Of a DNA stretch of 64,000 nucleotides, positions 1 through 64,000 are shown in pieces. A program made the translations under genes and the position numbers. The stretch comes from Candidatus Thiothrix putei. GTDB lineage: Bacteria > Pseudomonadota > Gammaproteobacteria > Thiotrichales > Thiotrichaceae. The stretch lies in the NCBI GenBank assembly GCA_029972225.1, contig CP124756.1, forward strand, positions 3,144,001-3,208,000, given 5' to 3'. Position 1 is the first letter of the stretch. Each line of letters starts with the position of its first letter. Below the pieces are notes generated by a model. It worked only from the letters and a program-made list of their open reading frames with translations, did not search any database and had not been told where the DNA came from.

Positions 1-3000
1 ATCCGCTTGCGCCTGACCACGGATACGGCGGTAACAACCAGCACCCCAACCGGCAATGCCAGCAATGGTGAAGTGGAAGATTTCCCCATTGCGATTGCAT
101 TAAGCCTGCCCCCCAATAGCCCCAGCGTCAGTGTTACCAAAGGTACAACACCGACCTCATGCACCACCACCGTCTTTAGCGACAACTTTAATGATTTGAC
201 CGGCGGACAGTATTTTGCAGAAAACCGTCCGGGCGCTACCCCGATACGTAACTGGGTAGCCAGTGGCGGTGGGGCAGACACCCGTAATCGCACAGATGGT
301 ATGCACAATGCTACCCACGGCACATCTATTTACATGGATAGCGGAGCCATTCGGCGTATTTTTCCAGCCATACCCGATACGCCCAGTGTCGACAGTAACG
401 GCGTGATCACTACCCCCCCAACAGCGCTTGAATTGCGCGACACTGCCGATGACTTAACACCCAACACAACCAGTGGTGATTCACACTGGGGGCCACTCCC
501 ACCCAGCCTCTCGCGCACCCTCAACACGACAGTGGGGCAGCGCTATCGGTTGTATTTCGAATTATTGCCAGAAAATGATGGCAATGGCTGGCGTAACGGG
601 ATGCTGCGGGTCGATACGCCCAGTGGTTCCGTACACTTGCAAACCCCCGCAGGCACTGGCAGTCCTTACCTCTATCAAGTGGATTTCACTGCCAATGCAG
701 CGACCTCAACCATCAGCTTTGTCAACTACAGCCGCTTAGCGATTGACGACAACTGGTGTGATCCCCTGACAACAGCATGGTGTACAATTGATGGTTTAAG
801 CACGACACCGAAAACCAGCGAACCCATGATTGATAACGTCGTGGTGGCGTTAGAATCTGCTTGTGTATCGACCAGTACGCAAGACTACGGTGATGCGCCT
901 GCCTCATACGGCAACCCCAGCCATGTCATCACACCCAACCTGATGATTGGCAATCACGTTGATACCGAGAGTGGAGCGCTGCACAGCGTTAATGCGGATG
1001 GCGATGACAACAATGGCAGCACGGATGATGAAGATGGCTTGCATAATCCGGCAATTATTCCTACCACTCAGGGGCAAACGTACACCCTAACGACTTACGT
1101 CAAAAACGAGACCGGTTCAACCGCCTACCTGAGAGCTTATCTAGACTTTAACCGCGATGGTGACTTTCTGGATGCGGGAGAACAGGCTGATACCCAGCAT
1201 GTTTACTGGAACGGTTATTTTCAATCGACATTCACCGTTCCTGCTGGCACAACGGCGGGCACAACCTACGCCCGTTTACGCTTAAGCCAAACCAAATCAG
1301 AAGCGGAAGTATCCATCGGCTCGGCGACCAGCGGCGAAGTGGAAGATCACAAGCTAACGATTTCTGCTGGGCCTTTTTATGATTTCGGGGATTCCCCAGC
1401 CAGCTATGGCAGTGCTCGCCATACCATTCTGAACAGCTTGTTCTTAGGTGCAAACCGCCCAGACAGTGAAACAGCCAGCCAATACAGTTACAACGCTATC
1501 GGTGATGGTGTAGATGAGGATGGTGCACCCAAACAATACAATAATCCTACTATCACACTGTTCCCGATTTTAAAAATGACCGCTACCAGCTACAGTGTTG
1601 ACATTAGAACAACCAACACCACTGGCTCAGCAGGCAAACTGTATGGCTGGATAGATTTTGACAAGAGTGGCACATTTGATGCGGATGAAGCAGCTTCCGC
1701 CAACGTCGCTAATAACACCAATGGCACGGTGACACTAACCTGGAACAGTATTCCAACGGATATTAAGCTGGGTACAACATTTATCCGCTTGCGCCTGACG
1801 ACTGATCCAGCCGTTACCACCAGCACGCCAGCCAACAATGCCAATAATGGTGAAGTGGAAGACTTTCCGATTGCGGTGGCAATAGACGTGCCGCCGGATA
1901 GCCCCGATGTCACCATCGTGCGCGGTGACGGCCAAACCTGTAGCAGCACGATTTTCACCGACAACTTCGATGATTTAGCCAGCGAACAATATTTCGGCGC
2001 GAATACGTCTGCGACACCGTTTGTGATCCGCAACTGGACAGCCACTGGTGGTGGTAGTGATACCTATGCGCGTACCGTGGAAGTTTCCCCGTTTGCGGCA
2101 ACTCAGGGGCGCTCAATTTACTTCGGCAATGGCATGATGCGCCGCTTTTACCCCGATACCAGTGCAGTATTAGCATTTGATGGTAACGGTAGGATGCTGG
2201 AACCACCGGATGCGGTGGAGTTGCGTGATGACGTTGATGATGTCAGCCCCGGTGTCAATATTCATGAATCTCATTGGGGTCCAGAACCCGTCACGCTATC
2301 GCGTACCTTTGCGTCAACGGCGGGGCAACGTTACCGCCTGTACTTCTCTGCCATTCCTGAAGGCGGTGATTGGAACTCCGGCATTATGCGGGTGGATACC
2401 CCTAGCGGTTCGGTACACTTCAAAGCACCGGGCAAAGATGAGGGAATCCAGAAATACCGCATCGAATTTACTGCAACAGGTGCATCATCCACGATTCGTT
2501 TTGTCAACTACGGGCATATTGGCACAGATGGCGGCTGGTGTGATCCCAACTCCATCATTTCCGGGCCCTGGTGTACGGTAGGTGGTTTCCCAACGGATAA
2601 AAAAGGCAATGAGCTAATCATTGATGATGTCACGGTGGCTCTGGCATCCGCCTGCCCCACTAGCGGTATTTCCGGCACGGTGTATACCGACACTAACGGC
2701 AACAATGCTTTCGACGGGGCAACGGAAACCGGTTTGGCGAATATCAGTGTTTCGCTGTATGACAACAATGGTACAACCGCTACGACCAGCGATGACAACT
2801 TGATGGCAACCACGAGTACCGCCGCCAATGGCACTTACAGTTTTGCCAGTATCAGCCCGACACTGCGTTATCGGGTTGAAGTCGATTCCCGCGATGCTGA
2901 CCTTCCTGCCAGTGCAGTGATTGGCACGACCAATCCGTTAGCCAATATAGCGGTTACTGCTGGCAACACACTCAGCAACCAAAACTTTGGGTTTGATTTG

Positions 3001-6000
3001 GCATGTAATGCCAGCGCGGGTCAGTTTGGTGGAATTGCCTTCCGCGATTACAACCAAAACGGGATTCGCGAACCTCAGGAAGAAGGGATTGCCGGTATTA
3101 CTGTTACCGCTTACAACAGTGCGAATGCGGTAGCCGCTACCGCGACCACGGATGCACGCGGCTGGTATACCTTGAATGGGTTGACGAATGGCACGCAATA
3201 CCGACTGGAATACACCAATTTACCCAGCGGGCTTTACCCCGGTGCAGCAGGCACGGATACCGCGAGTACCGTGCGTTTTGTTACCGCCAGTGGCAGTTGC
3301 GCGGCGAACTTAGGCATCAGTGACCCTATCGAATATTGTCAAGCAATCCCGCCGGTTGCGGCATTCAACTTCGTTAACGGCAACCCTAGCATTGCCGATA
3401 TTGGTAACTATGCCAGCCTGTTCACGTTCCCTTACGATGCGACAGGGGGTGCTTATGACCAAACGCCACCCGCGATTACCAAAGCGAACACCAGCCAAAC
3501 GGGTGCACTGTGGGGGCTGGCTTACCAGAAAACCACCAAGACGTTGTATGCATCGGCGGCGATGCGACGCTTCAGTGGTTTCGGTGCATTAGGTACGGGT
3601 GGTATTTACAAGGTTGATATGACTGACCCTAATGCGGCTTATACCGGCGCATCCACTTACGTTGATTTGCGGGCGATTGGTATTGACACCGGCAATGATG
3701 TGCGCGTGGCTACTGACAGTTGTAATAATCTTGCCACGGGTGTTTGGTCGCCATCACACGACGTTGCCGCGTGGGATAAAGTTGGCAAAGTTGGGGTGGG
3801 TGACATCGACTATGACGAACCCAATAACCGTTTGTGGCTAATCAATTTGAATGACCGCAAGCTTTATGGGATTGGCAATGTCAGCCCCACCACTGCGCCC
3901 ACCGCAGCGAATGTACTGGGTGGCTATGCAGTCAACCTGCCCTCCCCTTACGCTTGTACTTCCGGGACATTCCGCCCTTGGGCAGTGAAATACCACCGGG
4001 GTTATGTGTATGTGGGCGGTGTGTGTGATGCTGCAACTGACCCTTACAATTTAAGTAAAGTCCGAGGCTACGTATTGCGCTTTAACCCCGCGAATACAGC
4101 GGCTGGTTTCAGTCATGTGAAAGATTTTGCCATTAACCAACCGCGCAGTGGCTTTGGGTATACCAATATTGGCGAATGGTCAGGTTGGTTGCCGCAAGCG
4201 GATGCTGTCAACGTGCGCCCGCAATTCCATTCCCCCATCGTGGGCAACCTCGAATTTGATACCGATGGCTCGATCATTGTGGGGATTATTGACCGTGCGG
4301 GTCTGCAAAAAGGCACGAATTCGTATGACGAACCTGCGTGTGGTGATCCAACGATTGATTATGTCGACACAATGGGTGACGTATTGCGTTTGTGCAAAAC
4401 CGATACCGGCTATTTAAATGATTCTGAACCGGGTTGTAGCACCGCGATTGCCACCAACAGTAAAACCACGGATGAATATTATTGGGGTGATTTAGGTCCA
4501 TCCAATAATGCCTGGGAGGGCATGAATGAAATCGCCGCCGGTGGTTTAGCACTTGCGCCGGGTAAGGAACATGTGTTGGCTTCCGCTTATGACGCAAATA
4601 GCTGGGGTTCTAATGGCGTGGTGTGGTTAAACAATCGCACGGGTGCTAAAGACAATAGCTACCACGTGTCATGGTCAACGCTCGGCAAAAGTACCGGCAT
4701 GGGTGAACTGGAAGTGCTGTGTGATCCTTCCCCCGTTGAAGTGGGCAACCGCGTATGGCTGGATGCGGATAAAGATGGCCTGCAAGATGCAAACGAAGCA
4801 GGCATCGCCAATGTCACCGTCACACTGGCTTGCGGCGCGGATAACGCCACGACTACGACCAATGCACAAGGCGAATACTACTTCTCGAATAAAGCGGGCG
4901 GCAATGCCACCTTCATGGGCAGCGGTGAAAGCTGTAGCTTGAGCGTCAACACTACGCAAACCAGCCTCAATACTTACACCCTAACCACACAAAACGCCGA
5001 CAACAAAACGGATAACAACAGCCAAACAGATATTCGGGATTCGGATGCAACGGTTAGCGGTGGCAATGCGGTCATCAATTTTACAGTGGGTAGTTCAGGG
5101 CAAAATAACCACGGCTTAGACTTCGGGTATCAAGCGAATACCAGCACAGAGCCACCAACCTCATGGACAAGCCAGCGCATCATTGATGACTGCCACGGCA
5201 CATCCTCCTACAACCCCAATGGTGCAGACGGTGCAGAAAACGCCCCCTGCCAAAGCTATGCGCAGGATATTTATGAAAACTGGAATCCAGCCGTTGCGGG
5301 GGCAGGCGACACAGACATTAAGCAGTGCCGCTTGGGTTACTACGACGGTACTGAACAATATTATTTCTTCGCCTGGCAATTCCGTGAAAACTGGAACTAT
5401 GACAATACGGGGGCAAGCCGCGAGTATCATCTGGAACTGGACACTGATCACGATGCTACGTCACCAGAAACCCCCGCACGCAGCGATTTGTTTATACGGG
5501 TGCAACCGCGCAGTACTTACCAAGGCAGCACATGGCACGCCGTTGGCAATGGCGATGCCATCATTTACAAGGATGCTAACAACGATGTCGGTTGTGCGAA
5601 TCCGGGACAGAAAGACACCAAAGGCTGCTCAACAGGGTATGAAGCTGATTATTCCATCAACCAAGGGGATGCATTTGTCCGCATTTTGAACGGACAGGTG
5701 GAATTGGCTATCAAGGCGGGTGTTGTCGATGGCCTGAATAACGTTAAAGCGCGTTGCTATGCCTCACAAACCAGCACGTTATCCAAAGACAAGTTGGACT
5801 GGCATGACCAAAATGATGCATCAGATTTGAGCAGCTATACTTTTGATTCGACAGGCTTTGCGGAAGTCGGGCCGAATGCAACCGCAGGAACTATTTCAGG
5901 CACGGTCTACACCGACAGTAATGGTAACGACACCTTCGACTCCGCAACAGAAGCCGGTATTAATGCGATCAGCGTGACCCTGTTGAATGCAGCGAATAAC

Positions 6001-9000
6001 GCGACGGTTTCCACTACCGACACAGCCGCGAATGGTGCTTATAGCTTCAATAACATCAGTTCCACACTAACCTATCAGATTCGGGTGAATACGGCAGATG
6101 CTGATCTGCCAGCAGGCGCTATGCTAGGAACAATCAACCCACTGACTGGGGTTACGGTCACGGCAGGCGGCACAACTGCCAACAAGGACTTTGGCTTTGA
6201 TCCAGCCCCAACGACCATGGCAGAGTGCCTTGGTGTATTTCCCGGCCCAATCAATATCCATGACCCGGCTGGCTCCATCACGTTGGGAAGTTCAGGGAAA
6301 ATCTACGGGACAACCAACAATACCCTCATCACGCCGACGCTGATCGACACCACAAACACCAAGTGTGATGCTGCCACTTGCAAACAGTCAGGGACTGTTG
6401 CCAAGAAGCTGGCTTTCAATGTTAAACGCGGCGATGGTTCCGACGGCCCCCTGAATATTGCTGGCTCATCAACCATCAATATTGTTGGGGACAAAAACTA
6501 TTCTGCCGTGACAGTGGATTCGGCGGTGACAATTAACATAACCGGCCCTGCCATTATCCATATCGTTGGCAACCTTGATGGCGGGGTCAAAAACAGTAAT
6601 AGCTCCACCACGTTCAATATTACGGGTGATGTAGAGATTCATGCTGACAAGATAAAGCTTGGGTCATCCAACAAATTCGAGCTTGGAACTACTGGTTCCC
6701 TCCGCCTGTTTGCCAACTCCATTGAAGCCACGAGTTCCGCCGGTAATGCCGGTGTCCCTGCTTGGCGTTTTGGCGTGTTCTCCAAAGGCGACATCACTGT
6801 TGTCTCTTCTCCAAAACTGAATGGCTACTGGTATGCAGGTGGTTCAATCATTGGACAATTAAGCTCTGTGACCATGAGTGGTAGCTGGACTGCCGCCTCA
6901 GTCACAGCAGGATCATCCATGAACCTGACCTACGCAGGGGACAATAACACCCTGTGTGCGCTTTTGGCACAACAAACGGGGGGCATTACAGGCAAAGTCT
7001 TTGAAGACATGAATTACGGCGGTGGCGCAGGTCGTCCATTCGGCACTGCGGGGACAGTGGGTGTCTCTGGCGCACGGGTTGAGCTGTATAATGCCGCCGG
7101 TAACTTCATGAGCAGCACTACCACCGATACTAGCGGTGTTTACAACTTTACTAGCGTTACTGATGGGGCATATTACGTGCGAGCCGTCAATGATACGGTC
7201 AAATCGACCCGTACTGGCGCAAATGGCACGGAACGTGGCATTCAAACCTTCCGCACCGATGGTACAACCGATGTCGTCAACGAAATTGGTGGGCGCAAAC
7301 CAAGCAGTGCGGATGCACCCGCAAATACCACTAACCAGACGCTGAACACTGCTACCTTCACCCTCTCCGGTGGTGGTCAGGCACAATCCGTCCAACCGAT
7401 AACGATCGCAAGCACTGACATTACCGGCGCGAACTTCGGCTTCAACTTCAACACCGTGGTCAACACCAATGACAGCGGGCAAGGTTCATTACGCCAGTTC
7501 ATCCTCAACGCCAACCTGCTAGGCAACGACAGCACACTGGCACAAACCGGGCGCACCGCTGGCAAAGACAATGCCATTTTGGAATTATCCACCAGCGACC
7601 TTAACTACAATGCCGCCAACCAATACTGGAGCATTGCGGTACAAAGCGCCCTGCCCGCGCTGGGTAATGACATTATCCTCGATGCCTCTACCCAACCGGC
7701 GCGGACGACTGCCCCCACATTCACCTTCGCCAACCGCCCCGTCATTGAATTGAATGGCAGCAACGCCGGAGACTACACCAATGGTCTTGCATTAAATGGC
7801 GCGACCAATGGCAGCACGGTGAAATACTTCGCGATCAACCGCTTTAAAATGGCGGGTATCCAAGTGGTGCAATCTAAAAACAACCTGATTGCCTCAAACT
7901 ACATCGGTACTGACCCAACAGGTGCTATCAACCGGGGCAATGGCGATAGCGGCATCACCGTTATTAGCCCCTTAGGACCAAACTTAATCGGCGGTAGCAG
8001 TAGTGCTGGCAATCTGATTGCCTACAACGGCGGGGATGGCATCAAAGTCGGCGGCACAGATGGCACTAAAGCGACCAGCATGTTAGGCAACAAGATCTAC
8101 GCCAACGGCAAATTAGGCATTGACCTCGGTGGTAACGGTATTACCGTGAACGATGCCAATGATGCAGACACCGGTACTAACGACCTGATCAACTTCCCCA
8201 TGCTCGCTACTATCACTGAAAGTGGTGGCAACCTCACCCTCAAAGGGTGTGCGCCTGCGGGAGCAACCATTGAGCTGTTTGAAGCCGATGTCAGTGCAGG
8301 CGGCAAAGCCACGCCGGGTGCTAACAAATTCGGTAAATCCAAGGACTACGGCGAAGGCCAGACCTACCTTGATACTTTCGTGGAAGGCAGCGCCAGCGAT
8401 ACCGACACCGCAACGTGCGCCATTGCCACCGACACGGATGGCAACAACCACACCGGCATGAACGCCTTCACTATCACCATTCCAACTCCGGCAGGGTTTG
8501 TAACGGGTGACAGCATGACCGCCACCGCCACACTCAGCAATTCCGGCACTTCAGAATTCTCCCCCACTGTTCTGCTGCTGGAAGCGTACAATGTTGCCGG
8601 TAAAATCTACGAAGACGTGAATTACGGTGGCGGCAATGGGCGGGCGTTCAATGCGGCAACGGCTGGCATGACGGGTATCAGTGGTGCCAGCGTCGAGCTA
8701 CGCGATGCCAGCAATAACGTATTCGCCACCACCACGTCGACAGCCGACGGTAGCTATACCTTCACCAACATTCCAGTGGGTGTATACAGTGTGCAAGTGG
8801 TGAATGCCAGCGTGCGCTCGACCCGCTCCGGCTCAAACGGTTCCGAACGCGGGGTGATCACCTACCGTACTGACGGCGTGAACAATGTGAGTACCGCGAG
8901 TACGGCATTCAGCCAAGCCATTACGTTAAGTAATGCCAACCTCAGCAATGTCAGTTTCGGCTTCAACTTCGACACCATAACCAACACCAATGACAGTGGA

Positions 9001-11532
9001 GCAGGTTCTTTGCGCCAGTTTATCCTCAACGCCAATGTGTTGGGTGATGATAGTTCATTGGCACAAGTCGGGCGCACCGCAGGTAAAGAAAATGCGATTC
9101 TGGAACTCTCCACTACCGACGATCCGAATTACAACACAGGTTATTGGAGCATTCCTCTGCAAAGTGCTTTGCCCCCAATTACTGCACCGATTGTACTCGA
9201 TGGTGCACTGCCACAGGGATCTAACAGCAACCCAACATTGGAGCTAAACGGCACGAATGCCGGTGGTGCTGCTAACGGTCTTGCCTTGAGTGCTGGAGCC
9301 AGCAGCAGCACCCTGCGCAAACTGGCAATCAACGGTTTTAGCGGCGCGGGTATTTACTTAAACGGCAGCGACAATAATTACCTACTCGCCAATTATATCG
9401 GTATTACCCCAGCAGGGATTCCACGCGGTAATACGGGTTCAGGGATTCGTCTGGATACCGCCAGCGCTAATAAAATTGGCAGTACTATCAACGGTGATGG
9501 CAATATCATTGCCAACAACACCGGTAACGGCATTACGATTGCAGGCTCAAAAGCAGATACCCTGCTGAACAGCATTCTAGGCAACAGCATCTACGCCAAC
9601 GGTGGGCTGGGGATTGATTTGGTTGGCGGCACTGAAATTGGCAGTGTCACAACGAATGACACTAAAGATATCGATGAGGGGCCCAATCACCTGCTTAACT
9701 ACCCTGAGGTTAAAGTCAATTCCTTCGGTGTTAATGGTACGAAGATCGTGACCTACGACTTTAACCTAGATGTGCCAGCCGGTGATTACCGTCTCGAATT
9801 CTTCGTCAGTGCAGACAAGGATGATTCAGGCCATGGTGAAGGGCAAACCTTTATCGGTAGCAAGGACATCAGTCACCCCGGAACCGAGTCACTGAATTTC
9901 AAAGGTACGTTCAATGCCAATATGACAGTTGCCAAAGGCACATTTATCAGTGCGACACTCACACAGAAAAGCAACGCTACCACGTTCGGCTCAACCTCAG
10001 AGTTTTCCGGCATCCAAGATGGCATCACCACACAGGTGTGCGATAGCCTGATTACCGGCACGGCGGGCAATATAGTGATTGATGAGACTAACACTGCAAC
10101 TATTATTCAATTATTAGAAGCCAAAGATAGCAATGGCAACCCAATTACTTACGTTATTAGTGGCGGTGCAGACGGTAACTTCTTCACCATAGTCAACCCG
10201 ACGCCCGGTGCAACGCTGGATTGTGCAACCGTGAAGTTCCTGACCAGCAATGTCATTATTACCAAGTCAGCCCGCGATAATAACGAAGCTGAAGCACGTG
10301 CAACCCTACCGGGGACTTTACCACCTGCTGGGAACTATGAGTTGCCGCTGGATAAGGATCAGGATAACGTCTATGAATTGCAAATTACCGCAACCACTGC
10401 GGATGGCAAGAAATACGTGCGTGATCTCAATGTACGCGTCATGGATATTAACGAAGCCCCTAGCATCACCTCTGCATCACTGGTACTTACCAATGAGGAC
10501 AGTAATGCGGATGTCATGATGGTTCAAGCGCAAGACCCTGATGTGGGTGACAAACTAACTTACCGTATTAGCAGCGGTGCGGATAGCAGTCATTTTGAGA
10601 TTAACGCCACCACTGGGATTCTGCGCTTCCGTGCTATCCCTGACTATGATGCGCCGATGGACGCCAATCGTGACAATACCTATGAAATAGAAATCACCGT
10701 GACTGACAAAGGTGGCTTGAGTAGCAAAAAACTGTTCCAAATCAGGATTGTGAACAACACGGCTGACGATGGCGTAGTGATTAATGTCCGTGCCTTATTA
10801 CAAGGGCCTTACGACAACAAAACAGCGCTCATGTCAGCAAACTTGAACACTCTCGGCTTACTACCGAACAAACACCCCTACCAAGCATTCGGTCATGCGG
10901 GGGCTGAAACCCTCAGTACCATGCTGAAGGAAACAACCGGCAATAATGCGGTAGTGGATTGGGCATTGGTTGAATTGCGCACAAGTCCGGGCAGTGTGGT
11001 AGCCAGCCGTGCTGTTATCCTGCAACGGGACGGCGATTTGGTTGACGCTCAAACAGGCTCACCTAACCTGCACTTCGCTAACATCAAAGCAGGTAACTAC
11101 TACGTTAGTGTGCGCCACCGTAACCACTTAGGTGTTGTCAGTGCCAGCCCGGTCAGTTTGGACAACAGTGCGAAAATGCTCGACTTTGCTGCCAGCTCAA
11201 CCGTTGTCAGAGGCGAAGAGTCACGCTTCGTCAGTGGCAAACTGGCATGGATGTGGGCGGGTGACATTAATGGTAGCCATACCCTAACGGCTAATGGCCC
11301 CGGCAACGATGTCACTAGCCTGTTAAGTGGGGTGATTACCAGTATGGATAACCTCCAAGGCAACACCAACCACATTTTGTCCGGTTATCTGGCTACTGAC
11401 TTAAACTTTGATGGCAAAACGCTATTCACAGGCCCCGGTAACGATACCAGCTTGTTGGTGGGCAATATTCTGTTACACCCACTCAATACCGGGTTTGCCG
11501 CTAATTACATTGTGAAAGGTGGATTGCAGTAA
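1..11532 (+). CDS. Giant modular surface/adhesin-like protein (5' end outside window)
   Basis: About 3,840 codons are visible and the frame is open at base 1, so the true start lies upstream; the TTG at 7 is only the first possible initiator. Modules seen: GEVED motifs near bases 67, 1332 and 1849; two copies of a roughly 240-residue module with a Cys-rich end (about 160-870 and 1936-2655); six SdrD-B/Cna-B-like domains of the type GxVYxDxNGN (about 2665, 3028, 4738, 5893, 6985, 8593); two beta-helix-like modules starting NDSGxGSLRQFILNAN (about 7465 and 8990); a cadherin-like stretch (about 10450-10760); and two dockerin-like Asp/Asn segments containing GPGND at the C terminus (11260-11510). 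No LPXTG sorting motif or membrane anchor is visible. SdrD-B and cadherin domains are typical of secreted, calcium-stabilised adhesins, so a role in attachment or sheath structure is inferred. A hairpin terminator follows the stop. Confidence 0.85.
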   Translation: MRLRLTTDTAVTTSTPTGNASNGEVEDFPIAIALSLPPNSPSVSVTKGTTPTSCTTTVFSDNFNDLTGGQYFAENRPGATPIRNWVASGGGADTRNRTDGMHNATHGTSIYMDSGAIRRIFPAIPDTPSVDSNGVITTPPTALELRDTADDLTPNTTSGDSHWGPLPPSLSRTLNTTVGQRYRLYFELLPENDGNGWRNGMLRVDTPSGSVHLQTPAGTGSPYLYQVDFTANAATSTISFVNYSRLAIDDNWCDPLTTAWCTIDGLSTTPKTSEPMIDNVVVALESACVSTSTQDYGDAPASYGNPSHVITPNLMIGNHVDTESGALHSVNADGDDNNGSTDDEDGLHNPAIIPTTQGQTYTLTTYVKNETGSTAYLRAYLDFNRDGDFLDAGEQADTQHVYWNGYFQSTFTVPAGTTAGTTYARLRLSQTKSEAEVSIGSATSGEVEDHKLTISAGPFYDFGDSPASYGSARHTILNSLFLGANRPDSETASQYSYNAIGDGVDEDGAPKQYNNPTITLFPILKMTATSYSVDIRTTNTTGSAGKLYGWIDFDKSGTFDADEAASANVANNTNGTVTLTWNSIPTDIKLGTTFIRLRLTTDPAVTTSTPANNANNGEVEDFPIAVAIDVPPDSPDVTIVRGDGQTCSSTIFTDNFDDLASEQYFGANTSATPFVIRNWTATGGGSDTYARTVEVSPFAATQGRSIYFGNGMMRRFYPDTSAVLAFDGNGRMLEPPDAVELRDDVDDVSPGVNIHESHWGPEPVTLSRTFASTAGQRYRLYFSAIPEGGDWNSGIMRVDTPSGSVHFKAPGKDEGIQKYRIEFTATGASSTIRFVNYGHIGTDGGWCDPNSIISGPWCTVGGFPTDKKGNELIIDDVTVALASACPTSGISGTVYTDTNGNNAFDGATETGLANISVSLYDNNGTTATTSDDNLMATTSTAANGTYSFASISPTLRYRVEVDSRDADLPASAVIGTTNPLANIAVTAGNTLSNQNFGFDLACNASAGQFGGIAFRDYNQNGIREPQEEGIAGITVTAYNSANAVAATATTDARGWYTLNGLTNGTQYRLEYTNLPSGLYPGAAGTDTASTVRFVTASGSCAANLGISDPIEYCQAIPPVAAFNFVNGNPSIADIGNYASLFTFPYDATGGAYDQTPPAITKANTSQTGALWGLAYQKTTKTLYASAAMRRFSGFGALGTGGIYKVDMTDPNAAYTGASTYVDLRAIGIDTGNDVRVATDSCNNLATGVWSPSHDVAAWDKVGKVGVGDIDYDEPNNRLWLINLNDRKLYGIGNVSPTTAPTAANVLGGYAVNLPSPYACTSGTFRPWAVKYHRGYVYVGGVCDAATDPYNLSKVRGYVLRFNPANTAAGFSHVKDFAINQPRSGFGYTNIGEWSGWLPQADAVNVRPQFHSPIVGNLEFDTDGSIIVGIIDRAGLQKGTNSYDEPACGDPTIDYVDTMGDVLRLCKTDTGYLNDSEPGCSTAIATNSKTTDEYYWGDLGPSNNAWEGMNEIAAGGLALAPGKEHVLASAYDANSWGSNGVVWLNNRTGAKDNSYHVSWSTLGKSTGMGELEVLCDPSPVEVGNRVWLDADKDGLQDANEAGIANVTVTLACGADNATTTTNAQGEYYFSNKAGGNATFMGSGESCSLSVNTTQTSLNTYTLTTQNADNKTDNNSQTDIRDSDATVSGGNAVINFTVGSSGQNNHGLDFGYQANTSTEPPTSWTSQRIIDDCHGTSSYNPNGADGAENAPCQSYAQDIYENWNPAVAGAGDTDIKQCRLGYYDGTEQYYFFAWQFRENWNYDNTGASREYHLELDTDHDATSPETPARSDLFIRVQPRSTYQGSTWHAVGNGDAIIYKDANNDVGCANPGQKDTKGCSTGYEADYSINQGDAFVRILNGQVELAIKAGVVDGLNNVKARCYASQTSTLSKDKLDWHDQNDASDLSSYTFDSTGFAEVGPNATAGTISGTVYTDSNGNDTFDSATEAGINAISVTLLNAANNATVSTTDTAANGAYSFNNISSTLTYQIRVNTADADLPAGAMLGTINPLTGVTVTAGGTTANKDFGFDPAPTTMAECLGVFPGPINIHDPAGSITLGSSGKIYGTTNNTLITPTLIDTTNTKCDAATCKQSGTVAKKLAFNVKRGDGSDGPLNIAGSSTINIVGDKNYSAVTVDSAVTINITGPAIIHIVGNLDGGVKNSNSSTTFNITGDVEIHADKIKLGSSNKFELGTTGSLRLFANSIEATSSAGNAGVPAWRFGVFSKGDITVVSSPKLNGYWYAGGSIIGQLSSVTMSGSWTAASVTAGSSMNLTYAGDNNTLCALLAQQTGGITGKVFEDMNYGGGAGRPFGTAGTVGVSGARVELYNAAGNFMSSTTTDTSGVYNFTSVTDGAYYVRAVNDTVKSTRTGANGTERGIQTFRTDGTTDVVNEIGGRKPSSADAPANTTNQTLNTATFTLSGGGQAQSVQPITIASTDITGANFGFNFNTVVNTNDSGQGSLRQFILNANLLGNDSTLAQTGRTAGKDNAILELSTSDLNYNAANQYWSIAVQSALPALGNDIILDASTQPARTTAPTFTFANRPVIELNGSNAGDYTNGLALNGATNGSTVKYFAINRFKMAGIQVVQSKNNLIASNYIGTDPTGAINRGNGDSGITVISPLGPNLIGGSSSAGNLIAYNGGDGIKVGGTDGTKATSMLGNKIYANGKLGIDLGGNGITVNDANDADTGTNDLINFPMLATITESGGNLTLKGCAPAGATIELFEADVSAGGKATPGANKFGKSKDYGEGQTYLDTFVEGSASDTDTATCAIATDTDGNNHTGMNAFTITIPTPAGFVTGDSMTATATLSNSGTSEFSPTVLLLEAYNVAGKIYEDVNYGGGNGRAFNAATAGMTGISGASVELRDASNNVFATTTSTADGSYTFTNIPVGVYSVQVVNASVRSTRSGSNGSERGVITYRTDGVNNVSTASTAFSQAITLSNANLSNVSFGFNFDTITNTNDSGAGSLRQFILNANVLGDDSSLAQVGRTAGKENAILELSTTDDPNYNTGYWSIPLQSALPPITAPIVLDGALPQGSNSNPTLELNGTNAGGAANGLALSAGASSSTLRKLAINGFSGAGIYLNGSDNNYLLANYIGITPAGIPRGNTGSGIRLDTASANKIGSTINGDGNIIANNTGNGITIAGSKADTLLNSILGNSIYANGGLGIDLVGGTEIGSVTTNDTKDIDEGPNHLLNYPEVKVNSFGVNGTKIVTYDFNLDVPAGDYRLEFFVSADKDDSGHGEGQTFIGSKDISHPGTESLNFKGTFNANMTVAKGTFISATLTQKSNATTFGSTSEFSGIQDGITTQVCDSLITGTAGNIVIDETNTATIIQLLEAKDSNGNPITYVISGGADGNFFTIVNPTPGATLDCATVKFLTSNVIITKSARDNNEAEARATLPGTLPPAGNYELPLDKDQDNVYELQITATTADGKKYVRDLNVRVMDINEAPSITSASLVLTNEDSNADVMMVQAQDPDVGDKLTYRISSGADSSHFEINATTGILRFRAIPDYDAPMDANRDNTYEIEITVTDKGGLSSKKLFQIRIVNNTADDGVVINVRALLQGPYDNKTALMSANLNTLGLLPNKHPYQAFGHAGAETLSTMLKETTGNNAVVDWALVELRTSPGSVVASRAVILQRDGDLVDAQTGSPNLHFANIKAGNYYVSVRHRNHLGVVSASPVSLDNSAKMLDFAASSTVVRGEESRFVSGKLAWMWAGDINGSHTLTANGPGNDVTSLLSGVITSMDNLQGNTNHILSGYLATDLNFDGKTLFTGPGNDTSLLVGNILLHPLNTGFAANYIVKGGLQ

Positions 11533-11549
11533 TACGCTGCACCTAACGT

Positions 11550-11590
11550 AAAAAAGGGCGGTTCGTTAATGTACGAATCGCCCTTTTTTC
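11550..11590. terminator. Bidirectional rho-independent terminator
   Basis: A long inverted repeat (AAAAAGGGCG, then a GTTCGT/ACGAAT inner stem, then CGCCCTTTTTT) with A and T tracts on both sides lies between the convergent giant surface gene and the DUF1566 lipoprotein gene. It can terminate both transcripts. Confidence 0.85.
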
Positions 11591-11610
11591 ATGCGCCTAG
11601 CGAAGTGTTC

Positions 11611-12978
11611 TTACTTATCACTCACCAAACGGGTATAACAAACCCAGTTTGCAGTTGGATAGATGGATAAACCATCCTGCACTTCACCGTGCAACCTTAA
11701 GGCAACTAAAATGCTATTTTCCAGATTAGGGCGCGTTTGAACGCCATCTATCAGTGGCATTGTGAAATCAACCCCTTGATAATTATGTTCAGCATCCACA
11801 CCAGTATTCGTATTCATGGAACAGTAAGCTGACTTTCTGGCAATCTGAGCCGTATCAGAAAAAACTGACAAATTAATATGCGGGGGAGTACCACCTGTAT
11901 TGATTTGCGCAATACTTCCCAACTCACCATTCACGGGTAAACGCCAAGTACCTTTCCTGCCACAGATACCTTGGCTATTGATTGTTTCCATATAGCTGTA
12001 CGCGTCACAAGAACCGAGCACTGCACATAATGTGGAACCGTCATAACCGCTCACGGTTCCCCAATAGCCGCTATAGTTATGAAAGTGCCGATAACGCCAG
12101 TCTTTATCCCGCAAACCACCATCATTGGTTTTGATTTCCCAGACTAAATTGGTTTGTATGTCTTTAACGCATGAATAGTTCGTAGCGGTCGCTGCCAGAG
12201 GCTTGCCGGTATTGTCCAACTTAACATAACGCCCTGCTACCCTCTCAGCATTAGCAGGTATTTCAGGAATAGTTGCCATTGACGACTCAAGGTCAATGGC
12301 TGCTTTTATCTGATATACCGCCGTATATGTATTCTGCAAGATTGTTTCAGTGGCATCGTGAGCCGTTTTTGCTTTGGCAGCAGCAGCTTCAGCGTTTTTA
12401 ATCGCCTGCTCTATGGTAGCTAAATCCTGCGAATTTTGTACCTTAGCTTTTTCTTGTTCGGCGATGGTTTGTTGGGCTGTTGCATTAATCACTTCTTTAG
12501 CAGCTTGTGTCACATAGCCCTTAATATTGGTCATTGGCTGTGATTGTGCTATTGCTGGGTAAGGTGCAGCGGCTTCTCCTGCTTGTTGAGCCAAATTTGT
12601 AATAGCACCATTGGCTTCTTTCGCAGCTTGTGCTTCACTCACTACTTTAGCGATTACCGTACTAAGCGACTCCTGAGCCTTAGCCAGATTCGCTGCTAAG
12701 GTAGCGGCTGCTTGTGCTGCGGCTGCTTGTGCTGCGGCAGCTTGTGCTGCGGCTGCCGTCTGATTAGCAGCAGTCTGGGCAGAGGTTTCAGTAGCGGTGG
12801 AAGTGTTAGCGGCAACTTGAGTCGTTGACTGGGTTGCTTCTTGTGCTTGCGTTGAAGTACCACCACCTCCGCCACAACCTGTTAACAGTGATACAGTCAG
12901 AATACTAGTCATCAACAACACATTATGCTTACGGTGCGAACTGTTAAACAGATTAACAACCAATGGGTTTGTGTTCAT
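11611..12978 (-). CDS. DUF1566 lipoprotein with Ala/Gln-rich coiled coil (paralogue 1)
   Basis: A 455-residue lipoprotein. A hydrophobic signal ends in a lipobox LLTGC with Cys35, followed by a glycine run. Residues about 40-245 are Ala/Gln/Lys-rich and predicted to form a long helical or coiled-coil stalk. The C-terminal 200 residues form a DUF1566 (Lcl C-terminal) domain with conserved WRYRHFHN, C-rich and TWRLP motifs. The start is backed by GAGGG 8 nt upstream of the ATG. DUF1566 domains occur in many exported proteins; the function is unknown. The next gene is a clear paralogue with the same architecture, so the two arose by tandem duplication. A stalk-displayed outer-membrane lipoprotein is inferred. 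Confidence 0.85.
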   Translation of the reverse strand: MNTNPLVVNLFNSSHRKHNVLLMTSILTVSLLTGCGGGGGTSTQAQEATQSTTQVAANTSTATETSAQTAANQTAAAAQAAAAQAAAAQAAATLAANLAKAQESLSTVIAKVVSEAQAAKEANGAITNLAQQAGEAAAPYPAIAQSQPMTNIKGYVTQAAKEVINATAQQTIAEQEKAKVQNSQDLATIEQAIKNAEAAAAKAKTAHDATETILQNTYTAVYQIKAAIDLESSMATIPEIPANAERVAGRYVKLDNTGKPLAATATNYSCVKDIQTNLVWEIKTNDGGLRDKDWRYRHFHNYSGYWGTVSGYDGSTLCAVLGSCDAYSYMETINSQGICGRKGTWRLPVNGELGSIAQINTGGTPPHINLSVFSDTAQIARKSAYCSMNTNTGVDAEHNYQGVDFTMPLIDGVQTRPNLENSILVALRLHGEVQDGLSIYPTANWVCYTRLVSDK

Positions 12979-13184
12979 TACGCTATCCCTCGATGAACAA
13001 TGAAACTTTGGGGTAAAATAGCCAAGGCTATGTGGTCAGAACCTTCTTTGATAGAAATAATTAAATCACCAATAGATGGTTTAATATGTGTTAGCGATCA
13101 ACATTTTCATTTAAATTTATTATCGTAAATACATTAATTTTATTAATTGGCGGGTTTGAGCCGCTATACGGCACAGAATCAAAA

Positions 13185-13217
13185 TGAAAAGGGCGGCCTG
13201 TTAACAGGTCGCCCTTA
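13185..13217 (-). terminator. Rho-independent terminator for the second DUF1566 lipoprotein gene
   Basis: The near-perfect inverted repeat AAGGGCG.CCTGTTAACAGG.CGCCCTT lies just past the stop of the 13236-14450 gene and is followed on the minus strand by a T-rich stretch. It separates the two paralogues, so each is probably its own transcription unit. Confidence 0.75.
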
Positions 13218-13235
13218 CAGTGACAGTATACAAAT

Positions 13236-14450
13236 TTACTGGGTCACCAACCGAGTGCTGCAAAGCCAGTTAGCAGCCCCATAAGCATAATCCTTCCCAT
13301 CAGCCACTTCACCGTAGTGACGTAATGCCACAGCAATACTGAGTTCGAGGTGAGGTCGGTCATGTGGCAGATTTGGTAAAAATTCGTTACCAAAATCCAC
13401 ACCTTGGTAGTTACATTCGATGCGCCCATCAGGATTACGTGGGACAGGATTAGGAATGGGGTTGTATCCACACTGGGTTACATCCGTAATCATGTTTTCA
13501 GAACAATAAGCCGCTTTCGCATCAGGGAGATCTTTGAAAATACTTCTTTCAATATGCGGTGGGCGTTCATCTGCATTAATCTGGGCAATAGAACCCAATT
13601 CGACCATTTTAGGTAGACGCCAGTTATTCTTACCACATAGCCCAACCTGCTGATTCATCATGTCAATGTAGCTGTAGGGATCACATGAAAATATACCGTT
13701 GCAAAGCGTTTTCCCGTATAAATCCGTTGTAATGGCATAACCACCAGAATTATGCATGTGTTTATAACGCCAACTTTTATCGCGTGGACCAGGGTTCTTA
13801 GGATCATCGGTTTTCATTTCCCAAATTAAACCGGTGGTGTTGTCTTTTACACAAGCCCAAGACGGCGCTGAAGCTGGCAATGTGTTACCACCGGCATCCA
13901 ATTTGGTATAACGTTTAGCTGCATCAGCCACTTTCATGGCAGCCGTTAGATTCGTAACTGCCGTTTGAGCATCCTGCAAGGCTTGTTCTGCGGCTAGGCG
14001 TGCTTGTTCTGCCAAGGTAGCAGCCTGCTGCGCTTGCTGGGCTGCTTTTTGAAGTAACGCTAAATCTTGAGAAGCTTGGGTATCGGCTTGCAACTTAGTG
14101 ACCAGTGCTTGCTGTGCCTCTGCCTGTGCTGCGCTTTCAGCCGCCTGTGTAACATAGCCTTTCAAGGTGTTAAGCGCAGCCACAACATTCGACTCTTGAT
14201 AAGAGGTCGCTTGTTGTTCCACGGGTGTGGCTAGTGCTGCCACTGCGGCACTGGCTGTTTTTGCATCACTAGCACTTTTAGTAACTTTAGGAACGGTCGT
14301 ACTGATGATCTCTTTAGCAGAGGCAACGGTTTGCGCGGCGGCAGCGGCTTGTGCAGCCTGATCTTCTGCTGACAGTCCACCGCCTCCACCGCCACATCCC
14401 GTTAAAACGGATAGTATGACGACACTAATCAACACTCTATTCATATCCAT
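13236..14450 (-). CDS. DUF1566 lipoprotein with coiled-coil stalk (paralogue 2)
   Basis: A 404-residue lipoprotein. The short signal peptide MDMNRVLISV...LTGC puts the lipidated Cys at residue 19, again followed by a glycine run. Residues about 30-190 are Ala/Gln-rich heptad-like helix. From about 195 onward lies the DUF1566 domain (RYTKLD, WEMKTD, WRYKHMHN, NWRLP, ELGSIAQIN). It matches the 11611-12978 protein throughout this domain, including AYCS and NYQGVDF, but has an insertion with an extra Cys (TQCGYNP). Function is unknown. The pairing and identical layout suggest two variants of the same surface-displayed domain. Confidence 0.85.
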   Translation of the reverse strand: MDMNRVLISVVILSVLTGCGGGGGGLSAEDQAAQAAAAAQTVASAKEIISTTVPKVTKSASDAKTASAAVAALATPVEQQATSYQESNVVAALNTLKGYVTQAAESAAQAEAQQALVTKLQADTQASQDLALLQKAAQQAQQAATLAEQARLAAEQALQDAQTAVTNLTAAMKVADAAKRYTKLDAGGNTLPASAPSWACVKDNTTGLIWEMKTDDPKNPGPRDKSWRYKHMHNSGGYAITTDLYGKTLCNGIFSCDPYSYIDMMNQQVGLCGKNNWRLPKMVELGSIAQINADERPPHIERSIFKDLPDAKAAYCSENMITDVTQCGYNPIPNPVPRNPDGRIECNYQGVDFGNEFLPNLPHDRPHLELSIAVALRHYGEVADGKDYAYGAANWLCSTRLVTQ

Positions 14451-14637
14451 AGCTTATCCCGCATAAGTAGTTAATCTTAGTTTATGGCATTAATAGGGCA
14501 TTATATTAAATTAATGGGGAAAACATTAATCAAATATATTAATGGCTAGTTTGACCGGGTATCCGGTTCGGTAGTGGCACAAACCCCCACAACCTGCTAC
14601 TTTATTGCGTCCCAATCAGAACTAGCCAAAGACAGCC

Positions 14638-16689
14638 ATGCAACCAAGAAAAATACTGATCACCAGCGCCCTGCCCTATGCCAACGGCCCCATCCATATT
14701 GGTCACATGGTTGAATACATTCAGACTGATATTTGGGCACGCTTCCAACGCCTGCGGGGCAACGAATGCCACTATGTGTGTGCTGATGACACCCACGGCA
14801 CACCGATCATGCTGCGAGCCCAGCAGGAAGGCATTACCCCAGAACAACTAATTACCCGCATCGGTGCAGAACACCAACGTGATTTTGCAGGTTTCACTAT
14901 TGCCTTTGACAACTACTACACCACGCATTCGGATGAAAACCGCCACTTTGCCGAATTCATCTACAAAGCAGCGCGTGATAACGGTCATATTGAAAAGCGA
15001 ATCATAAAACAAGCTTATGATTCGCAAGCACAGATGTTCCTGCCCGATCGTTTTATCAAAGGTGAATGCCCTCGCTGCGGTGCAGCAGACCAATACGGTG
15101 ATAACTGCGAAGCCTGTGGAGCCACCTATTCGCCTACCGACCTGAAAAACGCAGTTTCAGCGATTTCAGGTACGACACCGATTGAAAAAGAAACTGAACA
15201 TTATTTCTTTAAGCTGGGGCATTTTGAAACGTTCTTACGCGAATTCCTCGCCAGTGGCGCGGTACAAAAAGAAATTGCCAACAAGCAAATGGAATGGTTT
15301 GAATCCGATCAAGGACTAAGTGATTGGGATGTTTCCCGCGATGCACCTTATTGGGGCTTTAAAATCCCCGATACCGACGATAAATATTTTTATGTATGGC
15401 TGGATGCACCGATTGGTTATTTAGCCAGTTTCAAGAACCTGTGTGACCGCATTGGGCTGAATTTCGATAGCTTCTGGAAACCCGAATCCACCGCCGAGGT
15501 GTACCACTTCATTGGTAAAGACATCGCCTATTTCCATACGCTGTTTTGGCCTGCCCTGTTGCACGGTGCGGGCTTCCGTACCCCCAGTGCCGTACATTGC
15601 CACGGCTTTTTGACGGTAAATGGCGCGAAAATGTCCAAATCACGCGGCACATTTATCCAAGCGGAAAGCTACCTCAAGCACTTAAACCCAGAATGGTTAC
15701 GCTACTATTTCGCCAGCAAACTCAGCAATGGCGTGGATGACATCGACCTTAACCTCGAAGATTTCGTGGCACGGGTGAACAGCGATTTAGTCGGTAAAGT
15801 GGTTAACATTGCTTCACGTTGCGCGGGTTTTATCAACAAGCGTTTTGACAACAAACTGGCTGATACGCTGCCCGACACCGCGTTATATCAGGAATTCAGC
15901 GATGCCTCTGAACGCATCGCTGAACTTTACGAAACCCGCCGCTACGGTCAAGCCATGCGCGAAATCATGGCCTTAGCCGACAAAGCCAACCAATACGTTG
16001 ACGAACAAAAACCGTGGGTACTCGCCAAAGACCCAGCACGCCTTGCTGACGTACAAAGCGTTTGCACCCAAGGCATCAATATGTTCCGTGCGATTGTTGG
16101 CTACCTCAAGCCAGTGCTGCCACAACTGGCTATCGACGCAGAAAGCTTCCTTAATGCGGGCGAACTGACCTGGGCAAGTGTGGCTACTCCCCTGACTAGC
16201 TGCGAAATCACGACATTCAAAGCCCTGATGACCCGCGTTGAACCGGCGATGGTCACGGCGATGCTCGAAGACAATGCTTCGGCTACGCTCAGCAACCAAA
16301 GCAGCTCCCTGAGCGAAGCCGAAGGGAGCGACAGCAAACATCTAAGCGCTGATCCCATCAGCCCCACGATTGACTACGATGATTTTGCTAAAATTGACTT
16401 ACGCATTGCCAAAATCGTTAAAGCAGAGCACGTCAAAGGCGCAGACAAACTGGTACAATTGACCCTTGATCTAGGCGGCGAAACCCGCAATGTCTTTGCT
16501 GGGATAAAATCAGCTTACGACCCAGTCGACTTGGAAGGCCGCTACACCGTCATGGTTGCTAATCTCGCGCCACGCAAAATGCGGTTTGGCGTTTCCGAAG
16601 GGATGGTATTGGCAGCAGGCCCCGGTGGCAAAGATCTATTCATCCTGACACCCGACACAGGTGCAGAACTTGGAATGCGCGTAAAATAA
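14638..16689 (+). CDS. metG: Methionyl-tRNA synthetase
   Basis: Charges tRNA-Met using methionine and ATP in the cytoplasm. At 683 residues it is the long dimeric form. The class I signature HIGH is at residues 20-23, a zinc knuckle CxxC...CxxC at about 145-161, KMSKS at about 331-335, and a C-terminal EMAP/Trbp-type tRNA-binding domain begins near 580 ([12 protein letters not shown]). The linker between the anticodon-binding and Trbp domains (about 547-565) carries an in-frame palindromic repeat insertion, listed separately. The DUF349 gene follows 28 bp downstream and is probably co-transcribed. Confidence 0.98.
16276..16329 (+). repeat. Palindromic repeat inserted in frame in the metG linker
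   Basis: The arms CTTCGGCTACGCTCAG (16277-16292) and CTGAGCGAAGCCGAAG (16309-16324) are complementary except for one base, giving a 16-bp hairpin with a 16-nt loop. It is read as a Ser/Ala-rich linker, so the enzyme stays in frame. The first 17 bases recur exactly inside the DUF58 gene near 49.9 kb. Confidence 0.8.
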
Positions 16690-16717
16690 CGCAAACAATA
16701 AGACGACATTAAACATT

Positions 16718-18973
16718 ATGTTAGGGAAGTTCTTTAAACCTAAATGGCAACATCATGATGCCAATGTTCGCTTAAAATCACTGAGCAGCCTTGCAGGTAA
16801 CAGTGTGGAACTAATCAAGATTGCGCAGAGCGATCCTGATAACGATGTACGCATGGAAGCGATTACCCGGTTACAGCACCTCCCGACATTGGTGCAACTG
16901 GGGCATACTTCTGGCTCTATTGGTGAACGATCCCGCCAACGCGTGATTGCTTTAGCGGCAACGGATCACCATCATGACTACCTGCTAACAGAGGTATTCG
17001 CATGGCTGCAAAATCCAGCACTACTGCGTAGCATTGCCCGTGATCAGCTCAGGGGTGTTAAATTGCGCCACCAAGCCATTGCTAAGCTTGATGATCAGGA
17101 ATTATTGTTCGCAATTGCCAGCAACGATACCTCTAAAGAAATTCAGTACATCGCCGCTACACAAATCCACGATCTTGAAAAGCTTAAAACATTAGAAAAA
17201 ATTCACGGCAAACAAAACAAGCGTTTACGTCAACTCCTTAAAGAACGTGAAGACGCAGTTCAGCATGTGTTACAACAACAAGCGGCGATCGACGCGCTCT
17301 GTACTGAAGCAGAAAATCTCGGTCAAACCGGACGTTGGCTACAAGATAAAACGCACGCAAAAGTGCTGGAGCAACGCTGGCAAAAACTCAGTAAAACCAC
17401 TAACGATACCCAACAACAACGTTTCCAACAGGCATTGGCAGACTTTCAGCAACACCTGCAAACATGGGAAACACGACAAGCCCAGCAACAGCAACAACTT
17501 GCTGAGCAAGCCGCCGCACAAGCGCGTCTCATAGCGGAAGCCCGACAACAGGCAGAGGCCAGCGCACAAGCCGCTCAAGAACAACGAGAGCGCGAACAAC
17601 AGCGCGAAGCCGCCGCACGTAATCAGCGTCAGCAACAACAAACTCAACAACAACAAGCGTTACAAGTATTACATAACACCCTGAAAACACTAGAAGCTCA
17701 CCTAGAGACTGAACAATACAGTGAAGCCATTGAGGTACATAAATCACTCAGGGAAAACCTCAAAAATGCAGCGCATCTCCCCAGTAAAGAACAGGCATTT
17801 TTCCAACGACGTCTCCAAGCACTAGCGCCTTTCCTACGCGAAATACAAGACTGGCGGCGCTGGGGTACTGATCAAGTACGTAAACAACTGATCGAAACGG
17901 CAGAACATTTGCGTGCTGACGAGGAGCTTGACCCGCAAGAACGTGCTAAAAAAATTCACTCCCTGCGCGAAGAATGGCGCAAACTCTCACAGCTTGAACC
18001 CGGTCAACAACATACCCTTTGGAAAGCGTTTGATGCCAACGCCACGGCGGCCTACGAACCCAGCAAACAATACTTTGCCGAACAAGCACAGCAACGCAGC
18101 GCCAACCTAGAGCAACGCAACACTATTTGCGCCCAACTCGAAACACTAAATGCTGCAACTGACTGGGAACACGCTGACTGGCGGGAGCTACAAACCACGA
18201 TGAATGAGTGTCGCAAACAATGGAAAGCGGCAGGAACGGTCAGCCACAAAGATTGGAAAAGTGTCAATGAACGCTTCAATAACGCAATGGATGCACTCGA
18301 AACACACCTCAAAGTAGAACGTAACCGTAACTGGCAGGAACGCACCCAATTGCTTGAACAAGCCAAAGCCTTGCTAGATTCACCTAATACCGCCCAAGCC
18401 ATTGAGCAAGCCAAAGTTTTACAAACACAATGGCACATTACGCTCAGTTCACGCCCTGCCGATGAACAACGTTTGTGGAAACAATTCCGCGAACCGATGG
18501 ACACCCTATTTGCCCGCGCCCGCGAAGAACGCCAGCAGCAACAGCAAGAACGCAATGCCCAACTGGCTGAAACAGCACGCCAGGCAGAGGAACAACGTCA
18601 ACGCGAACTGGAACGCCACCAACAGCAACTCACAGCATTGGAAGCACTTGCCGTACAATCCACCCTTTATAAACAAGCAGATACCAGTGCCGACGAACAG
18701 ATCAGCAACCGCAGCACGGGTGAGTTACTCTGTTTGCAACTGGAAATTCTCTTAGGGCTAGAAACCCCCGCTGAATTTCAAACAGCACGCCTAAAATACC
18801 AGGTGTCGCAACTCGCTGAGACCATGAGCAGTCGTAAAGATAATCACGCCCCCAACACTCATGCGCTATCCGTATTAAAACAATGGTATGCCTTGGGAGG
18901 AATGCCCGCGACTGCACTGGCAAGCCAGACAGCGCGGATCGAGACTGTTAAGCAGGCTCTGCAATTTCTGTAA
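16718..18973 (+). CDS. DUF349 domain protein with HEAT-like N terminus and long coiled coil
   Basis: A 751-residue, very Gln/Ala-rich protein. Residues 1-160 look like short helical HEAT-type repeats (DNDVRMEAITRL and similar). About 165-330 is a charged Gln-rich coiled coil. The rest contains several DUF349 helical units of the type EWRKLSQLEPGQQHTLWKAF and ECRKQWKAAGTVSHKDWKSVNERF. DUF349 proteins are widespread in gammaproteobacteria and poorly characterised. There is no signal peptide or membrane segment, so it is cytoplasmic. It probably shares the metG transcript (28 bp gap). Its 3' end overlaps the convergent rdgC gene by 26 bp. Confidence 0.85.
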   Translation: MLGKFFKPKWQHHDANVRLKSLSSLAGNSVELIKIAQSDPDNDVRMEAITRLQHLPTLVQLGHTSGSIGERSRQRVIALAATDHHHDYLLTEVFAWLQNPALLRSIARDQLRGVKLRHQAIAKLDDQELLFAIASNDTSKEIQYIAATQIHDLEKLKTLEKIHGKQNKRLRQLLKEREDAVQHVLQQQAAIDALCTEAENLGQTGRWLQDKTHAKVLEQRWQKLSKTTNDTQQQRFQQALADFQQHLQTWETRQAQQQQQLAEQAAAQARLIAEARQQAEASAQAAQEQREREQQREAAARNQRQQQQTQQQQALQVLHNTLKTLEAHLETEQYSEAIEVHKSLRENLKNAAHLPSKEQAFFQRRLQALAPFLREIQDWRRWGTDQVRKQLIETAEHLRADEELDPQERAKKIHSLREEWRKLSQLEPGQQHTLWKAFDANATAAYEPSKQYFAEQAQQRSANLEQRNTICAQLETLNAATDWEHADWRELQTTMNECRKQWKAAGTVSHKDWKSVNERFNNAMDALETHLKVERNRNWQERTQLLEQAKALLDSPNTAQAIEQAKVLQTQWHITLSSRPADEQRLWKQFREPMDTLFARAREERQQQQQERNAQLAETARQAEEQRQRELERHQQQLTALEALAVQSTLYKQADTSADEQISNRSTGELLCLQLEILLGLETPAEFQTARLKYQVSQLAETMSSRKDNHAPNTHALSVLKQWYALGGMPATALASQTARIETVKQALQFL

Positions 18974-19871
18974 CGGCCGTAAAGCACTGCATTAAGTCAG
19001 CCAACAACTGAGTGACTTCCCCGGTCATGAGGGTGAATTCGATATCCAGTTTTTCAGCGTGAGATTGCGGGTCGGCATCCTTCAGGTTGTCGGCCAGCAC
19101 ATCCAAGAAGCGCACCTGACGCACCCCTAAATCTTCGGTCAAAACGAAACTAATCTTGTCTGCCCAGATTAAAGCGAGTTTAGATACCGTTTTACCCGCT
19201 GCCAGATTCGCTTGAACTTCTTCTGCCATCAGTTCATGGCGCTTAAACGTCGCCACACTTTTTGCTTCGCCCTGCCCTTTTAATTCGCACGCTTCGCCCA
19301 AGGTAAAGGGCGCAGGCAAGGTGTGATCATCCGCCAGCCATTGCGTCATCAGCACGGCTGGACTCATATCAGTTTTCGGAGGAGTAACAGGCAAACTGCC
19401 CAAGGTATTGCGCAACAAATGGGTTAACCGTTCGGCAGGCGTGTTGGAAGAGCTGTTTATAATCATCCAGCCATTGGATAAATCCAACCAAGCATCCATT
19501 TTTTTGGTGCGAGTAAATGCCTTAGGGAGTAATTCAAATTCAATTTCATCGCGCAAATCTTGCTTTTCGCGCTTGCCCATCTTACGGGCTTCTTTTTCTT
19601 CGATTTCGGCAATCAAGGTATCGAGTTCTTCACGCACCACCGAAGCCGGAAGCAGCTTTTCCTGATGCGCCAAAGTCAGCAGCATACAACCGTTCGCCGC
19701 GAGTACCAGTTGCTCACTGTTACGCCCAAACGGCGACACCCAACCGCTGGCTTCCCGTAATTCATTGCCACACCCTAGAAAGGGTTTACTTTCAAGGGCT
19801 TCGTGTAGTGCTTCGGGCGTGAGGGTAAAATCACTGCTCAAACGCAGCAGATACAGGTTTTTGAACCACAT
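18948..19871 (-). CDS. rdgC: Recombination-associated protein RdgC
   Basis: A 307-residue RdgC family protein, starting MWFKNLYLLRL as is usual for the family, with SGWVSPFGR and the basic segment around residues 95-120. RdgC is a ring-shaped, non-specific DNA-binding protein that limits RecA filament activity and is nucleoid associated. The length matches the family. It is convergent with the DUF349 gene (26 bp overlap) and appears to be a single-gene unit. Confidence 0.95.
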   Translation of the reverse strand: MWFKNLYLLRLSSDFTLTPEALHEALESKPFLGCGNELREASGWVSPFGRNSEQLVLAANGCMLLTLAHQEKLLPASVVREELDTLIAEIEEKEARKMGKREKQDLRDEIEFELLPKAFTRTKKMDAWLDLSNGWMIINSSSNTPAERLTHLLRNTLGSLPVTPPKTDMSPAVLMTQWLADDHTLPAPFTLGEACELKGQGEAKSVATFKRHELMAEEVQANLAAGKTVSKLALIWADKISFVLTEDLGVRQVRFLDVLADNLKDADPQSHAEKLDIEFTLMTGEVTQLLADLMQCFTAVTEIAEPA

Positions 19872-19928
19872 GAGGATGCCTTTCTATAATACTTAGGAAG
19901 GCGGATTATGCCGGAAAGCCGTTCAGAC

Positions 19929-21071
19929 TTAAACAAACGGCAACGTACCAAACTGACCCCATGGATTAGGCTGACCTAACCAACGTTGGGCAACCGTACC
20001 GTAAACTGAACGGAAATCAACCGTGTGTTGCGGATTGCCATCACCATCTAAATGACTAAGATCCAGCGGCTCACCATACAGTCCACCGCGAACCTTGCCT
20101 CCCATGACCAATTGCACCCCAGCAGTACCGTGATCAGTACCTTTGCCGTGGTTTTCCTGCACACGCCGCCCAAACTCTGAGTAAGTCATGAGCATGACAT
20201 CATTCCAGCGCCCGCCGCGTTGCATCGCTTGTGCAAACGAATCCAGCGCTCCCGCCAATTGATGTAACAAGTTACTTTGTACCGCATTTTGGTTACTGTG
20301 CGTATCAAAGCCATCCAAAGTCACCATATACACCGCAGCATCGACGCCGGTAAGGATCATTTTAGCCACCGCTTCCAAATCACGCCCTAACTTACTGGTG
20401 GAAAAAGGGATTCCCAACGTCACCGGGCGCTGTAATTTATTACTTAATTGTTCACCTGCCGCATACAACTGGTGATGCACATTAGTCACATGCGCCAGTA
20501 CAGAATTCGTGGCAACCGGCTGAATATCTTCCAACAAACTGATTTGGCTGAGAAACGATTGCGGGCTTTGCATCGCAATGGTATTGCAATTTTTTCCGGA
20601 CATCGGGCCACTATTTTCGCCAATCGCAATCCCGTGCAAACCGGGCTTACATTCGGGCAGTAAAGCACCTAACCAGCCAGTATCGGTATACTGACTGGCA
20701 TCCACAGCGGTTTCCCAAATATCACTGGAGCGAAAATGAGACAGCGTTCCATGCGGATACCCCACACCTTGCACCCAAGCCATGTTACCGTTGTCCCACC
20801 AAGGTTTGAGCGCCTTCAGGTAAGGGTTTAAACCATGACTTTCTCCAATATCCAACACCTGATGCTTGGGAACACCAATACTAGGACGGTATTGGTAATA
20901 CAGCGGGTCAGTATGCGGAATCAGGGTATTCAACCCATCGTTCCCCCCTGCTAACTTCACTAACACCACAATACGCTGTTGTGGACGCGCAGGTACTGCC
21001 AACACTTCCGCTGGTAAAGCCCCCAACCACGGCAACAATGCTGCCATTCCCATAAATTCGCGACGGTTCAT
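19929..21071 (-). CDS. DUF1501 secreted protein with Tat-like signal
   Basis: The start is taken at the ATG at 21071, giving MNRREFMGMAALLPWLGALPA, a twin-arginine-type signal peptide (380 residues). The frame stays open to a TTG at 21122 that would bury the signal behind 17 residues and overlap the gene upstream. Conserved features are GGNDGLNTLIP near the mature N terminus, HGTLSHFRS, and a C-terminal YSEFGRRVQENHGKGTDHG, as in DUF1501 proteins related to alkaline phosphatase/sulfatase folds. It lies directly downstream of a DUF1800 gene, the usual partner. Export to the periplasm or cell surface is inferred; the substrate is unknown. Confidence 0.9.
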   Translation of the reverse strand: MNRREFMGMAALLPWLGALPAEVLAVPARPQQRIVVLVKLAGGNDGLNTLIPHTDPLYYQYRPSIGVPKHQVLDIGESHGLNPYLKALKPWWDNGNMAWVQGVGYPHGTLSHFRSSDIWETAVDASQYTDTGWLGALLPECKPGLHGIAIGENSGPMSGKNCNTIAMQSPQSFLSQISLLEDIQPVATNSVLAHVTNVHHQLYAAGEQLSNKLQRPVTLGIPFSTSKLGRDLEAVAKMILTGVDAAVYMVTLDGFDTHSNQNAVQSNLLHQLAGALDSFAQAMQRGGRWNDVMLMTYSEFGRRVQENHGKGTDHGTAGVQLVMGGKVRGGLYGEPLDLSHLDGDGNPQHTVDFRSVYGTVAQRWLGQPNPWGQFGTLPFV

Positions 21072-21096
21072 GTAATCAACATCCGCATAAAGTGTA

Positions 21097-22386
21097 TCAG
21101 GTGACTTGAAACGCTGGATCAAGCAATAAAGAGCGCACTAAACGCCGTGCTCCCGGTATTTCCGGCAAGGGTTTTAATGGCTTAACGGGCAATAACCATT
21201 CGACCAATTGCCCGGCAGGCACATCGGGGAGTTTTACCCCATTAGCGACTTTTTCATTTAAATTGCCGCGTGACAATTTAGAGAGGTAAGCATTGCGCAC
21301 CAGCAAGGTTTGGGTACTGATCCAGTGTTCACCGCCCGCCCAGCCTTTGACGTTCGGCGGGTCAAATAATTCTTGCCCCAATAAACGGCACAGATTCAGC
21401 ATTTCCTGGGTAGATTCGCGGGGATACGGCAACATGCGTACTGTGCCAATCACCAATTCCACTGGGGATTTTACCAAAGTACCACGGTTTGCCGTTGCCC
21501 AGAATGCTTCACTGTTCAATACCGTGCGCATTAAACCCTTGATGTCGTAATTCGATTGCCGTAATTGTTGCGCCCAAGTACGAATCAGTACCGGATCAGG
21601 CCGATTGCTGACGAACGCCAGCCAGAATTTTTCCGTCAGGCGTTCAGCAGTGCGGGGGTGTGCTAACAACAGCTTAACAATGTCATCGCCGTTGAAATGC
21701 CCGGTTTTGCCTAAAAAGGTGAGTTGCCCTGCGGAGTGTTCGTCAGTACGAATCACAAACTTACCCGTTTGATGATCGACGCGCCAGCCCGTAAAGGCTT
21801 GCGTTGCCGCTTTCACATCGGTTTCACGGTAATGCCCCCGTCCGATGGTAAATAACTCCAATAATTCGCGGGCAAAATTTTCGTTGGGCTGATTTTTGTT
21901 ATTTTGATGCCCATCTAAATACATCAGCATAGCAGGGTCACGCGCAATGGCTTGCAATAATTCCGCAAAACTCCCCAGTGCATGACGGCGGAATAACAGA
22001 TTTTGTTGGTGTAACAGGCTGGGCTGCAAGGTCTTTTGAATGGAGGATGTGAAGTGATTGTGCCAAAACAACGTCATGCGTTCGAGAAATGGCGTTTTGC
22101 TAGTCAACATCTGCTCTACCCACCACGCCTGCAAGCTTTTGCCCTCGCGTTGTGAGATGGCCCAGGCAGAATTACGACTTTTCATATCGTTCAAACGCAT
22201 CGGTTCTAACTTCAGCCAAGGCGTCATGGCTGGAGCAGGTTTCAATGCCTCAGGTTTTGGATGCAACACCAATTCGACAGCATCTTGTGTAGAGCGACCT
22301 TCCAAGTGTTTGATAGCATCCCATTCTGCGCCTAAGCCAGTGCGTGATACCAGATGTGCTGCATCTTTAAAAGCAAGTAATCCCAT
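21097..22386 (-). CDS. DUF1800 domain protein
   Basis: A 429-residue DUF1800 protein. Family motifs include AAHLVSRTGLG near the N terminus, ERMTLFWHNHF, NENFARELLELFTIG, FTGWRV and PPNVKGWAGG. DUF1800 genes are almost always paired with DUF1501 genes, as here (25 bp to the preferred DUF1501 start), and the pair is probably one operon. No clear signal peptide is visible at this start. Biochemical function is unknown; a joint role in an exported complex is inferred from the conserved pairing. Confidence 0.9.
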   Translation of the reverse strand: MGLLAFKDAAHLVSRTGLGAEWDAIKHLEGRSTQDAVELVLHPKPEALKPAPAMTPWLKLEPMRLNDMKSRNSAWAISQREGKSLQAWWVEQMLTSKTPFLERMTLFWHNHFTSSIQKTLQPSLLHQQNLLFRRHALGSFAELLQAIARDPAMLMYLDGHQNNKNQPNENFARELLELFTIGRGHYRETDVKAATQAFTGWRVDHQTGKFVIRTDEHSAGQLTFLGKTGHFNGDDIVKLLLAHPRTAERLTEKFWLAFVSNRPDPVLIRTWAQQLRQSNYDIKGLMRTVLNSEAFWATANRGTLVKSPVELVIGTVRMLPYPRESTQEMLNLCRLLGQELFDPPNVKGWAGGEHWISTQTLLVRNAYLSKLSRGNLNEKVANGVKLPDVPAGQLVEWLLPVKPLKPLPEIPGARRLVRSLLLDPAFQVT

Positions 22387-22476
22387 AACCTTACTGCGCT
22401 AGAAATAATATTAATAGTAACGTAACTGAAGGGTAAGTTTAGACCAAATTTTAATCTTAACGGCAGATTAATAAGA

Positions 22477-23496
22477 TTATTTTTCAAGCTTTATGCCGCT
22501 AAGCGAAATGAAAAAGGCGATAAGCGATACTAGTGATGCCAAAGCACTGATGAATAACTCAGTCGTTTTACGCAGCACCCGCACCGTACCCAACGCACTT
22601 TTCCCTAAAAACTTCATGATACCCTTGGTGTGCACGCCATACTTTAGGCTAATTTTTTCCAAACGGATTAAATCTTCGCCACTTTCAACGTATTTCAACA
22701 AATGTACGGCATCAGCAGTAGAACTGGCCTTGCGAATGCTATTCACCTGTTCCGCCGTTTGTTTCAGTGCACGCACCGCTTGCGGGTTATAAGCCTTTAA
22801 TCCTGCTTTACTGATACCATCCAGATTTTTTTCAATACGCGCTGCTAATAGAAATCCTTTATAGTCGAACACATCTGAACCCTGCCTGAGCAGAAAGCGC
22901 TGAAATCCCGGTGTTAGCCTGCCAGCGCGTGCTGCCAATTTTGTGGTAGAAATACCACTTTTTGCGGGCGAAGCTACTCCTGCACTCGCCACGGTCGCTG
23001 CGGTTAACCCCACACCGACACCCGCCAAGGTGACAATCAATTCGTTGACTGGCTCACCCTTGGCATACAATTGATATTGCTCCCACAAATCGCGGGCATC
23101 CCCGACCACGGTGAAATCGGCGGTAATTGCCCCCGCCACACCTGCGCCACTGCTGGCTTCACCGTCTAAAAAACCACTGGCGAAATCATTGACAGTACGG
23201 CGAGCGGTATTGAGCGGTGATTCCAAACGTTGCAATTCTGCCTCAAATTCAGCCGGATCAACGGCGTAACCGAAGGTATCAGCAAGACTTAAATACATCC
23301 GCGCATCGGCGGGATTGTTGTTGGCAATGGCTTCCTGCACTTGCTGGCGCACCTCTTCCGCACTGACTTGATGCAACATTAATTGCGCCACGTCTGCCGC
23401 CATTTCATCGTATTGCCAATAATCCAGCAATGCCTTCAAACTGCCGACTAATAGCACTAATGACACCAATAAAACGGTAAAATTCCAAATTTTCAT
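22477..23496 (-). CDS. Hypothetical membrane-anchored protein
   Basis: A 339-residue protein not assigned to a family. An N-terminal transmembrane helix (residues about 5-25), an acidic helical segment (30-100), a Gly/Ala-rich hydrophobic segment near 150-175 (TLAGVGVGLTAATVASAG) and a C-terminal hydrophobic stretch (about 310-335) suggest two or three membrane passes. It starts 10 bp after the metA stop and is probably co-transcribed with metA, but the context gives no functional clue. It is intact and its codon use resembles its neighbours. Confidence 0.7.
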   Translation of the reverse strand: MKIWNFTVLLVSLVLLVGSLKALLDYWQYDEMAADVAQLMLHQVSAEEVRQQVQEAIANNNPADARMYLSLADTFGYAVDPAEFEAELQRLESPLNTARRTVNDFASGFLDGEASSGAGVAGAITADFTVVGDARDLWEQYQLYAKGEPVNELIVTLAGVGVGLTAATVASAGVASPAKSGISTTKLAARAGRLTPGFQRFLLRQGSDVFDYKGFLLAARIEKNLDGISKAGLKAYNPQAVRALKQTAEQVNSIRKASSTADAVHLLKYVESGEDLIRLEKISLKYGVHTKGIMKFLGKSALGTVRVLRKTTELFISALASLVSLIAFFISLSGIKLEK

Positions 23497-23505
23497 TATC
23501 TTAGT

Positions 23506-24591
23506 CTAGCGCATTCCCAGCGTTTGACGTAAACCTAAGGGGTCATTGGGGTCGACACCTTCCATAAATGGCTTACGGCGGTCGTTATTGGTAATCTGGT
23601 AAACCTTGCCGATCCAATTGCTGTAAAACACTTTGGCGGTATCGCGCCAAGTATTGTGCAACATCGGCAGCAACAAGGTTTCGGGGAACTCCGGCAAGGG
23701 CTTGCCTTGGCGTTTGGCGGCTTCCTGTGCCAAGCGGTATTCGGTGAGAATCGCTTTGGCTTTGGGGCGCAAATAGTTTTCGGGAAAGGGCGGGTAATCC
23801 TCCCGTATCCCGTCAAACCAACGCAGGGTTTCACGGCGGTATTCTTTCAGCAAACTTACCTGATCGTATTCGGGGTGCGCTTGCAAAAAAATCATGCGGA
23901 ACAGATCAGGGCTGACCGCCATGTGTACGCCCGCCTCCTGACTTTCCACCAATATTTGCACACCGACAGCTTCCAGTTCCGCACGGTCAATTTGATTGAA
24001 ACGCGAATGTGGCACGTCAAAGCGCGTATTCAAATCATTCACCAGCGGGTGTTCCGGCATAGTCACGGCATGGCTGTACACGCCCCAACGCTTGAATCCC
24101 AGCGGGCGGCGGCGGATTCCCCACAAATGTTGCACCAGCGCATGGCTTGCCAAACACGAACACAAGGTAGAGGTGACATTTTCCTGCGCCCAAGCAACCA
24201 CCTCGCACAAACCATCCCAAAACGGTTCGTCTTCCAAATGTTGCGCGGCAGGGTTTGCGCCGGTAATGATCAGCGCATCCAAACCTTGTTCCTGCAAATC
24301 GGCAAACTTTTCGTAATACTGGTCGAGGTAGGCTTGCGCTTTGGCACTGCGCGGCAAACTGTCCAGCGTAAACGGGTGGATATGAAATTGCGCAATCAGA
24401 TTGGATTCGCCTACTAACCGGAAAAACTGGCGTTCGGTTGCTGCCAACGCCGCATCCGGCATCATATTGAGGAAACCGATATGCAGCTCGCGAATATCCT
24501 GATTGAAGGCGTAATCTTCACTCAGAATGGTTTGGCCTTCTTGACGCAGGCGTTCAAACGTTGGCAATGCAGTGTGTGCAACTAATGGCAT
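23506..24591 (-). CDS. metA: Homoserine O-succinyltransferase family (MetA)
   Basis: Transfers an acyl group, normally succinyl, from acyl-CoA to homoserine in the first committed step of methionine synthesis. The 361-residue protein belongs to the HTS family. LNMMP is at residues 41-45, and TSTLCSC at 141-147 aligns with the region of the E. coli nucleophile, making Cys146 the probable catalytic residue. HPEYD further on carries the His/Glu pair, and an N-terminal ILSEDYA motif is present. Acyl specificity (succinyl versus acetyl) cannot be read reliably from sequence in this family. It lies between the ATPase gene and the unknown membrane protein, all on the minus strand. Confidence 0.85.
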   Translation of the reverse strand: MPLVAHTALPTFERLRQEGQTILSEDYAFNQDIRELHIGFLNMMPDAALAATERQFFRLVGESNLIAQFHIHPFTLDSLPRSAKAQAYLDQYYEKFADLQEQGLDALIITGANPAAQHLEDEPFWDGLCEVVAWAQENVTSTLCSCLASHALVQHLWGIRRRPLGFKRWGVYSHAVTMPEHPLVNDLNTRFDVPHSRFNQIDRAELEAVGVQILVESQEAGVHMAVSPDLFRMIFLQAHPEYDQVSLLKEYRRETLRWFDGIREDYPPFPENYLRPKAKAILTEYRLAQEAAKRQGKPLPEFPETLLLPMLHNTWRDTAKVFYSNWIGKVYQITNNDRRKPFMEGVDPNDPLGLRQTLGMR

Positions 24592-24618
24592 AGGAATCCC
24601 TCCCCTTACCCAGCAATC

Positions 24619-25467
24619 TTAAGCATGACGCGCAATCGCCATTTCAATCAAGGCATTGAAATCGGCTTCATCACGCACTTGCGCGGCTTCTTCCGACGTA
24701 ACCGTGTAGCCGTAGTCGTGCGCAATCGCCTCGTAACGCGGCAAACGTGAATGGAACAAACGCGGGAATACCCAGCGGGTGAAATCATCCGGGATCATTT
24801 CGGCAGCGTATTGCAGCCCTTGTTCTTGCAGGTATACCGCCAAATGTTCGCGCAAGAAATTCGGGCGGTAATACAACGGCTTCGGGTCACTACGGGCGCG
24901 GTCGATTAGCTTTTGCTCTTCATCTTTAGTGGTGACTTTGATGTACAGAATCAGGGTATTTTCTGCCAACAAATCAAACACGCCCGGTTCTTCCAACTCG
25001 CACAAGCTGCCGCCTGCGTCATTGACGAAATGCGAATAGCCGTAAATCGTTTGGGCTTTGCGAATGAATTCCGGCACGTCACGCATGGCGGCAATTTCGG
25101 CTTCGCGGTATTGCGCTTGGCGTTGAATGAACGCATCCAGCGGTACGCCGCCGAGTTCGGGATTGCCTAATTTGCCAACGAATGACAGCACCGGCCCCAG
25201 ATCATTCACGCGGATATTGTTGCGGATGTAGATCCAATCATTACGCAATAACTCGCGCAAGAACGGCACTTTCATCGCCTGTTCTTTAATCAAATCAAGA
25301 ATGTCTTCATCCAGATAGCACGTACCAATGCGGTAGTCACCGGAATAGTGGAACCAGTTATGGTTACGCAGCATACTGGAAATATGGGTTTTACCAACAC
25401 CAGACATGCCCAACAGCGTGACTTTTTTGTGTTCCCATTGGCGGTATTCTTCTACGGTTAAACGCAC
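24619..25467 (-). CDS. P-loop NTPase of unknown function
   Basis: The Walker A motif GMSGVGKT follows closely after the start, then comes a roughly 280-residue alpha/beta protein with YRIGTCYLDEDILD, a GGVPLDAF segment and a C-terminal helical tail. It resembles nucleoside or shikimate-kinase-like P-loop proteins but I cannot name the family. The start chosen is GTG at 25467 because CGGAG sits 7 nt upstream; an ATG at 25515 would add 16 basic residues but has no visible ribosome-binding site. Longer readings would overlap the divergent dus gene. The metA gene follows 27 bp downstream. Confidence 0.7.
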   Translation of the reverse strand: MRLTVEEYRQWEHKKVTLLGMSGVGKTHISSMLRNHNWFHYSGDYRIGTCYLDEDILDLIKEQAMKVPFLRELLRNDWIYIRNNIRVNDLGPVLSFVGKLGNPELGGVPLDAFIQRQAQYREAEIAAMRDVPEFIRKAQTIYGYSHFVNDAGGSLCELEEPGVFDLLAENTLILYIKVTTKDEEQKLIDRARSDPKPLYYRPNFLREHLAVYLQEQGLQYAAEMIPDDFTRWVFPRLFHSRLPRYEAIAHDYGYTVTSEEAAQVRDEADFNALIEMAIARHA

Positions 25468-25561
25468 ACTAAATCTCCGTACAGGTAGTTTCTTATAGGG
25501 CAGATACTTTAGCATAACCGGATTGTTTTGCCGTGTTAAACTGCACGCCCACGATACACTC

Positions 25562-26602
25562 ATGAACACGATGAAAATTGGCGCTTACACACTCGATAAC
25601 AACCTGATTGTCGCCCCAATGGCAGGCGTGACCGACCGCCCGTTCCGTACCTTATGCAAACATTTTGGTGCAGGTCATGCGGTCAGTGAAATGATGTCGG
25701 TGGATGCGACCTTGTATGCGCAGAAAAAATCCTTGTACCGCGCCGATTTCGAGGGGGAACTTGCGCCGATTTCGGCACAGATTGCGGGGTCTGAACCGGA
25801 AATGTTGGCGGAAGCAGCGCGTTATCAGGTGGCGAATGGGGCGCAGATTGTAGACATCAATATGGGCTGCCCTGCCCGCAAGGTTTGCCGCAAGCTGGCA
25901 GGCTCGGCTCTATTGAAAGATGAGGATTTGGTTAAGCGGATTCTGGATGCGGTGGTGTCTGCGGTGGCTGTGCCGGTGACGTTGAAAACCCGTCTGGGGT
26001 ACGTCAATGGCGAGGAAAATATTCTGCGGGTTGCGGACATGGCGCAACAGGCGGGCATTGCGGCACTGGCGATTCATGGGCGCACGCGCGAACAAATGTA
26101 CACAGGTGAGGCGCGTTATGAGCTGATTCGCGAGGTGAAACGCCACGCCACGATTCCCATCATTGCCAATGGCGACATTGATAGCCCGCAAAAAGCCAAA
26201 GCGGTGCTGGAGGCGACTGGCGCGGATGCGATTATGATCGGGCGGGCAGCGCAGGGGCGACCGTGGATTTTTCGGGAAATCGCGCATTATTTGCAAACCG
26301 GCGAGGAATTGCCGCCGCCGAACATTTCCGAAGTCCACGCGGTATTGCTGGGGCATTTAGATGATCTGTATCAGTTTTACGGGGAATATTCGGGGTGTCG
26401 CATCGCCCGCAAGCATATTGCTTGGTACACCAATGGGCTGCATGACAGCAATGCGTTTCGGCAGGCGATGTATGCGCAGGATAGTACGGCGGGGCAGGCA
26501 CGGGCGGTGGATGCGTATTTTCAGGCGTTGTTGGTGCGGGATGAACGGCTGAATTATGAATCGAGTTCAGGCCAGAAATCATCAGCCATAAACTGCTCGT
26601 AA
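25562..26602 (+). CDS. dusB: tRNA-dihydrouridine synthase (DusB type)
   Basis: An FMN-dependent enzyme reducing specific uridines in tRNA. Motifs: APMAGVTDRPFR at the N terminus, NMGCPARKVCRK with the catalytic Cys, KTRLGY, AIHGRTREQMY, ANGDIDS and MIGRAAQGRPWIF. The ATG at 25562 (or 25571) is preferred over a TTG at 25523, which would add a non-conserved leader. The length, about 346 residues, is slightly long because the last 20 or so residues, overlapping the convergent DUF29 gene by 49 bp, are not conserved. Unlike in E. coli there is no fis gene downstream. Confidence 0.93.
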   Translation: MNTMKIGAYTLDNNLIVAPMAGVTDRPFRTLCKHFGAGHAVSEMMSVDATLYAQKKSLYRADFEGELAPISAQIAGSEPEMLAEAARYQVANGAQIVDINMGCPARKVCRKLAGSALLKDEDLVKRILDAVVSAVAVPVTLKTRLGYVNGEENILRVADMAQQAGIAALAIHGRTREQMYTGEARYELIREVKRHATIPIIANGDIDSPQKAKAVLEATGADAIMIGRAAQGRPWIFREIAHYLQTGEELPPPNISEVHAVLLGHLDDLYQFYGEYSGCRIARKHIAWYTNGLHDSNAFRQAMYAQDSTAGQARAVDAYFQALLVRDERLNYESSSGQKSSAINCS

Positions 26603-26997
26603 TCCCACGGACACGTTTCGGGGAATATTTCCGGCGCAAGCCCAGTTTCACGTACTGCACCAGACACCGCATAACGGTAAGCAGATTCAATTAAAGCAGA
26701 CAGCTTGCTTTTTAAACCGGGATTCTCTTTGAGATGCCCGACAATCCGTTGACGCTGTTCAATGATCGTAAATTTCCAGCTTCGCCCCTGATATGCTGGC
26801 TGATATTGCCATTTCAACAGGTGCATGAGTAAGGTTTCTAAAAAAGACTGCAAGGCACGTTTTTCCGACTTACTCATGTCCTCAACTTCCTCGATGATGT
26901 GTTCCCAGTCCACTTGGTCAAACTTGCGTTCGCGCAGTAGCGCTGCCTGTTGCAAAGACCATGTGTAGAGGTCTTGATCGTAAGCGACATTCGCCAT
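26554..26997 (-). CDS. DUF29 family protein
   Basis: A 147-residue DUF29 protein: YDQDLYTWSLQQAALLRERKFDQVDW at the N terminus (motif split around DLYxW and QAxLLRxxxF), HIIEEVEDM, LLMHLLKWQYQP and a C-terminal ETCPW. DUF29 proteins are small, all-helical and abundant in cyanobacteria and filamentous bacteria; function is unknown. The 3' end overlaps dusB by 49 bp on the opposite strand. It lies downstream of the DGR locus on the same strand but is separated by 182 bp. Confidence 0.88.
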   Translation of the reverse strand: MANVAYDQDLYTWSLQQAALLRERKFDQVDWEHIIEEVEDMSKSEKRALQSFLETLLMHLLKWQYQPAYQGRSWKFTIIEQRQRIVGHLKENPGLKSKLSALIESAYRYAVSGAVRETGLAPEIFPETCPWDYEQFMADDFWPELDS

Positions 26998-27179
26998 GTT
27001 GACGCCTCCTCAATAATTGCTGATAGGCGAAGAATAACATAAATGGGTGAAGAAACCCCATCGGCAAGCGTTCGGCTCTGCCTACTAGCATACCGTGGGG
27101 CATTAGCTTTTCGCCGTAATGCAAGACACCACGGACAGGGCAACAGTCTGGTCAAGTGTCGCTGCTGCTGACATTTGAG

Positions 27180-27725
27180 CTAGGAGAGGACGAGGCGGAA
27201 GCCTATGTTGTTGTTCCGATTATCCGGCGTGTTGTTGTTACGGTTATCAGTACCTTTAAAACGCCGTTGCAGTAAATCATGCAGAATCTGATGGTCAATG
27301 CTGGGGAAATAGCCGGAAATATCGGTTTTGACGAACCACGGGTAACGCCGCAGGTTGGCTTGCACTTGGGCAATGGCACGGTGTACGCCCTTGCCCGGGC
27401 GGCAGGCGTAGGTGGTGGGGACGAGGGTACGTTCAAACACCGGCTCGGCAAGGTTCATGATGGCGTGGTGCAACACCCGGTCTTCAAAACAGGCTGCGTG
27501 GATCAGGCGTTCTTTGGGGTCGTGGATGTGGAATTCGCGGTAGCGGGCATAGGGGGCTTTAGCCTGCAAAATGTCTGCTGCCAGTTTGTTGAGGTTGTAG
27601 TCTAGCCGCTGAGTGAAGTGGATAACATCGGGGCGGTGGTGTTTGCCGCGTGCGGCTTTCCACACTGCCAGCATCAAATTGTCGATGGCGGCTATGTCAG
27701 CCAGCCGGATGCAATGACGTTTCAT
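27180..27725 (-). pseudogene. DGR-type reverse transcriptase, truncated and fused to the template repeat
   Basis: From ATG 27725 the frame encodes about 155 residues of an RT N-terminal half: the REFHIHDPKERLIH region, ACRPGKGVHRAIAQVQ and FVKTDISGYFPSIDHQIL, which carries the first catalytic Asp. It then passes at about 27250 into the adenine-rich template repeat (RNNNTPDNRNNN) and stops at 27180. The palm half with YxDD, the DGR-typical motif 4 and the thumb are absent; a functional RT is typically 300-450 residues. The simplest reading is one deletion joining the middle of the RT to the middle of the TR in frame. The 5' end overlaps the HRDC gene by 29 bp, as in an operon. Catalytic activity is very unlikely. 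Confidence 0.85.
27186..27248 (-). repeat. DGR template repeat (TR), 5'-truncated
   Basis: On the minus strand this reads as AAC-rich codons (R-NNN-TPDNR-NNN-I-GFRLV). It aligns without gaps to the VR at 28496-28558. In the first 60 positions 15 of 21 adenines differ and only 2 of 39 other positions differ (9 and 48). The 12 bases TTCCGCCTCGTC at the 3' end are identical, matching the expected homing-initiation end. Upstream of 27248 the sequence is RT-like rather than TR-like, so the 5' part of the TR is missing. Confidence 0.9.
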
Positions 27726-28284
27726 CGGCTTGGGTTGTCCGTGTAGGAGCTTGCCCTGCAAGCGATTCCCCCGAAGAATCGCCAGCAAGGCTGGCTCCTA
27801 CAGAAGAAGGAGGGGCAGCGGATGACTGGAACTCGGTTTTCAGCAGGGTGAGGAAGCGTTCGCCGTATTTTTCCAGCTTAGCGTCACCCACGCCGTTAAT
27901 TTCACCCAAGGCGGCGGCAGTCGTCACGCGCTTTGTCACCATATCTGCCATTTGGGCATTGGAGATGATGGCATAGACCGGGGTGTTTTCGGCTTCGGAG
28001 ATGGCTTTGCGCAAGTCCCGCAGTTTGGCGTAGACAGCGAAATCTTCTGCACCCAGAATCTCACGGTAATCGACTTGCCCGCGTTTATCGACCGCTTTGG
28101 TGGGTTTGCTGGGTGAAGATGAAGGCTCCAGATAGGTCACGCACACTGACCAGTAGCAAAATTCACTGCGCTCGACAAAGCGTTTATCCACTGACACCAG
28201 CCGATGCCGGGTGCAGAAATCGTCGATGGTTTCCTGATCGCTATCAGGCTCCAGCGCATCCACGCTGAAAAACTGTAATTTCAT
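27697..28284 (-). CDS. HRDC-domain DGR accessory protein
   Basis: A 195-residue protein starting MKLQFFSVDALEPDS at ATG 28284, supported by GAGAGG just upstream; longer readings have no such site. The N-terminal 85 residues are an uncharacterised domain typical of phage- or mobile-element-linked HRDC proteins. Residues about 95-165 form an HRDC nucleic-acid-binding fold (YAKLRDLRKAISEAENTPVYAI, split as KLRDLR and VYAIISNAQM, then INGVGDAKLEKYGERFL). HRDC-domain genes are a known alternative to avd as DGR accessories. The last 35 or so residues (SLAGDSSGESLAGQ) are encoded by a REP-like insertion, so the native C terminus is probably lost or altered. Confidence 0.8.
   Translation of the reverse strand: MKLQFFSVDALEPDSDQETIDDFCTRHRLVSVDKRFVERSEFCYWSVCVTYLEPSSSPSKPTKAVDKRGQVDYREILGAEDFAVYAKLRDLRKAISEAENTPVYAIISNAQMADMVTKRVTTAAALGEINGVGDAKLEKYGERFLTLLKTEFQSSAAPPSSVGASLAGDSSGESLAGQAPTRTTQADETSLHPAG
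27742..27802. repeat. REP-like palindromic element
   Basis: TGTAGGAGC (27742-27750) and GCTCCTACA (27794-27802) form the outer stem, with GCGATTC/GAATCGC as an inner stem. The layout resembles REP elements that begin GTAGGAGC in other gammaproteobacteria. It lies across the end of the HRDC gene, just before the RT start. A half-copy is in the TIR gene at 30021-30048. Confidence 0.8.
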
Positions 28285-28449
28285 AACCTCTCCCTTCCTT
28301 GGTAAAAATAAATTGATCATTGCTAAAAAATCCGCGACGCAAGGGGCTAAAGCCCCCTGCACCCCCAAAGAGTGGCGTGCCCTGCTCCACCAAATGCTGG
28401 GCTACTCTGATAACGCCCTGCATTTGGCTACGCTGGTCACGCCACAAGA

Positions 28450-28463
28450 GCCGCCCCGGCGGC
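28450..28463. other. GC-rich hairpin/cruciform downstream of the VR
   Basis: A perfect palindrome GCCGCC-CC-GGCGGC lies 24-37 bp beyond the stop of the variable protein gene and 33 bp from the VR end. There is no T tract, so it is a poor terminator. In the Bordetella phage DGR a GC-rich hairpin just downstream of the VR stimulates mutagenic homing; this one has a similar position. Confidence 0.5.
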
Positions 28464-28486
28464 CTGTGCTTTTCCTGAGCAGCAGC

Positions 28487-29689
28487 CTATTGACCTGAGA
28501 CGAGGCGGAACCCGAGGCTGCTGCCCCGATTACCCGGCGTGAAGCTGAAGCGGAGAGCGGAACGCACGAACCGTGCATCGTCGTACCAAGAACCACCGCG
28601 CAACACGCGGGAGGCGCTCCCACCAGATTCCCAAGCACTACCATCCACTGGCGCACCTTTGTAATCACCGTGCCAACTGTCCTGTACCCATTCCCATACA
28701 TTGCCGTTCATGTCATTAAGACCATAGCCATTCGCTGCAAATTTTCCGACAGGCGCGGTATAAACCCATTGATCCTTACCGCTCGCCAACCCATCACAAC
28801 ATTCATCCTTGCCATAATTGGCAAACTCATGGCTGGCTTTTTTACCCCAATGATAAGCGCTATCCGTACCACCTCGCGCTGCATATTCCCATTCTGCTTC
28901 AGTCGGCAGACGGTAAGGTTTACCCGTTTCCTTACTTAACCACTGCGCGTAAGTATTGGCATCATTCCAGCTCACACCGACTATCGGATAATTGAAATCG
29001 GACAAGCCCACACCTAGTTTTTTATAATAATCAGGTGCATTCGGCTCCAACCATTCAGGAGCAGGGCAAACACCGACATCCACACATGCCATGTATTGAC
29101 CTACTGTCGTTTCAGTTTTTGCCATTTGGAAAGCACTAATAGTAACTTCGTGAGCAGGTGTTTCATCACCACCACATGCCGCTACGCCCTCTACATTGTC
29201 GCGCCCATCCACACAACCCATGGTGAAAGTGCCCGCAGGGATAGGGAGCATAACTGGCTCAACAACTTGGCTGTTCCCCGCAACAGGAAGCGAAGCAGGC
29301 GGCTCAACCACAACAACAGGCTCTGGAGCAGAAGCAGGCTTTGGAGCAGGTGGCTTCGGCTGCGGCATCACACATTTACCTTTTTTCCAATCACCGCCTT
29401 TCTTTTCACACTTTTGCTGTAATTCAGCAACGCGGGCAGCTTCGGCTTTTGCAGCAGCGGCTTTGGCTTTATCAGCAGCTTCTTTAGCTTCACGCTTTAC
29501 CTTTTCATCATACTGGCGTTTTTCTTCAGCCGCTTTTTCCTGCTTTATTTTCTCAACATCCTCAACAGCAAGCTTATCGAGGTCTGTTTCAGCACACACA
29601 ACGCCAACACTCAAAATCAAAGTAGCAAATAAGTAAGCGCCCCAACCATGCAGGCGGGAAGATGGTTTAAGGACATATTTTGGGGTCAT
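28487..29689 (-). CDS. DGR variable protein: exported FGE/C-type-lectin-fold protein
   Basis: About 400 residues starting at ATG 29689, with GGAGG 6 nt upstream. A signal peptide or membrane anchor (AYLFATLILSVGVVCA) is followed by a charged Lys/Ala-rich coiled coil (about 40-110), a Pro-rich linker, and from about 145 a formylglycine-generating-enzyme/sulfatase-modifying domain: IPAGTFTMG, ETTVGQYMACV, VGVSWNDANTYAQWLS, LPTEAEWEYAARGG, GLNDMNGNVWEWVQD. The C terminus SRVLRGGSW...GFRLV is the usual DGR variable position of the C-type lectin fold. The last 20 or so codons form the VR. Such domains serve as ligand-binding scaffolds rather than enzymes. It overlaps the upstream TIR gene by 23 bp and so is translationally linked to it. 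Confidence 0.92.
   Translation of the reverse strand: MTPKYVLKPSSRLHGWGAYLFATLILSVGVVCAETDLDKLAVEDVEKIKQEKAAEEKRQYDEKVKREAKEAADKAKAAAAKAEAARVAELQQKCEKKGGDWKKGKCVMPQPKPPAPKPASAPEPVVVVEPPASLPVAGNSQVVEPVMLPIPAGTFTMGCVDGRDNVEGVAACGGDETPAHEVTISAFQMAKTETTVGQYMACVDVGVCPAPEWLEPNAPDYYKKLGVGLSDFNYPIVGVSWNDANTYAQWLSKETGKPYRLPTEAEWEYAARGGTDSAYHWGKKASHEFANYGKDECCDGLASGKDQWVYTAPVGKFAANGYGLNDMNGNVWEWVQDSWHGDYKGAPVDGSAWESGGSASRVLRGGSWYDDARFVRSALRFSFTPGNRGSSLGFRLVSGQ
28496..28558 (-). repeat. DGR variable region (VR)
   Basis: These are the last codons of the FGE-fold gene. Compared with the TR, codons NNN-TPDNR-NNN-I became FSF-TPGNR-GSS-L. Changes are concentrated at TR adenines, mostly the first two bases of AAC codons, while the flanking frame and the 3' anchor are conserved. 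This pattern is expected of adenine-directed mutagenesis followed by homing, not of ordinary divergence. Confidence 0.92.
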
Positions 29690-30572
29690 CAACTGCCTCC
29701 TTTAATTGCTTGTATAGATCGTTAGCTTTAACGTTATCTCGCTCAGCCGAGTCTTTATAAAATTTACAACTGGCTTTTATGTCTTTATCTGCGCCTCGCC
29801 CCTTCTGATAAACAATCCCCAACAGATACATCGCCTCACTTTCCCCTTTCTTTGCCAGATCAATCAGACGATCAACAGCCGAAGGCCATGCAGTTTCGTC
29901 GTCTGCTGCCAGCGTGGCTTTGGCTTGGGCCAATTCATTGGCTTGGGCTTCTTTTGCCTTGCGTTCAGCGTCGGCTTGCACTTGGGCAGGGTCAATGGTA
30001 ACGGGTGGGGTAGCCACTGCTGTAGAAGCCTGCCTTGCAGGCGATTCTTCCTTCACAGGGTCAATTTGCGTGGACTGCCAATAAATACCACTACCGCCAA
30101 GCACCGCAGCAGAGATAAAGAGTGTCGGCAACCAAGGGAATTTTTTAGGCGGCTCTGGCTGCCGAGACGGTGGCACAGACTCACCGGTTTGCACAAACTT
30201 GATGCCGCGCAGTAAGCGCTGGAAATTCGCGTCATCCGCACTGCCCCGCCACTGACGCAAATCGGCGATCTGAATCGCATTAAACGGTGTCGGTATCTCG
30301 GTATCCTTACCCAGCACACTGATGAGATTGCGCTTGTTAAATGCCCACAAACATTCTGCCCGCACGTAATCAGATGCCACTGAGTTCGGCGTCCACACCG
30401 CCACTGTGCAGCTTGCCCCGTGTAACGCCTTTTGAATCACATCCTGATAATGTTGCCCCGGCAGGATTTCAGGATCCCACCACACTTCATAGCCGTGCGC
30501 TTCCAACCCTTTGGCAAGCCGTGCAACCCACTCACGATCTTTGGAACTGTAACTGATAAAAATGTCGGTCAT
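29667..30572 (-). CDS. TIR-domain protein with transmembrane helix and Sel1-like C terminus
   Basis: The start is set at ATG 30572 (MTDIFISYSSKDREWV), the normal beginning of a TIR domain; longer readings run into an inverted-repeat element. Residues 1-135 are TIR, with ECLWAFNKRN late in the domain. The helix FPWLPTLFISAAVLGGSGIYW lies at about 150-172. A REP-like insertion (EESPARQAS) follows, then an Ala/Gln helix and a Sel1/TPR-like unit (AMYLLGIVYQKGRG). TIR domains act as NAD-consuming effectors or signalling adaptors in bacterial defence. It overlaps the DGR variable protein gene, so a cytoplasmic TIR moiety linked to a diversified exported sensor is inferred. Confidence 0.85.
   Translation of the reverse strand: MTDIFISYSSKDREWVARLAKGLEAHGYEVWWDPEILPGQHYQDVIQKALHGASCTVAVWTPNSVASDYVRAECLWAFNKRNLISVLGKDTEIPTPFNAIQIADLRQWRGSADDANFQRLLRGIKFVQTGESVPPSRQPEPPKKFPWLPTLFISAAVLGGSGIYWQSTQIDPVKEESPARQASTAVATPPVTIDPAQVQADAERKAKEAQANELAQAKATLAADDETAWPSAVDRLIDLAKKGESEAMYLLGIVYQKGRGADKDIKASCKFYKDSAERDNVKANDLYKQLKEAVDDPKICP
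30021..30048. repeat. Half-copy of the REP-like element inside the TIR gene
   Basis: The 28 bases starting TGTAGAAGCCTGCCTTGCAG match the left half of the 27742-27802 element with about 5 differences. It is read in frame as part of a linker after the transmembrane helix and does not break the gene. Confidence 0.7.
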
Positions 30573-30685
30573 TTGCTTAACTGATAGCCCGTTGCTGATA
30601 AACGGATAGTAAACGATATTAAGCAAAATGACCCATACAAAATTGGGGGTGTGAACAAAAGTGTGACGTTGCTCCAGCCATGACA

Positions 30686-30919
30686 CTCCGAACCATCCCC
30701 CCATCCACGACCCATCCCCCGCAAGGAGGGTGTCGCAAAACCCCGAAGAAAATCCTCCCCCAGCCCCTCCTTTTGCAAAGGAGGGGAGTAAGACAATGTA
30801 TCTACTTGATTTTTCAAGGTTCTGTCTGGCCTCCCCCTTTGAAAAAGGGGGATTGAGGGGGATTTTCTTCGGAGCATTCCAGTGTTGCGACACCCTCCTT
30901 GCGGGGGATGGTTCGGAGA
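30686..30919. mobile_element. Inverted-repeat (MITE-like) element between the DGR operon and sucA
   Basis: The arm CCATCCCCCGCAAGGAGGG, continuing to TGTCGCAA (about 30713-30739), has a perfect 27-bp inverted copy at 30884-30910. An outer CTCCGAACCATCCCC copy extends the left arm to 30687, with a short internal duplication, and matches the right arm to 30919. Inner parts also pair: GAAGAAAATCC against GGATTTTCTTC. Each half holds a smaller hairpin (CCCCTCC...GGAGGGG and CCCCCTTT...AAAGGGGG). No ORF of its own is present. It probably also acts as a transcriptional boundary after sucA. The remaining bases 30573-30685, upstream of the TIR gene, show no other feature. Confidence 0.75.
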
Positions 30920-30942
30920 ACAGTAGTCAAAATTGGAGAGGC

Positions 30943-33696
30943 TTAATCCCCATTCAACCCCAACGCTTCCCGCACCAACGCCTGCTGCTGGCGCTGGTGC
31001 ATATACAACGATCCCACCGCAGGCGCTGCCATCGCCGGGCGGCTCACGCACACCACTTCGGTATAATCATACGCCTCGAAACGGTGTTTAATGCCGTTCC
31101 ACGCGCCTTGATTGACCGGTTCTTCCTGACACCAAATCACAGTTTTGACGTTCGGGTAATACTCCATCACATCCACCAATTCTTGCGCGGGGAACGGGTA
31201 AAGCTGTTCCAAGCGAATGATGGCAGTATCCGTCAACGCCTGTTTGCGGCGCTCTTCCAACAAATCGTAGAACACCTTGCCACTGCACAAAATCACCCGC
31301 TTCACCTGCTCTTTCGCGTCCACATCAGTGATGTCCACATCATCCAGCACCACTTCAAACTGCCCCAAGGTGAAATCTTCCAACGGGCTAACCGCCAACG
31401 GATGGCGCAACAAACTTTTCGGCGTAAACACAATCAACGGCTTGCGGTACTTGCGCATCATCTGCCGCCGCAACATGTGGAATACCTGCGCGGGATTGGA
31501 CGGAATGCAAATATGCATATTTTCCTGCGCCGCCAACTGCACAAAGCGTTCCAAACGCGCCGACGAGTGTTCCGGCCCCTGCCCTTCCAAGCCGTGTGGC
31601 AAGAACATCACCAGCCCGCACAAGCGCTGCCATTTCTGTTCGCCGGAACTGATGAACTGGTCAATTACCACCTGCGCCCCGTTCACGAAGTCGCCGAATT
31701 GCGCCTCCCAAATCACCAAGGTTTCTGGTTCAGCCGTCGCATAACCGTATTCAAACGCCAACACCGCCTCTTCGGAGAGCACCGAGTCGATCACGGTAAA
31801 TTTGGCTTGGAAATCAGCGGTATGTTGCAACGGAATCCACTGTTCACGGCGTTGCTGGTGGTGCAATACCGCGTGGCGATGTGAAAACGTGCCGCGTCCG
31901 CAATCCTGCCCCGACAAACGCACGTCAAAGCCTTCTTCCACCAAGGTCGCATACGCCAGCGTTTCGCCGAAACCCCAATCCGCAGGCTGTTCGCCGCGCC
32001 CCATCGCCGCACGCGTTTCCAGAACTTTGAGCACACGCGGATGCACCACAAAATCGGCGGGAATATTGCTGATCCAGCGAGCGCTAATGCTTTGAATGCG
32101 TTCTGCGGTGCACGTCGTGTCAATGTGTTGTCGCCAGGGTTGCCCAACATACACTTTCCAGTGCGTCTGCAATTCGGCGGGCAAACCCGTGCGCGTTTGG
32201 CTGTTACAACAGGTCACACCACCATTCGACAGTTTGGTGCGGTAAGCGTCAATCAAGCCTTTCGCCCCGCCTTCACTCACGACACCCGCTTCCGCAAGGC
32301 GCATCGCGTATTTGGCACGGGTTGTCGGTAAGCTACGAATCGTGCTGTACATCACCGGCTGGGTCATGTTCGGCTCATCGGCTTCGTTATGCCCCAAACG
32401 GCGGTAACACACCAAGTCGATTACCACGTCTTTCTGGAACAACTGGCGGTATTCGAGCGCTACTTGCGTGACATAGACCACGGCTTCGGGGTCATCGCCA
32501 TTGACGTGGAAAATCGGCGCATTGATCATTTTCGCCACGTCGGTCGGGTAATACGTCGAACGGCTATCCGACACCGTGCTGGTGGTGAAACCAATCTGGT
32601 TATTGATCACAATGTGAATCGTGCCGCGAGTACGGTAGCCACGGGTTTGCGCCATGTTAAAGGTCTCCATCACCACGCCCTGCCCTGCAAACGCGGCATC
32701 ACCGTGGATCGAAATGCCCAATACCTGGTCGCCGTCTTTGTCTTCACGCCGGTCTTGGCGGGCGCGTACCGAACCTTCCATCACCGGGCTGACGATTTCC
32801 AGATGCGAGGGGTTGAACGCTAACACCAAGTGCATCGGGCCGCCTTCGGTGCTGACGTTGCCAGAAAAACCTTTGTGGTATTTGACGTCGCCGGTGTATG
32901 TTTCCTCAACCTTGCCCTCAAATTCGCCAAACAAATCGCCCGCAGGCTTGCACAGCACATTAGTGAGCACGTTTAAACGCCCGCGATGCGCCATGCCGAT
33001 CACGATTTCCTGCAAGCCTTGTTTGCCGCCTTCGTGGATCAGGGTTTGCAAGAGCGGAATCAAGCTTTCACCACCTTCCAGCCCGAAGCGCTTTTGCCCG
33101 ACGTAACGGCGGTGCAGGTATTGTTCAAAACCTTCGGCGGCGGTGAGTTGTTCGAGGATTTTGCGGCGTTCAGGGTGGGTCAGTTTGCCACGCCCCATGT
33201 TCGGTTCAATGCGTTGTTGCAGCCAGCGTTTTTCTTGCACATCCAAAATATGCATGTATTCAAAACCGATGGTGCGCAAATACGTTTCGCGTAGTGCGTG
33301 GACGATATTGCCGAGCGTCGGTTTGGCGGTGAGATTAAAAGTGCCGGGATCAAATACCGTGTCAGGGTCGACATTTTCTAAGCCATGATGTTCCAGCATT
33401 AACTGGGGCACACCAACGGTATAGGCGTAATCACCTAACGGATTAGTGTTGGCCTCCAGATGCCCCAAATAGCGGTACGCATTGATCAAGCGCGAAACGT
33501 GTAATTGTTCACTACGCTGTGCCAACACTTTACCGTTGCCACTGCTGCTTGGCTTATGGGAGACAGATGTAGCATCTAAGCGCTGAAAGTAGGCTTGCCA
33601 TTGCGGGTCAAGACTTGCCGGATCTTGCTGGTATTGCGCATAGAGTTGTTCAAGGAAAAGGGCGTGCTCCCCGTCGAGGAAAGATTCATCCATCAT
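30943..33696 (-). CDS. sucA: 2-oxoglutarate dehydrogenase E1 component
   Basis: A thiamine-diphosphate-dependent decarboxylase of the TCA cycle, cytoplasmic, working with E2 and E3 as a complex. At 917 residues it is near the usual length. Motifs: EQLYAQYQQDP at the N terminus, GMAHRGRLNVL, HLVLAFNPSHLEIV, GISIHGDAAFAGQG, NNQIGFTT, GDDPEAV, LVCYRRLGHNEADEP, GTFSHRHAV and the C-terminal PHGLEGQGPEHSSARLERF (split). The frame is intact. sucB and lpd are not adjacent, so the complex genes are dispersed or lie outside the window. The inverted-repeat element follows within 25 bp of the stop. Confidence 0.97.
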   Translation of the reverse strand: MMDESFLDGEHALFLEQLYAQYQQDPASLDPQWQAYFQRLDATSVSHKPSSSGNGKVLAQRSEQLHVSRLINAYRYLGHLEANTNPLGDYAYTVGVPQLMLEHHGLENVDPDTVFDPGTFNLTAKPTLGNIVHALRETYLRTIGFEYMHILDVQEKRWLQQRIEPNMGRGKLTHPERRKILEQLTAAEGFEQYLHRRYVGQKRFGLEGGESLIPLLQTLIHEGGKQGLQEIVIGMAHRGRLNVLTNVLCKPAGDLFGEFEGKVEETYTGDVKYHKGFSGNVSTEGGPMHLVLAFNPSHLEIVSPVMEGSVRARQDRREDKDGDQVLGISIHGDAAFAGQGVVMETFNMAQTRGYRTRGTIHIVINNQIGFTTSTVSDSRSTYYPTDVAKMINAPIFHVNGDDPEAVVYVTQVALEYRQLFQKDVVIDLVCYRRLGHNEADEPNMTQPVMYSTIRSLPTTRAKYAMRLAEAGVVSEGGAKGLIDAYRTKLSNGGVTCCNSQTRTGLPAELQTHWKVYVGQPWRQHIDTTCTAERIQSISARWISNIPADFVVHPRVLKVLETRAAMGRGEQPADWGFGETLAYATLVEEGFDVRLSGQDCGRGTFSHRHAVLHHQQRREQWIPLQHTADFQAKFTVIDSVLSEEAVLAFEYGYATAEPETLVIWEAQFGDFVNGAQVVIDQFISSGEQKWQRLCGLVMFLPHGLEGQGPEHSSARLERFVQLAAQENMHICIPSNPAQVFHMLRRQMMRKYRKPLIVFTPKSLLRHPLAVSPLEDFTLGQFEVVLDDVDITDVDAKEQVKRVILCSGKVFYDLLEERRKQALTDTAIIRLEQLYPFPAQELVDVMEYYPNVKTVIWCQEEPVNQGAWNGIKHRFEAYDYTEVVCVSRPAMAAPAVGSLYMHQRQQQALVREALGLNGD

Positions 33697-33798
33697 ACCC
33701 GATTGTCCATCCGTTTAATGTTTCTTATGCATTGCTATGAATGGCTGCATTATAGCCCACGTTAGCCGGATTGGTAGCGGGTATTCAGTTTCCCTTTG

Positions 33799-33966
33799 TC
33801 AATACACTTGCCGGGCAAACAAGCGCTCAAGCCGGTGCTGAAAACGTTGTACCCGTTCGCCACGCTGTAGCTGCGGAACATATCCCACCCGCCGTGTGCG
33901 TAACCCCTGCCGGAACAGCAGGGGAAGTTTATCATCGTATTTGACGGTTTCTGTTGTAAGACTCAT
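33799..33966 (-). CDS. Small basic protein, unknown
   Basis: A 55-residue frame starting MSLTTETVKYDDKLPLL and ending LFARQVY, rich in Arg and Gln. The ATG at 33966 is preceded by AGGAG about 11 nt upstream. It fills most of the 375-bp gap between sucA and nusB. A small hairpin (CCCCTGC/GCAGGGG) lies inside it. Arg-rich content and the start site make it a plausible gene, but no family is recognised. The rest of the gap (33697-33798 and 33967-34071) shows nothing definite. Confidence 0.45.
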   Translation of the reverse strand: MSLTTETVKYDDKLPLLFRQGLRTRRVGYVPQLQRGERVQRFQHRLERLFARQVY

Positions 33967-34071
33967 GTTGCGCCACACTCCTGTTTATCATTTTGCTAAA
34001 TGCTTTTATAAGCATAACGTGCAAATGTGCAGAAAGTGTGTAGAGCCGATGGAAGGTTTTTGCAGCAGCCC

Positions 34072-34551
34072 TTATTTGCGGTTAGCGGCTGATTCTAAGG
34101 GACGAATGTCGGTCGCCACTTTGTCTAATACGCCGTTGATAAACTTGTGTGCTTGTTCAGCACCGTACTTTTTTGCCAGATTCACGTATTCATTCACCAC
34201 CACTTTGTAAGGGGTTTCAAGGTGGTTTAACAACTCGCACGTCGCCACCCGCAATACCGCGTGTTCAATCGGGTCAACTTGTACCAAACTACGGTCAAGA
34301 TGCGGGGTAATGCGGTTGCTTAGCTCGTCACCGCCCTCAATCGCACAGCGCAGTAGTTTATGGAAAAATGCCGGGTCAGATTTGCGAAAATCTGCCGCTA
34401 ATTCCAGTTCTTCTTGAAAATACAGGTAGATGTCCTGAAAGCTGTTACCGGTGATCAACCACTGGTAAGCACCTTGCATCGCCAGCCGCCGCGCTACGCG
34501 ACGACGGGCAATTAACTGCTGGGACTCAGAGAGGGGTTTGCGTCCTGCCAT
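34072..34551 (-). CDS. nusB: Transcription antitermination protein NusB
   Basis: A 159-residue all-helical RNA-binding protein that with NusE binds boxA and supports rRNA antitermination. Family motifs: ARRRVARRLAMQGAYQWL near the N terminus, DPIEHAVLRVATCELL, PYKVVVNEYVNLAKKYG and FINGVLDKVA. It begins 1 bp after the ribH stop, the common ribH-nusB arrangement, and ends the rib operon. Confidence 0.96.
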   Translation of the reverse strand: MAGRKPLSESQQLIARRRVARRLAMQGAYQWLITGNSFQDIYLYFQEELELAADFRKSDPAFFHKLLRCAIEGGDELSNRITPHLDRSLVQVDPIEHAVLRVATCELLNHLETPYKVVVNEYVNLAKKYGAEQAHKFINGVLDKVATDIRPLESAANRK

Positions 34552-34552
34552 G

Positions 34553-35035
34553 TTATGCGGGTTTCCTGATCTTACGCAGCAAAGACACCATTTCGATGGC
34601 TGACAACGCCGCTTCTGCGCCTTTGTTGCCTGCTTTAGTGCCTGCCCGCTCGATGGATTGTTCGATGGTATCAGTGGTCAATACACCGAAAATAACCGGC
34701 AGCTCGTGTGTCAAACCCACTTGCGCCAGCCCTTTGGAGGCTTCACCCGCTACATAATCAAAATGGGGTGTGCTGCCACGGATAACCGCACCCAAGGCAA
34801 TAATCGCATCGTAATCACCGTTAGCTGCCATAGCCTGTGCCACTAAGGCCAATTCATAAGCACCCGGTACACGCACGACGTCGATGTCTTCCTCTTTCAC
34901 GCCGCCATGACGCTTAAGCGCATCGACCGCACCGGAAAGCAGGCTTTCGACGATAAAACTGTTGAAACGCGCAACCACGATGCCGTATTTGGCTTCTTGC
35001 GGGGCAAAATCACCTTCGATGACATTGAAACTCAT
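34553..35035 (-). CDS. ribH: 6,7-dimethyl-8-ribityllumazine synthase
   Basis: Condenses 5-amino-6-ribitylaminouracil with dihydroxybutanone phosphate in the penultimate riboflavin step; it forms pentamers or 60-mers. The 160 residues contain [63 protein letters not shown] and [13 protein letters not shown]. Gene order places it between ribB and nusB. This gene is named ribE in some species. Confidence 0.97.
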
Positions 35036-35078
35036 TGAACTATCCTAAACTCATTGCAAAAGAACGATTAAGTAGGAC

Positions 35079-36185
35079 TTAATCCTGAACATAATCCACA
35101 ATTTCCAGACCAAAACCGGCAATACCGTGTAAACGGCGGGGAGCACTCATGACACGCATCCGATGCACACCCAAATCCGAAAGGATTTGCGCACCAATGC
35201 CATAGGTTTTCAATTCAGCCGGAGATGAACGGGTATTGTCCTGCACAACTGGCTGAGATTCAAACCCTTTCAAACGATTTAACACATCTTGTGTTTGGAT
35301 AGGCTCACGCAGAATGACGATAACACCCTTACCTTCCTTTTGGATGCGTTGCATGGCACTGCGTAACGGCCAACCACAACCCGGTTCATTCAAGGCCAAT
35401 AAATCACACAATTCGTTTTCCAAATGCACCCGCACCATCACGGTATCATCAGCGGCAATGTCACCGTTAACCAAGGCTAGGTGAATGTCGTGTTTGGCTA
35501 ATTCTTTGTAAGCCACCAGATGGAACGCACCGTATTCAGTTTGCACGTCTTTCTCAAACACGCGCTCGATACTTTTTTCATGCTGCACCCGGTAACGAAT
35601 TAAGTCTTCGATGCTGCCCATTTTCAAGCCGTGCTTCTCGGCGAAAATTTCCAGGTCGGGGCGACGTGCCATTGTGCCGTCTTCATTGAGGATTTCTACA
35701 ATCGTTGCCGCAGGCTCGAAACCGGCTAAACGCGCGTAATCACAACCTGCTTCGGTATGCCCTGCCCGTGTCAATACACCCCCTGGTTGCGACATCAGCG
35801 GAAAAATATGCCCAGGCTGTTCAATATCGGAGGGCAACGCATTCGGCGCAACCGCTGTACGGATGGTGTGCGCACGGTCATACGCTGAAATACCCGTGGT
35901 CACGCCTTCCGCCGCTTCAATCGAAACAGTGAAGTTGGTGGTGTGTGCCTCATCCGTGCCGGAAATCATCAACGGCAGATTTAACTGCTTGCAGCGTTCA
36001 CGGGTCAGCGTCAGGCACACCAGACCACGCCCTTCTTTCGCCATGAAATTGATGTCTTCGGGGCGCGTTAACGAGGCAACCATTAACAGGTCGCCTTCGT
36101 TTTCGCGATCTTCGTCGTCCACGATGACGACCATTTTACCTTCGGCGAGGTCTTTAAGGATTTCTTCTGTGGTGTTGAATTGCAT
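35079..36185 (-). CDS. ribB: 3,4-dihydroxy-2-butanone 4-phosphate synthase with degenerate GTP cyclohydrolase II domain
   Basis: Residues 1-200 are a complete DHBP synthase (VDDEDRENEGDL, ISAYDRAHTIR, RAGHTEAGCDYARLAG), supplying the four-carbon unit for riboflavin. Residues about 205-368 resemble GTP cyclohydrolase II but the zinc-binding cluster is replaced: where an active enzyme has a CGD/FGSxRCDC-type region this one reads NELCDLLALNEPGCGW. Only the flanking folds (YGIGAQILSDLGV, LHGIAGFGLEIV) are kept. Such RibB-X fusions are common in proteobacteria, so GTP cyclohydrolase II activity must come from a separate ribA, not in this window. Confidence 0.93.
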   Translation of the reverse strand: MQFNTTEEILKDLAEGKMVVIVDDEDRENEGDLLMVASLTRPEDINFMAKEGRGLVCLTLTRERCKQLNLPLMISGTDEAHTTNFTVSIEAAEGVTTGISAYDRAHTIRTAVAPNALPSDIEQPGHIFPLMSQPGGVLTRAGHTEAGCDYARLAGFEPAATIVEILNEDGTMARRPDLEIFAEKHGLKMGSIEDLIRYRVQHEKSIERVFEKDVQTEYGAFHLVAYKELAKHDIHLALVNGDIAADDTVMVRVHLENELCDLLALNEPGCGWPLRSAMQRIQKEGKGVIVILREPIQTQDVLNRLKGFESQPVVQDNTRSSPAELKTYGIGAQILSDLGVHRMRVMSAPRRLHGIAGFGLEIVDYVQD

Positions 36186-36191
36186 GGTTTC

Positions 36192-36857
36192 TCACTTCAT
36201 AAAGCCGTGTTCGGAGAGGAATGCTTCGGTAATGTTGCTGCCGCCGGTGCTGGAATAGGCGGCTTTGTCGCCTAGCAACAGGCGTTCGAGGTAACGGGCG
36301 ATCACATCGACTTCCAGATTCACCTGTGTGCCGCTGCGGTAATCAGCAATAATGGTTTCTTCCAGCGTGTGCGGGACGATATTAAGTTCAAAGGTGCTGC
36401 CATCCACCTTGTTGACGGTGAGGCTCGTGCCATCGACGGTGATTGAACCTTTCGCCGAAATGTATTTGGCGAGGTGGTATGGGGCGCGAATGCTGAAACG
36501 CACCGACCGCGCATCGTCGTGACGGCTAATGATTTCACCCAAACCATCGACGTGACCGCTGACCAAATGCCCACCCAAACGGGTTTGCAGGGTCAGGGCT
36601 TTTTCCAGATTTACTTTTGAACCGCGTGACAACTCACCAAGGCTGGTCAGGGATAAAGTTTCGCGGGAAACGTCGGCGCTGAAACTGCTGCTATCAAAAG
36701 CAATCGCGGTCAGGCACACGCCATTCACCGCAATGCTATCGCCAAGGGCAACATCACGCATATCCAATTTGCCGATAGCAATCGTCAGGCGCATATCGCC
36801 ACCGATAGGCTGCATATCGCGGATGGTGCCGATGGATTCGATAATGCCAGTAAACAT
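36192..36857 (-). CDS. ribE: Riboflavin synthase, alpha chain
   Basis: Dismutates two lumazine molecules into riboflavin. The start is placed at ATG 36857 (MFTGIIESIG), the usual family N terminus, with AGAGG 9 nt upstream; upstream in-frame codons would overlap ribD. The 221 residues contain the two-fold repeated barrel: SIAVNGVCLTA and GHLVSGHVDG in the first half, KGSITVDGTSLTV in the second. It lies 6 bp from ribB and 5 bp from ribD in the same operon. It is also called ribC in some nomenclatures. Confidence 0.97.
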   Translation of the reverse strand: MFTGIIESIGTIRDMQPIGGDMRLTIAIGKLDMRDVALGDSIAVNGVCLTAIAFDSSSFSADVSRETLSLTSLGELSRGSKVNLEKALTLQTRLGGHLVSGHVDGLGEIISRHDDARSVRFSIRAPYHLAKYISAKGSITVDGTSLTVNKVDGSTFELNIVPHTLEETIIADYRSGTQVNLEVDVIARYLERLLLGDKAAYSSTGGSNITEAFLSEHGFMK

Positions 36858-36862
36858 GCAGG

Positions 36863-37978
36863 TTAACCTCTGGTTTTGGGGCTGATAATCATACGCCAAT
36901 CTTGCCCGACTGCGCGAATATCACGAATTTCCAGCGGAATGCGTTCACGCATTTGGGTAAGATGCGGTAAGTTAAACAAAGCACGGGCGTCAGACCCCAT
37001 CAAATGCGGCGCAAGGTAGATCACCAGCTCGTCAGCAAAGCCTTGTTCCACTAATGCACCGCTGAGGGTTGCTCCGGCTTCAACATGAACTTCGGTAATG
37101 CCATCGTCTACCAAAGCAGTCATGACATTGGCAAGCACGAGTTTATCGCCGGAAAATCGGCGGATTTTAACACCTGCCGCTTCCAATTGGGTAATTTTCG
37201 CAAGGTTGTCGCTACAGGTGTAAATGAGAATGTCGCCTGACAATTTGAGCATGGCAGCATTCAAGGGAAACTGTAAACCAGAGTCCAATACTACCCTAAC
37301 GGGTTGACGTACTTCACCACGAATACCCAGCGCGTCTGCCGTTAAGCGCACATTGAGGGAGGGATCATCCGCCAACACCGTACCAATACCGGTCAGAATT
37401 GCGCCAGCTTGCGCTCGCAGAAACTGCACATCACGCCGCGCTGCCTCACCCGTGATCCAGACACTTTCACCCGATGCCATCGCGGTACGTCCATCCAAAC
37501 TCATGGCCATTTTAATGCGAATGTAGGGGCGGTTGCGTTCCATACGCGAGATAAAACCGGGGTTAAGAGCGCGGGCATCGCTTTCTAACAAACCGGATGC
37601 GGTGACAATGCCCGCTTGTTGCAAAATCCGTAAACCGTTGCCTGCCACCAGTGGATTAGGGTCAACCATGGCAACCATAACGCGGGCAACACCTGCTTGC
37701 ACCAACGCATTTGCACACGGCGGGGTACGCCCGTAATGCGAGCAAGGCTCTAGGGTAACGTAGACATCTGCACCATGTGCTGATTCACCCGCCATGTGCA
37801 GGGCATGGACTTCTGCATGAGGTTCACCAGCACGTTCATGCCAACCTTCACCAACGATTTGACCGTTACGCACAATCACACAACCGACACGCGGATTAGG
37901 CTGAGTGCTATACAAGCCACGTCGCGCCAGTTGCAGCGCCCGTGCCATGTAGCGGTGGTCTTTTGGGGTAAAACTCAT
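36863..37978 (-). CDS. ribD: Bifunctional riboflavin deaminase-reductase
   Basis: Carries out the second and third steps after GTP ring opening. The N-terminal deaminase domain (residues 1-145) has HAEVHAL and [16 protein letters not shown] zinc motifs. The C-terminal reductase (about 150-370) has [27 protein letters not shown] and the [15 protein letters not shown] signature. The length of 371 is typical. Its start codon overlaps the nrdR stop by 4 bp, so translation is coupled. Confidence 0.97.
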
Positions 37979-38484
37979 GCCTTGGGGGGGACGGGCAGTA
38001 AGTTAATCTGGCGGTTGCGTTGCTCTGGCGTGGGGTCACTTTCCAAATGCTCAATCATGCTACGAAATTCCTCAATCGCATCAAAACGGCGATACACCGA
38101 TGCAAAGCGAATGTAGGCAACTTCATCCAATTGACGCAATTCATCCATGACCAATTCACCGATCATGGATGAGGGTACTTCACGCTCCCCGCTAATGAGA
38201 ATGCGTTTGCGGATGTGACTTAACGCGGCCTCAATACGATCAATCGACACCGGGCGCTTTTCCAATGCCCGCATAATGCCACCACGCAGCTTGTCATCAT
38301 CAAAGGGTTCACGCGCTGCATTGGATTTAATCACACGCGGCAACGTCAATTCTGCCACTTCATACGTCGTAAAGCGCTCATCACAAGCCGAGCAGCGCCG
38401 CCGACGCCGCACTTGGTCGCCTTCGTTCGCCAAACGCGAGTCAATGACCCGCGTATCATCAGCACCGCAAAAAGGGCATCGCAT
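37975..38484 (-). CDS. nrdR: Ribonucleotide reductase repressor NrdR
   Basis: A 169-residue ATP-cone repressor. The zinc ribbon [15 protein letters not shown]...[12 protein letters not shown] occupies the first 45 residues; the ATP-cone ([20 protein letters not shown], split) follows. It senses ATP/dATP and binds NrdR boxes at nrd promoters. The glyA-nrdR-ribD order is common in gammaproteobacteria. The gap to glyA is 6 bp. Confidence 0.97.
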
Positions 38485-38490
38485 CAGCAG

Positions 38491-39768
38491 TTACGCCGGA
38501 TGATCGCCAAATGTACCGGAACGGTAAACGGGGAAACGTTCACAAATATCAAGCACCTGCCCTTTTACCCGATTGATAGTGGCGACATCTTCAACATTAG
38601 CTAACACATCCGCAATCCAGTTAGCCAATTGGGTACATTCAGCTTCTTTGAAACCACGGGTGGTAATAGCGGGTGTACCGATACGAATCCCACTGGTGAC
38701 GAACGGTGATTGAGGGTCATTGGGTACGGAGTTTTTATTAACCGTGATGTTCGCAGCACCCAGCGCTGCATCTGCTGCTTTACCGGTAATACCTTTGTCG
38801 ATTAAATCAATCAACATCAAGTGATTGTCTGTGCCACCCGACACAATTTTATAACCACGCCCCATTAAGGTTTCTGCCATGATTTTGGCGTTCTTGGCCA
38901 CTTGCTGTTGATAAATCGTGAATTCAGGCTCCAGCGCTTCCTTGAAAGCCACTGCTTTTGCCGCAATGACGTGCATCAAAGGGCCACCTTGAATACCTGG
39001 GAAAACCAATGAGTTGAATTTCTTTTCCAGATCAGGGTTGGCTTTGGCGAGAATAATACCCCCACGCGGGCCACGCAAAGTTTTGTGCGTGGTGGAGGTT
39101 GTTACGTCAGCAATTTGCACCGGGTTGGGGTAAACACCCGCAGCGACCAAACCCGCCACGTGCGCCATATCAACCATCAAGTATGCGCCAACTTTGTCAG
39201 CGATTGCGCGGAATTTGCCCCAGTCAATCACACGGGAATAAGCCGAAAAGCCAGCCACAATCATTTTGGGCTTGTGTTCCAATGCCAGACGCTCAACTTC
39301 GGCATAATCAATGTAGCCGTCATCGGTAATACCGTACTGGACTGCATTGTAGATTTTACCGGAGAAGTTAACTTTTGCACCGTGGGTCAAGTGACCACCG
39401 TGTGCCAAACTCATGCCTAATACCGTATCACCGGGGTTTAACAGTGCCATGTAAACCGCAGAATTGGCTTGCGATCCGGAATGCGGCTGCACATTAGCAT
39501 AATCAGCACCAAACAATTGCTTCACACGATCAATAGCCAATTGTTCCGCTTTATCAACGTATTCGCAACCACCGTAGTAACGCTTGGCAGGATAACCTTC
39601 TGCATATTTGTTAGTGAGCACCGAACCCTGCGCTTCCATGACGCGCGGACTGGCGTAGTTTTCAGAGGCAATCAGCTCGATGTGCTCTTCCTGACGGCGC
39701 ACTTCGGACTGCATAGCACTCCACAATTCATCATCGTAACCTGCGATTGTCATCTGGCTGGAAAACAT
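38491..39768 (-). CDS. glyA: Serine hydroxymethyltransferase
   Basis: A PLP enzyme interconverting serine and glycine with tetrahydrofolate, the main one-carbon source. The start is set at ATG 39768 with AGGAG 8 nt upstream, giving 425 residues; the upstream in-frame leader is not conserved. Motifs: [21 protein letters not shown] (split), [30 protein letters not shown]-like, [13 protein letters not shown] with the PLP Lys, and TPAITTRGF. It is the first gene of the glyA-nrdR-ribDEBH-nusB run. Confidence 0.97.
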
Positions 39769-39886
39769 GCCGCTTTTCTCCTGCACGTTGAAAGCTAAAA
39801 AAGCGTTATAGCATACCACTGTTTTCAGGCTCAACCTATGCTGTTTTGTAAACTGACATGCCTCTCAAACCAAAATTATCGACGGT

Positions 39887-40489
39887 TTAGTACATGCTAA
39901 CCGGTGGTTTAGCTTCCGGTGGTGTTTCATCTTTTGGAGTTTCTGCATCTGGCCCATCAAACTTTTTGCCAAAAATCACGGAAGGCTCGCCACTACGATT
40001 ATAAAAATGCAGGGTATTGCCAATCGTTTCCACACTACCAGCACGCTGGAGTGTGCGCAGATAAGCCCCCTCCCAATCACCAACATTGATGGTTTGCTTA
40101 CCTGCCTCAGGGCGCACAATCGGGCAACCGTTCCGCCCTTTATCAATGCTTGTGATCATAAAACCGGTATGCCCAACCTGTTTAAAATTAGCGTTGTAAT
40201 CATTACATCCAGCAGAACCCGATAACGCCACCTCACCTACTTTCATACTGATATTCAATTCATTAGGTACTGTGTTGCCATACACCGATAGCAAACGCCA
40301 TTCTGTATTCAGTAGCGACGGCCCGCCACTATTCAATGGACAAGCACCTGCTGGCAATGGCGTGACAGAAGTATCAGGGGGGGTAGTCGTATCTGCATGA
40401 ACGCAAACACTACCTAATACTAAAGGAAGCAGCAGCAAAACGCGGCGAACCTGAACAAAAAGACAAGACTGGGCAGCATTCATTTTCAT
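39887..40489 (-). CDS. Exported META-domain (HslJ-like) protein
   Basis: A 200-residue protein with an N-terminal signal (RRVLLLLPLVLGSVCVHA). A META domain at about 58-168 (LNTEWRLLSVYG, LSGSAGCNDYNANF, WEGAYLRTLQRAGSVETIGNTL in parts) is followed by a Pro/Glu-rich tail. META/HslJ proteins are small periplasmic or outer-membrane proteins connected with stress or motility; precise function is unknown. It stands alone between glyA and ampD. Confidence 0.85.
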   Translation of the reverse strand: MKMNAAQSCLFVQVRRVLLLLPLVLGSVCVHADTTTPPDTSVTPLPAGACPLNSGGPSLLNTEWRLLSVYGNTVPNELNISMKVGEVALSGSAGCNDYNANFKQVGHTGFMITSIDKGRNGCPIVRPEAGKQTINVGDWEGAYLRTLQRAGSVETIGNTLHFYNRSGEPSVIFGKKFDGPDAETPKDETPPEAKPPVSMY

Positions 40490-40612
40490 AAGTTTCCCTC
40501 AATCATTGGTGATGGTTATGTGGGGTGAATGATACGTCACATGTATATGACACCCTACTAAGTATAGGAACAATGCTAACCTTTCACCACATTGAATATT
40601 TTCTACCCCCTA

Positions 40613-40632
40613 GTGTTGTATTTATACAACAC
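40613..40632. terminator. Hairpin downstream of ampD
   Basis: The perfect 8-bp stem GTGTTGTA-TTTA-TACAACAC lies 5 bp past the ampD stop. No strong T tract follows on the minus strand, so termination is plausible but weak. Confidence 0.45.
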
Positions 40633-40636
40633 CTTA

Positions 40637-41209
40637 TTAGCAAGCAACGGCTGGCAATGCCACTCCCAAACGCTCACTCAAACGTTTCCAATCAAAAAAT
40701 GGTCCTGGATCCGTTTTACGTTCCGGTGCAATATGTTCATGCCCCGTAATATCGGTCAAGTTCAACGTTGGATAAGCATCCACCAAAACGGGGAGAAATG
40801 TTTCAAGCTGAACATATTGCGCCTCCGTAAATGGTTCAAAATCTGAGCCTTCGATTTCGATCCCCACCGAAAAGTCATTGCAGCGCTCCCTGCCTTTGTA
40901 GCTAGAAATACCAGCATGAAAAGCACGCTTATGGAAAGGTACATACTGGACAAGCTCGCCATTTCGCCGAATCAGCAAATGGCTTGCCACCCGCAAATGG
41001 CAAATATCCGCAAAAAAAGGGTGAGCGGTAGGGTCAAGCTGATTGGTAAACAAATGGTCGATCCACGGCCCGCCGAATTCGTAGGGTGGCAGACTAATGT
41101 TATGCAAGACGATTAATTCAGGGATGCAACCTTGCGGGCGTTCGTCATAGTTAGGGGATGGACATTGGCGTGCATCGTCCAATAAGCCAGTTTCTCGGTC
41201 TATATTCAA
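40637..41209 (-). CDS. ampD: 1,6-anhydro-N-acetylmuramyl-L-alanine amidase
   Basis: A cytoplasmic zinc amidase of peptidoglycan recycling (amidase_2 fold) that removes peptides from anhydromuropeptides. The 190 residues have LIVLHNISLPPYEFGG, ASHLLIRRNGELVQYV, AFHAGISSYKGRERCND, SVGIEIEGSD and TGHEHIAPERKTDPGPFFDW, which supply the zinc His residues and catalytic Glu. The gene overlaps the thioredoxin-like gene by 4 bp. Confidence 0.95.
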   Translation of the reverse strand: MNIDRETGLLDDARQCPSPNYDERPQGCIPELIVLHNISLPPYEFGGPWIDHLFTNQLDPTAHPFFADICHLRVASHLLIRRNGELVQYVPFHKRAFHAGISSYKGRERCNDFSVGIEIEGSDFEPFTEAQYVQLETFLPVLVDAYPTLNLTDITGHEHIAPERKTDPGPFFDWKRLSERLGVALPAVAC

Positions 41210-41559
41210 GGTTCATCCTCGGCTGGCTGTGATAGAGCAGTTTGAATCGCTGTGTGAATACGGGCAGGCAACGGCTCACAATGCAATTCGCAGTGGTAAC
41301 GCCCATCAACGTACAAAAAAATAGCGGGCAAATGGAAAATATCGAACGCATTCACCAACCCACCGTTGTGAACAGCATCCACTTCAAATAGCGGCAAGGG
41401 TGGGTATTCGTGCAAGTAGCGTCCCAAGGCCAAATTGAGATTGCGACACGCGCCGCAGTTGGGTGCTGTGAAAAATACCAGTGCAGCGCCGGGGGTTTCC
41501 GCCAGCACATGGTGAAAGTTCAGATCAGTCAGGCTTACAATGTTTTTCATGCCGCGCAT
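41206..41559 (-). CDS. Thioredoxin-like protein
   Basis: A 117-residue thioredoxin fold with the redox motif CGAC (FFTAPNCGACRNL) and the cis-Pro context FHLPAIFLYVDG. There is no signal peptide, so it is cytoplasmic. It differs from canonical WCGPC thioredoxins, so a specialised thiol role is inferred. Translation of ampD is coupled by a 4-bp overlap. ATG codons at 41559 and 41550 are both possible starts. Confidence 0.85.
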   Translation of the reverse strand: MRGMKNIVSLTDLNFHHVLAETPGAALVFFTAPNCGACRNLNLALGRYLHEYPPLPLFEVDAVHNGGLVNAFDIFHLPAIFLYVDGRYHCELHCEPLPARIHTAIQTALSQPAEDEP

Positions 41560-41668
41560 TATACATCCACTCGCGGGTAGAAACCGACAGCGTGTACAGC
41601 CTCTAGCCGAAATTTGCTATAATCCCAAATCTTTCTCACCGATTGGCTAACCCGCATATTCCGACCCT

Positions 41669-43669
41669 ATGAACGGACTCAACCCCCAACAACAAGCCGC
41701 CGTCACCCACCTCGGCTCTCCCCTCCTAGTCCTCGCAGGCGCTGGCAGTGGCAAAACCCGCGTCATTACCCAGAAAATCGCCTGGATGATCCGTAAAGGC
41801 GTGCATTCTGCCGACCAAATCGCGGCAATCACCTTCACCAACAAAGCCGCCCGCGAAATGCGCGAACGTGCCACCCAACTCCTGACCAAAGAAGAAGCCA
41901 AGGGACTCACCGTTTCCACCTTCCACACCCTTGGTTTAAACATTATCAAGCGTGAAGCCAAACGCCTCGGTTACAAGAAAAATTTCAGCATCCTCGACGC
42001 GCAAGACAGCGAAGCCATCCTCAAAGAACTCGCCCACAAAGAGGACGTAGAGGAAGCCGACAACCTGCGTTGGATTATTTCGCGCTGGAAAAACGATTTC
42101 ATCTCCGTCGAGCAAGCCGCATTACTGGCAAATACTACCGATGAGAAACTCGCCGCGATTTTATACGAAAAATACCAGCGACAGATCAAAGCCTACAACG
42201 CCGTCGATTTCGACGACCTCATCGTGTTGCCCGTACAACTTTTCGAGCAACACCCTGACGCACTGCAATACTGGCAAAACAAATTACGCTACCTGCTAGT
42301 GGACGAATACCAAGACACCAACGCCTGCCAATACCGCCTGATCCGCTTGCTGGCAGGCATTCGCGGCGCACTCACCGCCGTGGGTGACGATGACCAATCC
42401 ATCTACGCATGGCGCGGCGCACGCCCCGAAAACATTGCGCAATTGCAGCAAGACTACCCCATGCTCAAGGTCGTCAAGCTGGAGCAAAACTACCGCTCCA
42501 CCAGCCGCATTTTACAAAGTGCCAATAAACTCATTGGCAATAACCCACATTTATTCGAGAAAAATCTGTGGAGTACCCTCGGCGAAGGCGACCCAATCCG
42601 CATCATGCCCTGCCGTACCCCCGAACACGAAGTTGAAAAAGTTGTCAGCGAAATCCTCAAAGCCCGCTTCCGCGACCGTGCTGATTTCAAGGATTTCGCT
42701 ATCCTCTACCGTGGCAATCACCAAAGCCGCTTGTTTGAAAAGGCTCTGCGCGAAAATAATATCGCCTACAAAATCAGCGGCGGCACCTCGTTTTTCTCGC
42801 GAGCCGAAGTCAAAGACATCCTCGCCTACTTGCGCCTGATCGCCAACCCGGATGACGATGCCGCCTTCTTACGCATTATCAACACCCCCAAACGCGAAAT
42901 CGGCACATCCACACTGGAAAAACTCGGCGAATACGCTCACGAACGCAAAACCAGCCTACTCACTGCCGCGCAAGAACTCGGCTTTGCCCAGCGCGTGTCC
43001 GCCAAAGCCACCCAACGTATCGAAACCTTCTGCTTCTGGCTACACGAAGTCACCCGCGCCGCTGAAAACGCCGACCCCACCAGCATTGTCAAACAAGTCA
43101 TCAACGACATCAGCTACGAAGACTGGCTCAAGAACACCTGCAATACCCCCAAACAAGCCGAATCGCGCATGAAAAATGTCTGGGAAATCGTCGAATGGAT
43201 ACGCAAACTCCACGATGATGGCGCTGGCAAAGAAACCCTGAGCGACATCATTGCGCACATGAGCTTAGTCGACATGCTGGAGCGTAATAGCGAAGAAAAA
43301 GAACAGGATGCCGTCGCCCTCATGACCTTACATGCTGCTAAAGGACTCGAATTTCCCAATGTGTTTTTGGTCGGTGTTGAAGAGGAACTTCTGCCCCACG
43401 CCAATAGTGTCGACGAACACAGCATCCAAGAAGAACGCCGTCTTGCCTACGTCGGTATTACCCGCGCTCAGAAAAACCTCACCATCAGCTACGCCAAAAC
43501 CCGTTCGCGCTACGGTGAAGCCTCCACGGTCGAACCCAGTCGCTTCCTTGAAGAATTACCGCCAGAACATCTGGAATGGGAAGACAAAAAAGCCGCGATC
43601 ACACCAGAGGAGCGTCAAGAGACTGCACGGGCGTACATTTCTAACTTACAGGCATTGCTGGGGGATTGA
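41669..43669 (+). CDS. rep: ATP-dependent DNA helicase Rep
   Basis: A 666-residue superfamily 1A 3'-5' helicase that clears proteins from DNA and aids fork progression. Motifs: LNPQQQAAV (Q motif), AGAGSGKTRV (Walker A), ITFTNKAAREMRER, VDEYQDTN (Walker B), VGDDDQSIYAWRGA, EQNYRST, LMTLHAAKGLEFPNVF and YVGITRAQ. Length and the N-terminal MNGLNPQQQ fit Rep better than UvrD. It is a monocistronic plus-strand gene among minus-strand genes. Confidence 0.95.
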   Translation: MNGLNPQQQAAVTHLGSPLLVLAGAGSGKTRVITQKIAWMIRKGVHSADQIAAITFTNKAAREMRERATQLLTKEEAKGLTVSTFHTLGLNIIKREAKRLGYKKNFSILDAQDSEAILKELAHKEDVEEADNLRWIISRWKNDFISVEQAALLANTTDEKLAAILYEKYQRQIKAYNAVDFDDLIVLPVQLFEQHPDALQYWQNKLRYLLVDEYQDTNACQYRLIRLLAGIRGALTAVGDDDQSIYAWRGARPENIAQLQQDYPMLKVVKLEQNYRSTSRILQSANKLIGNNPHLFEKNLWSTLGEGDPIRIMPCRTPEHEVEKVVSEILKARFRDRADFKDFAILYRGNHQSRLFEKALRENNIAYKISGGTSFFSRAEVKDILAYLRLIANPDDDAAFLRIINTPKREIGTSTLEKLGEYAHERKTSLLTAAQELGFAQRVSAKATQRIETFCFWLHEVTRAAENADPTSIVKQVINDISYEDWLKNTCNTPKQAESRMKNVWEIVEWIRKLHDDGAGKETLSDIIAHMSLVDMLERNSEEKEQDAVALMTLHAAKGLEFPNVFLVGVEEELLPHANSVDEHSIQEERRLAYVGITRAQKNLTISYAKTRSRYGEASTVEPSRFLEELPPEHLEWEDKKAAITPEERQETARAYISNLQALLGD

Positions 43670-43673
43670 TTGG

Positions 43674-44516
43674 CTAATTGGCTGGGGCGCGTTGGATCGC
43701 GCCCCACTCCACCCATTTTTCAATCACTTTTTTACCTTTGAAACGCACCAAAAACCATTCCGAACCATCGTCATTTTCACGGTAATCCAACAGCGTAACG
43801 GTATCGCCTTTGATCAAATACTGTTTGGTTTTGCTGGCAGTATTGGGCTTGCTATACAGCACGGCTTTAGCAACAGTGATCTTGCGGGTAGCCGCAACAC
43901 TTTTATCATCAACGTCAGAGGCATCTTGTGTGTCCGCCACGACTTTCTTAATAAGCTTGCCTACCGAATTATAGATTTTGACGAAAAATAAATCGCCTTC
44001 TGTCCCCACCATCGTGCCTTCCGACCACACATAGGGCTTGCCTTTATTGAAACGGTAATCCGTGCTGTACCAACGCGGCCCCGAACGTTGTGCCGTGCTG
44101 AGAGTTTTGGTTTCAGGGGTCAAGGTAGGGTTGCTGATGGTTTCTTGGTATTCCTGAAACTTACCCGTTGCTTTATTCCAAAGATACAGGCGGTAAAATA
44201 GGTTTACGCCACCGTAGCCAACACCATCCAGTATGGCAACATCGCCCAGCCCATCAAAGTTAAAGTCGGCTTGTAATACTAAACCATCAATCGTTTGACT
44301 GCCTTCTGGTACATCGGGCATTTCCCCCAATGCTTGGGATTTACCACTGGGCAGTTTGGCACTAATGGTATTGCCTTGCTGAGAAATCACCACTTCTGAC
44401 TTAGCGGTGGGCGAGAACGTGACAGGTAATGTGGCGTAGCCTTGGGGTGTCGTGAAGGCTACAGCATTCAGGCTCACCCCCAATAAGACTAACCCAAGGT
44501 TGATAGGCATCTGCAT
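43674..44516 (-). CDS. Exported protein with SH3-like C terminus
   Basis: A 280-residue protein with signal peptide NLGLVLLGVSLNAVA. The middle (DFNFDGLGDVAIL...GVNLFYRLYLWN) resembles XAC2610/FG-GAP-type folds with an Asp-rich loop. The C terminus (about 205-275: VAKAVLYSKPN, YLIKGDTVTLLDYRE, WFLVRFKGKK) looks like a bacterial SH3-like domain that may bind cell wall. Function is not known. It ends 5 bp from the convergent rep stop. Confidence 0.75.
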   Translation of the reverse strand: MQMPINLGLVLLGVSLNAVAFTTPQGYATLPVTFSPTAKSEVVISQQGNTISAKLPSGKSQALGEMPDVPEGSQTIDGLVLQADFNFDGLGDVAILDGVGYGGVNLFYRLYLWNKATGKFQEYQETISNPTLTPETKTLSTAQRSGPRWYSTDYRFNKGKPYVWSEGTMVGTEGDLFFVKIYNSVGKLIKKVVADTQDASDVDDKSVAATRKITVAKAVLYSKPNTASKTKQYLIKGDTVTLLDYRENDDGSEWFLVRFKGKKVIEKWVEWGAIQRAPAN

Positions 44517-44610
44517 ACTTGCACCTCATGACATTATATGACTGGATATATGACTGGATAGAACTCGACCTGCCTGCCTGTTTAGACCCCAAACATTCAC
44601 TTCGTTCAGA

Positions 44611-46302
44611 TTAATCTGGGTATAATACTGCAAGTGCTGATTCTTTGGCGTGTACCGTTGGCGATGACTGGAAATCTTGCAGTGCCTGCCACAAACCAGC
44701 ACCTTTCCAACCACCACTACTGCGCCCGTATAACACCGCATTCAGCGCATCAATCTCAGCCTGTAAACGCGGGGATGCCTGCGCACGCAATGTCGTCAGC
44801 ACGGCGGGGCGGATATTCAAACCCACATCAATCCATTGCAACAAAGCTGCGTGAGTCGCTTGCGGTTGATTGTGTTGACACGCCTGTTCCAAACGTTTCC
44901 ACACTGCCTTAACGTCTGGTTTATTGGAAACCTGCCCCCCCCCGCTACGGAAAGACCACCAGCGCCACCCTAACCAAGCAAGAGATACCATACTCCACAC
45001 CAACAATAACGCTGCTGCGAACCGACGCCATGAAAACCATGACGCCTCAGTTATCACCTTATCCGACACCAGGGCGGGGTTAGATGGAGAAGGCGTGATG
45101 GCCTGAGGCTGACTAGGTGTAGGTATTGCGCCTGCGGGGGCAGCCTGACCACCTGTCACCACCATTTTCACTGGCTCAACCCGTGCGGTTTCCTGCTGGC
45201 TCGTACTGGTATTCCACCAATCCACTGCCACACCCGGAAACGCATACTCGCCATTGTAAGGTGCAACGACCACCCATTTTTCCTGACGCACCCCAACGAC
45301 ACCATTTTTGCCAGCATCATTACGTAATTCTGGCTGGTCGGTATAGGCTTTGATGCCGTTAGGCACGGCTATTTCCAACTTAGGTAACTGCTCGGCAGCC
45401 AAACCATCTGCAACAATCGCCAAGGTCAGCGTCACAGGTTCACCGGCTTTCAGTTTGTCTGCCGGGATTTGCCAGTGAGCATTCAACGTGAGGCTATTCG
45501 CGGGCAACCATTGCTTGCCGGTGTAATTCGCAGGTTGTTCCTGAATGTGAAGCGTCAATGGTTCAGAAAAACGGCGAATGCGCTTGCCACTCAGACCAAA
45601 TGGATCAAAATTGCTACTCGCAGCGCCCGGTTCGGCAAGCACGCCTTCAAAGGTAGTACGCCCCAGCGTCAAGCTGCCACTTTGCTGCGGGATCAACGCA
45701 TAACGGCGTTCAATCACTTGATAGTTACGCCCGTTACGCAGCATCGTGGTATTGCGTGTATTACCAACTTGCTGGATGTTACCTTTACCACTGTCAATCG
45801 GTGGATGACTCAAACTGGCCTGTGACTCCAGTGGTGTGATGTGAAACATGCGTTGGGTAATGATGGTTTGCTGTTGCACAAACGGCTGTTGCGGCTCGGC
45901 GGTGAGTTCAATGAAAATATCGGGTGTACCGCCAGCAGCAGGCTGAGGTTGTTCCGTGACTTGCAAATCCAGTGCCTGGCTTTGATCACTCCCAAATGCA
46001 ATGGCAGGAATCGGCAATGTCCCTGTTTTACGCGGGTATAAACGCAATTCCCATTGCGTATTGACCGTGCTAACACCATTAATGACCGTGAAACTGTTGC
46101 TTTGCGAACGCCCGCGTATCTCAAAATCCTGTTGCAAGGGGGAAAAATCGGGTTCGCCTGAGACCATACCGTCCACCGTGAACGTGAGGACGACTGGATC
46201 ACCTAAAGCCACAGGGTTACGATCAAGCTGAGCAATAATAGTAGCAGCATTGATACTCAGTGACAGACACCACAACATCGCAAACAATAACCACCTTACC
46301 AT
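44611..46302 (-). CDS. batD: BatD-family membrane protein
   Basis: A 563-residue membrane-anchored protein. The signal peptide (WLLFAMLWCLSLSINA) is followed by Ig-like beta domains typical of BatD (LDRNPVALGDPVVLTFTV, QSNSFTVINGVST, WELRLYPRKTG), a single transmembrane helix near 430-450 (AALLLVWSMVSLAWLGW) and a cytoplasmic tail. Bat proteins are associated with aerotolerance and envelope stress; the mechanism is uncertain. It is the last gene of the moxR-bat operon and overlaps the batB/C gene by 7 bp. Confidence 0.9.
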   Translation of the reverse strand: MVRWLLFAMLWCLSLSINAATIIAQLDRNPVALGDPVVLTFTVDGMVSGEPDFSPLQQDFEIRGRSQSNSFTVINGVSTVNTQWELRLYPRKTGTLPIPAIAFGSDQSQALDLQVTEQPQPAAGGTPDIFIELTAEPQQPFVQQQTIITQRMFHITPLESQASLSHPPIDSGKGNIQQVGNTRNTTMLRNGRNYQVIERRYALIPQQSGSLTLGRTTFEGVLAEPGAASSNFDPFGLSGKRIRRFSEPLTLHIQEQPANYTGKQWLPANSLTLNAHWQIPADKLKAGEPVTLTLAIVADGLAAEQLPKLEIAVPNGIKAYTDQPELRNDAGKNGVVGVRQEKWVVVAPYNGEYAFPGVAVDWWNTSTSQQETARVEPVKMVVTGGQAAPAGAIPTPSQPQAITPSPSNPALVSDKVITEASWFSWRRFAAALLLVWSMVSLAWLGWRWWSFRSGGGQVSNKPDVKAVWKRLEQACQHNQPQATHAALLQWIDVGLNIRPAVLTTLRAQASPRLQAEIDALNAVLYGRSSGGWKGAGLWQALQDFQSSPTVHAKESALAVLYPD

Positions 46303-48074
46303 TCATCACCTCGCGTTTGCGCACCCCGTTGTTGGTATTGATACTGAAATTTACGTCGCCACAAACCGGAGGGATCATCAGGAATACGCCGTAACCATTG
46401 TTCCGTCGCCTGTTCTTGCTCACGCTGTTGCGGATCTTCTTTGCCTTCCGCTTCGTCTTGCTTTGCCTTATCGGCTTGCTCTGGCGCGTCTTGTTGCTGT
46501 TCCTGTTGCTTGGCTTGTTCCTCAGCCGCCTTAGCTGCATCTGCTTGTGGTTGCTGTTCCTCAGCAGCCGATTGCTGCTGTTGTTCTTGACCTTGCTGGC
46601 CTTGCTGACCTTGTTGCTGTTGTGCGTCTGCACCAGACTGTTGCTGATTTTGCTGCTGGTTTTGTTCAGGCTGTTGCTGGGGGTCGCTTTGCTCCTGTTG
46701 CTGTTGTTTTAACGCATCCTCAAGGATTTTTAGGTTATGTTGCGCATCAGCATGATTCGGATTAGCCGCCAACACTTGCTGATAAGCCGCTATCGCCTCT
46801 TGAAATTTACCTGCCTTGGCTTGAGCATTACCGTAATTGTATTGTGCATCAAGGCTATTTTGCGTGGCATACAGTTGCGCTGCTGTGGCGTAATCCTTAT
46901 TTTTGTAGGCAGCAGCACCTTTCCAATCAGGATTTTGAAATAAACCAGCAGCACGTTCTAACTCACCATTCTCCAGCGCGGCTTGTGCTTGTTGGTCTGG
47001 TGTTTGCCACAATTCATCCCAACTAAAAGCGTAGACGGGTTGCTGTTGTGGCAATAAAACGCAGACCACGACAACCCCCAACCAACCACGCCGAAATGCT
47101 AACGCCACAACAGGCAACAGCAACAATACCAGCCAGTACCCCTCATTGACCCAAGTATCGGTCTGCAAACCTTTGGCTTGGGTCAACATACCCTTGTCAA
47201 TGGTCTGCCAACGTTGGCTCAACGCACTCACATCAGCATCGCCCAAGGCTGCTTTAACGAATATACCGCCTCCGGCATCAGCAATCCGTTCCAAATCATC
47301 CAGATTGACCTTAGCAATTACCGTTTTGCCAAAACTATCGAGCAGGAAACCACCTTTAGCACGGGCAATCGGCGATCCCTCTGCTGTACCTAACGACAAT
47401 ACCGATACCCGGTAGCCCAAACCTCGCACTTCTTCAGCGGCGGAAAGCGCGGCTTGCGTATCCGATACTCCGTCAGTAATCAGTAAAATATCGCCCTGCT
47501 TCATACCCGACTGTTGCAATAATTCGACTGAGCGTTGAATAGCAGGCGTTAATAAACTACCGGGTGCAGGCATGATTTCAGGTGATAGGTTTTTGACTTG
47601 TTCTTCAATCGTATCAATATCGTCTGTTAGCGGTGTAACGGTAAAGGCATCCCCCGCAAATACCACTAATCCATTTTGTGCATCTTTGCGGGAATGGAGA
47701 ATATCCAGCAGTTTAAAACGCGCCAAGGTAATCCGGTTGGGTTTTTCATCTTCAGCATACATAGAAGCAGAAAAATCCATCGCTACCACCAAGGCTTGTT
47801 GATTGCGAAACACCGGAACTTCCCGCTTATCCCACGCAGGACCTGCCATGGCTAAGATGCCGATCAGTAACACCAACGAGAGCCAGACCAATGCCCCCCA
47901 CCCCAAACTGCCTGCTGAACCACTCAATACAAACGGCATCAATTGCTTATCAACAAGCCGCTCCCAGCCCCCTTGCTGGCGAGCATGGAATACTTTTATG
48001 CCCCAAACCAGCGGAATGACACCTAACAACCATAACCATTCCGGGTGCAGAAAATGCAAATCGTTCACCATCAT
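46296..48074 (-). CDS. BatB/BatC fusion: VWA domain plus TPR and Gln-rich tail
   Basis: A 592-residue protein. Two N-terminal transmembrane segments precede a VWA domain (about 90-270) with the MIDAS motif DFSASM and TPLTDD. A further helix lies near 320-345. TPR repeats (AAYKNKDYATAAQLYA, AQAKAGKFQEAIAAYQQVLAANP, split) are followed by a roughly 110-residue Gln-rich low-complexity region and a basic C terminus (LRRIPDDPSGLWRRKFQYQ). In many species the VWA part (BatB) and TPR part (BatC) are separate genes; here they are one protein. It overlaps batD by 7 bp. Confidence 0.9.
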   Translation of the reverse strand: MMVNDLHFLHPEWLWLLGVIPLVWGIKVFHARQQGGWERLVDKQLMPFVLSGSAGSLGWGALVWLSLVLLIGILAMAGPAWDKREVPVFRNQQALVVAMDFSASMYAEDEKPNRITLARFKLLDILHSRKDAQNGLVVFAGDAFTVTPLTDDIDTIEEQVKNLSPEIMPAPGSLLTPAIQRSVELLQQSGMKQGDILLITDGVSDTQAALSAAEEVRGLGYRVSVLSLGTAEGSPIARAKGGFLLDSFGKTVIAKVNLDDLERIADAGGGIFVKAALGDADVSALSQRWQTIDKGMLTQAKGLQTDTWVNEGYWLVLLLLPVVALAFRRGWLGVVVVCVLLPQQQPVYAFSWDELWQTPDQQAQAALENGELERAAGLFQNPDWKGAAAYKNKDYATAAQLYATQNSLDAQYNYGNAQAKAGKFQEAIAAYQQVLAANPNHADAQHNLKILEDALKQQQQEQSDPQQQPEQNQQQNQQQSGADAQQQQGQQGQQGQEQQQQSAAEEQQPQADAAKAAEEQAKQQEQQQDAPEQADKAKQDEAEGKEDPQQREQEQATEQWLRRIPDDPSGLWRRKFQYQYQQRGAQTRGDEW

Positions 48075-48075
48075 G

Positions 48076-49062
48076 CTATCCCTCCCGCCCTATCCGCAAC
48101 GCGACGGTCAACAATGACAGTAATAACGCTACCAACAATGGCCAACGAAATAGTTCTTGCTGCGGACGCCATTGTTGCGCTTCTTTTTCTACAGGTTCTA
48201 ACCGATCAAGTTCCTCATAGATTTTGTGGAACTCTTCAGTATCGCGGGCGCGGAAATACATCCCCCCCGTGCTAGAGGCAATCGCTTTCAAAGTGCGCTC
48301 ATCCAAATCCGCTGAAGGATTCATGAGTTGAAAACCGAACACACTGCGCATCTGATCACTTTCCGAACCGATTCCCACCGTATAAATTTTCAAACCCACG
48401 GCTGCTGCCATTTCAGCCGCCTCTAAAGGGCTAACACTACCGGCCGTATTCGCGCCATCCGTCATCAAAATTAACACCCGATTTTTTTCCGGGCTATCTT
48501 GTAAGCGTTTGAGCGCAAGGCCGATCGCATCGCCAATCGCGGTACGTTCACCTGCCAAACCGATTTGCGCTTCGTTCAACAATTGCAATACAGTCTGACG
48601 ATCAAAGGTTAACGGTGCTTGTAAATACGCTTGGTCACCGAATAACACCATACCGATACGATCCCCGGTACGCTTGCGGACAAACTCGCCAGCCACGGCT
48701 TTGGTCGCCACCAGTCGGTCAACCACCTGTCCGTTAAGGATAAAATCTTGTTCTTGCATACTGCCGGACAAGTCCACCGCTAACATCAGATCCCGTCCTG
48801 ACACTGGCATCGCCAAACTATCACCAACCCATACCGGACGTGCAGCCGCCGCTACCAACATGACCCAAGCCACACTTGCCAGCAATAAGGCCAGCAATCC
48901 AAACCACGAACGCCCCAATACCTTGCCACCTTGCTGAAAATCCTCCAAAAAGGGGACTTTCAAGGCAAGGCCTTGTTTGGGTTCAGCAGGCTTTAACCAC
49001 CAACGCACCAACAGGGGCAAAGGTAACAACAAAAACATCCACCACCAGAGAAACTCATACAT
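48076..49062 (-). CDS. batA: BatA: VWA-domain membrane protein
   Basis: The start is at ATG 49062 (MYEFLWWWMFLLLP), with GAGGG about 8 nt upstream; the longer frame would add 11 unconserved residues. The 328-residue protein has membrane helices at about 5-20 and 50-70, a VWA domain with the MIDAS motif DLSGSMQEQD, TAIGDAIGLAL and MTDGANTAG, and a C-terminal helix. It presumably forms a membrane complex with BatB/C and BatD, loaded or remodelled by the MoxR ATPase. It overlaps the DUF4381 gene by 8 bp. Confidence 0.92.
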   Translation of the reverse strand: MYEFLWWWMFLLLPLPLLVRWWLKPAEPKQGLALKVPFLEDFQQGGKVLGRSWFGLLALLLASVAWVMLVAAAARPVWVGDSLAMPVSGRDLMLAVDLSGSMQEQDFILNGQVVDRLVATKAVAGEFVRKRTGDRIGMVLFGDQAYLQAPLTFDRQTVLQLLNEAQIGLAGERTAIGDAIGLALKRLQDSPEKNRVLILMTDGANTAGSVSPLEAAEMAAAVGLKIYTVGIGSESDQMRSVFGFQLMNPSADLDERTLKAIASSTGGMYFRARDTEEFHKIYEELDRLEPVEKEAQQWRPQQELFRWPLLVALLLSLLTVALRIGREG

Positions 49063-49531
49063 GCTGTTTCCCTCGTTGCAACTTGATCCACTCACGAATG
49101 GCTTGCAACACCGCCTTCGTTTCGGCTTGTGTTTCGGGGCGATACGGCACTTCTGTCAACAAATGTGCCAACTTTCCACTGAATAGCGGTTTGCCCGCTT
49201 TTTCATCTAAAAACTTGACCCAAGCTGCGCCTGTCAAACCAGAAACCCTTTGTCGCCCGTATTCGCTAATCGCCACACGACGCAATAGCACCGACAATTC
49301 ACGCAACAACGCTTTCGTATTAGCCCCGTATTGACCTTGTAAACGCTCCAACTCCAACAAAGCTGTTTCCAAACGCTGTTCGGTGCGTTTTTGCTGCTGC
49401 CAACGCCAGAACAACCACACAATGACAAACAGCATCAAACCAGCCATGAACCACCATCCTATTGCTGGCGGCCACCAACTAACGGGTTCAGGCAGGTGAA
49501 TATCGCGTAACGGTAATTCATCCGGGTTCAT
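49055..49531 (-). CDS. DUF4381 membrane protein of the MoxR/Bat operon
   Basis: A 158-residue protein with LRDIHLPEPVSWWPPAIGWW (split: LRDIHLPEP, WWPPAIGWW) at the N terminus, one transmembrane helix (about 27-45) and a helical C-terminal domain (SVLLRRVAISEYGRQRV, TGAAWVKFLD). DUF4381 proteins occur specifically between DUF58 and batA genes. The job is unknown; it is probably an inner-membrane subunit of the complex. It overlaps neighbours by 4 and 8 bp. Confidence 0.9.
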   Translation of the reverse strand: MNPDELPLRDIHLPEPVSWWPPAIGWWFMAGLMLFVIVWLFWRWQQQKRTEQRLETALLELERLQGQYGANTKALLRELSVLLRRVAISEYGRQRVSGLTGAAWVKFLDEKAGKPLFSGKLAHLLTEVPYRPETQAETKAVLQAIREWIKLQRGKQHV

Positions 49532-50463
49532 CGCAACCCCCGTGATACTTTCAGCAAACGCTCATTGTCGCTATCAGCAGTGGATAATTGTACTAACGGA
49601 ATACGCTGGCTACGGCTAAACTCCTGCAATATTTTAGCGGATTGGGCAACCCGATTGAGGTAACGTTCACGCCACAGCCGCAACCCCAAATTCAGTAACA
49701 CATGACGTTTGCCATCAGTCAAACGCAGACTACCCGTCTTGGGCAGATGCTCCTCAAACGGGTCATGAATCGAAATCAAGGTCAGTTGGGAATGTTGTGC
49801 GATCATCGCCAGTTGCCGCAAAGCACCGGGAGTGACCTGCCGAAAATCGCTCAGAATAAAAAGCTGACTACCGGGTTGTGTCACCCGCCGTAACCGTGTC
49901 CAACTGGCTTGCAAATCGCTTCGACTGAGCGTAGCCGAAGCGCGGGTCATATCACTCAACTGGCGCAACAGATGCAAAGCAGCGGAGCGACTACGCGATG
50001 GCTTGAATTCGGCATGTTGACCATTTTGCAAAATCCCGCCAATGCGGTCACCATCATCAAGGGTTTTCCACAACAGCAATGCCGCAATTTGTGCTGCCAA
50101 CACGGATTTAAAACGCCCACGGGTAGCAAAAAACATCGACGGACGTAAATCCACCCACAATAACACCGGCTTTTCACGTTCTTCCTCAAACACTTTGGTA
50201 TGCACACGTCCACTACGTGCCGTTACCCGCCAGTCAATGGTACGAATATCATCACCCGGCTGGTACATCCGTGATTCCGCAAAGTCCATGCCCCGACCTT
50301 TGTGGACTGAACGGTGCAACCCTGCATGACGTGAACGAATGTGTTTTTTCGCCAAATGCAGTGTCCGCACCTGCCCTTGCAAACGCAATAGGGATTGCAA
50401 GGAGCTAAACACAATACCCTCACCTGCCTGATTGTGGGTACGTTCAACCGCTGCCTGTGCCAT
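49528..50463 (-). CDS. DUF58 domain protein
   Basis: A 311-residue DUF58 protein with a VWA-like fold. Motifs: RSRHAGLHRSVHKGRGMDFAE (split), YQPGDDIRTIDWRVTARSG, VFEEEREKPVLLWVDLRPSM and LFILSDFR. It is the standard partner of MoxR ATPases. The palindromic repeat seen in metG has a 17-nt exact copy here (about 49925-49941), read in frame as ASATLS. It shares 1 bp with moxR and 4 bp with the DUF4381 gene. Confidence 0.92.
   Translation of the reverse strand: MAQAAVERTHNQAGEGIVFSSLQSLLRLQGQVRTLHLAKKHIRSRHAGLHRSVHKGRGMDFAESRMYQPGDDIRTIDWRVTARSGRVHTKVFEEEREKPVLLWVDLRPSMFFATRGRFKSVLAAQIAALLLWKTLDDGDRIGGILQNGQHAEFKPSRSRSAALHLLRQLSDMTRASATLSRSDLQASWTRLRRVTQPGSQLFILSDFRQVTPGALRQLAMIAQHSQLTLISIHDPFEEHLPKTGSLRLTDGKRHVLLNLGLRLWRERYLNRVAQSAKILQEFSRSQRIPLVQLSTADSDNERLLKVSRGLR
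49917..49943 (-). repeat. Second copy of the metG-type palindromic repeat
   Basis: On the minus strand GCTTCGGCTACGCTCAG is identical to the start of the metG insertion and is read in the same frame (ASATLS). The flanks CGCTTCG/CGAAGCG add a further short inverted repeat. Confidence 0.75.
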
Positions 50464-51434
50464 CAGGGTACTGCCACCAACGCGAGTAATTCATCAATAA
50501 TATGATTAGCCGTCATGCCATCGGCTTCCGCTTCAAATGTTAGCAGCAAACGGTGGCGTAATACGTCATGCGCCACAGCCTGGACATCTTCCGGGCTGAC
50601 AAAATCACGCCCCGCCAACCACGCATGAGCGCGGGCGCAACGATCCAAGGAAAGCGTCGCTCGCGGGCTACCGCCATAAGCAATGCTACCCGCTAAAGAT
50701 TTGCCGTAACGTTCAGGGTTGCGGGTAGCCAGTACCAGTTGCAACAAATACGTTTCCACTTTGTCGGTCATGTAAATATTCAGCACATCCTGACGCGCCA
50801 TTGCCACATCTTCTCGGCTAACCAAGGGTGCAACCGCTTCTTTTTCATGACGGACTTGTTGCATTGCTTCTTTACGCCCCAAATGCAGGATGACTTTTTC
50901 TTCTGCCGGGGTGGGGTAATCCACGATAACGTGCATCAGGAAACGGTCAAGTTGAGCCTCTGGCAAATGGTAAGTGCCTTCTTGCTCAATGGGGTTCTGG
51001 GTTGCCATAACCAAGAACGGCTCCGGCAATTTCCATGTCGTACCCGCGACCGTGATCTGACGTTCTGCCATCGCTTCCAATAAAGCGGATTGCACTTTTG
51101 CCGGGGCACGGTTGATTTCATCGGCAAGAATCAGGTTATGGAATAACGGGCCTTTTTGAAAGTGGAATGAGCCATCATTGGGGTGAAACACTTCCGTACC
51201 CGTAATATCCGCTGGCAACAAATCAGGGGTGAACTGGACGCGATGAAAATCCCCTTCGATACCCTGCCCTAACATCTGGATAGCACGGGTTTTTGCCAAG
51301 CCCGGTGCTCCCTCTACCAACAAATGCCCATCTGCTAATAAAGCAATCATGAGTCGGTTGATCAGGGATTTTTGTCCAATGATTTTGCTTTGCAAATACT
51401 GGGACAACTTGTCAAAGTTTTCTTTTTGGTTCAT
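50463..51434 (-). CDS. MoxR-family AAA+ ATPase
   Basis: A 323-residue AAA+ protein. Walker A is GAPGLAKT; Walker B region LADEINRAPAKVQSALLEAM (split: LADEINRAP) follows. A sensor motif MATQNPIEQEGTYHLPEAQLDRF (split) and the C-terminal lid SPRATLSLDRCARA with sensor 2 are present. MoxR ATPases act as chaperone-like remodelers that load cofactors or assemble the VWA partners encoded next to them. First gene of the six-gene moxR-bat operon. Confidence 0.95.
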   Translation of the reverse strand: MNQKENFDKLSQYLQSKIIGQKSLINRLMIALLADGHLLVEGAPGLAKTRAIQMLGQGIEGDFHRVQFTPDLLPADITGTEVFHPNDGSFHFQKGPLFHNLILADEINRAPAKVQSALLEAMAERQITVAGTTWKLPEPFLVMATQNPIEQEGTYHLPEAQLDRFLMHVIVDYPTPAEEKVILHLGRKEAMQQVRHEKEAVAPLVSREDVAMARQDVLNIYMTDKVETYLLQLVLATRNPERYGKSLAGSIAYGGSPRATLSLDRCARAHAWLAGRDFVSPEDVQAVAHDVLRHRLLLTFEAEADGMTANHIIDELLALVAVP

Positions 51435-51526
51435 GTTCGCAGGTCATTATGTGGGTGTAGGGCGGAATATACGCGCCCCGTTCCCGTGGTTTCAAGTTAA
51501 TCATCGTTAATTCAAGTGTGAAGATT

Positions 51527-51841
51527 ATGACCATCCAGACTCAAATTGAACAGAAAATCCAACAAGCTATGCAGCCTGACTTTCTCGAAGTCCTCAATGA
51601 AAGCCATATGCACAACGTACCACCCGGTTCCGAATCGCACTTCAAAGTGACTGTTGTGAGCGCACAGTTCAACGGAAAAATGCTGATTGCACGCCATCGA
51701 CAGATTAATGGCATTTTAGCAGAAGAACTAAATGGCAAAATTCATGCATTGGCACTGCATACGCTGACACCAGAAGAACATTTTGCCAAAGGTGGGAAGG
51801 TGGCGGAATCGCCCTTGTGTATGGGTGGCGGCAAGGCATAA
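51527..51841 (+). CDS. BolA/IbaG-family protein
   Basis: A 104-residue BolA-fold protein starting MTIQTQIEQKI at ATG 51527 (a GTG lies 9 nt upstream). Motifs: VLNESHMHNVPPGSESHFKVTVVS (split), LIARHRQING, and the conserved HALALHTLTPEE. BolA proteins bind Fe-S clusters with monothiol glutaredoxins and affect stress response and morphology. It is longer at the C terminus than the minimal BolA core, with an added Cys. It is a single plus-strand gene and a possible functional neighbour of the Rrf2 regulator downstream. Confidence 0.88.
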   Translation: MTIQTQIEQKIQQAMQPDFLEVLNESHMHNVPPGSESHFKVTVVSAQFNGKMLIARHRQINGILAEELNGKIHALALHTLTPEEHFAKGGKVAESPLCMGGGKA

Positions 51842-51845
51842 AAAA

Positions 51846-51876
51846 AGCGGGGTTGTTGGCTCAGGACAACCCCGCT
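51846..51876 (-). terminator. Rho-independent terminator between bolA and the Rrf2 gene
   Basis: The stem AGCGGGGTTGT/ACAACCCCGCT with a 9-nt loop is followed on the minus strand by a run of T, so it best fits the Rrf2-type gene ending at 51950. It may also slow plus-strand transcription from bolA. A second, weaker hairpin (GCTGCCC/GGGCAGC) follows at about 51884-51912. Confidence 0.75.
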
Positions 51877-51949
51877 GGGAGATGCTGCCCTGTTTGGAGG
51901 AGTCTGGGCAGCAATGCGAAAATGTTTGTGTTATCTATTATCTTTCAAT

Positions 51950-52453
51950 CTACATAGCCATTTGATGCGCCATGCTCGGTCTTAGTTCCCTGGCTGGGAA
52001 CATTCTGGCAATTAAACTGGCGGTTTCGCCCATCTGGTAAGATTTACGCGGCAGTTCATGGCCTTCCATTAAACTGTCGAGCGTAATGTCTTCCATGAAG
52101 CGGTAAAACTGACCGCTCAGGTCTGACCACATTTGTTGCACTAAATGCTGACTACGTATCTCCGTACCTTGCAGAGAACTCAAATCGGTCACAACATCAT
52201 CCTCTGCGGCCTGAATGATGTCAGCTAAGGTAATCTCATCAGCATGGCGGCTTAAACGATAACCGCCCCCTGGGCCACGAATCCCTTCGACTAAGCCTTC
52301 ATGACGTAACCGGGCAAATATCTGTTCCAGATAAGACAACGAAATCCCTTGCTGTGCTGCCAGATCACCTAAGCGCACTGCACCTTCGTCATCGTGGATA
52401 GCCAATGCCAGCATTGCCATGATGGCATGTTGACCTTGTGTGGATAGTTTCAT
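51950..52453 (-). CDS. Rrf2-family (IscR-like) regulator without cysteines
   Basis: A 167-residue Rrf2 protein. The N-terminal winged helix (MKLSTQGQHAIMAML, SLSYLEQIFARLRHEGLV, GIRGPGGGYRLSR) matches IscR closely, and the dimer helix LVQQMWSDLSGQFYRFMEDITL has the IscR pattern. The cluster segment that in IscR holds three Cys reads SLQGTEIRSQHL, and the whole protein contains no Cys, so it cannot bind [2Fe-2S] in the known way. It is not followed by iscS or iscU. A palindrome upstream may be its own operator. It may be a cluster-independent or differently sensing regulator. Confidence 0.88.
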   Translation of the reverse strand: MKLSTQGQHAIMAMLALAIHDDEGAVRLGDLAAQQGISLSYLEQIFARLRHEGLVEGIRGPGGGYRLSRHADEITLADIIQAAEDDVVTDLSSLQGTEIRSQHLVQQMWSDLSGQFYRFMEDITLDSLMEGHELPRKSYQMGETASLIARMFPARELRPSMAHQMAM

Positions 52454-52472
52454 GTCTGTCTCCTAATGAGTT

Positions 52473-52494
52473 CTTGTCATTCATCTCTGACAAG
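52473..52494. promoter_or_regulatory. Putative operator upstream of the Rrf2-type regulator
   Basis: A perfect inverted repeat CTTGTCA-(8 nt)-TGACAAG lies 20 bp upstream of the Rrf2-type start, just downstream of a TATAGT on the minus strand that could be a -10 box. The position fits autorepression. No experimental consensus is implied. Confidence 0.45.
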
Positions 52495-52588
52495 CACTAT
52501 ACGAGAACCACACACTAAGAAAAAGTCGAAATTTTTATCTAAATAACTCGAAATAAACGAACTGTTTTCTTGATAACATTACAATTAT

Positions 52589-53773
52589 TTAACCTTTTCG
52601 TAACATCTCCAGATTACGCTGCGCATCAGCATTGCCTTTGCTGGCGGCATCCATAAACAATTTTTCAGCTTTTTTACTGTCTTTCTTAACGCCTTTTCCC
52701 AATACAAACAGTACACCCAAGTTGTTTTGGGCTTCCGTGAACCCCGCCTTGGCGGCTTTATCATACCAGTAAGCGGCTTGTTTATCGTTTTGCGTAACAC
52801 CGCGCCCGTCTTCATATAGCAGACCGAGATTGTATTGGGCTTTGGGGTAATGCTGCTTAGCAGCTTGCTCATACCAATACGCAGCTTCGCGCAAATCCGC
52901 AGGCAGACCACCAAGGCCGTCTTCATACAGAGTACCTAGCATCAATTGCGCTTGCTTATCACCTGACTCGGCTGACTGACGCAAGACTTCAGGTTCAATG
53001 CCAGTGAGATCAAGCTTACCTGCCGTATTCTGATTTTGATCGGCGGGTTGCGCCATTATGGGCTGAGATACCCGCGTGGTGACCGGTTCCGGGCGACTGG
53101 CGGAATTAACCACCGGAATCGGTGGCATTGCTGCGGGGGACTGCTGCTGTAGAGACGCAAAATCTTGCGTCTCGGTACGTTGCCCCGGTTCTTCCATTTT
53201 CAGGTTATTAGAGGTGACAATCGCTTGCGCGGGTGCACCACTATCCAAGGAAAGCAGCGCTAAGCGGGCAGCAACATGACCTTGTGCCGCAGCTTTCTCA
53301 AACCACTGGCGTGCCTGATTATTATTGGCAGGGACATATTGCCCATTCGCATACAATAAGCCCAAACCGTATTGGGCTTCCATATACCCTGCTTGCGCTG
53401 CACGTTGTTGCCAATCCAAAGACTTTTTGAGGTCGGCTTGTGGATTTTCATCATTACGGTACAACATAGCTAACTTGTATTGCGCTTTAGCATCACCGCT
53501 CTCCGCAGATGCCTGTAATGCAGCAAAATCCGTGCCCACATTACTCTCTGTTTTGCGGCGATTGCGATACCAATTTTCCACGCTAGAACCTTGACTGGAT
53601 GTTGCCGCAGGCTGTGTCGCCGCTACTTCAGGTGCTGCATTAGCATTCCATGGTGGCGGAGCTTCACCCATGTTAACCGGCTGTACGGGTGCAATTTGCG
53701 GGTTCGCAGTAACAGAAAATGGCAATATAGCACTCGCCGTCATCCCCAATAACAAGACTTTTATTATTCTCAT
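52589..53773 (-). CDS. Exported Sel1-repeat protein
   Basis: A 394-residue protein with a signal peptide (MRIIKVLLLGMTASAILPFSVTA, cleavage near 23). Two Sel1 clusters are visible: about 85-165 (AKAQYKLAMLYRN, AQYGLGLLYANG) and about 275-390 (AQLMLGTLYEDGLGG, AQYNLGLLYEDGRG, AQNNLGVLFVLGKG, ADAQRNLEMLRKG), joined by a Pro/Gln-rich linker. Sel1 repeats are helical scaffolds for protein contacts in the periplasm; no catalytic motif is seen. It is transcribed away from hflK. Confidence 0.88.
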   Translation of the reverse strand: MRIIKVLLLGMTASAILPFSVTANPQIAPVQPVNMGEAPPPWNANAAPEVAATQPAATSSQGSSVENWYRNRRKTESNVGTDFAALQASAESGDAKAQYKLAMLYRNDENPQADLKKSLDWQQRAAQAGYMEAQYGLGLLYANGQYVPANNNQARQWFEKAAAQGHVAARLALLSLDSGAPAQAIVTSNNLKMEEPGQRTETQDFASLQQQSPAAMPPIPVVNSASRPEPVTTRVSQPIMAQPADQNQNTAGKLDLTGIEPEVLRQSAESGDKQAQLMLGTLYEDGLGGLPADLREAAYWYEQAAKQHYPKAQYNLGLLYEDGRGVTQNDKQAAYWYDKAAKAGFTEAQNNLGVLFVLGKGVKKDSKKAEKLFMDAASKGNADAQRNLEMLRKG

Positions 53774-54121
53774 GGCAGCCCCGATACTCGATAAAGAATT
53801 TATGATTATAAATATAATAACTAACGGTTATTTTGCAGACCATCACCCTAACCCCAGATGAATATTCTTTTTTAGCAAGTACTTGTTATCAATACTTCGG
53901 ACAGTTTATGCATGATTAAAAACTGATGTTACGCAAACACCTCTCCCGTCCGGTATATTTCAGTTATGAATCAAACACGCCTTGACCTCTACACTGACAT
54001 ACCGATGCAATCTTTATCCGCCCACAACCCCATTTCCTCGGAAGCTTCTCGCTAAACCACACAGTACGGCGTAGAGTCATGATCATAATCACAAAACTTT
54101 TATGACTGGAGGGAATTCCGC
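53774..54121. other. Divergent intergenic region between the Sel1 gene and hflK
   Basis: 348 bp, AT-rich near the Sel1 start. It presumably holds the divergent promoters. A 29-codon plus-strand frame (53966-54055) without a ribosome-binding site is probably chance. At the end GGAGGG (54108-54113) lies 8 nt before GTG 54122 and fixes the hflK start. Confidence 0.5.
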
Positions 54122-55117
54122 GTGAACTCAATACCATCCTTTCCCATGACCTCGCGACCACGCTTGCCAGGCTTCAAGCTAATGGGCATTGCCCCTGTGA
54201 TCGTTATCCTGCTCGGCATTACCGCTTGGTCATCGTGGTACACCGTCCCCAGTGATTCCGTCGCCATCGTGCAACGCTTCGGAAAATTTAAGGCGGAAGT
54301 CCAACCCGGTTTGCATTTTAAAATTCCCTTGGGCGTGGATGTCGCCACCATTTTGCCGGTCAAACGCCAATTAAAACAGGAATTCGGCTTTTATACCGAA
54401 GGTGCAAGCAATGTCGATCAATACTCCGACAACCCGGCGGCGGAATCACCGATGGTCACAGGCGATTTGAATGTGGCACTGGTGGAATGGGTGGTGCAAT
54501 ACCGCATTGCCGAACCCACCAACTATTTGTTTGCGGTGCGCGAACCGGGCATTACTTTACGCAATGCCTCGGAATCGGTCATGCGCGAAGTCGTGGGTGA
54601 TCGCACCGTCGATGAAGTGCTCACCATCGGGCGGCAAGAAATCGAAGCCGAAGCCTTGGTCAAACTCCAGCAACTCGCCACCCTTTACCTGATGGGTGTG
54701 AGCATCGACCAAGTGCAATTAAAGAACATCAACCCACCACGCCCAGTACAAGAATCCTTCAATGAAGTCAACCAAGCGCAGCAAGAAAGAGAAAAGCTCA
54801 TTAACGAAGCCCGCCGCGATTACAACAAAGTCATCCCCTTAGCGGAAGGTGAAAAAGATCAACGCATCCGCGAAGCCGAAGGCTACCGCCTCAAGCGCGT
54901 CAACGAAGCCGAGGGCGACGTAGCACGTTTCAACGCGGTGTTTACCGAATACCAAAAAGCCCCCGACATTACCCAACGGCGTTTGTATCTGGAAACCATG
55001 CAAGCCATCTTACCCCGCATTCAAAACAAAATCGTGGTAGACGAAGGCATGAAAAACCTGTTACCCCTGCTCAACCTCAACACCTCACAGAAAACCCCAG
55101 CGGAGGCAGCACCATGA
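54122..55117 (+). CDS. hflK: HflK membrane protein (FtsH modulator)
   Basis: A 331-residue SPFH/band-7 protein that forms a large inner-membrane cage with HflC around FtsH protease. It has a transmembrane helix at about 19-40 (LMGIAPVIVILLGITAW) and a band-7 domain at about 42-250 with IVQRFGKF, QPGLHFKIP and a long helix rich in EREKLINEARRDYNK. GTG is the start, set by a perfect GGAGGG at 8 nt. It overlaps hflC by 4 bp. No hfq or hflX lies upstream, unlike in E. coli. Confidence 0.95.
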   Translation: MNSIPSFPMTSRPRLPGFKLMGIAPVIVILLGITAWSSWYTVPSDSVAIVQRFGKFKAEVQPGLHFKIPLGVDVATILPVKRQLKQEFGFYTEGASNVDQYSDNPAAESPMVTGDLNVALVEWVVQYRIAEPTNYLFAVREPGITLRNASESVMREVVGDRTVDEVLTIGRQEIEAEALVKLQQLATLYLMGVSIDQVQLKNINPPRPVQESFNEVNQAQQEREKLINEARRDYNKVIPLAEGEKDQRIREAEGYRLKRVNEAEGDVARFNAVFTEYQKAPDITQRRLYLETMQAILPRIQNKIVVDEGMKNLLPLLNLNTSQKTPAEAAP

Positions 55118-56115
55118 ACCGTTTACTCCTAGTGCTTGCCGGTTTGCTGGCGTTTGTATTGTTTAATGCGTTCTATACCGTGGGAGAAGCGCAGCAAGTG
55201 ATCCTGACCCAATTCGGCAAACCGGTGAAAGAACCCGTGACCGAAGCAGGCTTGAAACTAAAAATCCCGTTTATTCAAGAGGTAAACCGCATCGACAAAC
55301 GGGTACTGCCGTGGGATGGCAGCCCTTCGGATATGCCGACCAAAGACAAACTCTACATCTCGGTGGATTTGTTTGCCCGCTGGCGCATTGTGGAACCACT
55401 CCCCTATTTCCTGCGGTTACGCGACGAACGCAGTGCCTTATCGCGTTTGGATGACATCCTCGGCAGCGAAACCCGTAACGCGGTTGCCAAACACGAATTG
55501 ATTGAAATGGTACGCACCACCAAAGGGCGTGTGCCCCTCAAAGACCCGACTTTAGTGGAAGGCGCGGCAAATAGCGCAGATACCAACAATGTGGTGGGTT
55601 CACTTGTGCCAATCCAAAAAGGGCGAGTCTTGGTTGAACAAGAAATCTACAAAGCCGCTGCCGAAAAGCTCAAAGTATTCGGGGTGGAATTGCTGGATAT
55701 TCGTTTCAAGCGCATCAATTACAACGCCAGTGTCGAACCCAAAATCTACGAACGCATGATCAGCGAACGCCGCCAAATTGCCGAACGCTTCCGCTCTGAA
55801 GGCAATGGCGAAGCGGCACGGATTCGCGGCAATATGACCCGCGACCTGAACCGCATTCAATCCGAAGCTTATCGCCAAGTGGAAGACATTCGCGGCAAAG
55901 GCGATTCGGAAGCGACCGCAATCTACGCCAAGGCTTATAACCAAAGTCAGGCGGCGGCTGACTTTTACGCCTTCACCCGCACCTTGGATGCTTATCAGGC
56001 AGTGATGACACCGGATACCAGCCTGATTTTGTCGACCGATAGCGATATTTTCCGCTTGCTGAAAGGCACATCCTCGTTACCGACTACCTTTGCCGCGCCA
56101 TCGTCTGGAGATTAG
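55114..56115 (+). CDS. hflC: HflC membrane protein (FtsH modulator)
   Basis: A 333-residue partner of HflK: one N-terminal transmembrane helix (LLLVLAGLLAFVLFNAFY), then a band-7 domain (VILTQFGKPV, AGLKLKIPFIQEV, KLYISVDLFARWRI, LLDIRFKRINY) and a C-terminal helix ending in DTSLILSTDSDIFRLLKG. Co-translation with hflK is indicated by the ATGA overlap. Length and motifs are normal. Confidence 0.96.
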   Translation: MNRLLLVLAGLLAFVLFNAFYTVGEAQQVILTQFGKPVKEPVTEAGLKLKIPFIQEVNRIDKRVLPWDGSPSDMPTKDKLYISVDLFARWRIVEPLPYFLRLRDERSALSRLDDILGSETRNAVAKHELIEMVRTTKGRVPLKDPTLVEGAANSADTNNVVGSLVPIQKGRVLVEQEIYKAAAEKLKVFGVELLDIRFKRINYNASVEPKIYERMISERRQIAERFRSEGNGEAARIRGNMTRDLNRIQSEAYRQVEDIRGKGDSEATAIYAKAYNQSQAAADFYAFTRTLDAYQAVMTPDTSLILSTDSDIFRLLKGTSSLPTTFAAPSSGD

Positions 56116-56173
56116 CGTTTACCCAATAGTAGGCTGCCGTCAATAGGCACATAACGGGTCGCGGCATTAACCA

Positions 56174-56608
56174 TTACTTCGACATGGCGGCTTGTACTGC
56201 CCGCACAGTGGGGTAGAGATGTTCCACTTCGTCTTCGATCCGGTTGAATACCAGTTGGAACATTTCACGGGTATCTTTCACGAACTGGTCATGGTCATTG
56301 ATGCGCAATTCCTTATTCTTGCTCCAGCGTTTGAGGTACTGCCCAAATACCCGCTTGATTTCACCCGAACCAGAAAGGAATTTATTCGCTGTATTGCGGA
56401 TGTTCTGATCACTATGCAATAACATGGACTGGTACAGTTCACGCTCTTCCAGATCCAGATGCTCTTTCACCTGGTCAACGTAAGAGAAAAATAAATCACA
56501 CGTGACTTTCAAGTCGCAAACGGAACGCTCGTCAATCAAATGACAAAGTACGTTGGAAAGCTCGGTGATTGTGTCATTCTGCTGATTAAGTTCGGTAAAT
56601 GAAATCAT
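56174..56608 (-). CDS. Hemerythrin-like protein
   Basis: A 144-residue four-helix protein of the hemerythrin HHE-cation-binding type. Ligand candidates include His26 (CHLIDE), HLDLEERELY, NDHDQF and EDEVEHLYP. Such proteins bind a di-iron centre and sense or carry oxygen or handle NO. No signal peptide or fused domain is present. AAAGG about 9 nt before the ATG supports the start. The fit is to HHE proteins rather than to classical invertebrate hemerythrin. Confidence 0.75.
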   Translation of the reverse strand: MISFTELNQQNDTITELSNVLCHLIDERSVCDLKVTCDLFFSYVDQVKEHLDLEERELYQSMLLHSDQNIRNTANKFLSGSGEIKRVFGQYLKRWSKNKELRINDHDQFVKDTREMFQLVFNRIEDEVEHLYPTVRAVQAAMSK

Positions 56609-56713
56609 GGTATTGCCTTTCGTTATTTGCTAGGAGTGGGAGAGCGCCAATATGGTTTAGCTTTTGCCACCTGTTGGTAGATATGCGCTGCGAATCTAGC
56701 GCATAGCCGCAGA

Positions 56714-56749
56714 TTTCACAACATCCGTTTCAGGAACTGCTCGGTAAAC
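56714..56749 (-). pseudogene. uvrA 3'-end remnant (copy 1)
   Basis: On the minus strand FTEQFLKRML-stop closely matches the uvrA C terminus [10 protein letters not shown]-stop, and the shared bases CACAACATCCGTTTCAGGAA extend past the stop. Nothing else of uvrA is present here. It lies just before xisI. The other bases of 56609-56814 show only the AGGAGG ribosome-binding site of xisI. Confidence 0.7.
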
Positions 56750-56814
56750 CAAGCACCACTGCCTACGCCGTCATGAGACATGACATTTGACGAACAACAG
56801 GAGGTCATCACCCA

Positions 56815-57150
56815 ATGGCTCAACTGAACGACGACAAAACCACCATCAAACAATTGCTGGAAAAGATTGCCAGCATCCCCTCCGCCTCTGGGAATTTGGA
56901 ACTGGAAACCATCTTTGACGACAACCAGAGCCGCTACCAAGTCATTGCCCAAGGCTGGCAGGGCAAGCGGCGCACCCACGGCTGTTTGGTTCACATTGAC
57001 CTGAAGGGTGAAAAAGTCTGGTTGCAACATGACAGCACGGATGCGGAAATTGCCGAGTCACTGGTCGAACGGGGCATTCCGAAAGAACGCATCGTGCTGG
57101 GTTTTTTACCCGAATCAGTCCGCCCCTACACAGGGTATGCCGTGAATTGA
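56815..57150 (+). CDS. XisI-family protein
   Basis: A 111-residue XisI protein (IKQLLEKIASIPS, LIFDDNQSRYQVIAQGWQGKRR in part, GCLVHIDLKGEKVWLQHDSTD, ESLVERGIPKERIVLGF). XisI was named from the fdxN element of cyanobacteria, where it works with XisH and XisF in DNA excision; XisH/XisI pairs are common, nuclease-like accessory genes in filamentous bacteria. XisH is absent here, so this is an orphan. AGGAGGT about 10 nt before the ATG is a strong start signal. It is flanked on both sides by uvrA 3'-end fragments. Confidence 0.85.
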   Translation: MAQLNDDKTTIKQLLEKIASIPSASGNLELETIFDDNQSRYQVIAQGWQGKRRTHGCLVHIDLKGEKVWLQHDSTDAEIAESLVERGIPKERIVLGFLPESVRPYTGYAVN

Positions 57151-57263
57151 AGAAGGTGAGGCTGCTGCTGCGCATCAGGGGGAAGGGAAGAAAAACCCTC
57201 CATCACCGTTTGTGCATTCATGGCTAACCTCATGACGACAACGATTTTTTACATGATTGGTAC

Positions 57264-57528
57264 TGTATCACAACATCCGCTTCAGGCGCTCCCCCCGTAA
57301 ACGACCCCTCTGTTTTAGCCACTTGCTCCGGCGTGCCTTGCGCAATAATGTACCCGCCATGCACGCCCGCGCCGGAGCCAATATCCAGCACATGGTCGGC
57401 GGAACGGATTGCGTCTTCGTCATGCTCGACCACGATCACGGTATTGCCAAGGTCACGCAGGCGGAACAGCGTTTTCAGCAAGCGGGCGTTGTCGCGCTGG
57501 TGCAAGCCGATGGACGGCTCATCCAAAT
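57264..57528 (-). pseudogene. uvrA fragment (copy 2) with an internal deletion
   Basis: The low-coordinate end matches the uvrA 3' end (TGTATCACAACAT, then the TEGSFTG codons), but a one-base insertion in the C run shifts the last residues. At about 57333 the match switches to the first ABC half of UvrA (61205-61405): [38 protein letters not shown]. Homology stops at CTCATCCA (57528). It looks like a recombination between the two similar ABC halves. The flanks 57151-57263 and 57529-57564 show nothing else. Confidence 0.85.
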
Positions 57529-57564
57529 CAGTTTTTACGTCGAGTACGTGTATTTAAAACTGCA

Positions 57565-58662
57565 TTAACTCGCAAATTTGAACTCCATATTTTGTCCAGT
57601 TAAATATTCATTCTCCTGATGCACACCGCTACGTTCCAATACGCGGTATACAACCTCTGCCACCACTTGAGCCAACCGACAAGGCACTGCGTTACCAATT
57701 TGCGAAAAAACCTTACTTTGCGAACCACAAAATCGGTAATCCGCTGGAAAACCTTGCAACAACGCAGCTTCATCAACGGTTAACCGCCGTAGGGACATCG
57801 GGGCATCATTCGTTCCGTGCGGCTTTCCTCCTTTCATCAGATGGCGGTGATAGTCCTCAACCCACGGTTTAGCAGCGTCGAATAAATGGGCTTCATCAAT
57901 AATGGGAGTCCTATTTCCTCCCATACTGGCTGGTAAAGTACTTGCCCAACCATCAGGGTTAAGCGGGCGACCTTGACCATTAAACAACATACCCGCATAA
58001 GGTGACTGCCTTAACACAGGCTTTAATGCCAAGGTAATTTTCGCTTTGCATACTTTATTGTTTGTTTGTGTCCCTGCTTTTCCCAATGGGGATAAAACTT
58101 CGCGCAGCGTCGGGGGTGTAGCCTGATATTTTCTGAAAGAAGCGGCATTAATTGGATTAACACCCTGTTTGAAACCAATAAAAAATACACGTTCGCGTGA
58201 TTGCGGAATTCCCAAATCTTTTGCGTTCAAGGTTGTCACTGTCACCGCGTAACCCGCATTGGAGAAACGTGCCATGAGTTTCCTTCTGACTTCGGCGAAC
58301 TTTTCCAAACTACCTAATGCCTTGACGTTTTCCATCACAAAAGCACGCGGTTTGATGAGATCAACCACATCAGCAAAACTGAAGATTAATTGGCTTCTAG
58401 GATCGTCGGCATCCATTTTTCCTGCCACCGAAAAACCTTGGCAAGGGGGACCACCGAACACAACATCAATATTTTTAAAACCGCCTAATGCCTGTAAATT
58501 GGAAGTAATATTCCCCTCGTAAAGCGTTGTCTCAGCGTGATTCGCCCTGAATGTCTGGCAGGCATAAGTATCTATTTCATTGGCCGCGATGACCTCGAAA
58601 CCTGCCCGTTTGAAACCGACATCCATGCCACCTGCACCCGAAAACAAGGAAACAGCTTTCAT
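57565..58662 (-). CDS. DNA (cytosine-5) methyltransferase of a type II RM system
   Basis: About 366-370 residues (ATG 58662 or 58677). All main C5-methyltransferase motifs are in order: SLFSGAGGMDVGFKRAG (I), GGPPCQGFSVAG with the catalytic Cys (IV), MENV (VI), QSRERVFFIG (VIII), a variable target-recognition stretch, LLQGFP (IX) and IGNAVP (X). It protects host DNA from the nuclease encoded divergently. The recognition sequence cannot be read. The gene is lower in GC than its neighbours and is bracketed by uvrA fragments. Confidence 0.93.
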   Translation of the reverse strand: MKAVSLFSGAGGMDVGFKRAGFEVIAANEIDTYACQTFRANHAETTLYEGNITSNLQALGGFKNIDVVFGGPPCQGFSVAGKMDADDPRSQLIFSFADVVDLIKPRAFVMENVKALGSLEKFAEVRRKLMARFSNAGYAVTVTTLNAKDLGIPQSRERVFFIGFKQGVNPINAASFRKYQATPPTLREVLSPLGKAGTQTNNKVCKAKITLALKPVLRQSPYAGMLFNGQGRPLNPDGWASTLPASMGGNRTPIIDEAHLFDAAKPWVEDYHRHLMKGGKPHGTNDAPMSLRRLTVDEAALLQGFPADYRFCGSQSKVFSQIGNAVPCRLAQVVAEVVYRVLERSGVHQENEYLTGQNMEFKFAS

Positions 58663-58714
58663 ATTGAAATATTCCATTTACGAATAATTTGTGAATCATA
58701 GCATCATCCACTTT

Positions 58715-58975
58715 ATGAAGAAAGACAAGTCCATCCACGACCTACGGTATCACTCGCTGATCGAAGCCCTTACCAGCGAGCGCAAGCGTTTGAATATTTC
58801 TCAAGCTGATCTAGCTGACAAAGTAGGCATGAATCAGTCAGACATATCCAAAATCGAGCAACTTGAACGACGGTTGGATGTCTTGGAATTTGTGCGTATT
58901 CTGGAAGCTTTCCGAATCAGTGAAAACAAACATTTTTCTGAAAAAATAACCGCTTTACTAGGCATGGAAATTTAA
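58715..58975 (+). CDS. HTH XRE-type controller protein of the RM cassette
   Basis: An 86-residue helix-turn-helix protein from ATG 58715 (MKKDKSIHDLRYHSL; a GTG at 58691 is possible). The HTH (LNISQADLADKVGMNQSDISKIE, split at DLADKVG) resembles C proteins that time restriction gene expression. The stop overlaps the nuclease start (TAATG), and the gene is divergent from the methyltransferase with only 13-52 bp between possible starts. This fits a controller that acts on both promoters. Confidence 0.85.
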   Translation: MKKDKSIHDLRYHSLIEALTSERKRLNISQADLADKVGMNQSDISKIEQLERRLDVLEFVRILEAFRISENKHFSEKITALLGMEI

Positions 58976-60063
58976 TGAACGTATCAGAACGCAACGAAGA
59001 TGCCAAATACTATGTCAACGCTAAACTACTGCGGGCTAAGACATTACAGGAATCTGACTTTCATGATTTACTCACAGGAACGCCTGAAGTCTGTAACTTG
59101 CTGACAAACTTGATAGAAATCCATGCCAAGGGCTTTCGTGGCGTTGTTTTGACCGCTTTAGTGGGCATACACATTAACCCAGAATACGACCCACTCAACG
59201 ATTTTTACGGATGTAATCCACGAGCCATTTTTGAGGAAGGCATTTGGTATGCTTTGACTGAAAAAGGTATTCCTTGCGGCAAGTCAGACCCGCTCAATGT
59301 GGCAAAAAACATCAGCCAACTGAATGAAGCTTGGGCAAAAGGTAAACGTCCTGAAGCCGCAGCTTTAGCCGCTGTCCATTTTTTGCGGATAGTCATGGAG
59401 AGCAAAGGCAAACAACGAGCCATCCTGATTGATTATTTCTTTTTCAGGCTGCTCAGCTACACACAACAGCTCAACCAGCAAGTCGTTGTCACAACCAGCA
59501 CTGTCGGGGAAAGCACGCGGCAAATAGCGGGGAAACTCGCAATATTCTGCGTTGAATACCCAGAAGCCGGAAACGTGCCACAGTTTGTGATTGCCAAGTT
59601 ATTGGCATCGTTGTATGCAGATTCCACCATCACTGTTCATGGCGGGGATGAAAGCGTCTTCGGCACGAATACCACATCAAAGAAACCCGCCGATATTTGG
59701 ACGAGTCAAAGTGCGGAAATCCTGAATCTGTATGAAATCACCGTCAAAAAGATCAATCTGAAAAGGCTTGATGACTGCATTGATGCTCTACGAGGACTTA
59801 GCAGCTTGGGCAAACCTGTTACCTTCATCTGCCGCATTCCCGAAGACACCACAGAACTCGCCCTAGACGGAAACACACGTCATTACAAAGGAAAAACCTT
59901 TGATTTTATTGATATAAGGGAGTTTATCTTTGTGATTTCAACATTACTAACACCTGCGCAAATGCTGAATTTCTTGGAAGAACTTCAGGCATTTGTGACA
60001 GACATCAATATTTCCACCAAGACGAAACAAGGCTGGAACAGCATCTTCCAACAAAAGGACTAA
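58975..60063 (+). CDS. Probable type II restriction endonuclease (SacI-family-like)
   Basis: A 362-residue protein next to a C protein and divergent from a C5-methyltransferase, so a restriction role is inferred from context. The segment SKKPADIW...LYEITVKKI offers a PD-(D/E)xK-like site with D and ExxxK spacing. The N-terminal ARxNEDAKYYVNAKLLRAK-type region and the PADIWT motif recall SacI-family nucleases, but I cannot be sure of the family. A hairpin terminator follows the stop. The target sequence is unknown; the ATG overlaps the controller stop. Confidence 0.7.
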   Translation: MNVSERNEDAKYYVNAKLLRAKTLQESDFHDLLTGTPEVCNLLTNLIEIHAKGFRGVVLTALVGIHINPEYDPLNDFYGCNPRAIFEEGIWYALTEKGIPCGKSDPLNVAKNISQLNEAWAKGKRPEAAALAAVHFLRIVMESKGKQRAILIDYFFFRLLSYTQQLNQQVVVTTSTVGESTRQIAGKLAIFCVEYPEAGNVPQFVIAKLLASLYADSTITVHGGDESVFGTNTTSKKPADIWTSQSAEILNLYEITVKKINLKRLDDCIDALRGLSSLGKPVTFICRIPEDTTELALDGNTRHYKGKTFDFIDIREFIFVISTLLTPAQMLNFLEELQAFVTDINISTKTKQGWNSIFQQKD

Positions 60064-60084
60064 CCACCGAAGTAAAGTTCATTC

Positions 60085-60107
60085 GCCCCGAAAAACGGGG
60101 CAGTTTT
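60085..60107 (+). terminator. Rho-independent terminator after the restriction gene
   Basis: Stem GCCCCG-AAAAA-CGGGGC followed by AGTTTT. It ends the plus-strand cassette just before the convergent uvrA stop. Confidence 0.75.
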
Positions 60108-60113
60108 GGTGTA

Positions 60114-62933
60114 TCACAACATGCGTTTCAGGAACTCCCCCGTAAACGACCCCTCAGTTTCCGCCACCTGCTCCGGCGTACCCACCGCAATAATATGCCC
60201 ACCCCGACTCCCGCCTTCCGGCCCCAAATCCACCACCCAATCCGCCGTCTTGATCACATCGAGATTATGCTCAATCACCACCACGGTATTGCCACCATCG
60301 CGCAAGCGGTGCAGCACTTGCAGCAACTGGTCAACGTCGTGGAAATGCAGCCCCGTGGTCGGCTCATCCAGAATATAAATCGTCTTGCCCGTGCCGCGTT
60401 TGGACAGCTCTTTCGCCAACTTCACACGCTGCGCTTCACCGCCGGAGAGCGTGGTGGCATTTTGCCCCAGCGTGATGTACGACAACCCCACGTCCATCAG
60501 CGTTTGCAGCTTGGTGTGAATCGACGGCACGGCGGCGAAAAATTCGCAGGCATCTTCCACCGTCATCGCCAGCACTTCACTGATGTTCTTGCCCTTGTAG
60601 CGGATGTCGAGGGTTTCGCGGTTGTAACGCTTGCCGTCGCACACTTCGCAGGTCACATACACGTCCGGTAAAAAGTGCATTTCGACCTTGATCACACCGT
60701 CGCCGGAACAGGCTTCGCAGCGCCCACCCTTGACGTTGAACGAAAACCGCCCCGGCAAATAACCGCGTGAACGTGCTTCTTGCGTCGCCGCAAATAGTTC
60801 GCGAATCGCGGTAAACACGCCCGTGTAGGTGGCGGGATTGGAACGCGGGGTGCGTCCAATCGGGCTTTGGTCGATGTCGATAATTTTATCGATTTGCTCC
60901 ACGCCCAGCACTTCGCGCACCGGGGCAACTTCCACGCTGCTGTCGTGCAGATGCCGCGCCAGAAACGGGTAAAGCGTGCGGTTGATCAGCGTCGATTTGC
61001 CCGACCCCGACACGCCGGTGATGCAGGTCAACAGCCCCAGCGGAATTTCCAGCGTCACGTCGTTGAGGTTATTGCCGGTCGCGCCGATCAGCTTGATGGT
61101 GCGTTCGGGGTTGAACGGGGTTCTTGTGCTTGGCATGGTGATTTTGCGCCGCCCGGACATGAATTGCCCCGTCACCGAATCCGGCGTGGCAAACACTTCT
61201 TCCGGTGTGCCTTGCGCAATAATGTAACCGCCATGCACGCCCGCGCCGGGGCCAATATCCAGCACATGATCGGCGGAACGGATCGCGTCTTCGTCATGTT
61301 CGACCACGATCACGGTATTGCCAAGGTCACGCAGGCGGAACAGCGTTTTCAGCAGCCGTTCGTTGTCGCGCTGATGCAAACCGATGGACGGCTCATCCAG
61401 CACGTACATCACCCCGACCAGCCCTGCGCCAATCTGCGACGCGAGGCGGATGCGTTGCGCTTCGCCGCCGGAGAGCGTTTCCGCGCTGCGGCTCAGGGTC
61501 AGATAATCCAGCCCGACATTGACCAAAAATTCCAAGCGCAAGGCAATTTCGCGCAAAATCTTGTCGGCAATTTGCCCCTGCGTCCCCGGCAAATTCAGGC
61601 TGCGGAAAAACGCATGGCTTTCGCCAATCGGTAAATGCGTGATCGCGGGCAAATTGCGCCCCGCGATGAACACGTTCCGCGCCTGTTCGTTTAAACGTGT
61701 GCCGCCGCAATCGGGGCAGGCACGGCTGGCGAGGTATTTCGCCAACTCTTCGCGCACCGCACTCGAATCCGTTTCGCGGTAACGGCGTTTGAGGTTGTTT
61801 AATACGCCTTCAAAGGTGTGCGAACGGGTGTAAATTTGCCCTTTTTGCCCGACGTAGGTGAATTCCACCTCCTCCAAACCGCTGCCGTGCAAGATCAGTT
61901 TGTGGACAGACGCGGGCAATTCCTCCCACGGCTGTTCCACGTCAAAGCTGAAATGGTCGGCAAGCGAGGTGAGCATCTGGAAGTAGTAAGCGTTGCGCCG
62001 ATCCCAGCCACGTACCGCGCCACCCGCAAGGCTCAGCGACGAATTTGCCACCACCCGTTGTGGGTCGAAAAACTGTTCCACGCCCAAACCGTCGCAGGTC
62101 TGGCACGCGCCAGCAGGTGCGTTGAACGAGAACAAGCGCGGTTCGAGTTCGGTCAGCGACCAGCCGCAATGCGGGCAGGCGTAGTTGGCGGAAAAAATCA
62201 TGTCTTCGCCGTCACCGTCCATCCACGCCACTGTTGCCAACCCGTTGGCGAGTTTCAGCGCGGTTTCAAACGACTCCGCGAGGCGCAATTGCATGTCGTC
62301 GCGCACTTTGAAACGGTCAATCACCACTTCGATGGTGTGTTTCTTGCGCAATTCCAGCGTCGGCGGCACGTCCAGTTCGTAGACCACGCCATTCACCCGC
62401 GCCCGCAAATAGCCTTGCGCCCGCAACGAATCAAACAGTTGCACATGCTCGCCCTTGCGTTCGCGCACCACCGGGGCAAGCAACATCAGCTTGCTGCCTT
62501 CGGGCAAACTCAATACCTGATCGACCATCTGGCTGACGGTTTGCACTTGCAAATCAACGTGATGCGTCGGGCAACGCGGCACACCCGCCCGCGCATACAG
62601 CAGACGCAGGTAGTCGTAAATCTCGGTGATCGTGCCGACGGTGGAACGCGGGTTGTGCGAGGTGGTTTTCTGCTCAATGGAAATCGCCGGAGAAAGCCCT
62701 TCGATATGGTCAATGTCCGGCTTTTCCATCATCGACAAAAACTGGCGGGCGTAGGCGGACAGCGACTCAACGTAACGCCGCTGCCCTTCCGCAAAAATCG
62801 TGTCGAACGCCAGCGACGACTTGCCCGAACCCGACAAGCCCGTGATCACAATCAGCTTGTCACGCGGCAGGTCAAGGTCGATGTTTTTCAGGTTATGGGT
62901 GCGTGCGCCGCGAATTCGGATGAATTTTTCCAT
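60114..62933 (-). CDS. uvrA: Excinuclease ABC subunit A
   Basis: The 939-residue damage-recognition ATPase of nucleotide excision repair. Two ABC halves: Walker [14 protein letters not shown] near residue 31 and [12 protein letters not shown] in the second half; [12 protein letters not shown] and [12 protein letters not shown] signatures; [14 protein letters not shown] and [14 protein letters not shown] Walker B regions. Zinc modules CPHCGW...CQTCDGLG and CEACSGDG...CEVCDGKR are present. Intact. Its 3' end is the apparent target of the neighbouring insertions. Confidence 0.98.
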
Positions 62934-63381
62934 GAGTGCAAGCTCGTGCCGAACAAAAAACGAAGTTTAGCAGGTTTTGGCAGAAAGGGAGATTTCCCTA
63001 CTAAATCACCAAAAATGTTTGGTGTTGGGGACGCTCACGCTTTGTGAGTGTTCGCCTACTTTATGAAAGAGATTGAAGAAAAATCTTGTTCAAAAGGTCT
63101 GTGATACTAACGAAGTTGCAGCAGCTCCCTGTACGTTTTTGTATCTGCTATTTGTAAGAGTAGTGTCTTTAAGAACTATTACCTAATGCTGCAACAGTGC
63201 TAACTTCTTTTCTCTATGGGAAATTTAAAATGATAATAAGATATTCGTCTTTGTCTACTAATGCGTTTTTTCATTTCTGTCTCTTCTTGCTTTTTATATT
63301 ATCTTCTGTAGCTCGCTTCTGCGAAGCTCCCACCTGCGGTAGGAACTTGTTCATCAGACCAAAGATAACTAACTTTTGGCT
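62934..63381. other. Intergenic region and entry into AT-rich DNA
   Basis: 448 bp. Near uvrA there is a small hairpin (CTCAC-GCTTT-GTGAG, about 63025-63040). From about 63060 the composition becomes strongly AT-rich with a GCTCGCTTCTGCGAAGCTC palindrome-like patch at about 63311-63329. A plus-strand frame from 63197 has no family likeness and runs antisense to the gene at 63382. I see no supported gene. Confidence 0.4.
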
Positions 63382-63621
63382 TCATATATTTAAAGCTCTA
63401 TTAATAATATATGATGGGAATGCTAGAACTGCTTTTAGCTTTAACTTTCCGCTTTTTGTATATAACTTATGTGCTGTGACACCTTCATCTAAACATATCT
63501 TTTTACACTTGTGACTGACACGAAGTATATAACCTTTATCTAAACATAGTTCTTTAATAGCTTTATTTTCTTTGATTAGCTTTAATAGGTATCCCCTAAC
63601 TGTATAATATTCATCTTTCAT
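63382..63621 (-). CDS. Small AT-rich hypothetical protein
   Basis: A 79-residue Lys-rich protein (MKDEYYTVRGYLLKLIKENKAIKELC... with three Cys). GGGAG sits 7 nt before the ATG, a clear start signal. It is far more AT-rich than the rest of the window, which suggests recent acquisition. No family is recognised. It lies upstream of, and divergent from, the structured-RNA candidate. Confidence 0.55.
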   Translation of the reverse strand: MKDEYYTVRGYLLKLIKENKAIKELCLDKGYILRVSHKCKKICLDEGVTAHKLYTKSGKLKLKAVLAFPSYIINRALNI

Positions 63622-63737
63622 AATTATCTCCCTGTTGTTATTTTATACTGATGCTTATTATAAAAATGTCAAATAATTTTTGACCCAGTTTGAATAAACT
63701 CTTAGTATATATTTATGAAATCCAACTCCTATAGGGG

Positions 63738-63930
63738 GTTAAGGTAAATGAGTTGTGTAAACGAGCAAGTCGTCGACGCTGCGAAGCTTTGGCTTCTTGA
63801 CTAAATGACTGTCAGGTTATTTTGCGTACCACAGGGAGAGAGTGTTTAACGACCCTACTGAAAGCCGAGCTACGGTAGGAGGAGAGTCTCGTTAGAGACG
63901 AGCCTAAGCTAAATGTTCGACAAAGATAAA
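63738..63930 (+). ncRNA. Candidate structured RNA, perhaps HEARO/omega-RNA-like
   Basis: About 190 bp that is GC-richer than its AT-rich surroundings, has no open frame, and contains several hairpins in series: GAAGC/GCTTC (63783-63796), CCTAC/GTAGG enclosing GAAAGCCGAGC (63854-63879), and GTCTC-GTTA-GAGAC (63886-63899). It ends about 20 bp before a ribosome-binding site and a start codon. This layout, a long structured RNA directly before an ORF, resembles HEARO (omega RNA) of IscB-type elements or the 5' part of a self-splicing intron. The assignment is inference from shape and general resemblance. Confidence 0.35.
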
Positions 63931-63949
63931 ATGAGGCAGGAGATAGTAT

Positions 63950-64000
63950 ATGAATAATAATTTTGGAACAGGCATATGGAACAACCTGAAAAATTCTTAT
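63950..64000 (+). CDS. Start of an ORF leaving the window
   Basis: ATG 63950 with AGGAGA 6 nt upstream begins MNNNFGTGIWNNLKNSY, open at the window edge. Only 17 codons are visible, so no family can be named. Its place right after the structured-RNA candidate makes it the possible protein partner of that RNA. Confidence 0.4.
   Translation, partial: MNNNFGTGIWNNLKNSY

Follow-up and report, generated by a model that had tools for sequence, protein, structure and literature searches.

An RT reading frame that ends in a TR

Can a DGR whose RT gene runs directly into its TR still rewrite its target, or is it a fossil? The question is raised by a locus of Candidatus Thiothrix putei lying in a 64,000-nucleotide stretch of contig CP124756.1, hereafter the window. 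A minus-strand ORF is open across positions 27788-27180, and its ATG at 27725 matches the start of related RTs. The product from this ATG is 181 aa long, with the C-terminus ...LLQRRFKGTDNRNNNTPDNRNNNIGFRLVLS*. The first-pass annotation had described an N-terminal RT part with FVKTDISGYFPSI that runs in frame into the 3' part of the TR and then stops. This description was confirmed: 160 RT codons, without an internal stop, are followed by 67 nt of TR. On the minus strand the order is a TIR gene, a gene for an FGE-sulfatase-domain protein with the VR at its 3' end, an HRDC-domain gene, the RT fragment and the end of the TR. The features are listed below.

29667..30572 (-): TIR protein upstream of the target gene (Pfam TIR_2, E 2.2e-27; a weak terminal Sel1 match is below cut-off; same order in relative G001)
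28487..29692 (-): intact ORF of the target, a protein with an FGE-sulfatase domain (Pfam FGE-sulfatase, E 1.3e-59, residues 146-398)
28499..28610 (-): VR at the 3' end of the target, with approximate borders (TR/VR comparison)
27697..28284 (-): HRDC-domain accessory protein, ORF intact, overlapping the RT start (Pfam HRDC, E 3.8e-17; orthologues adjoin intact RTs)
27247..27725 (-): RT codons 1-160, N-terminal part with FVKTDISGYFPSI, without the SQ and YxDD motifs (ORF, Pfam RVT_1, PHROG RT, G001 RT)
27246..27247 (-): deletion joint, at which 609 bp of G001 (203 codons) are absent, in frame, with a 1-base overlap (alignment to G001 locus L067)
27180..27246 (-): last 67 nt of the TR, which close the RT ORF in frame and supply its TAG stop (27180) (identity to the G001 TR; A-specific differences from the VR)
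27050..27179 (-): about 130 nt flanking the TR on its 3' side, conserved and not deleted (alignment of five loci; consensus fold without shuffle control)

Residues 71-153 of the RT fragment align with positions 8-92 of the 205 of Pfam RVT_1 (E 9.8e-6; 25.9 bits, short of the 29.6 bits of the curated cut-off), and residues 8-159 match a PHROG RT family with an E value of 1.4e-51. The fragment is 88% identical over 160 aa to the intact DGR RT of G001, a genome of the same genus, and by similarity, though not by a tree, it is closest to DGR RTs. The TR remnant agrees with the G001 TR at 66 of 67 positions. Identity of this extent excludes a chance match for either part. The HRDC accessory adjoining the RT and the FGE-sulfatase (C-type-lectin-like) target with a C-terminal VR are further DGR lineage features found here.

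Five HRDC-type loci conserve the flank behind the TR; of those relatives, only G001 was found to have the DUF29 gene that comes next. Its consensus fold has 54 pairs (TR included), 7 of them with two-sided change, a count made without shuffle control. The flank is perhaps the priming region of the TR-RNA, placed downstream of the TR. A palindromic REP-like repeat (27742-27802) lies inside an insertion of about 70 nt in the C-terminal end of the HRDC gene; the insertion is absent in G001 and keeps the frame. An arm similar to this repeat is present at 30017-30050.

The RT-TR joint compared with an intact relative

The corresponding locus of G001 (L067) has the gene order of the window with a complete RT and then a complete TR. 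The G001 RT (L067 6718-7725) comprises 335 codons from the corresponding ATG and contains IGSLTSQ and YMDD; the TR lies at about L067 7744-7872 (about 129 nt, borders set by eye). Base 27246 of the window aligns to L067 7197 on the RT side and to L067 7806 on the TR side. What the window lacks is RT codons 161-335, the short spacer and roughly 60 nt from the start of the TR. The (I/V/L)GxxxSQ and YxDD motifs, both present in G001, lie in the deleted part, and in place of a full-length TR paired with the VR the window holds the last 67 nt only. Comparison with the complete G001 locus thus bears out the absence of the RT half with YxDD and of the 5' TR half, and the single 609-bp gap against a syntenic intact copy backs the claim that one in-frame deletion joined RT and TR. 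The path proposed earlier for that deletion, from mid-RT to mid-TR, can be made more precise: the TR is downstream of the RT, and the deletion runs through the 3' half of the RT and a short spacer. That the frame stays open across the joint is incidental: the number of lost bases is divisible by three, and the TR happens to be in the VR-coding frame.

Complete RTs with a TR downstream were also found in the related G006 (two loci, one with its TR cut by a contig end), G013, G007 and G004. Among 79 relatives listed, of 114 stretches with related RTs found, none matches the query past residue 162, and none has the fusion of the window. The objection that relatives might conserve the same short RT, foreseen in the first-pass annotation, therefore has no counterpart in these loci.

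A further concern is that RT and TR are complete in the cell population and that the assembly shows a collapsed or deleted form, or a minority structural variant. For a disrupted Thiohalocapsa locus, long reads are reported to have shown structural variants in which both RT and TR are intact (PMC10907252). The joint seen here, however, has a 1-base overlap and not a repeat prone to collapse; the genome (G000) is one contig of 4.28 Mb rated 100% complete; and on both sides of the joint the flanks are collinear with G001, bar a few other indels. We consider an artefact or minority variant quite improbable.

The joint was also considered as a recombination breakpoint, identity to G001 seeming to rise there from 86% to 95%. 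This candidate was rejected, because the TR and its flank are strongly conserved generally, so that the jump is uninformative on ancestry. About 100 nt of TR are identical between G006 C39 and G013 though dS between the N-terminal halves of their RTs is 1.2.

Other RTs and TRs in the genome

A search of the genome with the G001 RT returned the window fragment, a DGR RT at 2527 kb, a broken RT at 2119 kb and an RT at 1094 kb. The missing RT half has no close copy in the one-contig genome, and the same holds for the missing 5' half of the TR and for a full-length TR; relocation of the missing pieces was accordingly rejected as a candidate. With the intact synteny of G001, this supports the "fossil" reading of the first-pass annotation. 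The RT at 1094 kb adjoins a putative Cas1 ORF. At L001 1303-2130, an RT of about 280 aa stands directly behind a Cas1-like ORF and, by its look, is presumably CRISPR-associated; RTs of similar length are present in G002, G003, G004, G007 and G011. A search with RVT_1 added an ORF of 588 aa, which we take to be a putative group II intron protein.

Of the DGR RTs found in the genome, just the one at 2527 kb (G000:C1:2527144-2528202, 364 aa) is intact. It is 40% identical to the window RT fragment over 142 residues, adjoins an Avd gene, not an HRDC gene, and has a NACHT-FGE target. The 2119-kb DGR likewise has a NACHT-FGE target and Avd beside its broken RT, and both elements are of the Avd class. 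Pfam PF05635, used as a stand-in for Avd, gave no match anywhere, controls included. The TRs of these two DGRs do not fit the window VR; for the 2527-kb TR the best local alignment contains 13 non-A mismatches and 5 gaps. TR searches of the genome gave strong matches to the remnant and the VR, and weaker ones to 41 nt at 83% identity (at the TR of the 2119-kb DGR) and to two FGE genes, one over 59 nt with 78% identity and the other over 31 nt with 87%. By sequence, none of the weaker matches is a second TR of the window element. No other HRDC-type RT was found in the genome, nor any TR elsewhere in it that matches the window VR at all non-A sites and is accompanied by an intact RT.

These results bear on the proposal that the DGR depends on an RT acting in trans, which would use the TR remnant, or another TR, and still diversify the 3' half of the VR. 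The remnant does retain the TR 3' end and conserved flank, the HRDC gene is open and an intact DGR is available. In Thiohalocapsa, degenerate loci are reported to show activity in trans (PMC10907252), and for Pseudogulbenkiania it has been suggested that an RT was lost because the remaining one sufficed (PMC3521204). Against this stand the Avd partner and ill-fitting TR of the intact DGR, the failure to find another HRDC-type RT or a matching TR in the genome, and the VR and TR remnant themselves, between which neither the non-A sites nor the 3' end have been homogenised. The full-genome search suggested in the first-pass annotation thus did uncover a complete DGR RT, but one of the Avd class and with no matching TR. 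Dependence in trans is not supported, and we rate it as very improbable. Because no HRDC-type RT or TR was found elsewhere and the Avd-class TRs do not fit, the window VR is probably frozen.

The VR, the TR remnant and the history of the alleles

Over the 57 nt comparable without gap, nearly all differences of the window VR from the TR remnant fall on adenines of the TR: 14 of 20 A sites are changed, compared with 2 of 37 others (Fisher p 4.6e-7). Given this A-specific change, the VR was once written by a DGR of such kind. The G001 pair has changes at 11/32 A sites and 0/90 others, and the intact 2527-kb DGR at 13/29 and 0/86, respectively.

The 2/37 of the window is higher than the 1/638 non-A sites changed in seven VR/TR pairs of RT-intact loci (p 0.008), a count that excludes the terminal G/C flip, G007 VR2 (indel), the Avd-type pair of G007 (1 non-A mismatch in 60 nt) and G013, in which no VR was found in the 14 kb scanned. 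The window pair also has a 5-nt indel at the 3' end and shows no IMH/IMH* match, while the 3' ends of the G001, G006 C39, G004 and G007 VR1 pairs match up to the final G/C flip. At the two non-A positions and the 3' indel the window VR keeps the states of the G006 and G013 TRs; the TR remnant carries the G001 states at one of the two positions and at the indel. Part of the disagreement thus lies at places where it is the TR, not the VR, that looks derived, with the derived state common to G001.

In the RT-deleted loci of the genus other than the window, non-A changes pool to 4/393 (p 0.07 against RT-intact loci): 0/101 in the 2119-kb DGR (L033), 0 and 1 of 98 in G006 C16, and 3/96 plus a terminal flip in G002 VR2. 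G002 VR1 was excluded, its ungapped count of 16/97 being inflated by an indel. Non-A mismatches were rejected as a clean clock of RT death, since the values of L033 and G006 C16 (0, 0 and 1 only) contradict it.

Divergence from G001 is uneven along the locus: dS is 0.145 for TIR, 0.205 for FGE without the VR, 1.29 for HRDC, 0.53 for the RT fragment and 0.045 for DUF29. On these values the middle of the cassette is another allele than the one in G001, and the histories of VR-HRDC and of RT-TR may not be the same. A simple recent deletion followed by drift does not account for the way in which VR and TR remnant disagree; this needs either exchange of VR-HRDC between alleles or homing that stopped before the deletion. 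A G006-like donor as the simple source of the HRDC gene was rejected: 106 and 108 of 146 aa are identical to G006 versus 93 of 146 to G001, but dS, 1.29 to G001, is saturated to G006.

In the RT fragment, assignable changes since the split from G001 number 8 synonymous to 2 non-synonymous, compared with 9 to 6 on the G001 branch, with 34 codons ambiguous. The absence of stops and this ratio fit a break that is recent relative to the divergence of the two alleles.

Broken RTs in the genus and beyond

Recurrence was searched for in 63 genomes of the family, including 16 of the genus, and 12 DGR RT loci of the genus were scored. Eight are complete (G001, G004, G006 C3, G006 C39, two in G007, G013 and the 2527-kb locus of the own genome), and four have internal RT deletions beside kept VRs: the window, the 2119-kb locus, G002 and G006 C16. 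The 2119-kb RT has lost about 45-60 codons including SQ, out of frame, and keeps YVDD. The G002 RT lacks residues 170-266, in frame, and with them both motifs (L072, G002:C31, 7500-8219); its TR and two VRs are present, and none of the five matches in that genome is a complete DGR RT. In G006 C16 roughly residues 87-226, in the numbering of the intact 2527-kb RT, are lost out of frame. The break falls at RT residues 159-169 in three of these four loci, and two of the four are out of frame. The count leaves out a lone C-terminal piece (G006 C125) and weak fragments (G002 C5, G004 C1:2385084 and G007 C8).

The 2119-kb locus (L033, G000:C1:2112000-2126000, positions 7234-8072) is a second broken DGR in the genome, with VR and TR differing at 14 of 27 A sites and at none of the 101 others; either the break is very recent or the intact 2527-kb DGR of the Avd type serves this locus. 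At L074 (G006:C16), 7230-9683, one TR and two VRs on opposite strands adjoin the RT without its middle. No TR/VR pair was found in the 11 kb scanned for the G006 C125 piece, nor in the stretches scanned for two lone RT pieces from outside the genus (G071 C39 and G023 C4).

Among the 79 listed relatives, 73 have an SQ-like motif and YxDD in frame, two run into an end, and in L092, L093, L115 and L159 one or both motifs are absent. Since YxDD is present in L159, its SQ may just be a variant, and the L092 match is doubtful, stopping about 95 bases before the contig end. In the wider sample at most 3 of 77 RT loci are broken, by one core deletion with TR and VRs kept, one frameshift and the doubtful case at the contig end. 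The core deletion is found in Accumulibacter sp. SCELSE-7 (L093, 1437-2093), where the RT has lost residues of about 127-238 in frame and a TR (2175-2280) and two VRs are kept. Broken RTs are thus more frequent in the genus (4/12, or 3/11 without the window) than in the wider sample (3/77; p 0.006 and 0.024), in a comparison that was made post hoc between samples gathered differently.

The open frame, the 8:2 ratio, the clustered break points and an Accumulibacter RT that keeps both ends without the core might be read as signs that the short RT is a retained functional protein, such as an RNA- or HRDC-binding inhibitor of the DGR, but all of the 8:2 changes may be older than the deletion, the frame is lost in two of the four genus cases and the same fusion occurs in none of the 79 listed relatives. 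We consider this explanation very improbable.

Relation to known inactivated DGRs

DGRs with an inactivated RT but intact VR/TR have been described (Schillinger et al. 2012, PMC3521204). As in those cases, the window RT is destroyed and a VR/TR pair with A-specific changes is kept; there the lesions are nonsense, insertion-element and frameshift lesions, whereas the window has one deletion of the catalytic half and half of the TR, which fuses both. The purple sulfur bacterium Thiohalocapsa PB-PSB1 has several DGR loci; some are complete, while in others the machinery is missing or pseudogenised, and NACHT and TIR domains are among the targets. Its describers put some of the degenerate loci down to trans activity and report intact structural variants of others in the population (PMC10907252). 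They describe one complete locus kept in each class and some VRs that match a TR elsewhere, whereas no matching RT or TR was found for the class of the window.

The HRDC-type DGR of Treponema denticola resembles the window in an HRDC gene that overlaps the RT and in FGE-sulfatase targets, and isolates without RT and TR keep the target genes; its accessory lies between TR and RT (PMC4891356), in contrast to the order target, HRDC, RT, TR of the window. The Anabaena VR remnant all3226 has no RT gene or pseudogene nearby, and the authors suggest that the machinery was removed once a good variant had been selected (PMC7517822); the window keeps half of the RT and half of the TR in place. In the literature searched, no paper on DGRs of Thiothrix or Thiotrichales was found. 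Inactivated DGRs are already known, and the lesion of the window is unusual.

We consider it very probable that the window contains a degenerate HRDC-type DGR in which one 609-bp deletion fused RT codon 160 to mid-TR and left the target frozen. Synteny with G001, in which the arrangement persists, shows that an ancestor carried first the target with its VR, then the HRDC accessory, the RT and the TR. The alignment shows that a single illegitimate deletion of 609 bp then joined RT codon 160 to mid-TR. Because SQ, YxDD and the 5' half of the TR were lost with it, the locus is expected, from the established DGR mechanism, to give neither an active enzyme nor full-length mutagenic cDNA. The target gene stays intact and, with the variant last written, would be frozen.

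The window locus in itself is an ordinary inactivated DGR. Set beside G001 it shows cleanly the states before and after the loss: the DGR is intact in one species, and in a relative the corresponding locus differs by one deletion. It is conceivable, although we think it unlikely, that RT core loss with target, TR parts and accessory kept recurs in the lineage under selection, locking a successful variant, and that the N-terminal remnant may persist as a binding protein. The genus cases pose the question of whether loss of the DGR enzyme is random, or whether freezing of a diversified receptor is favoured.
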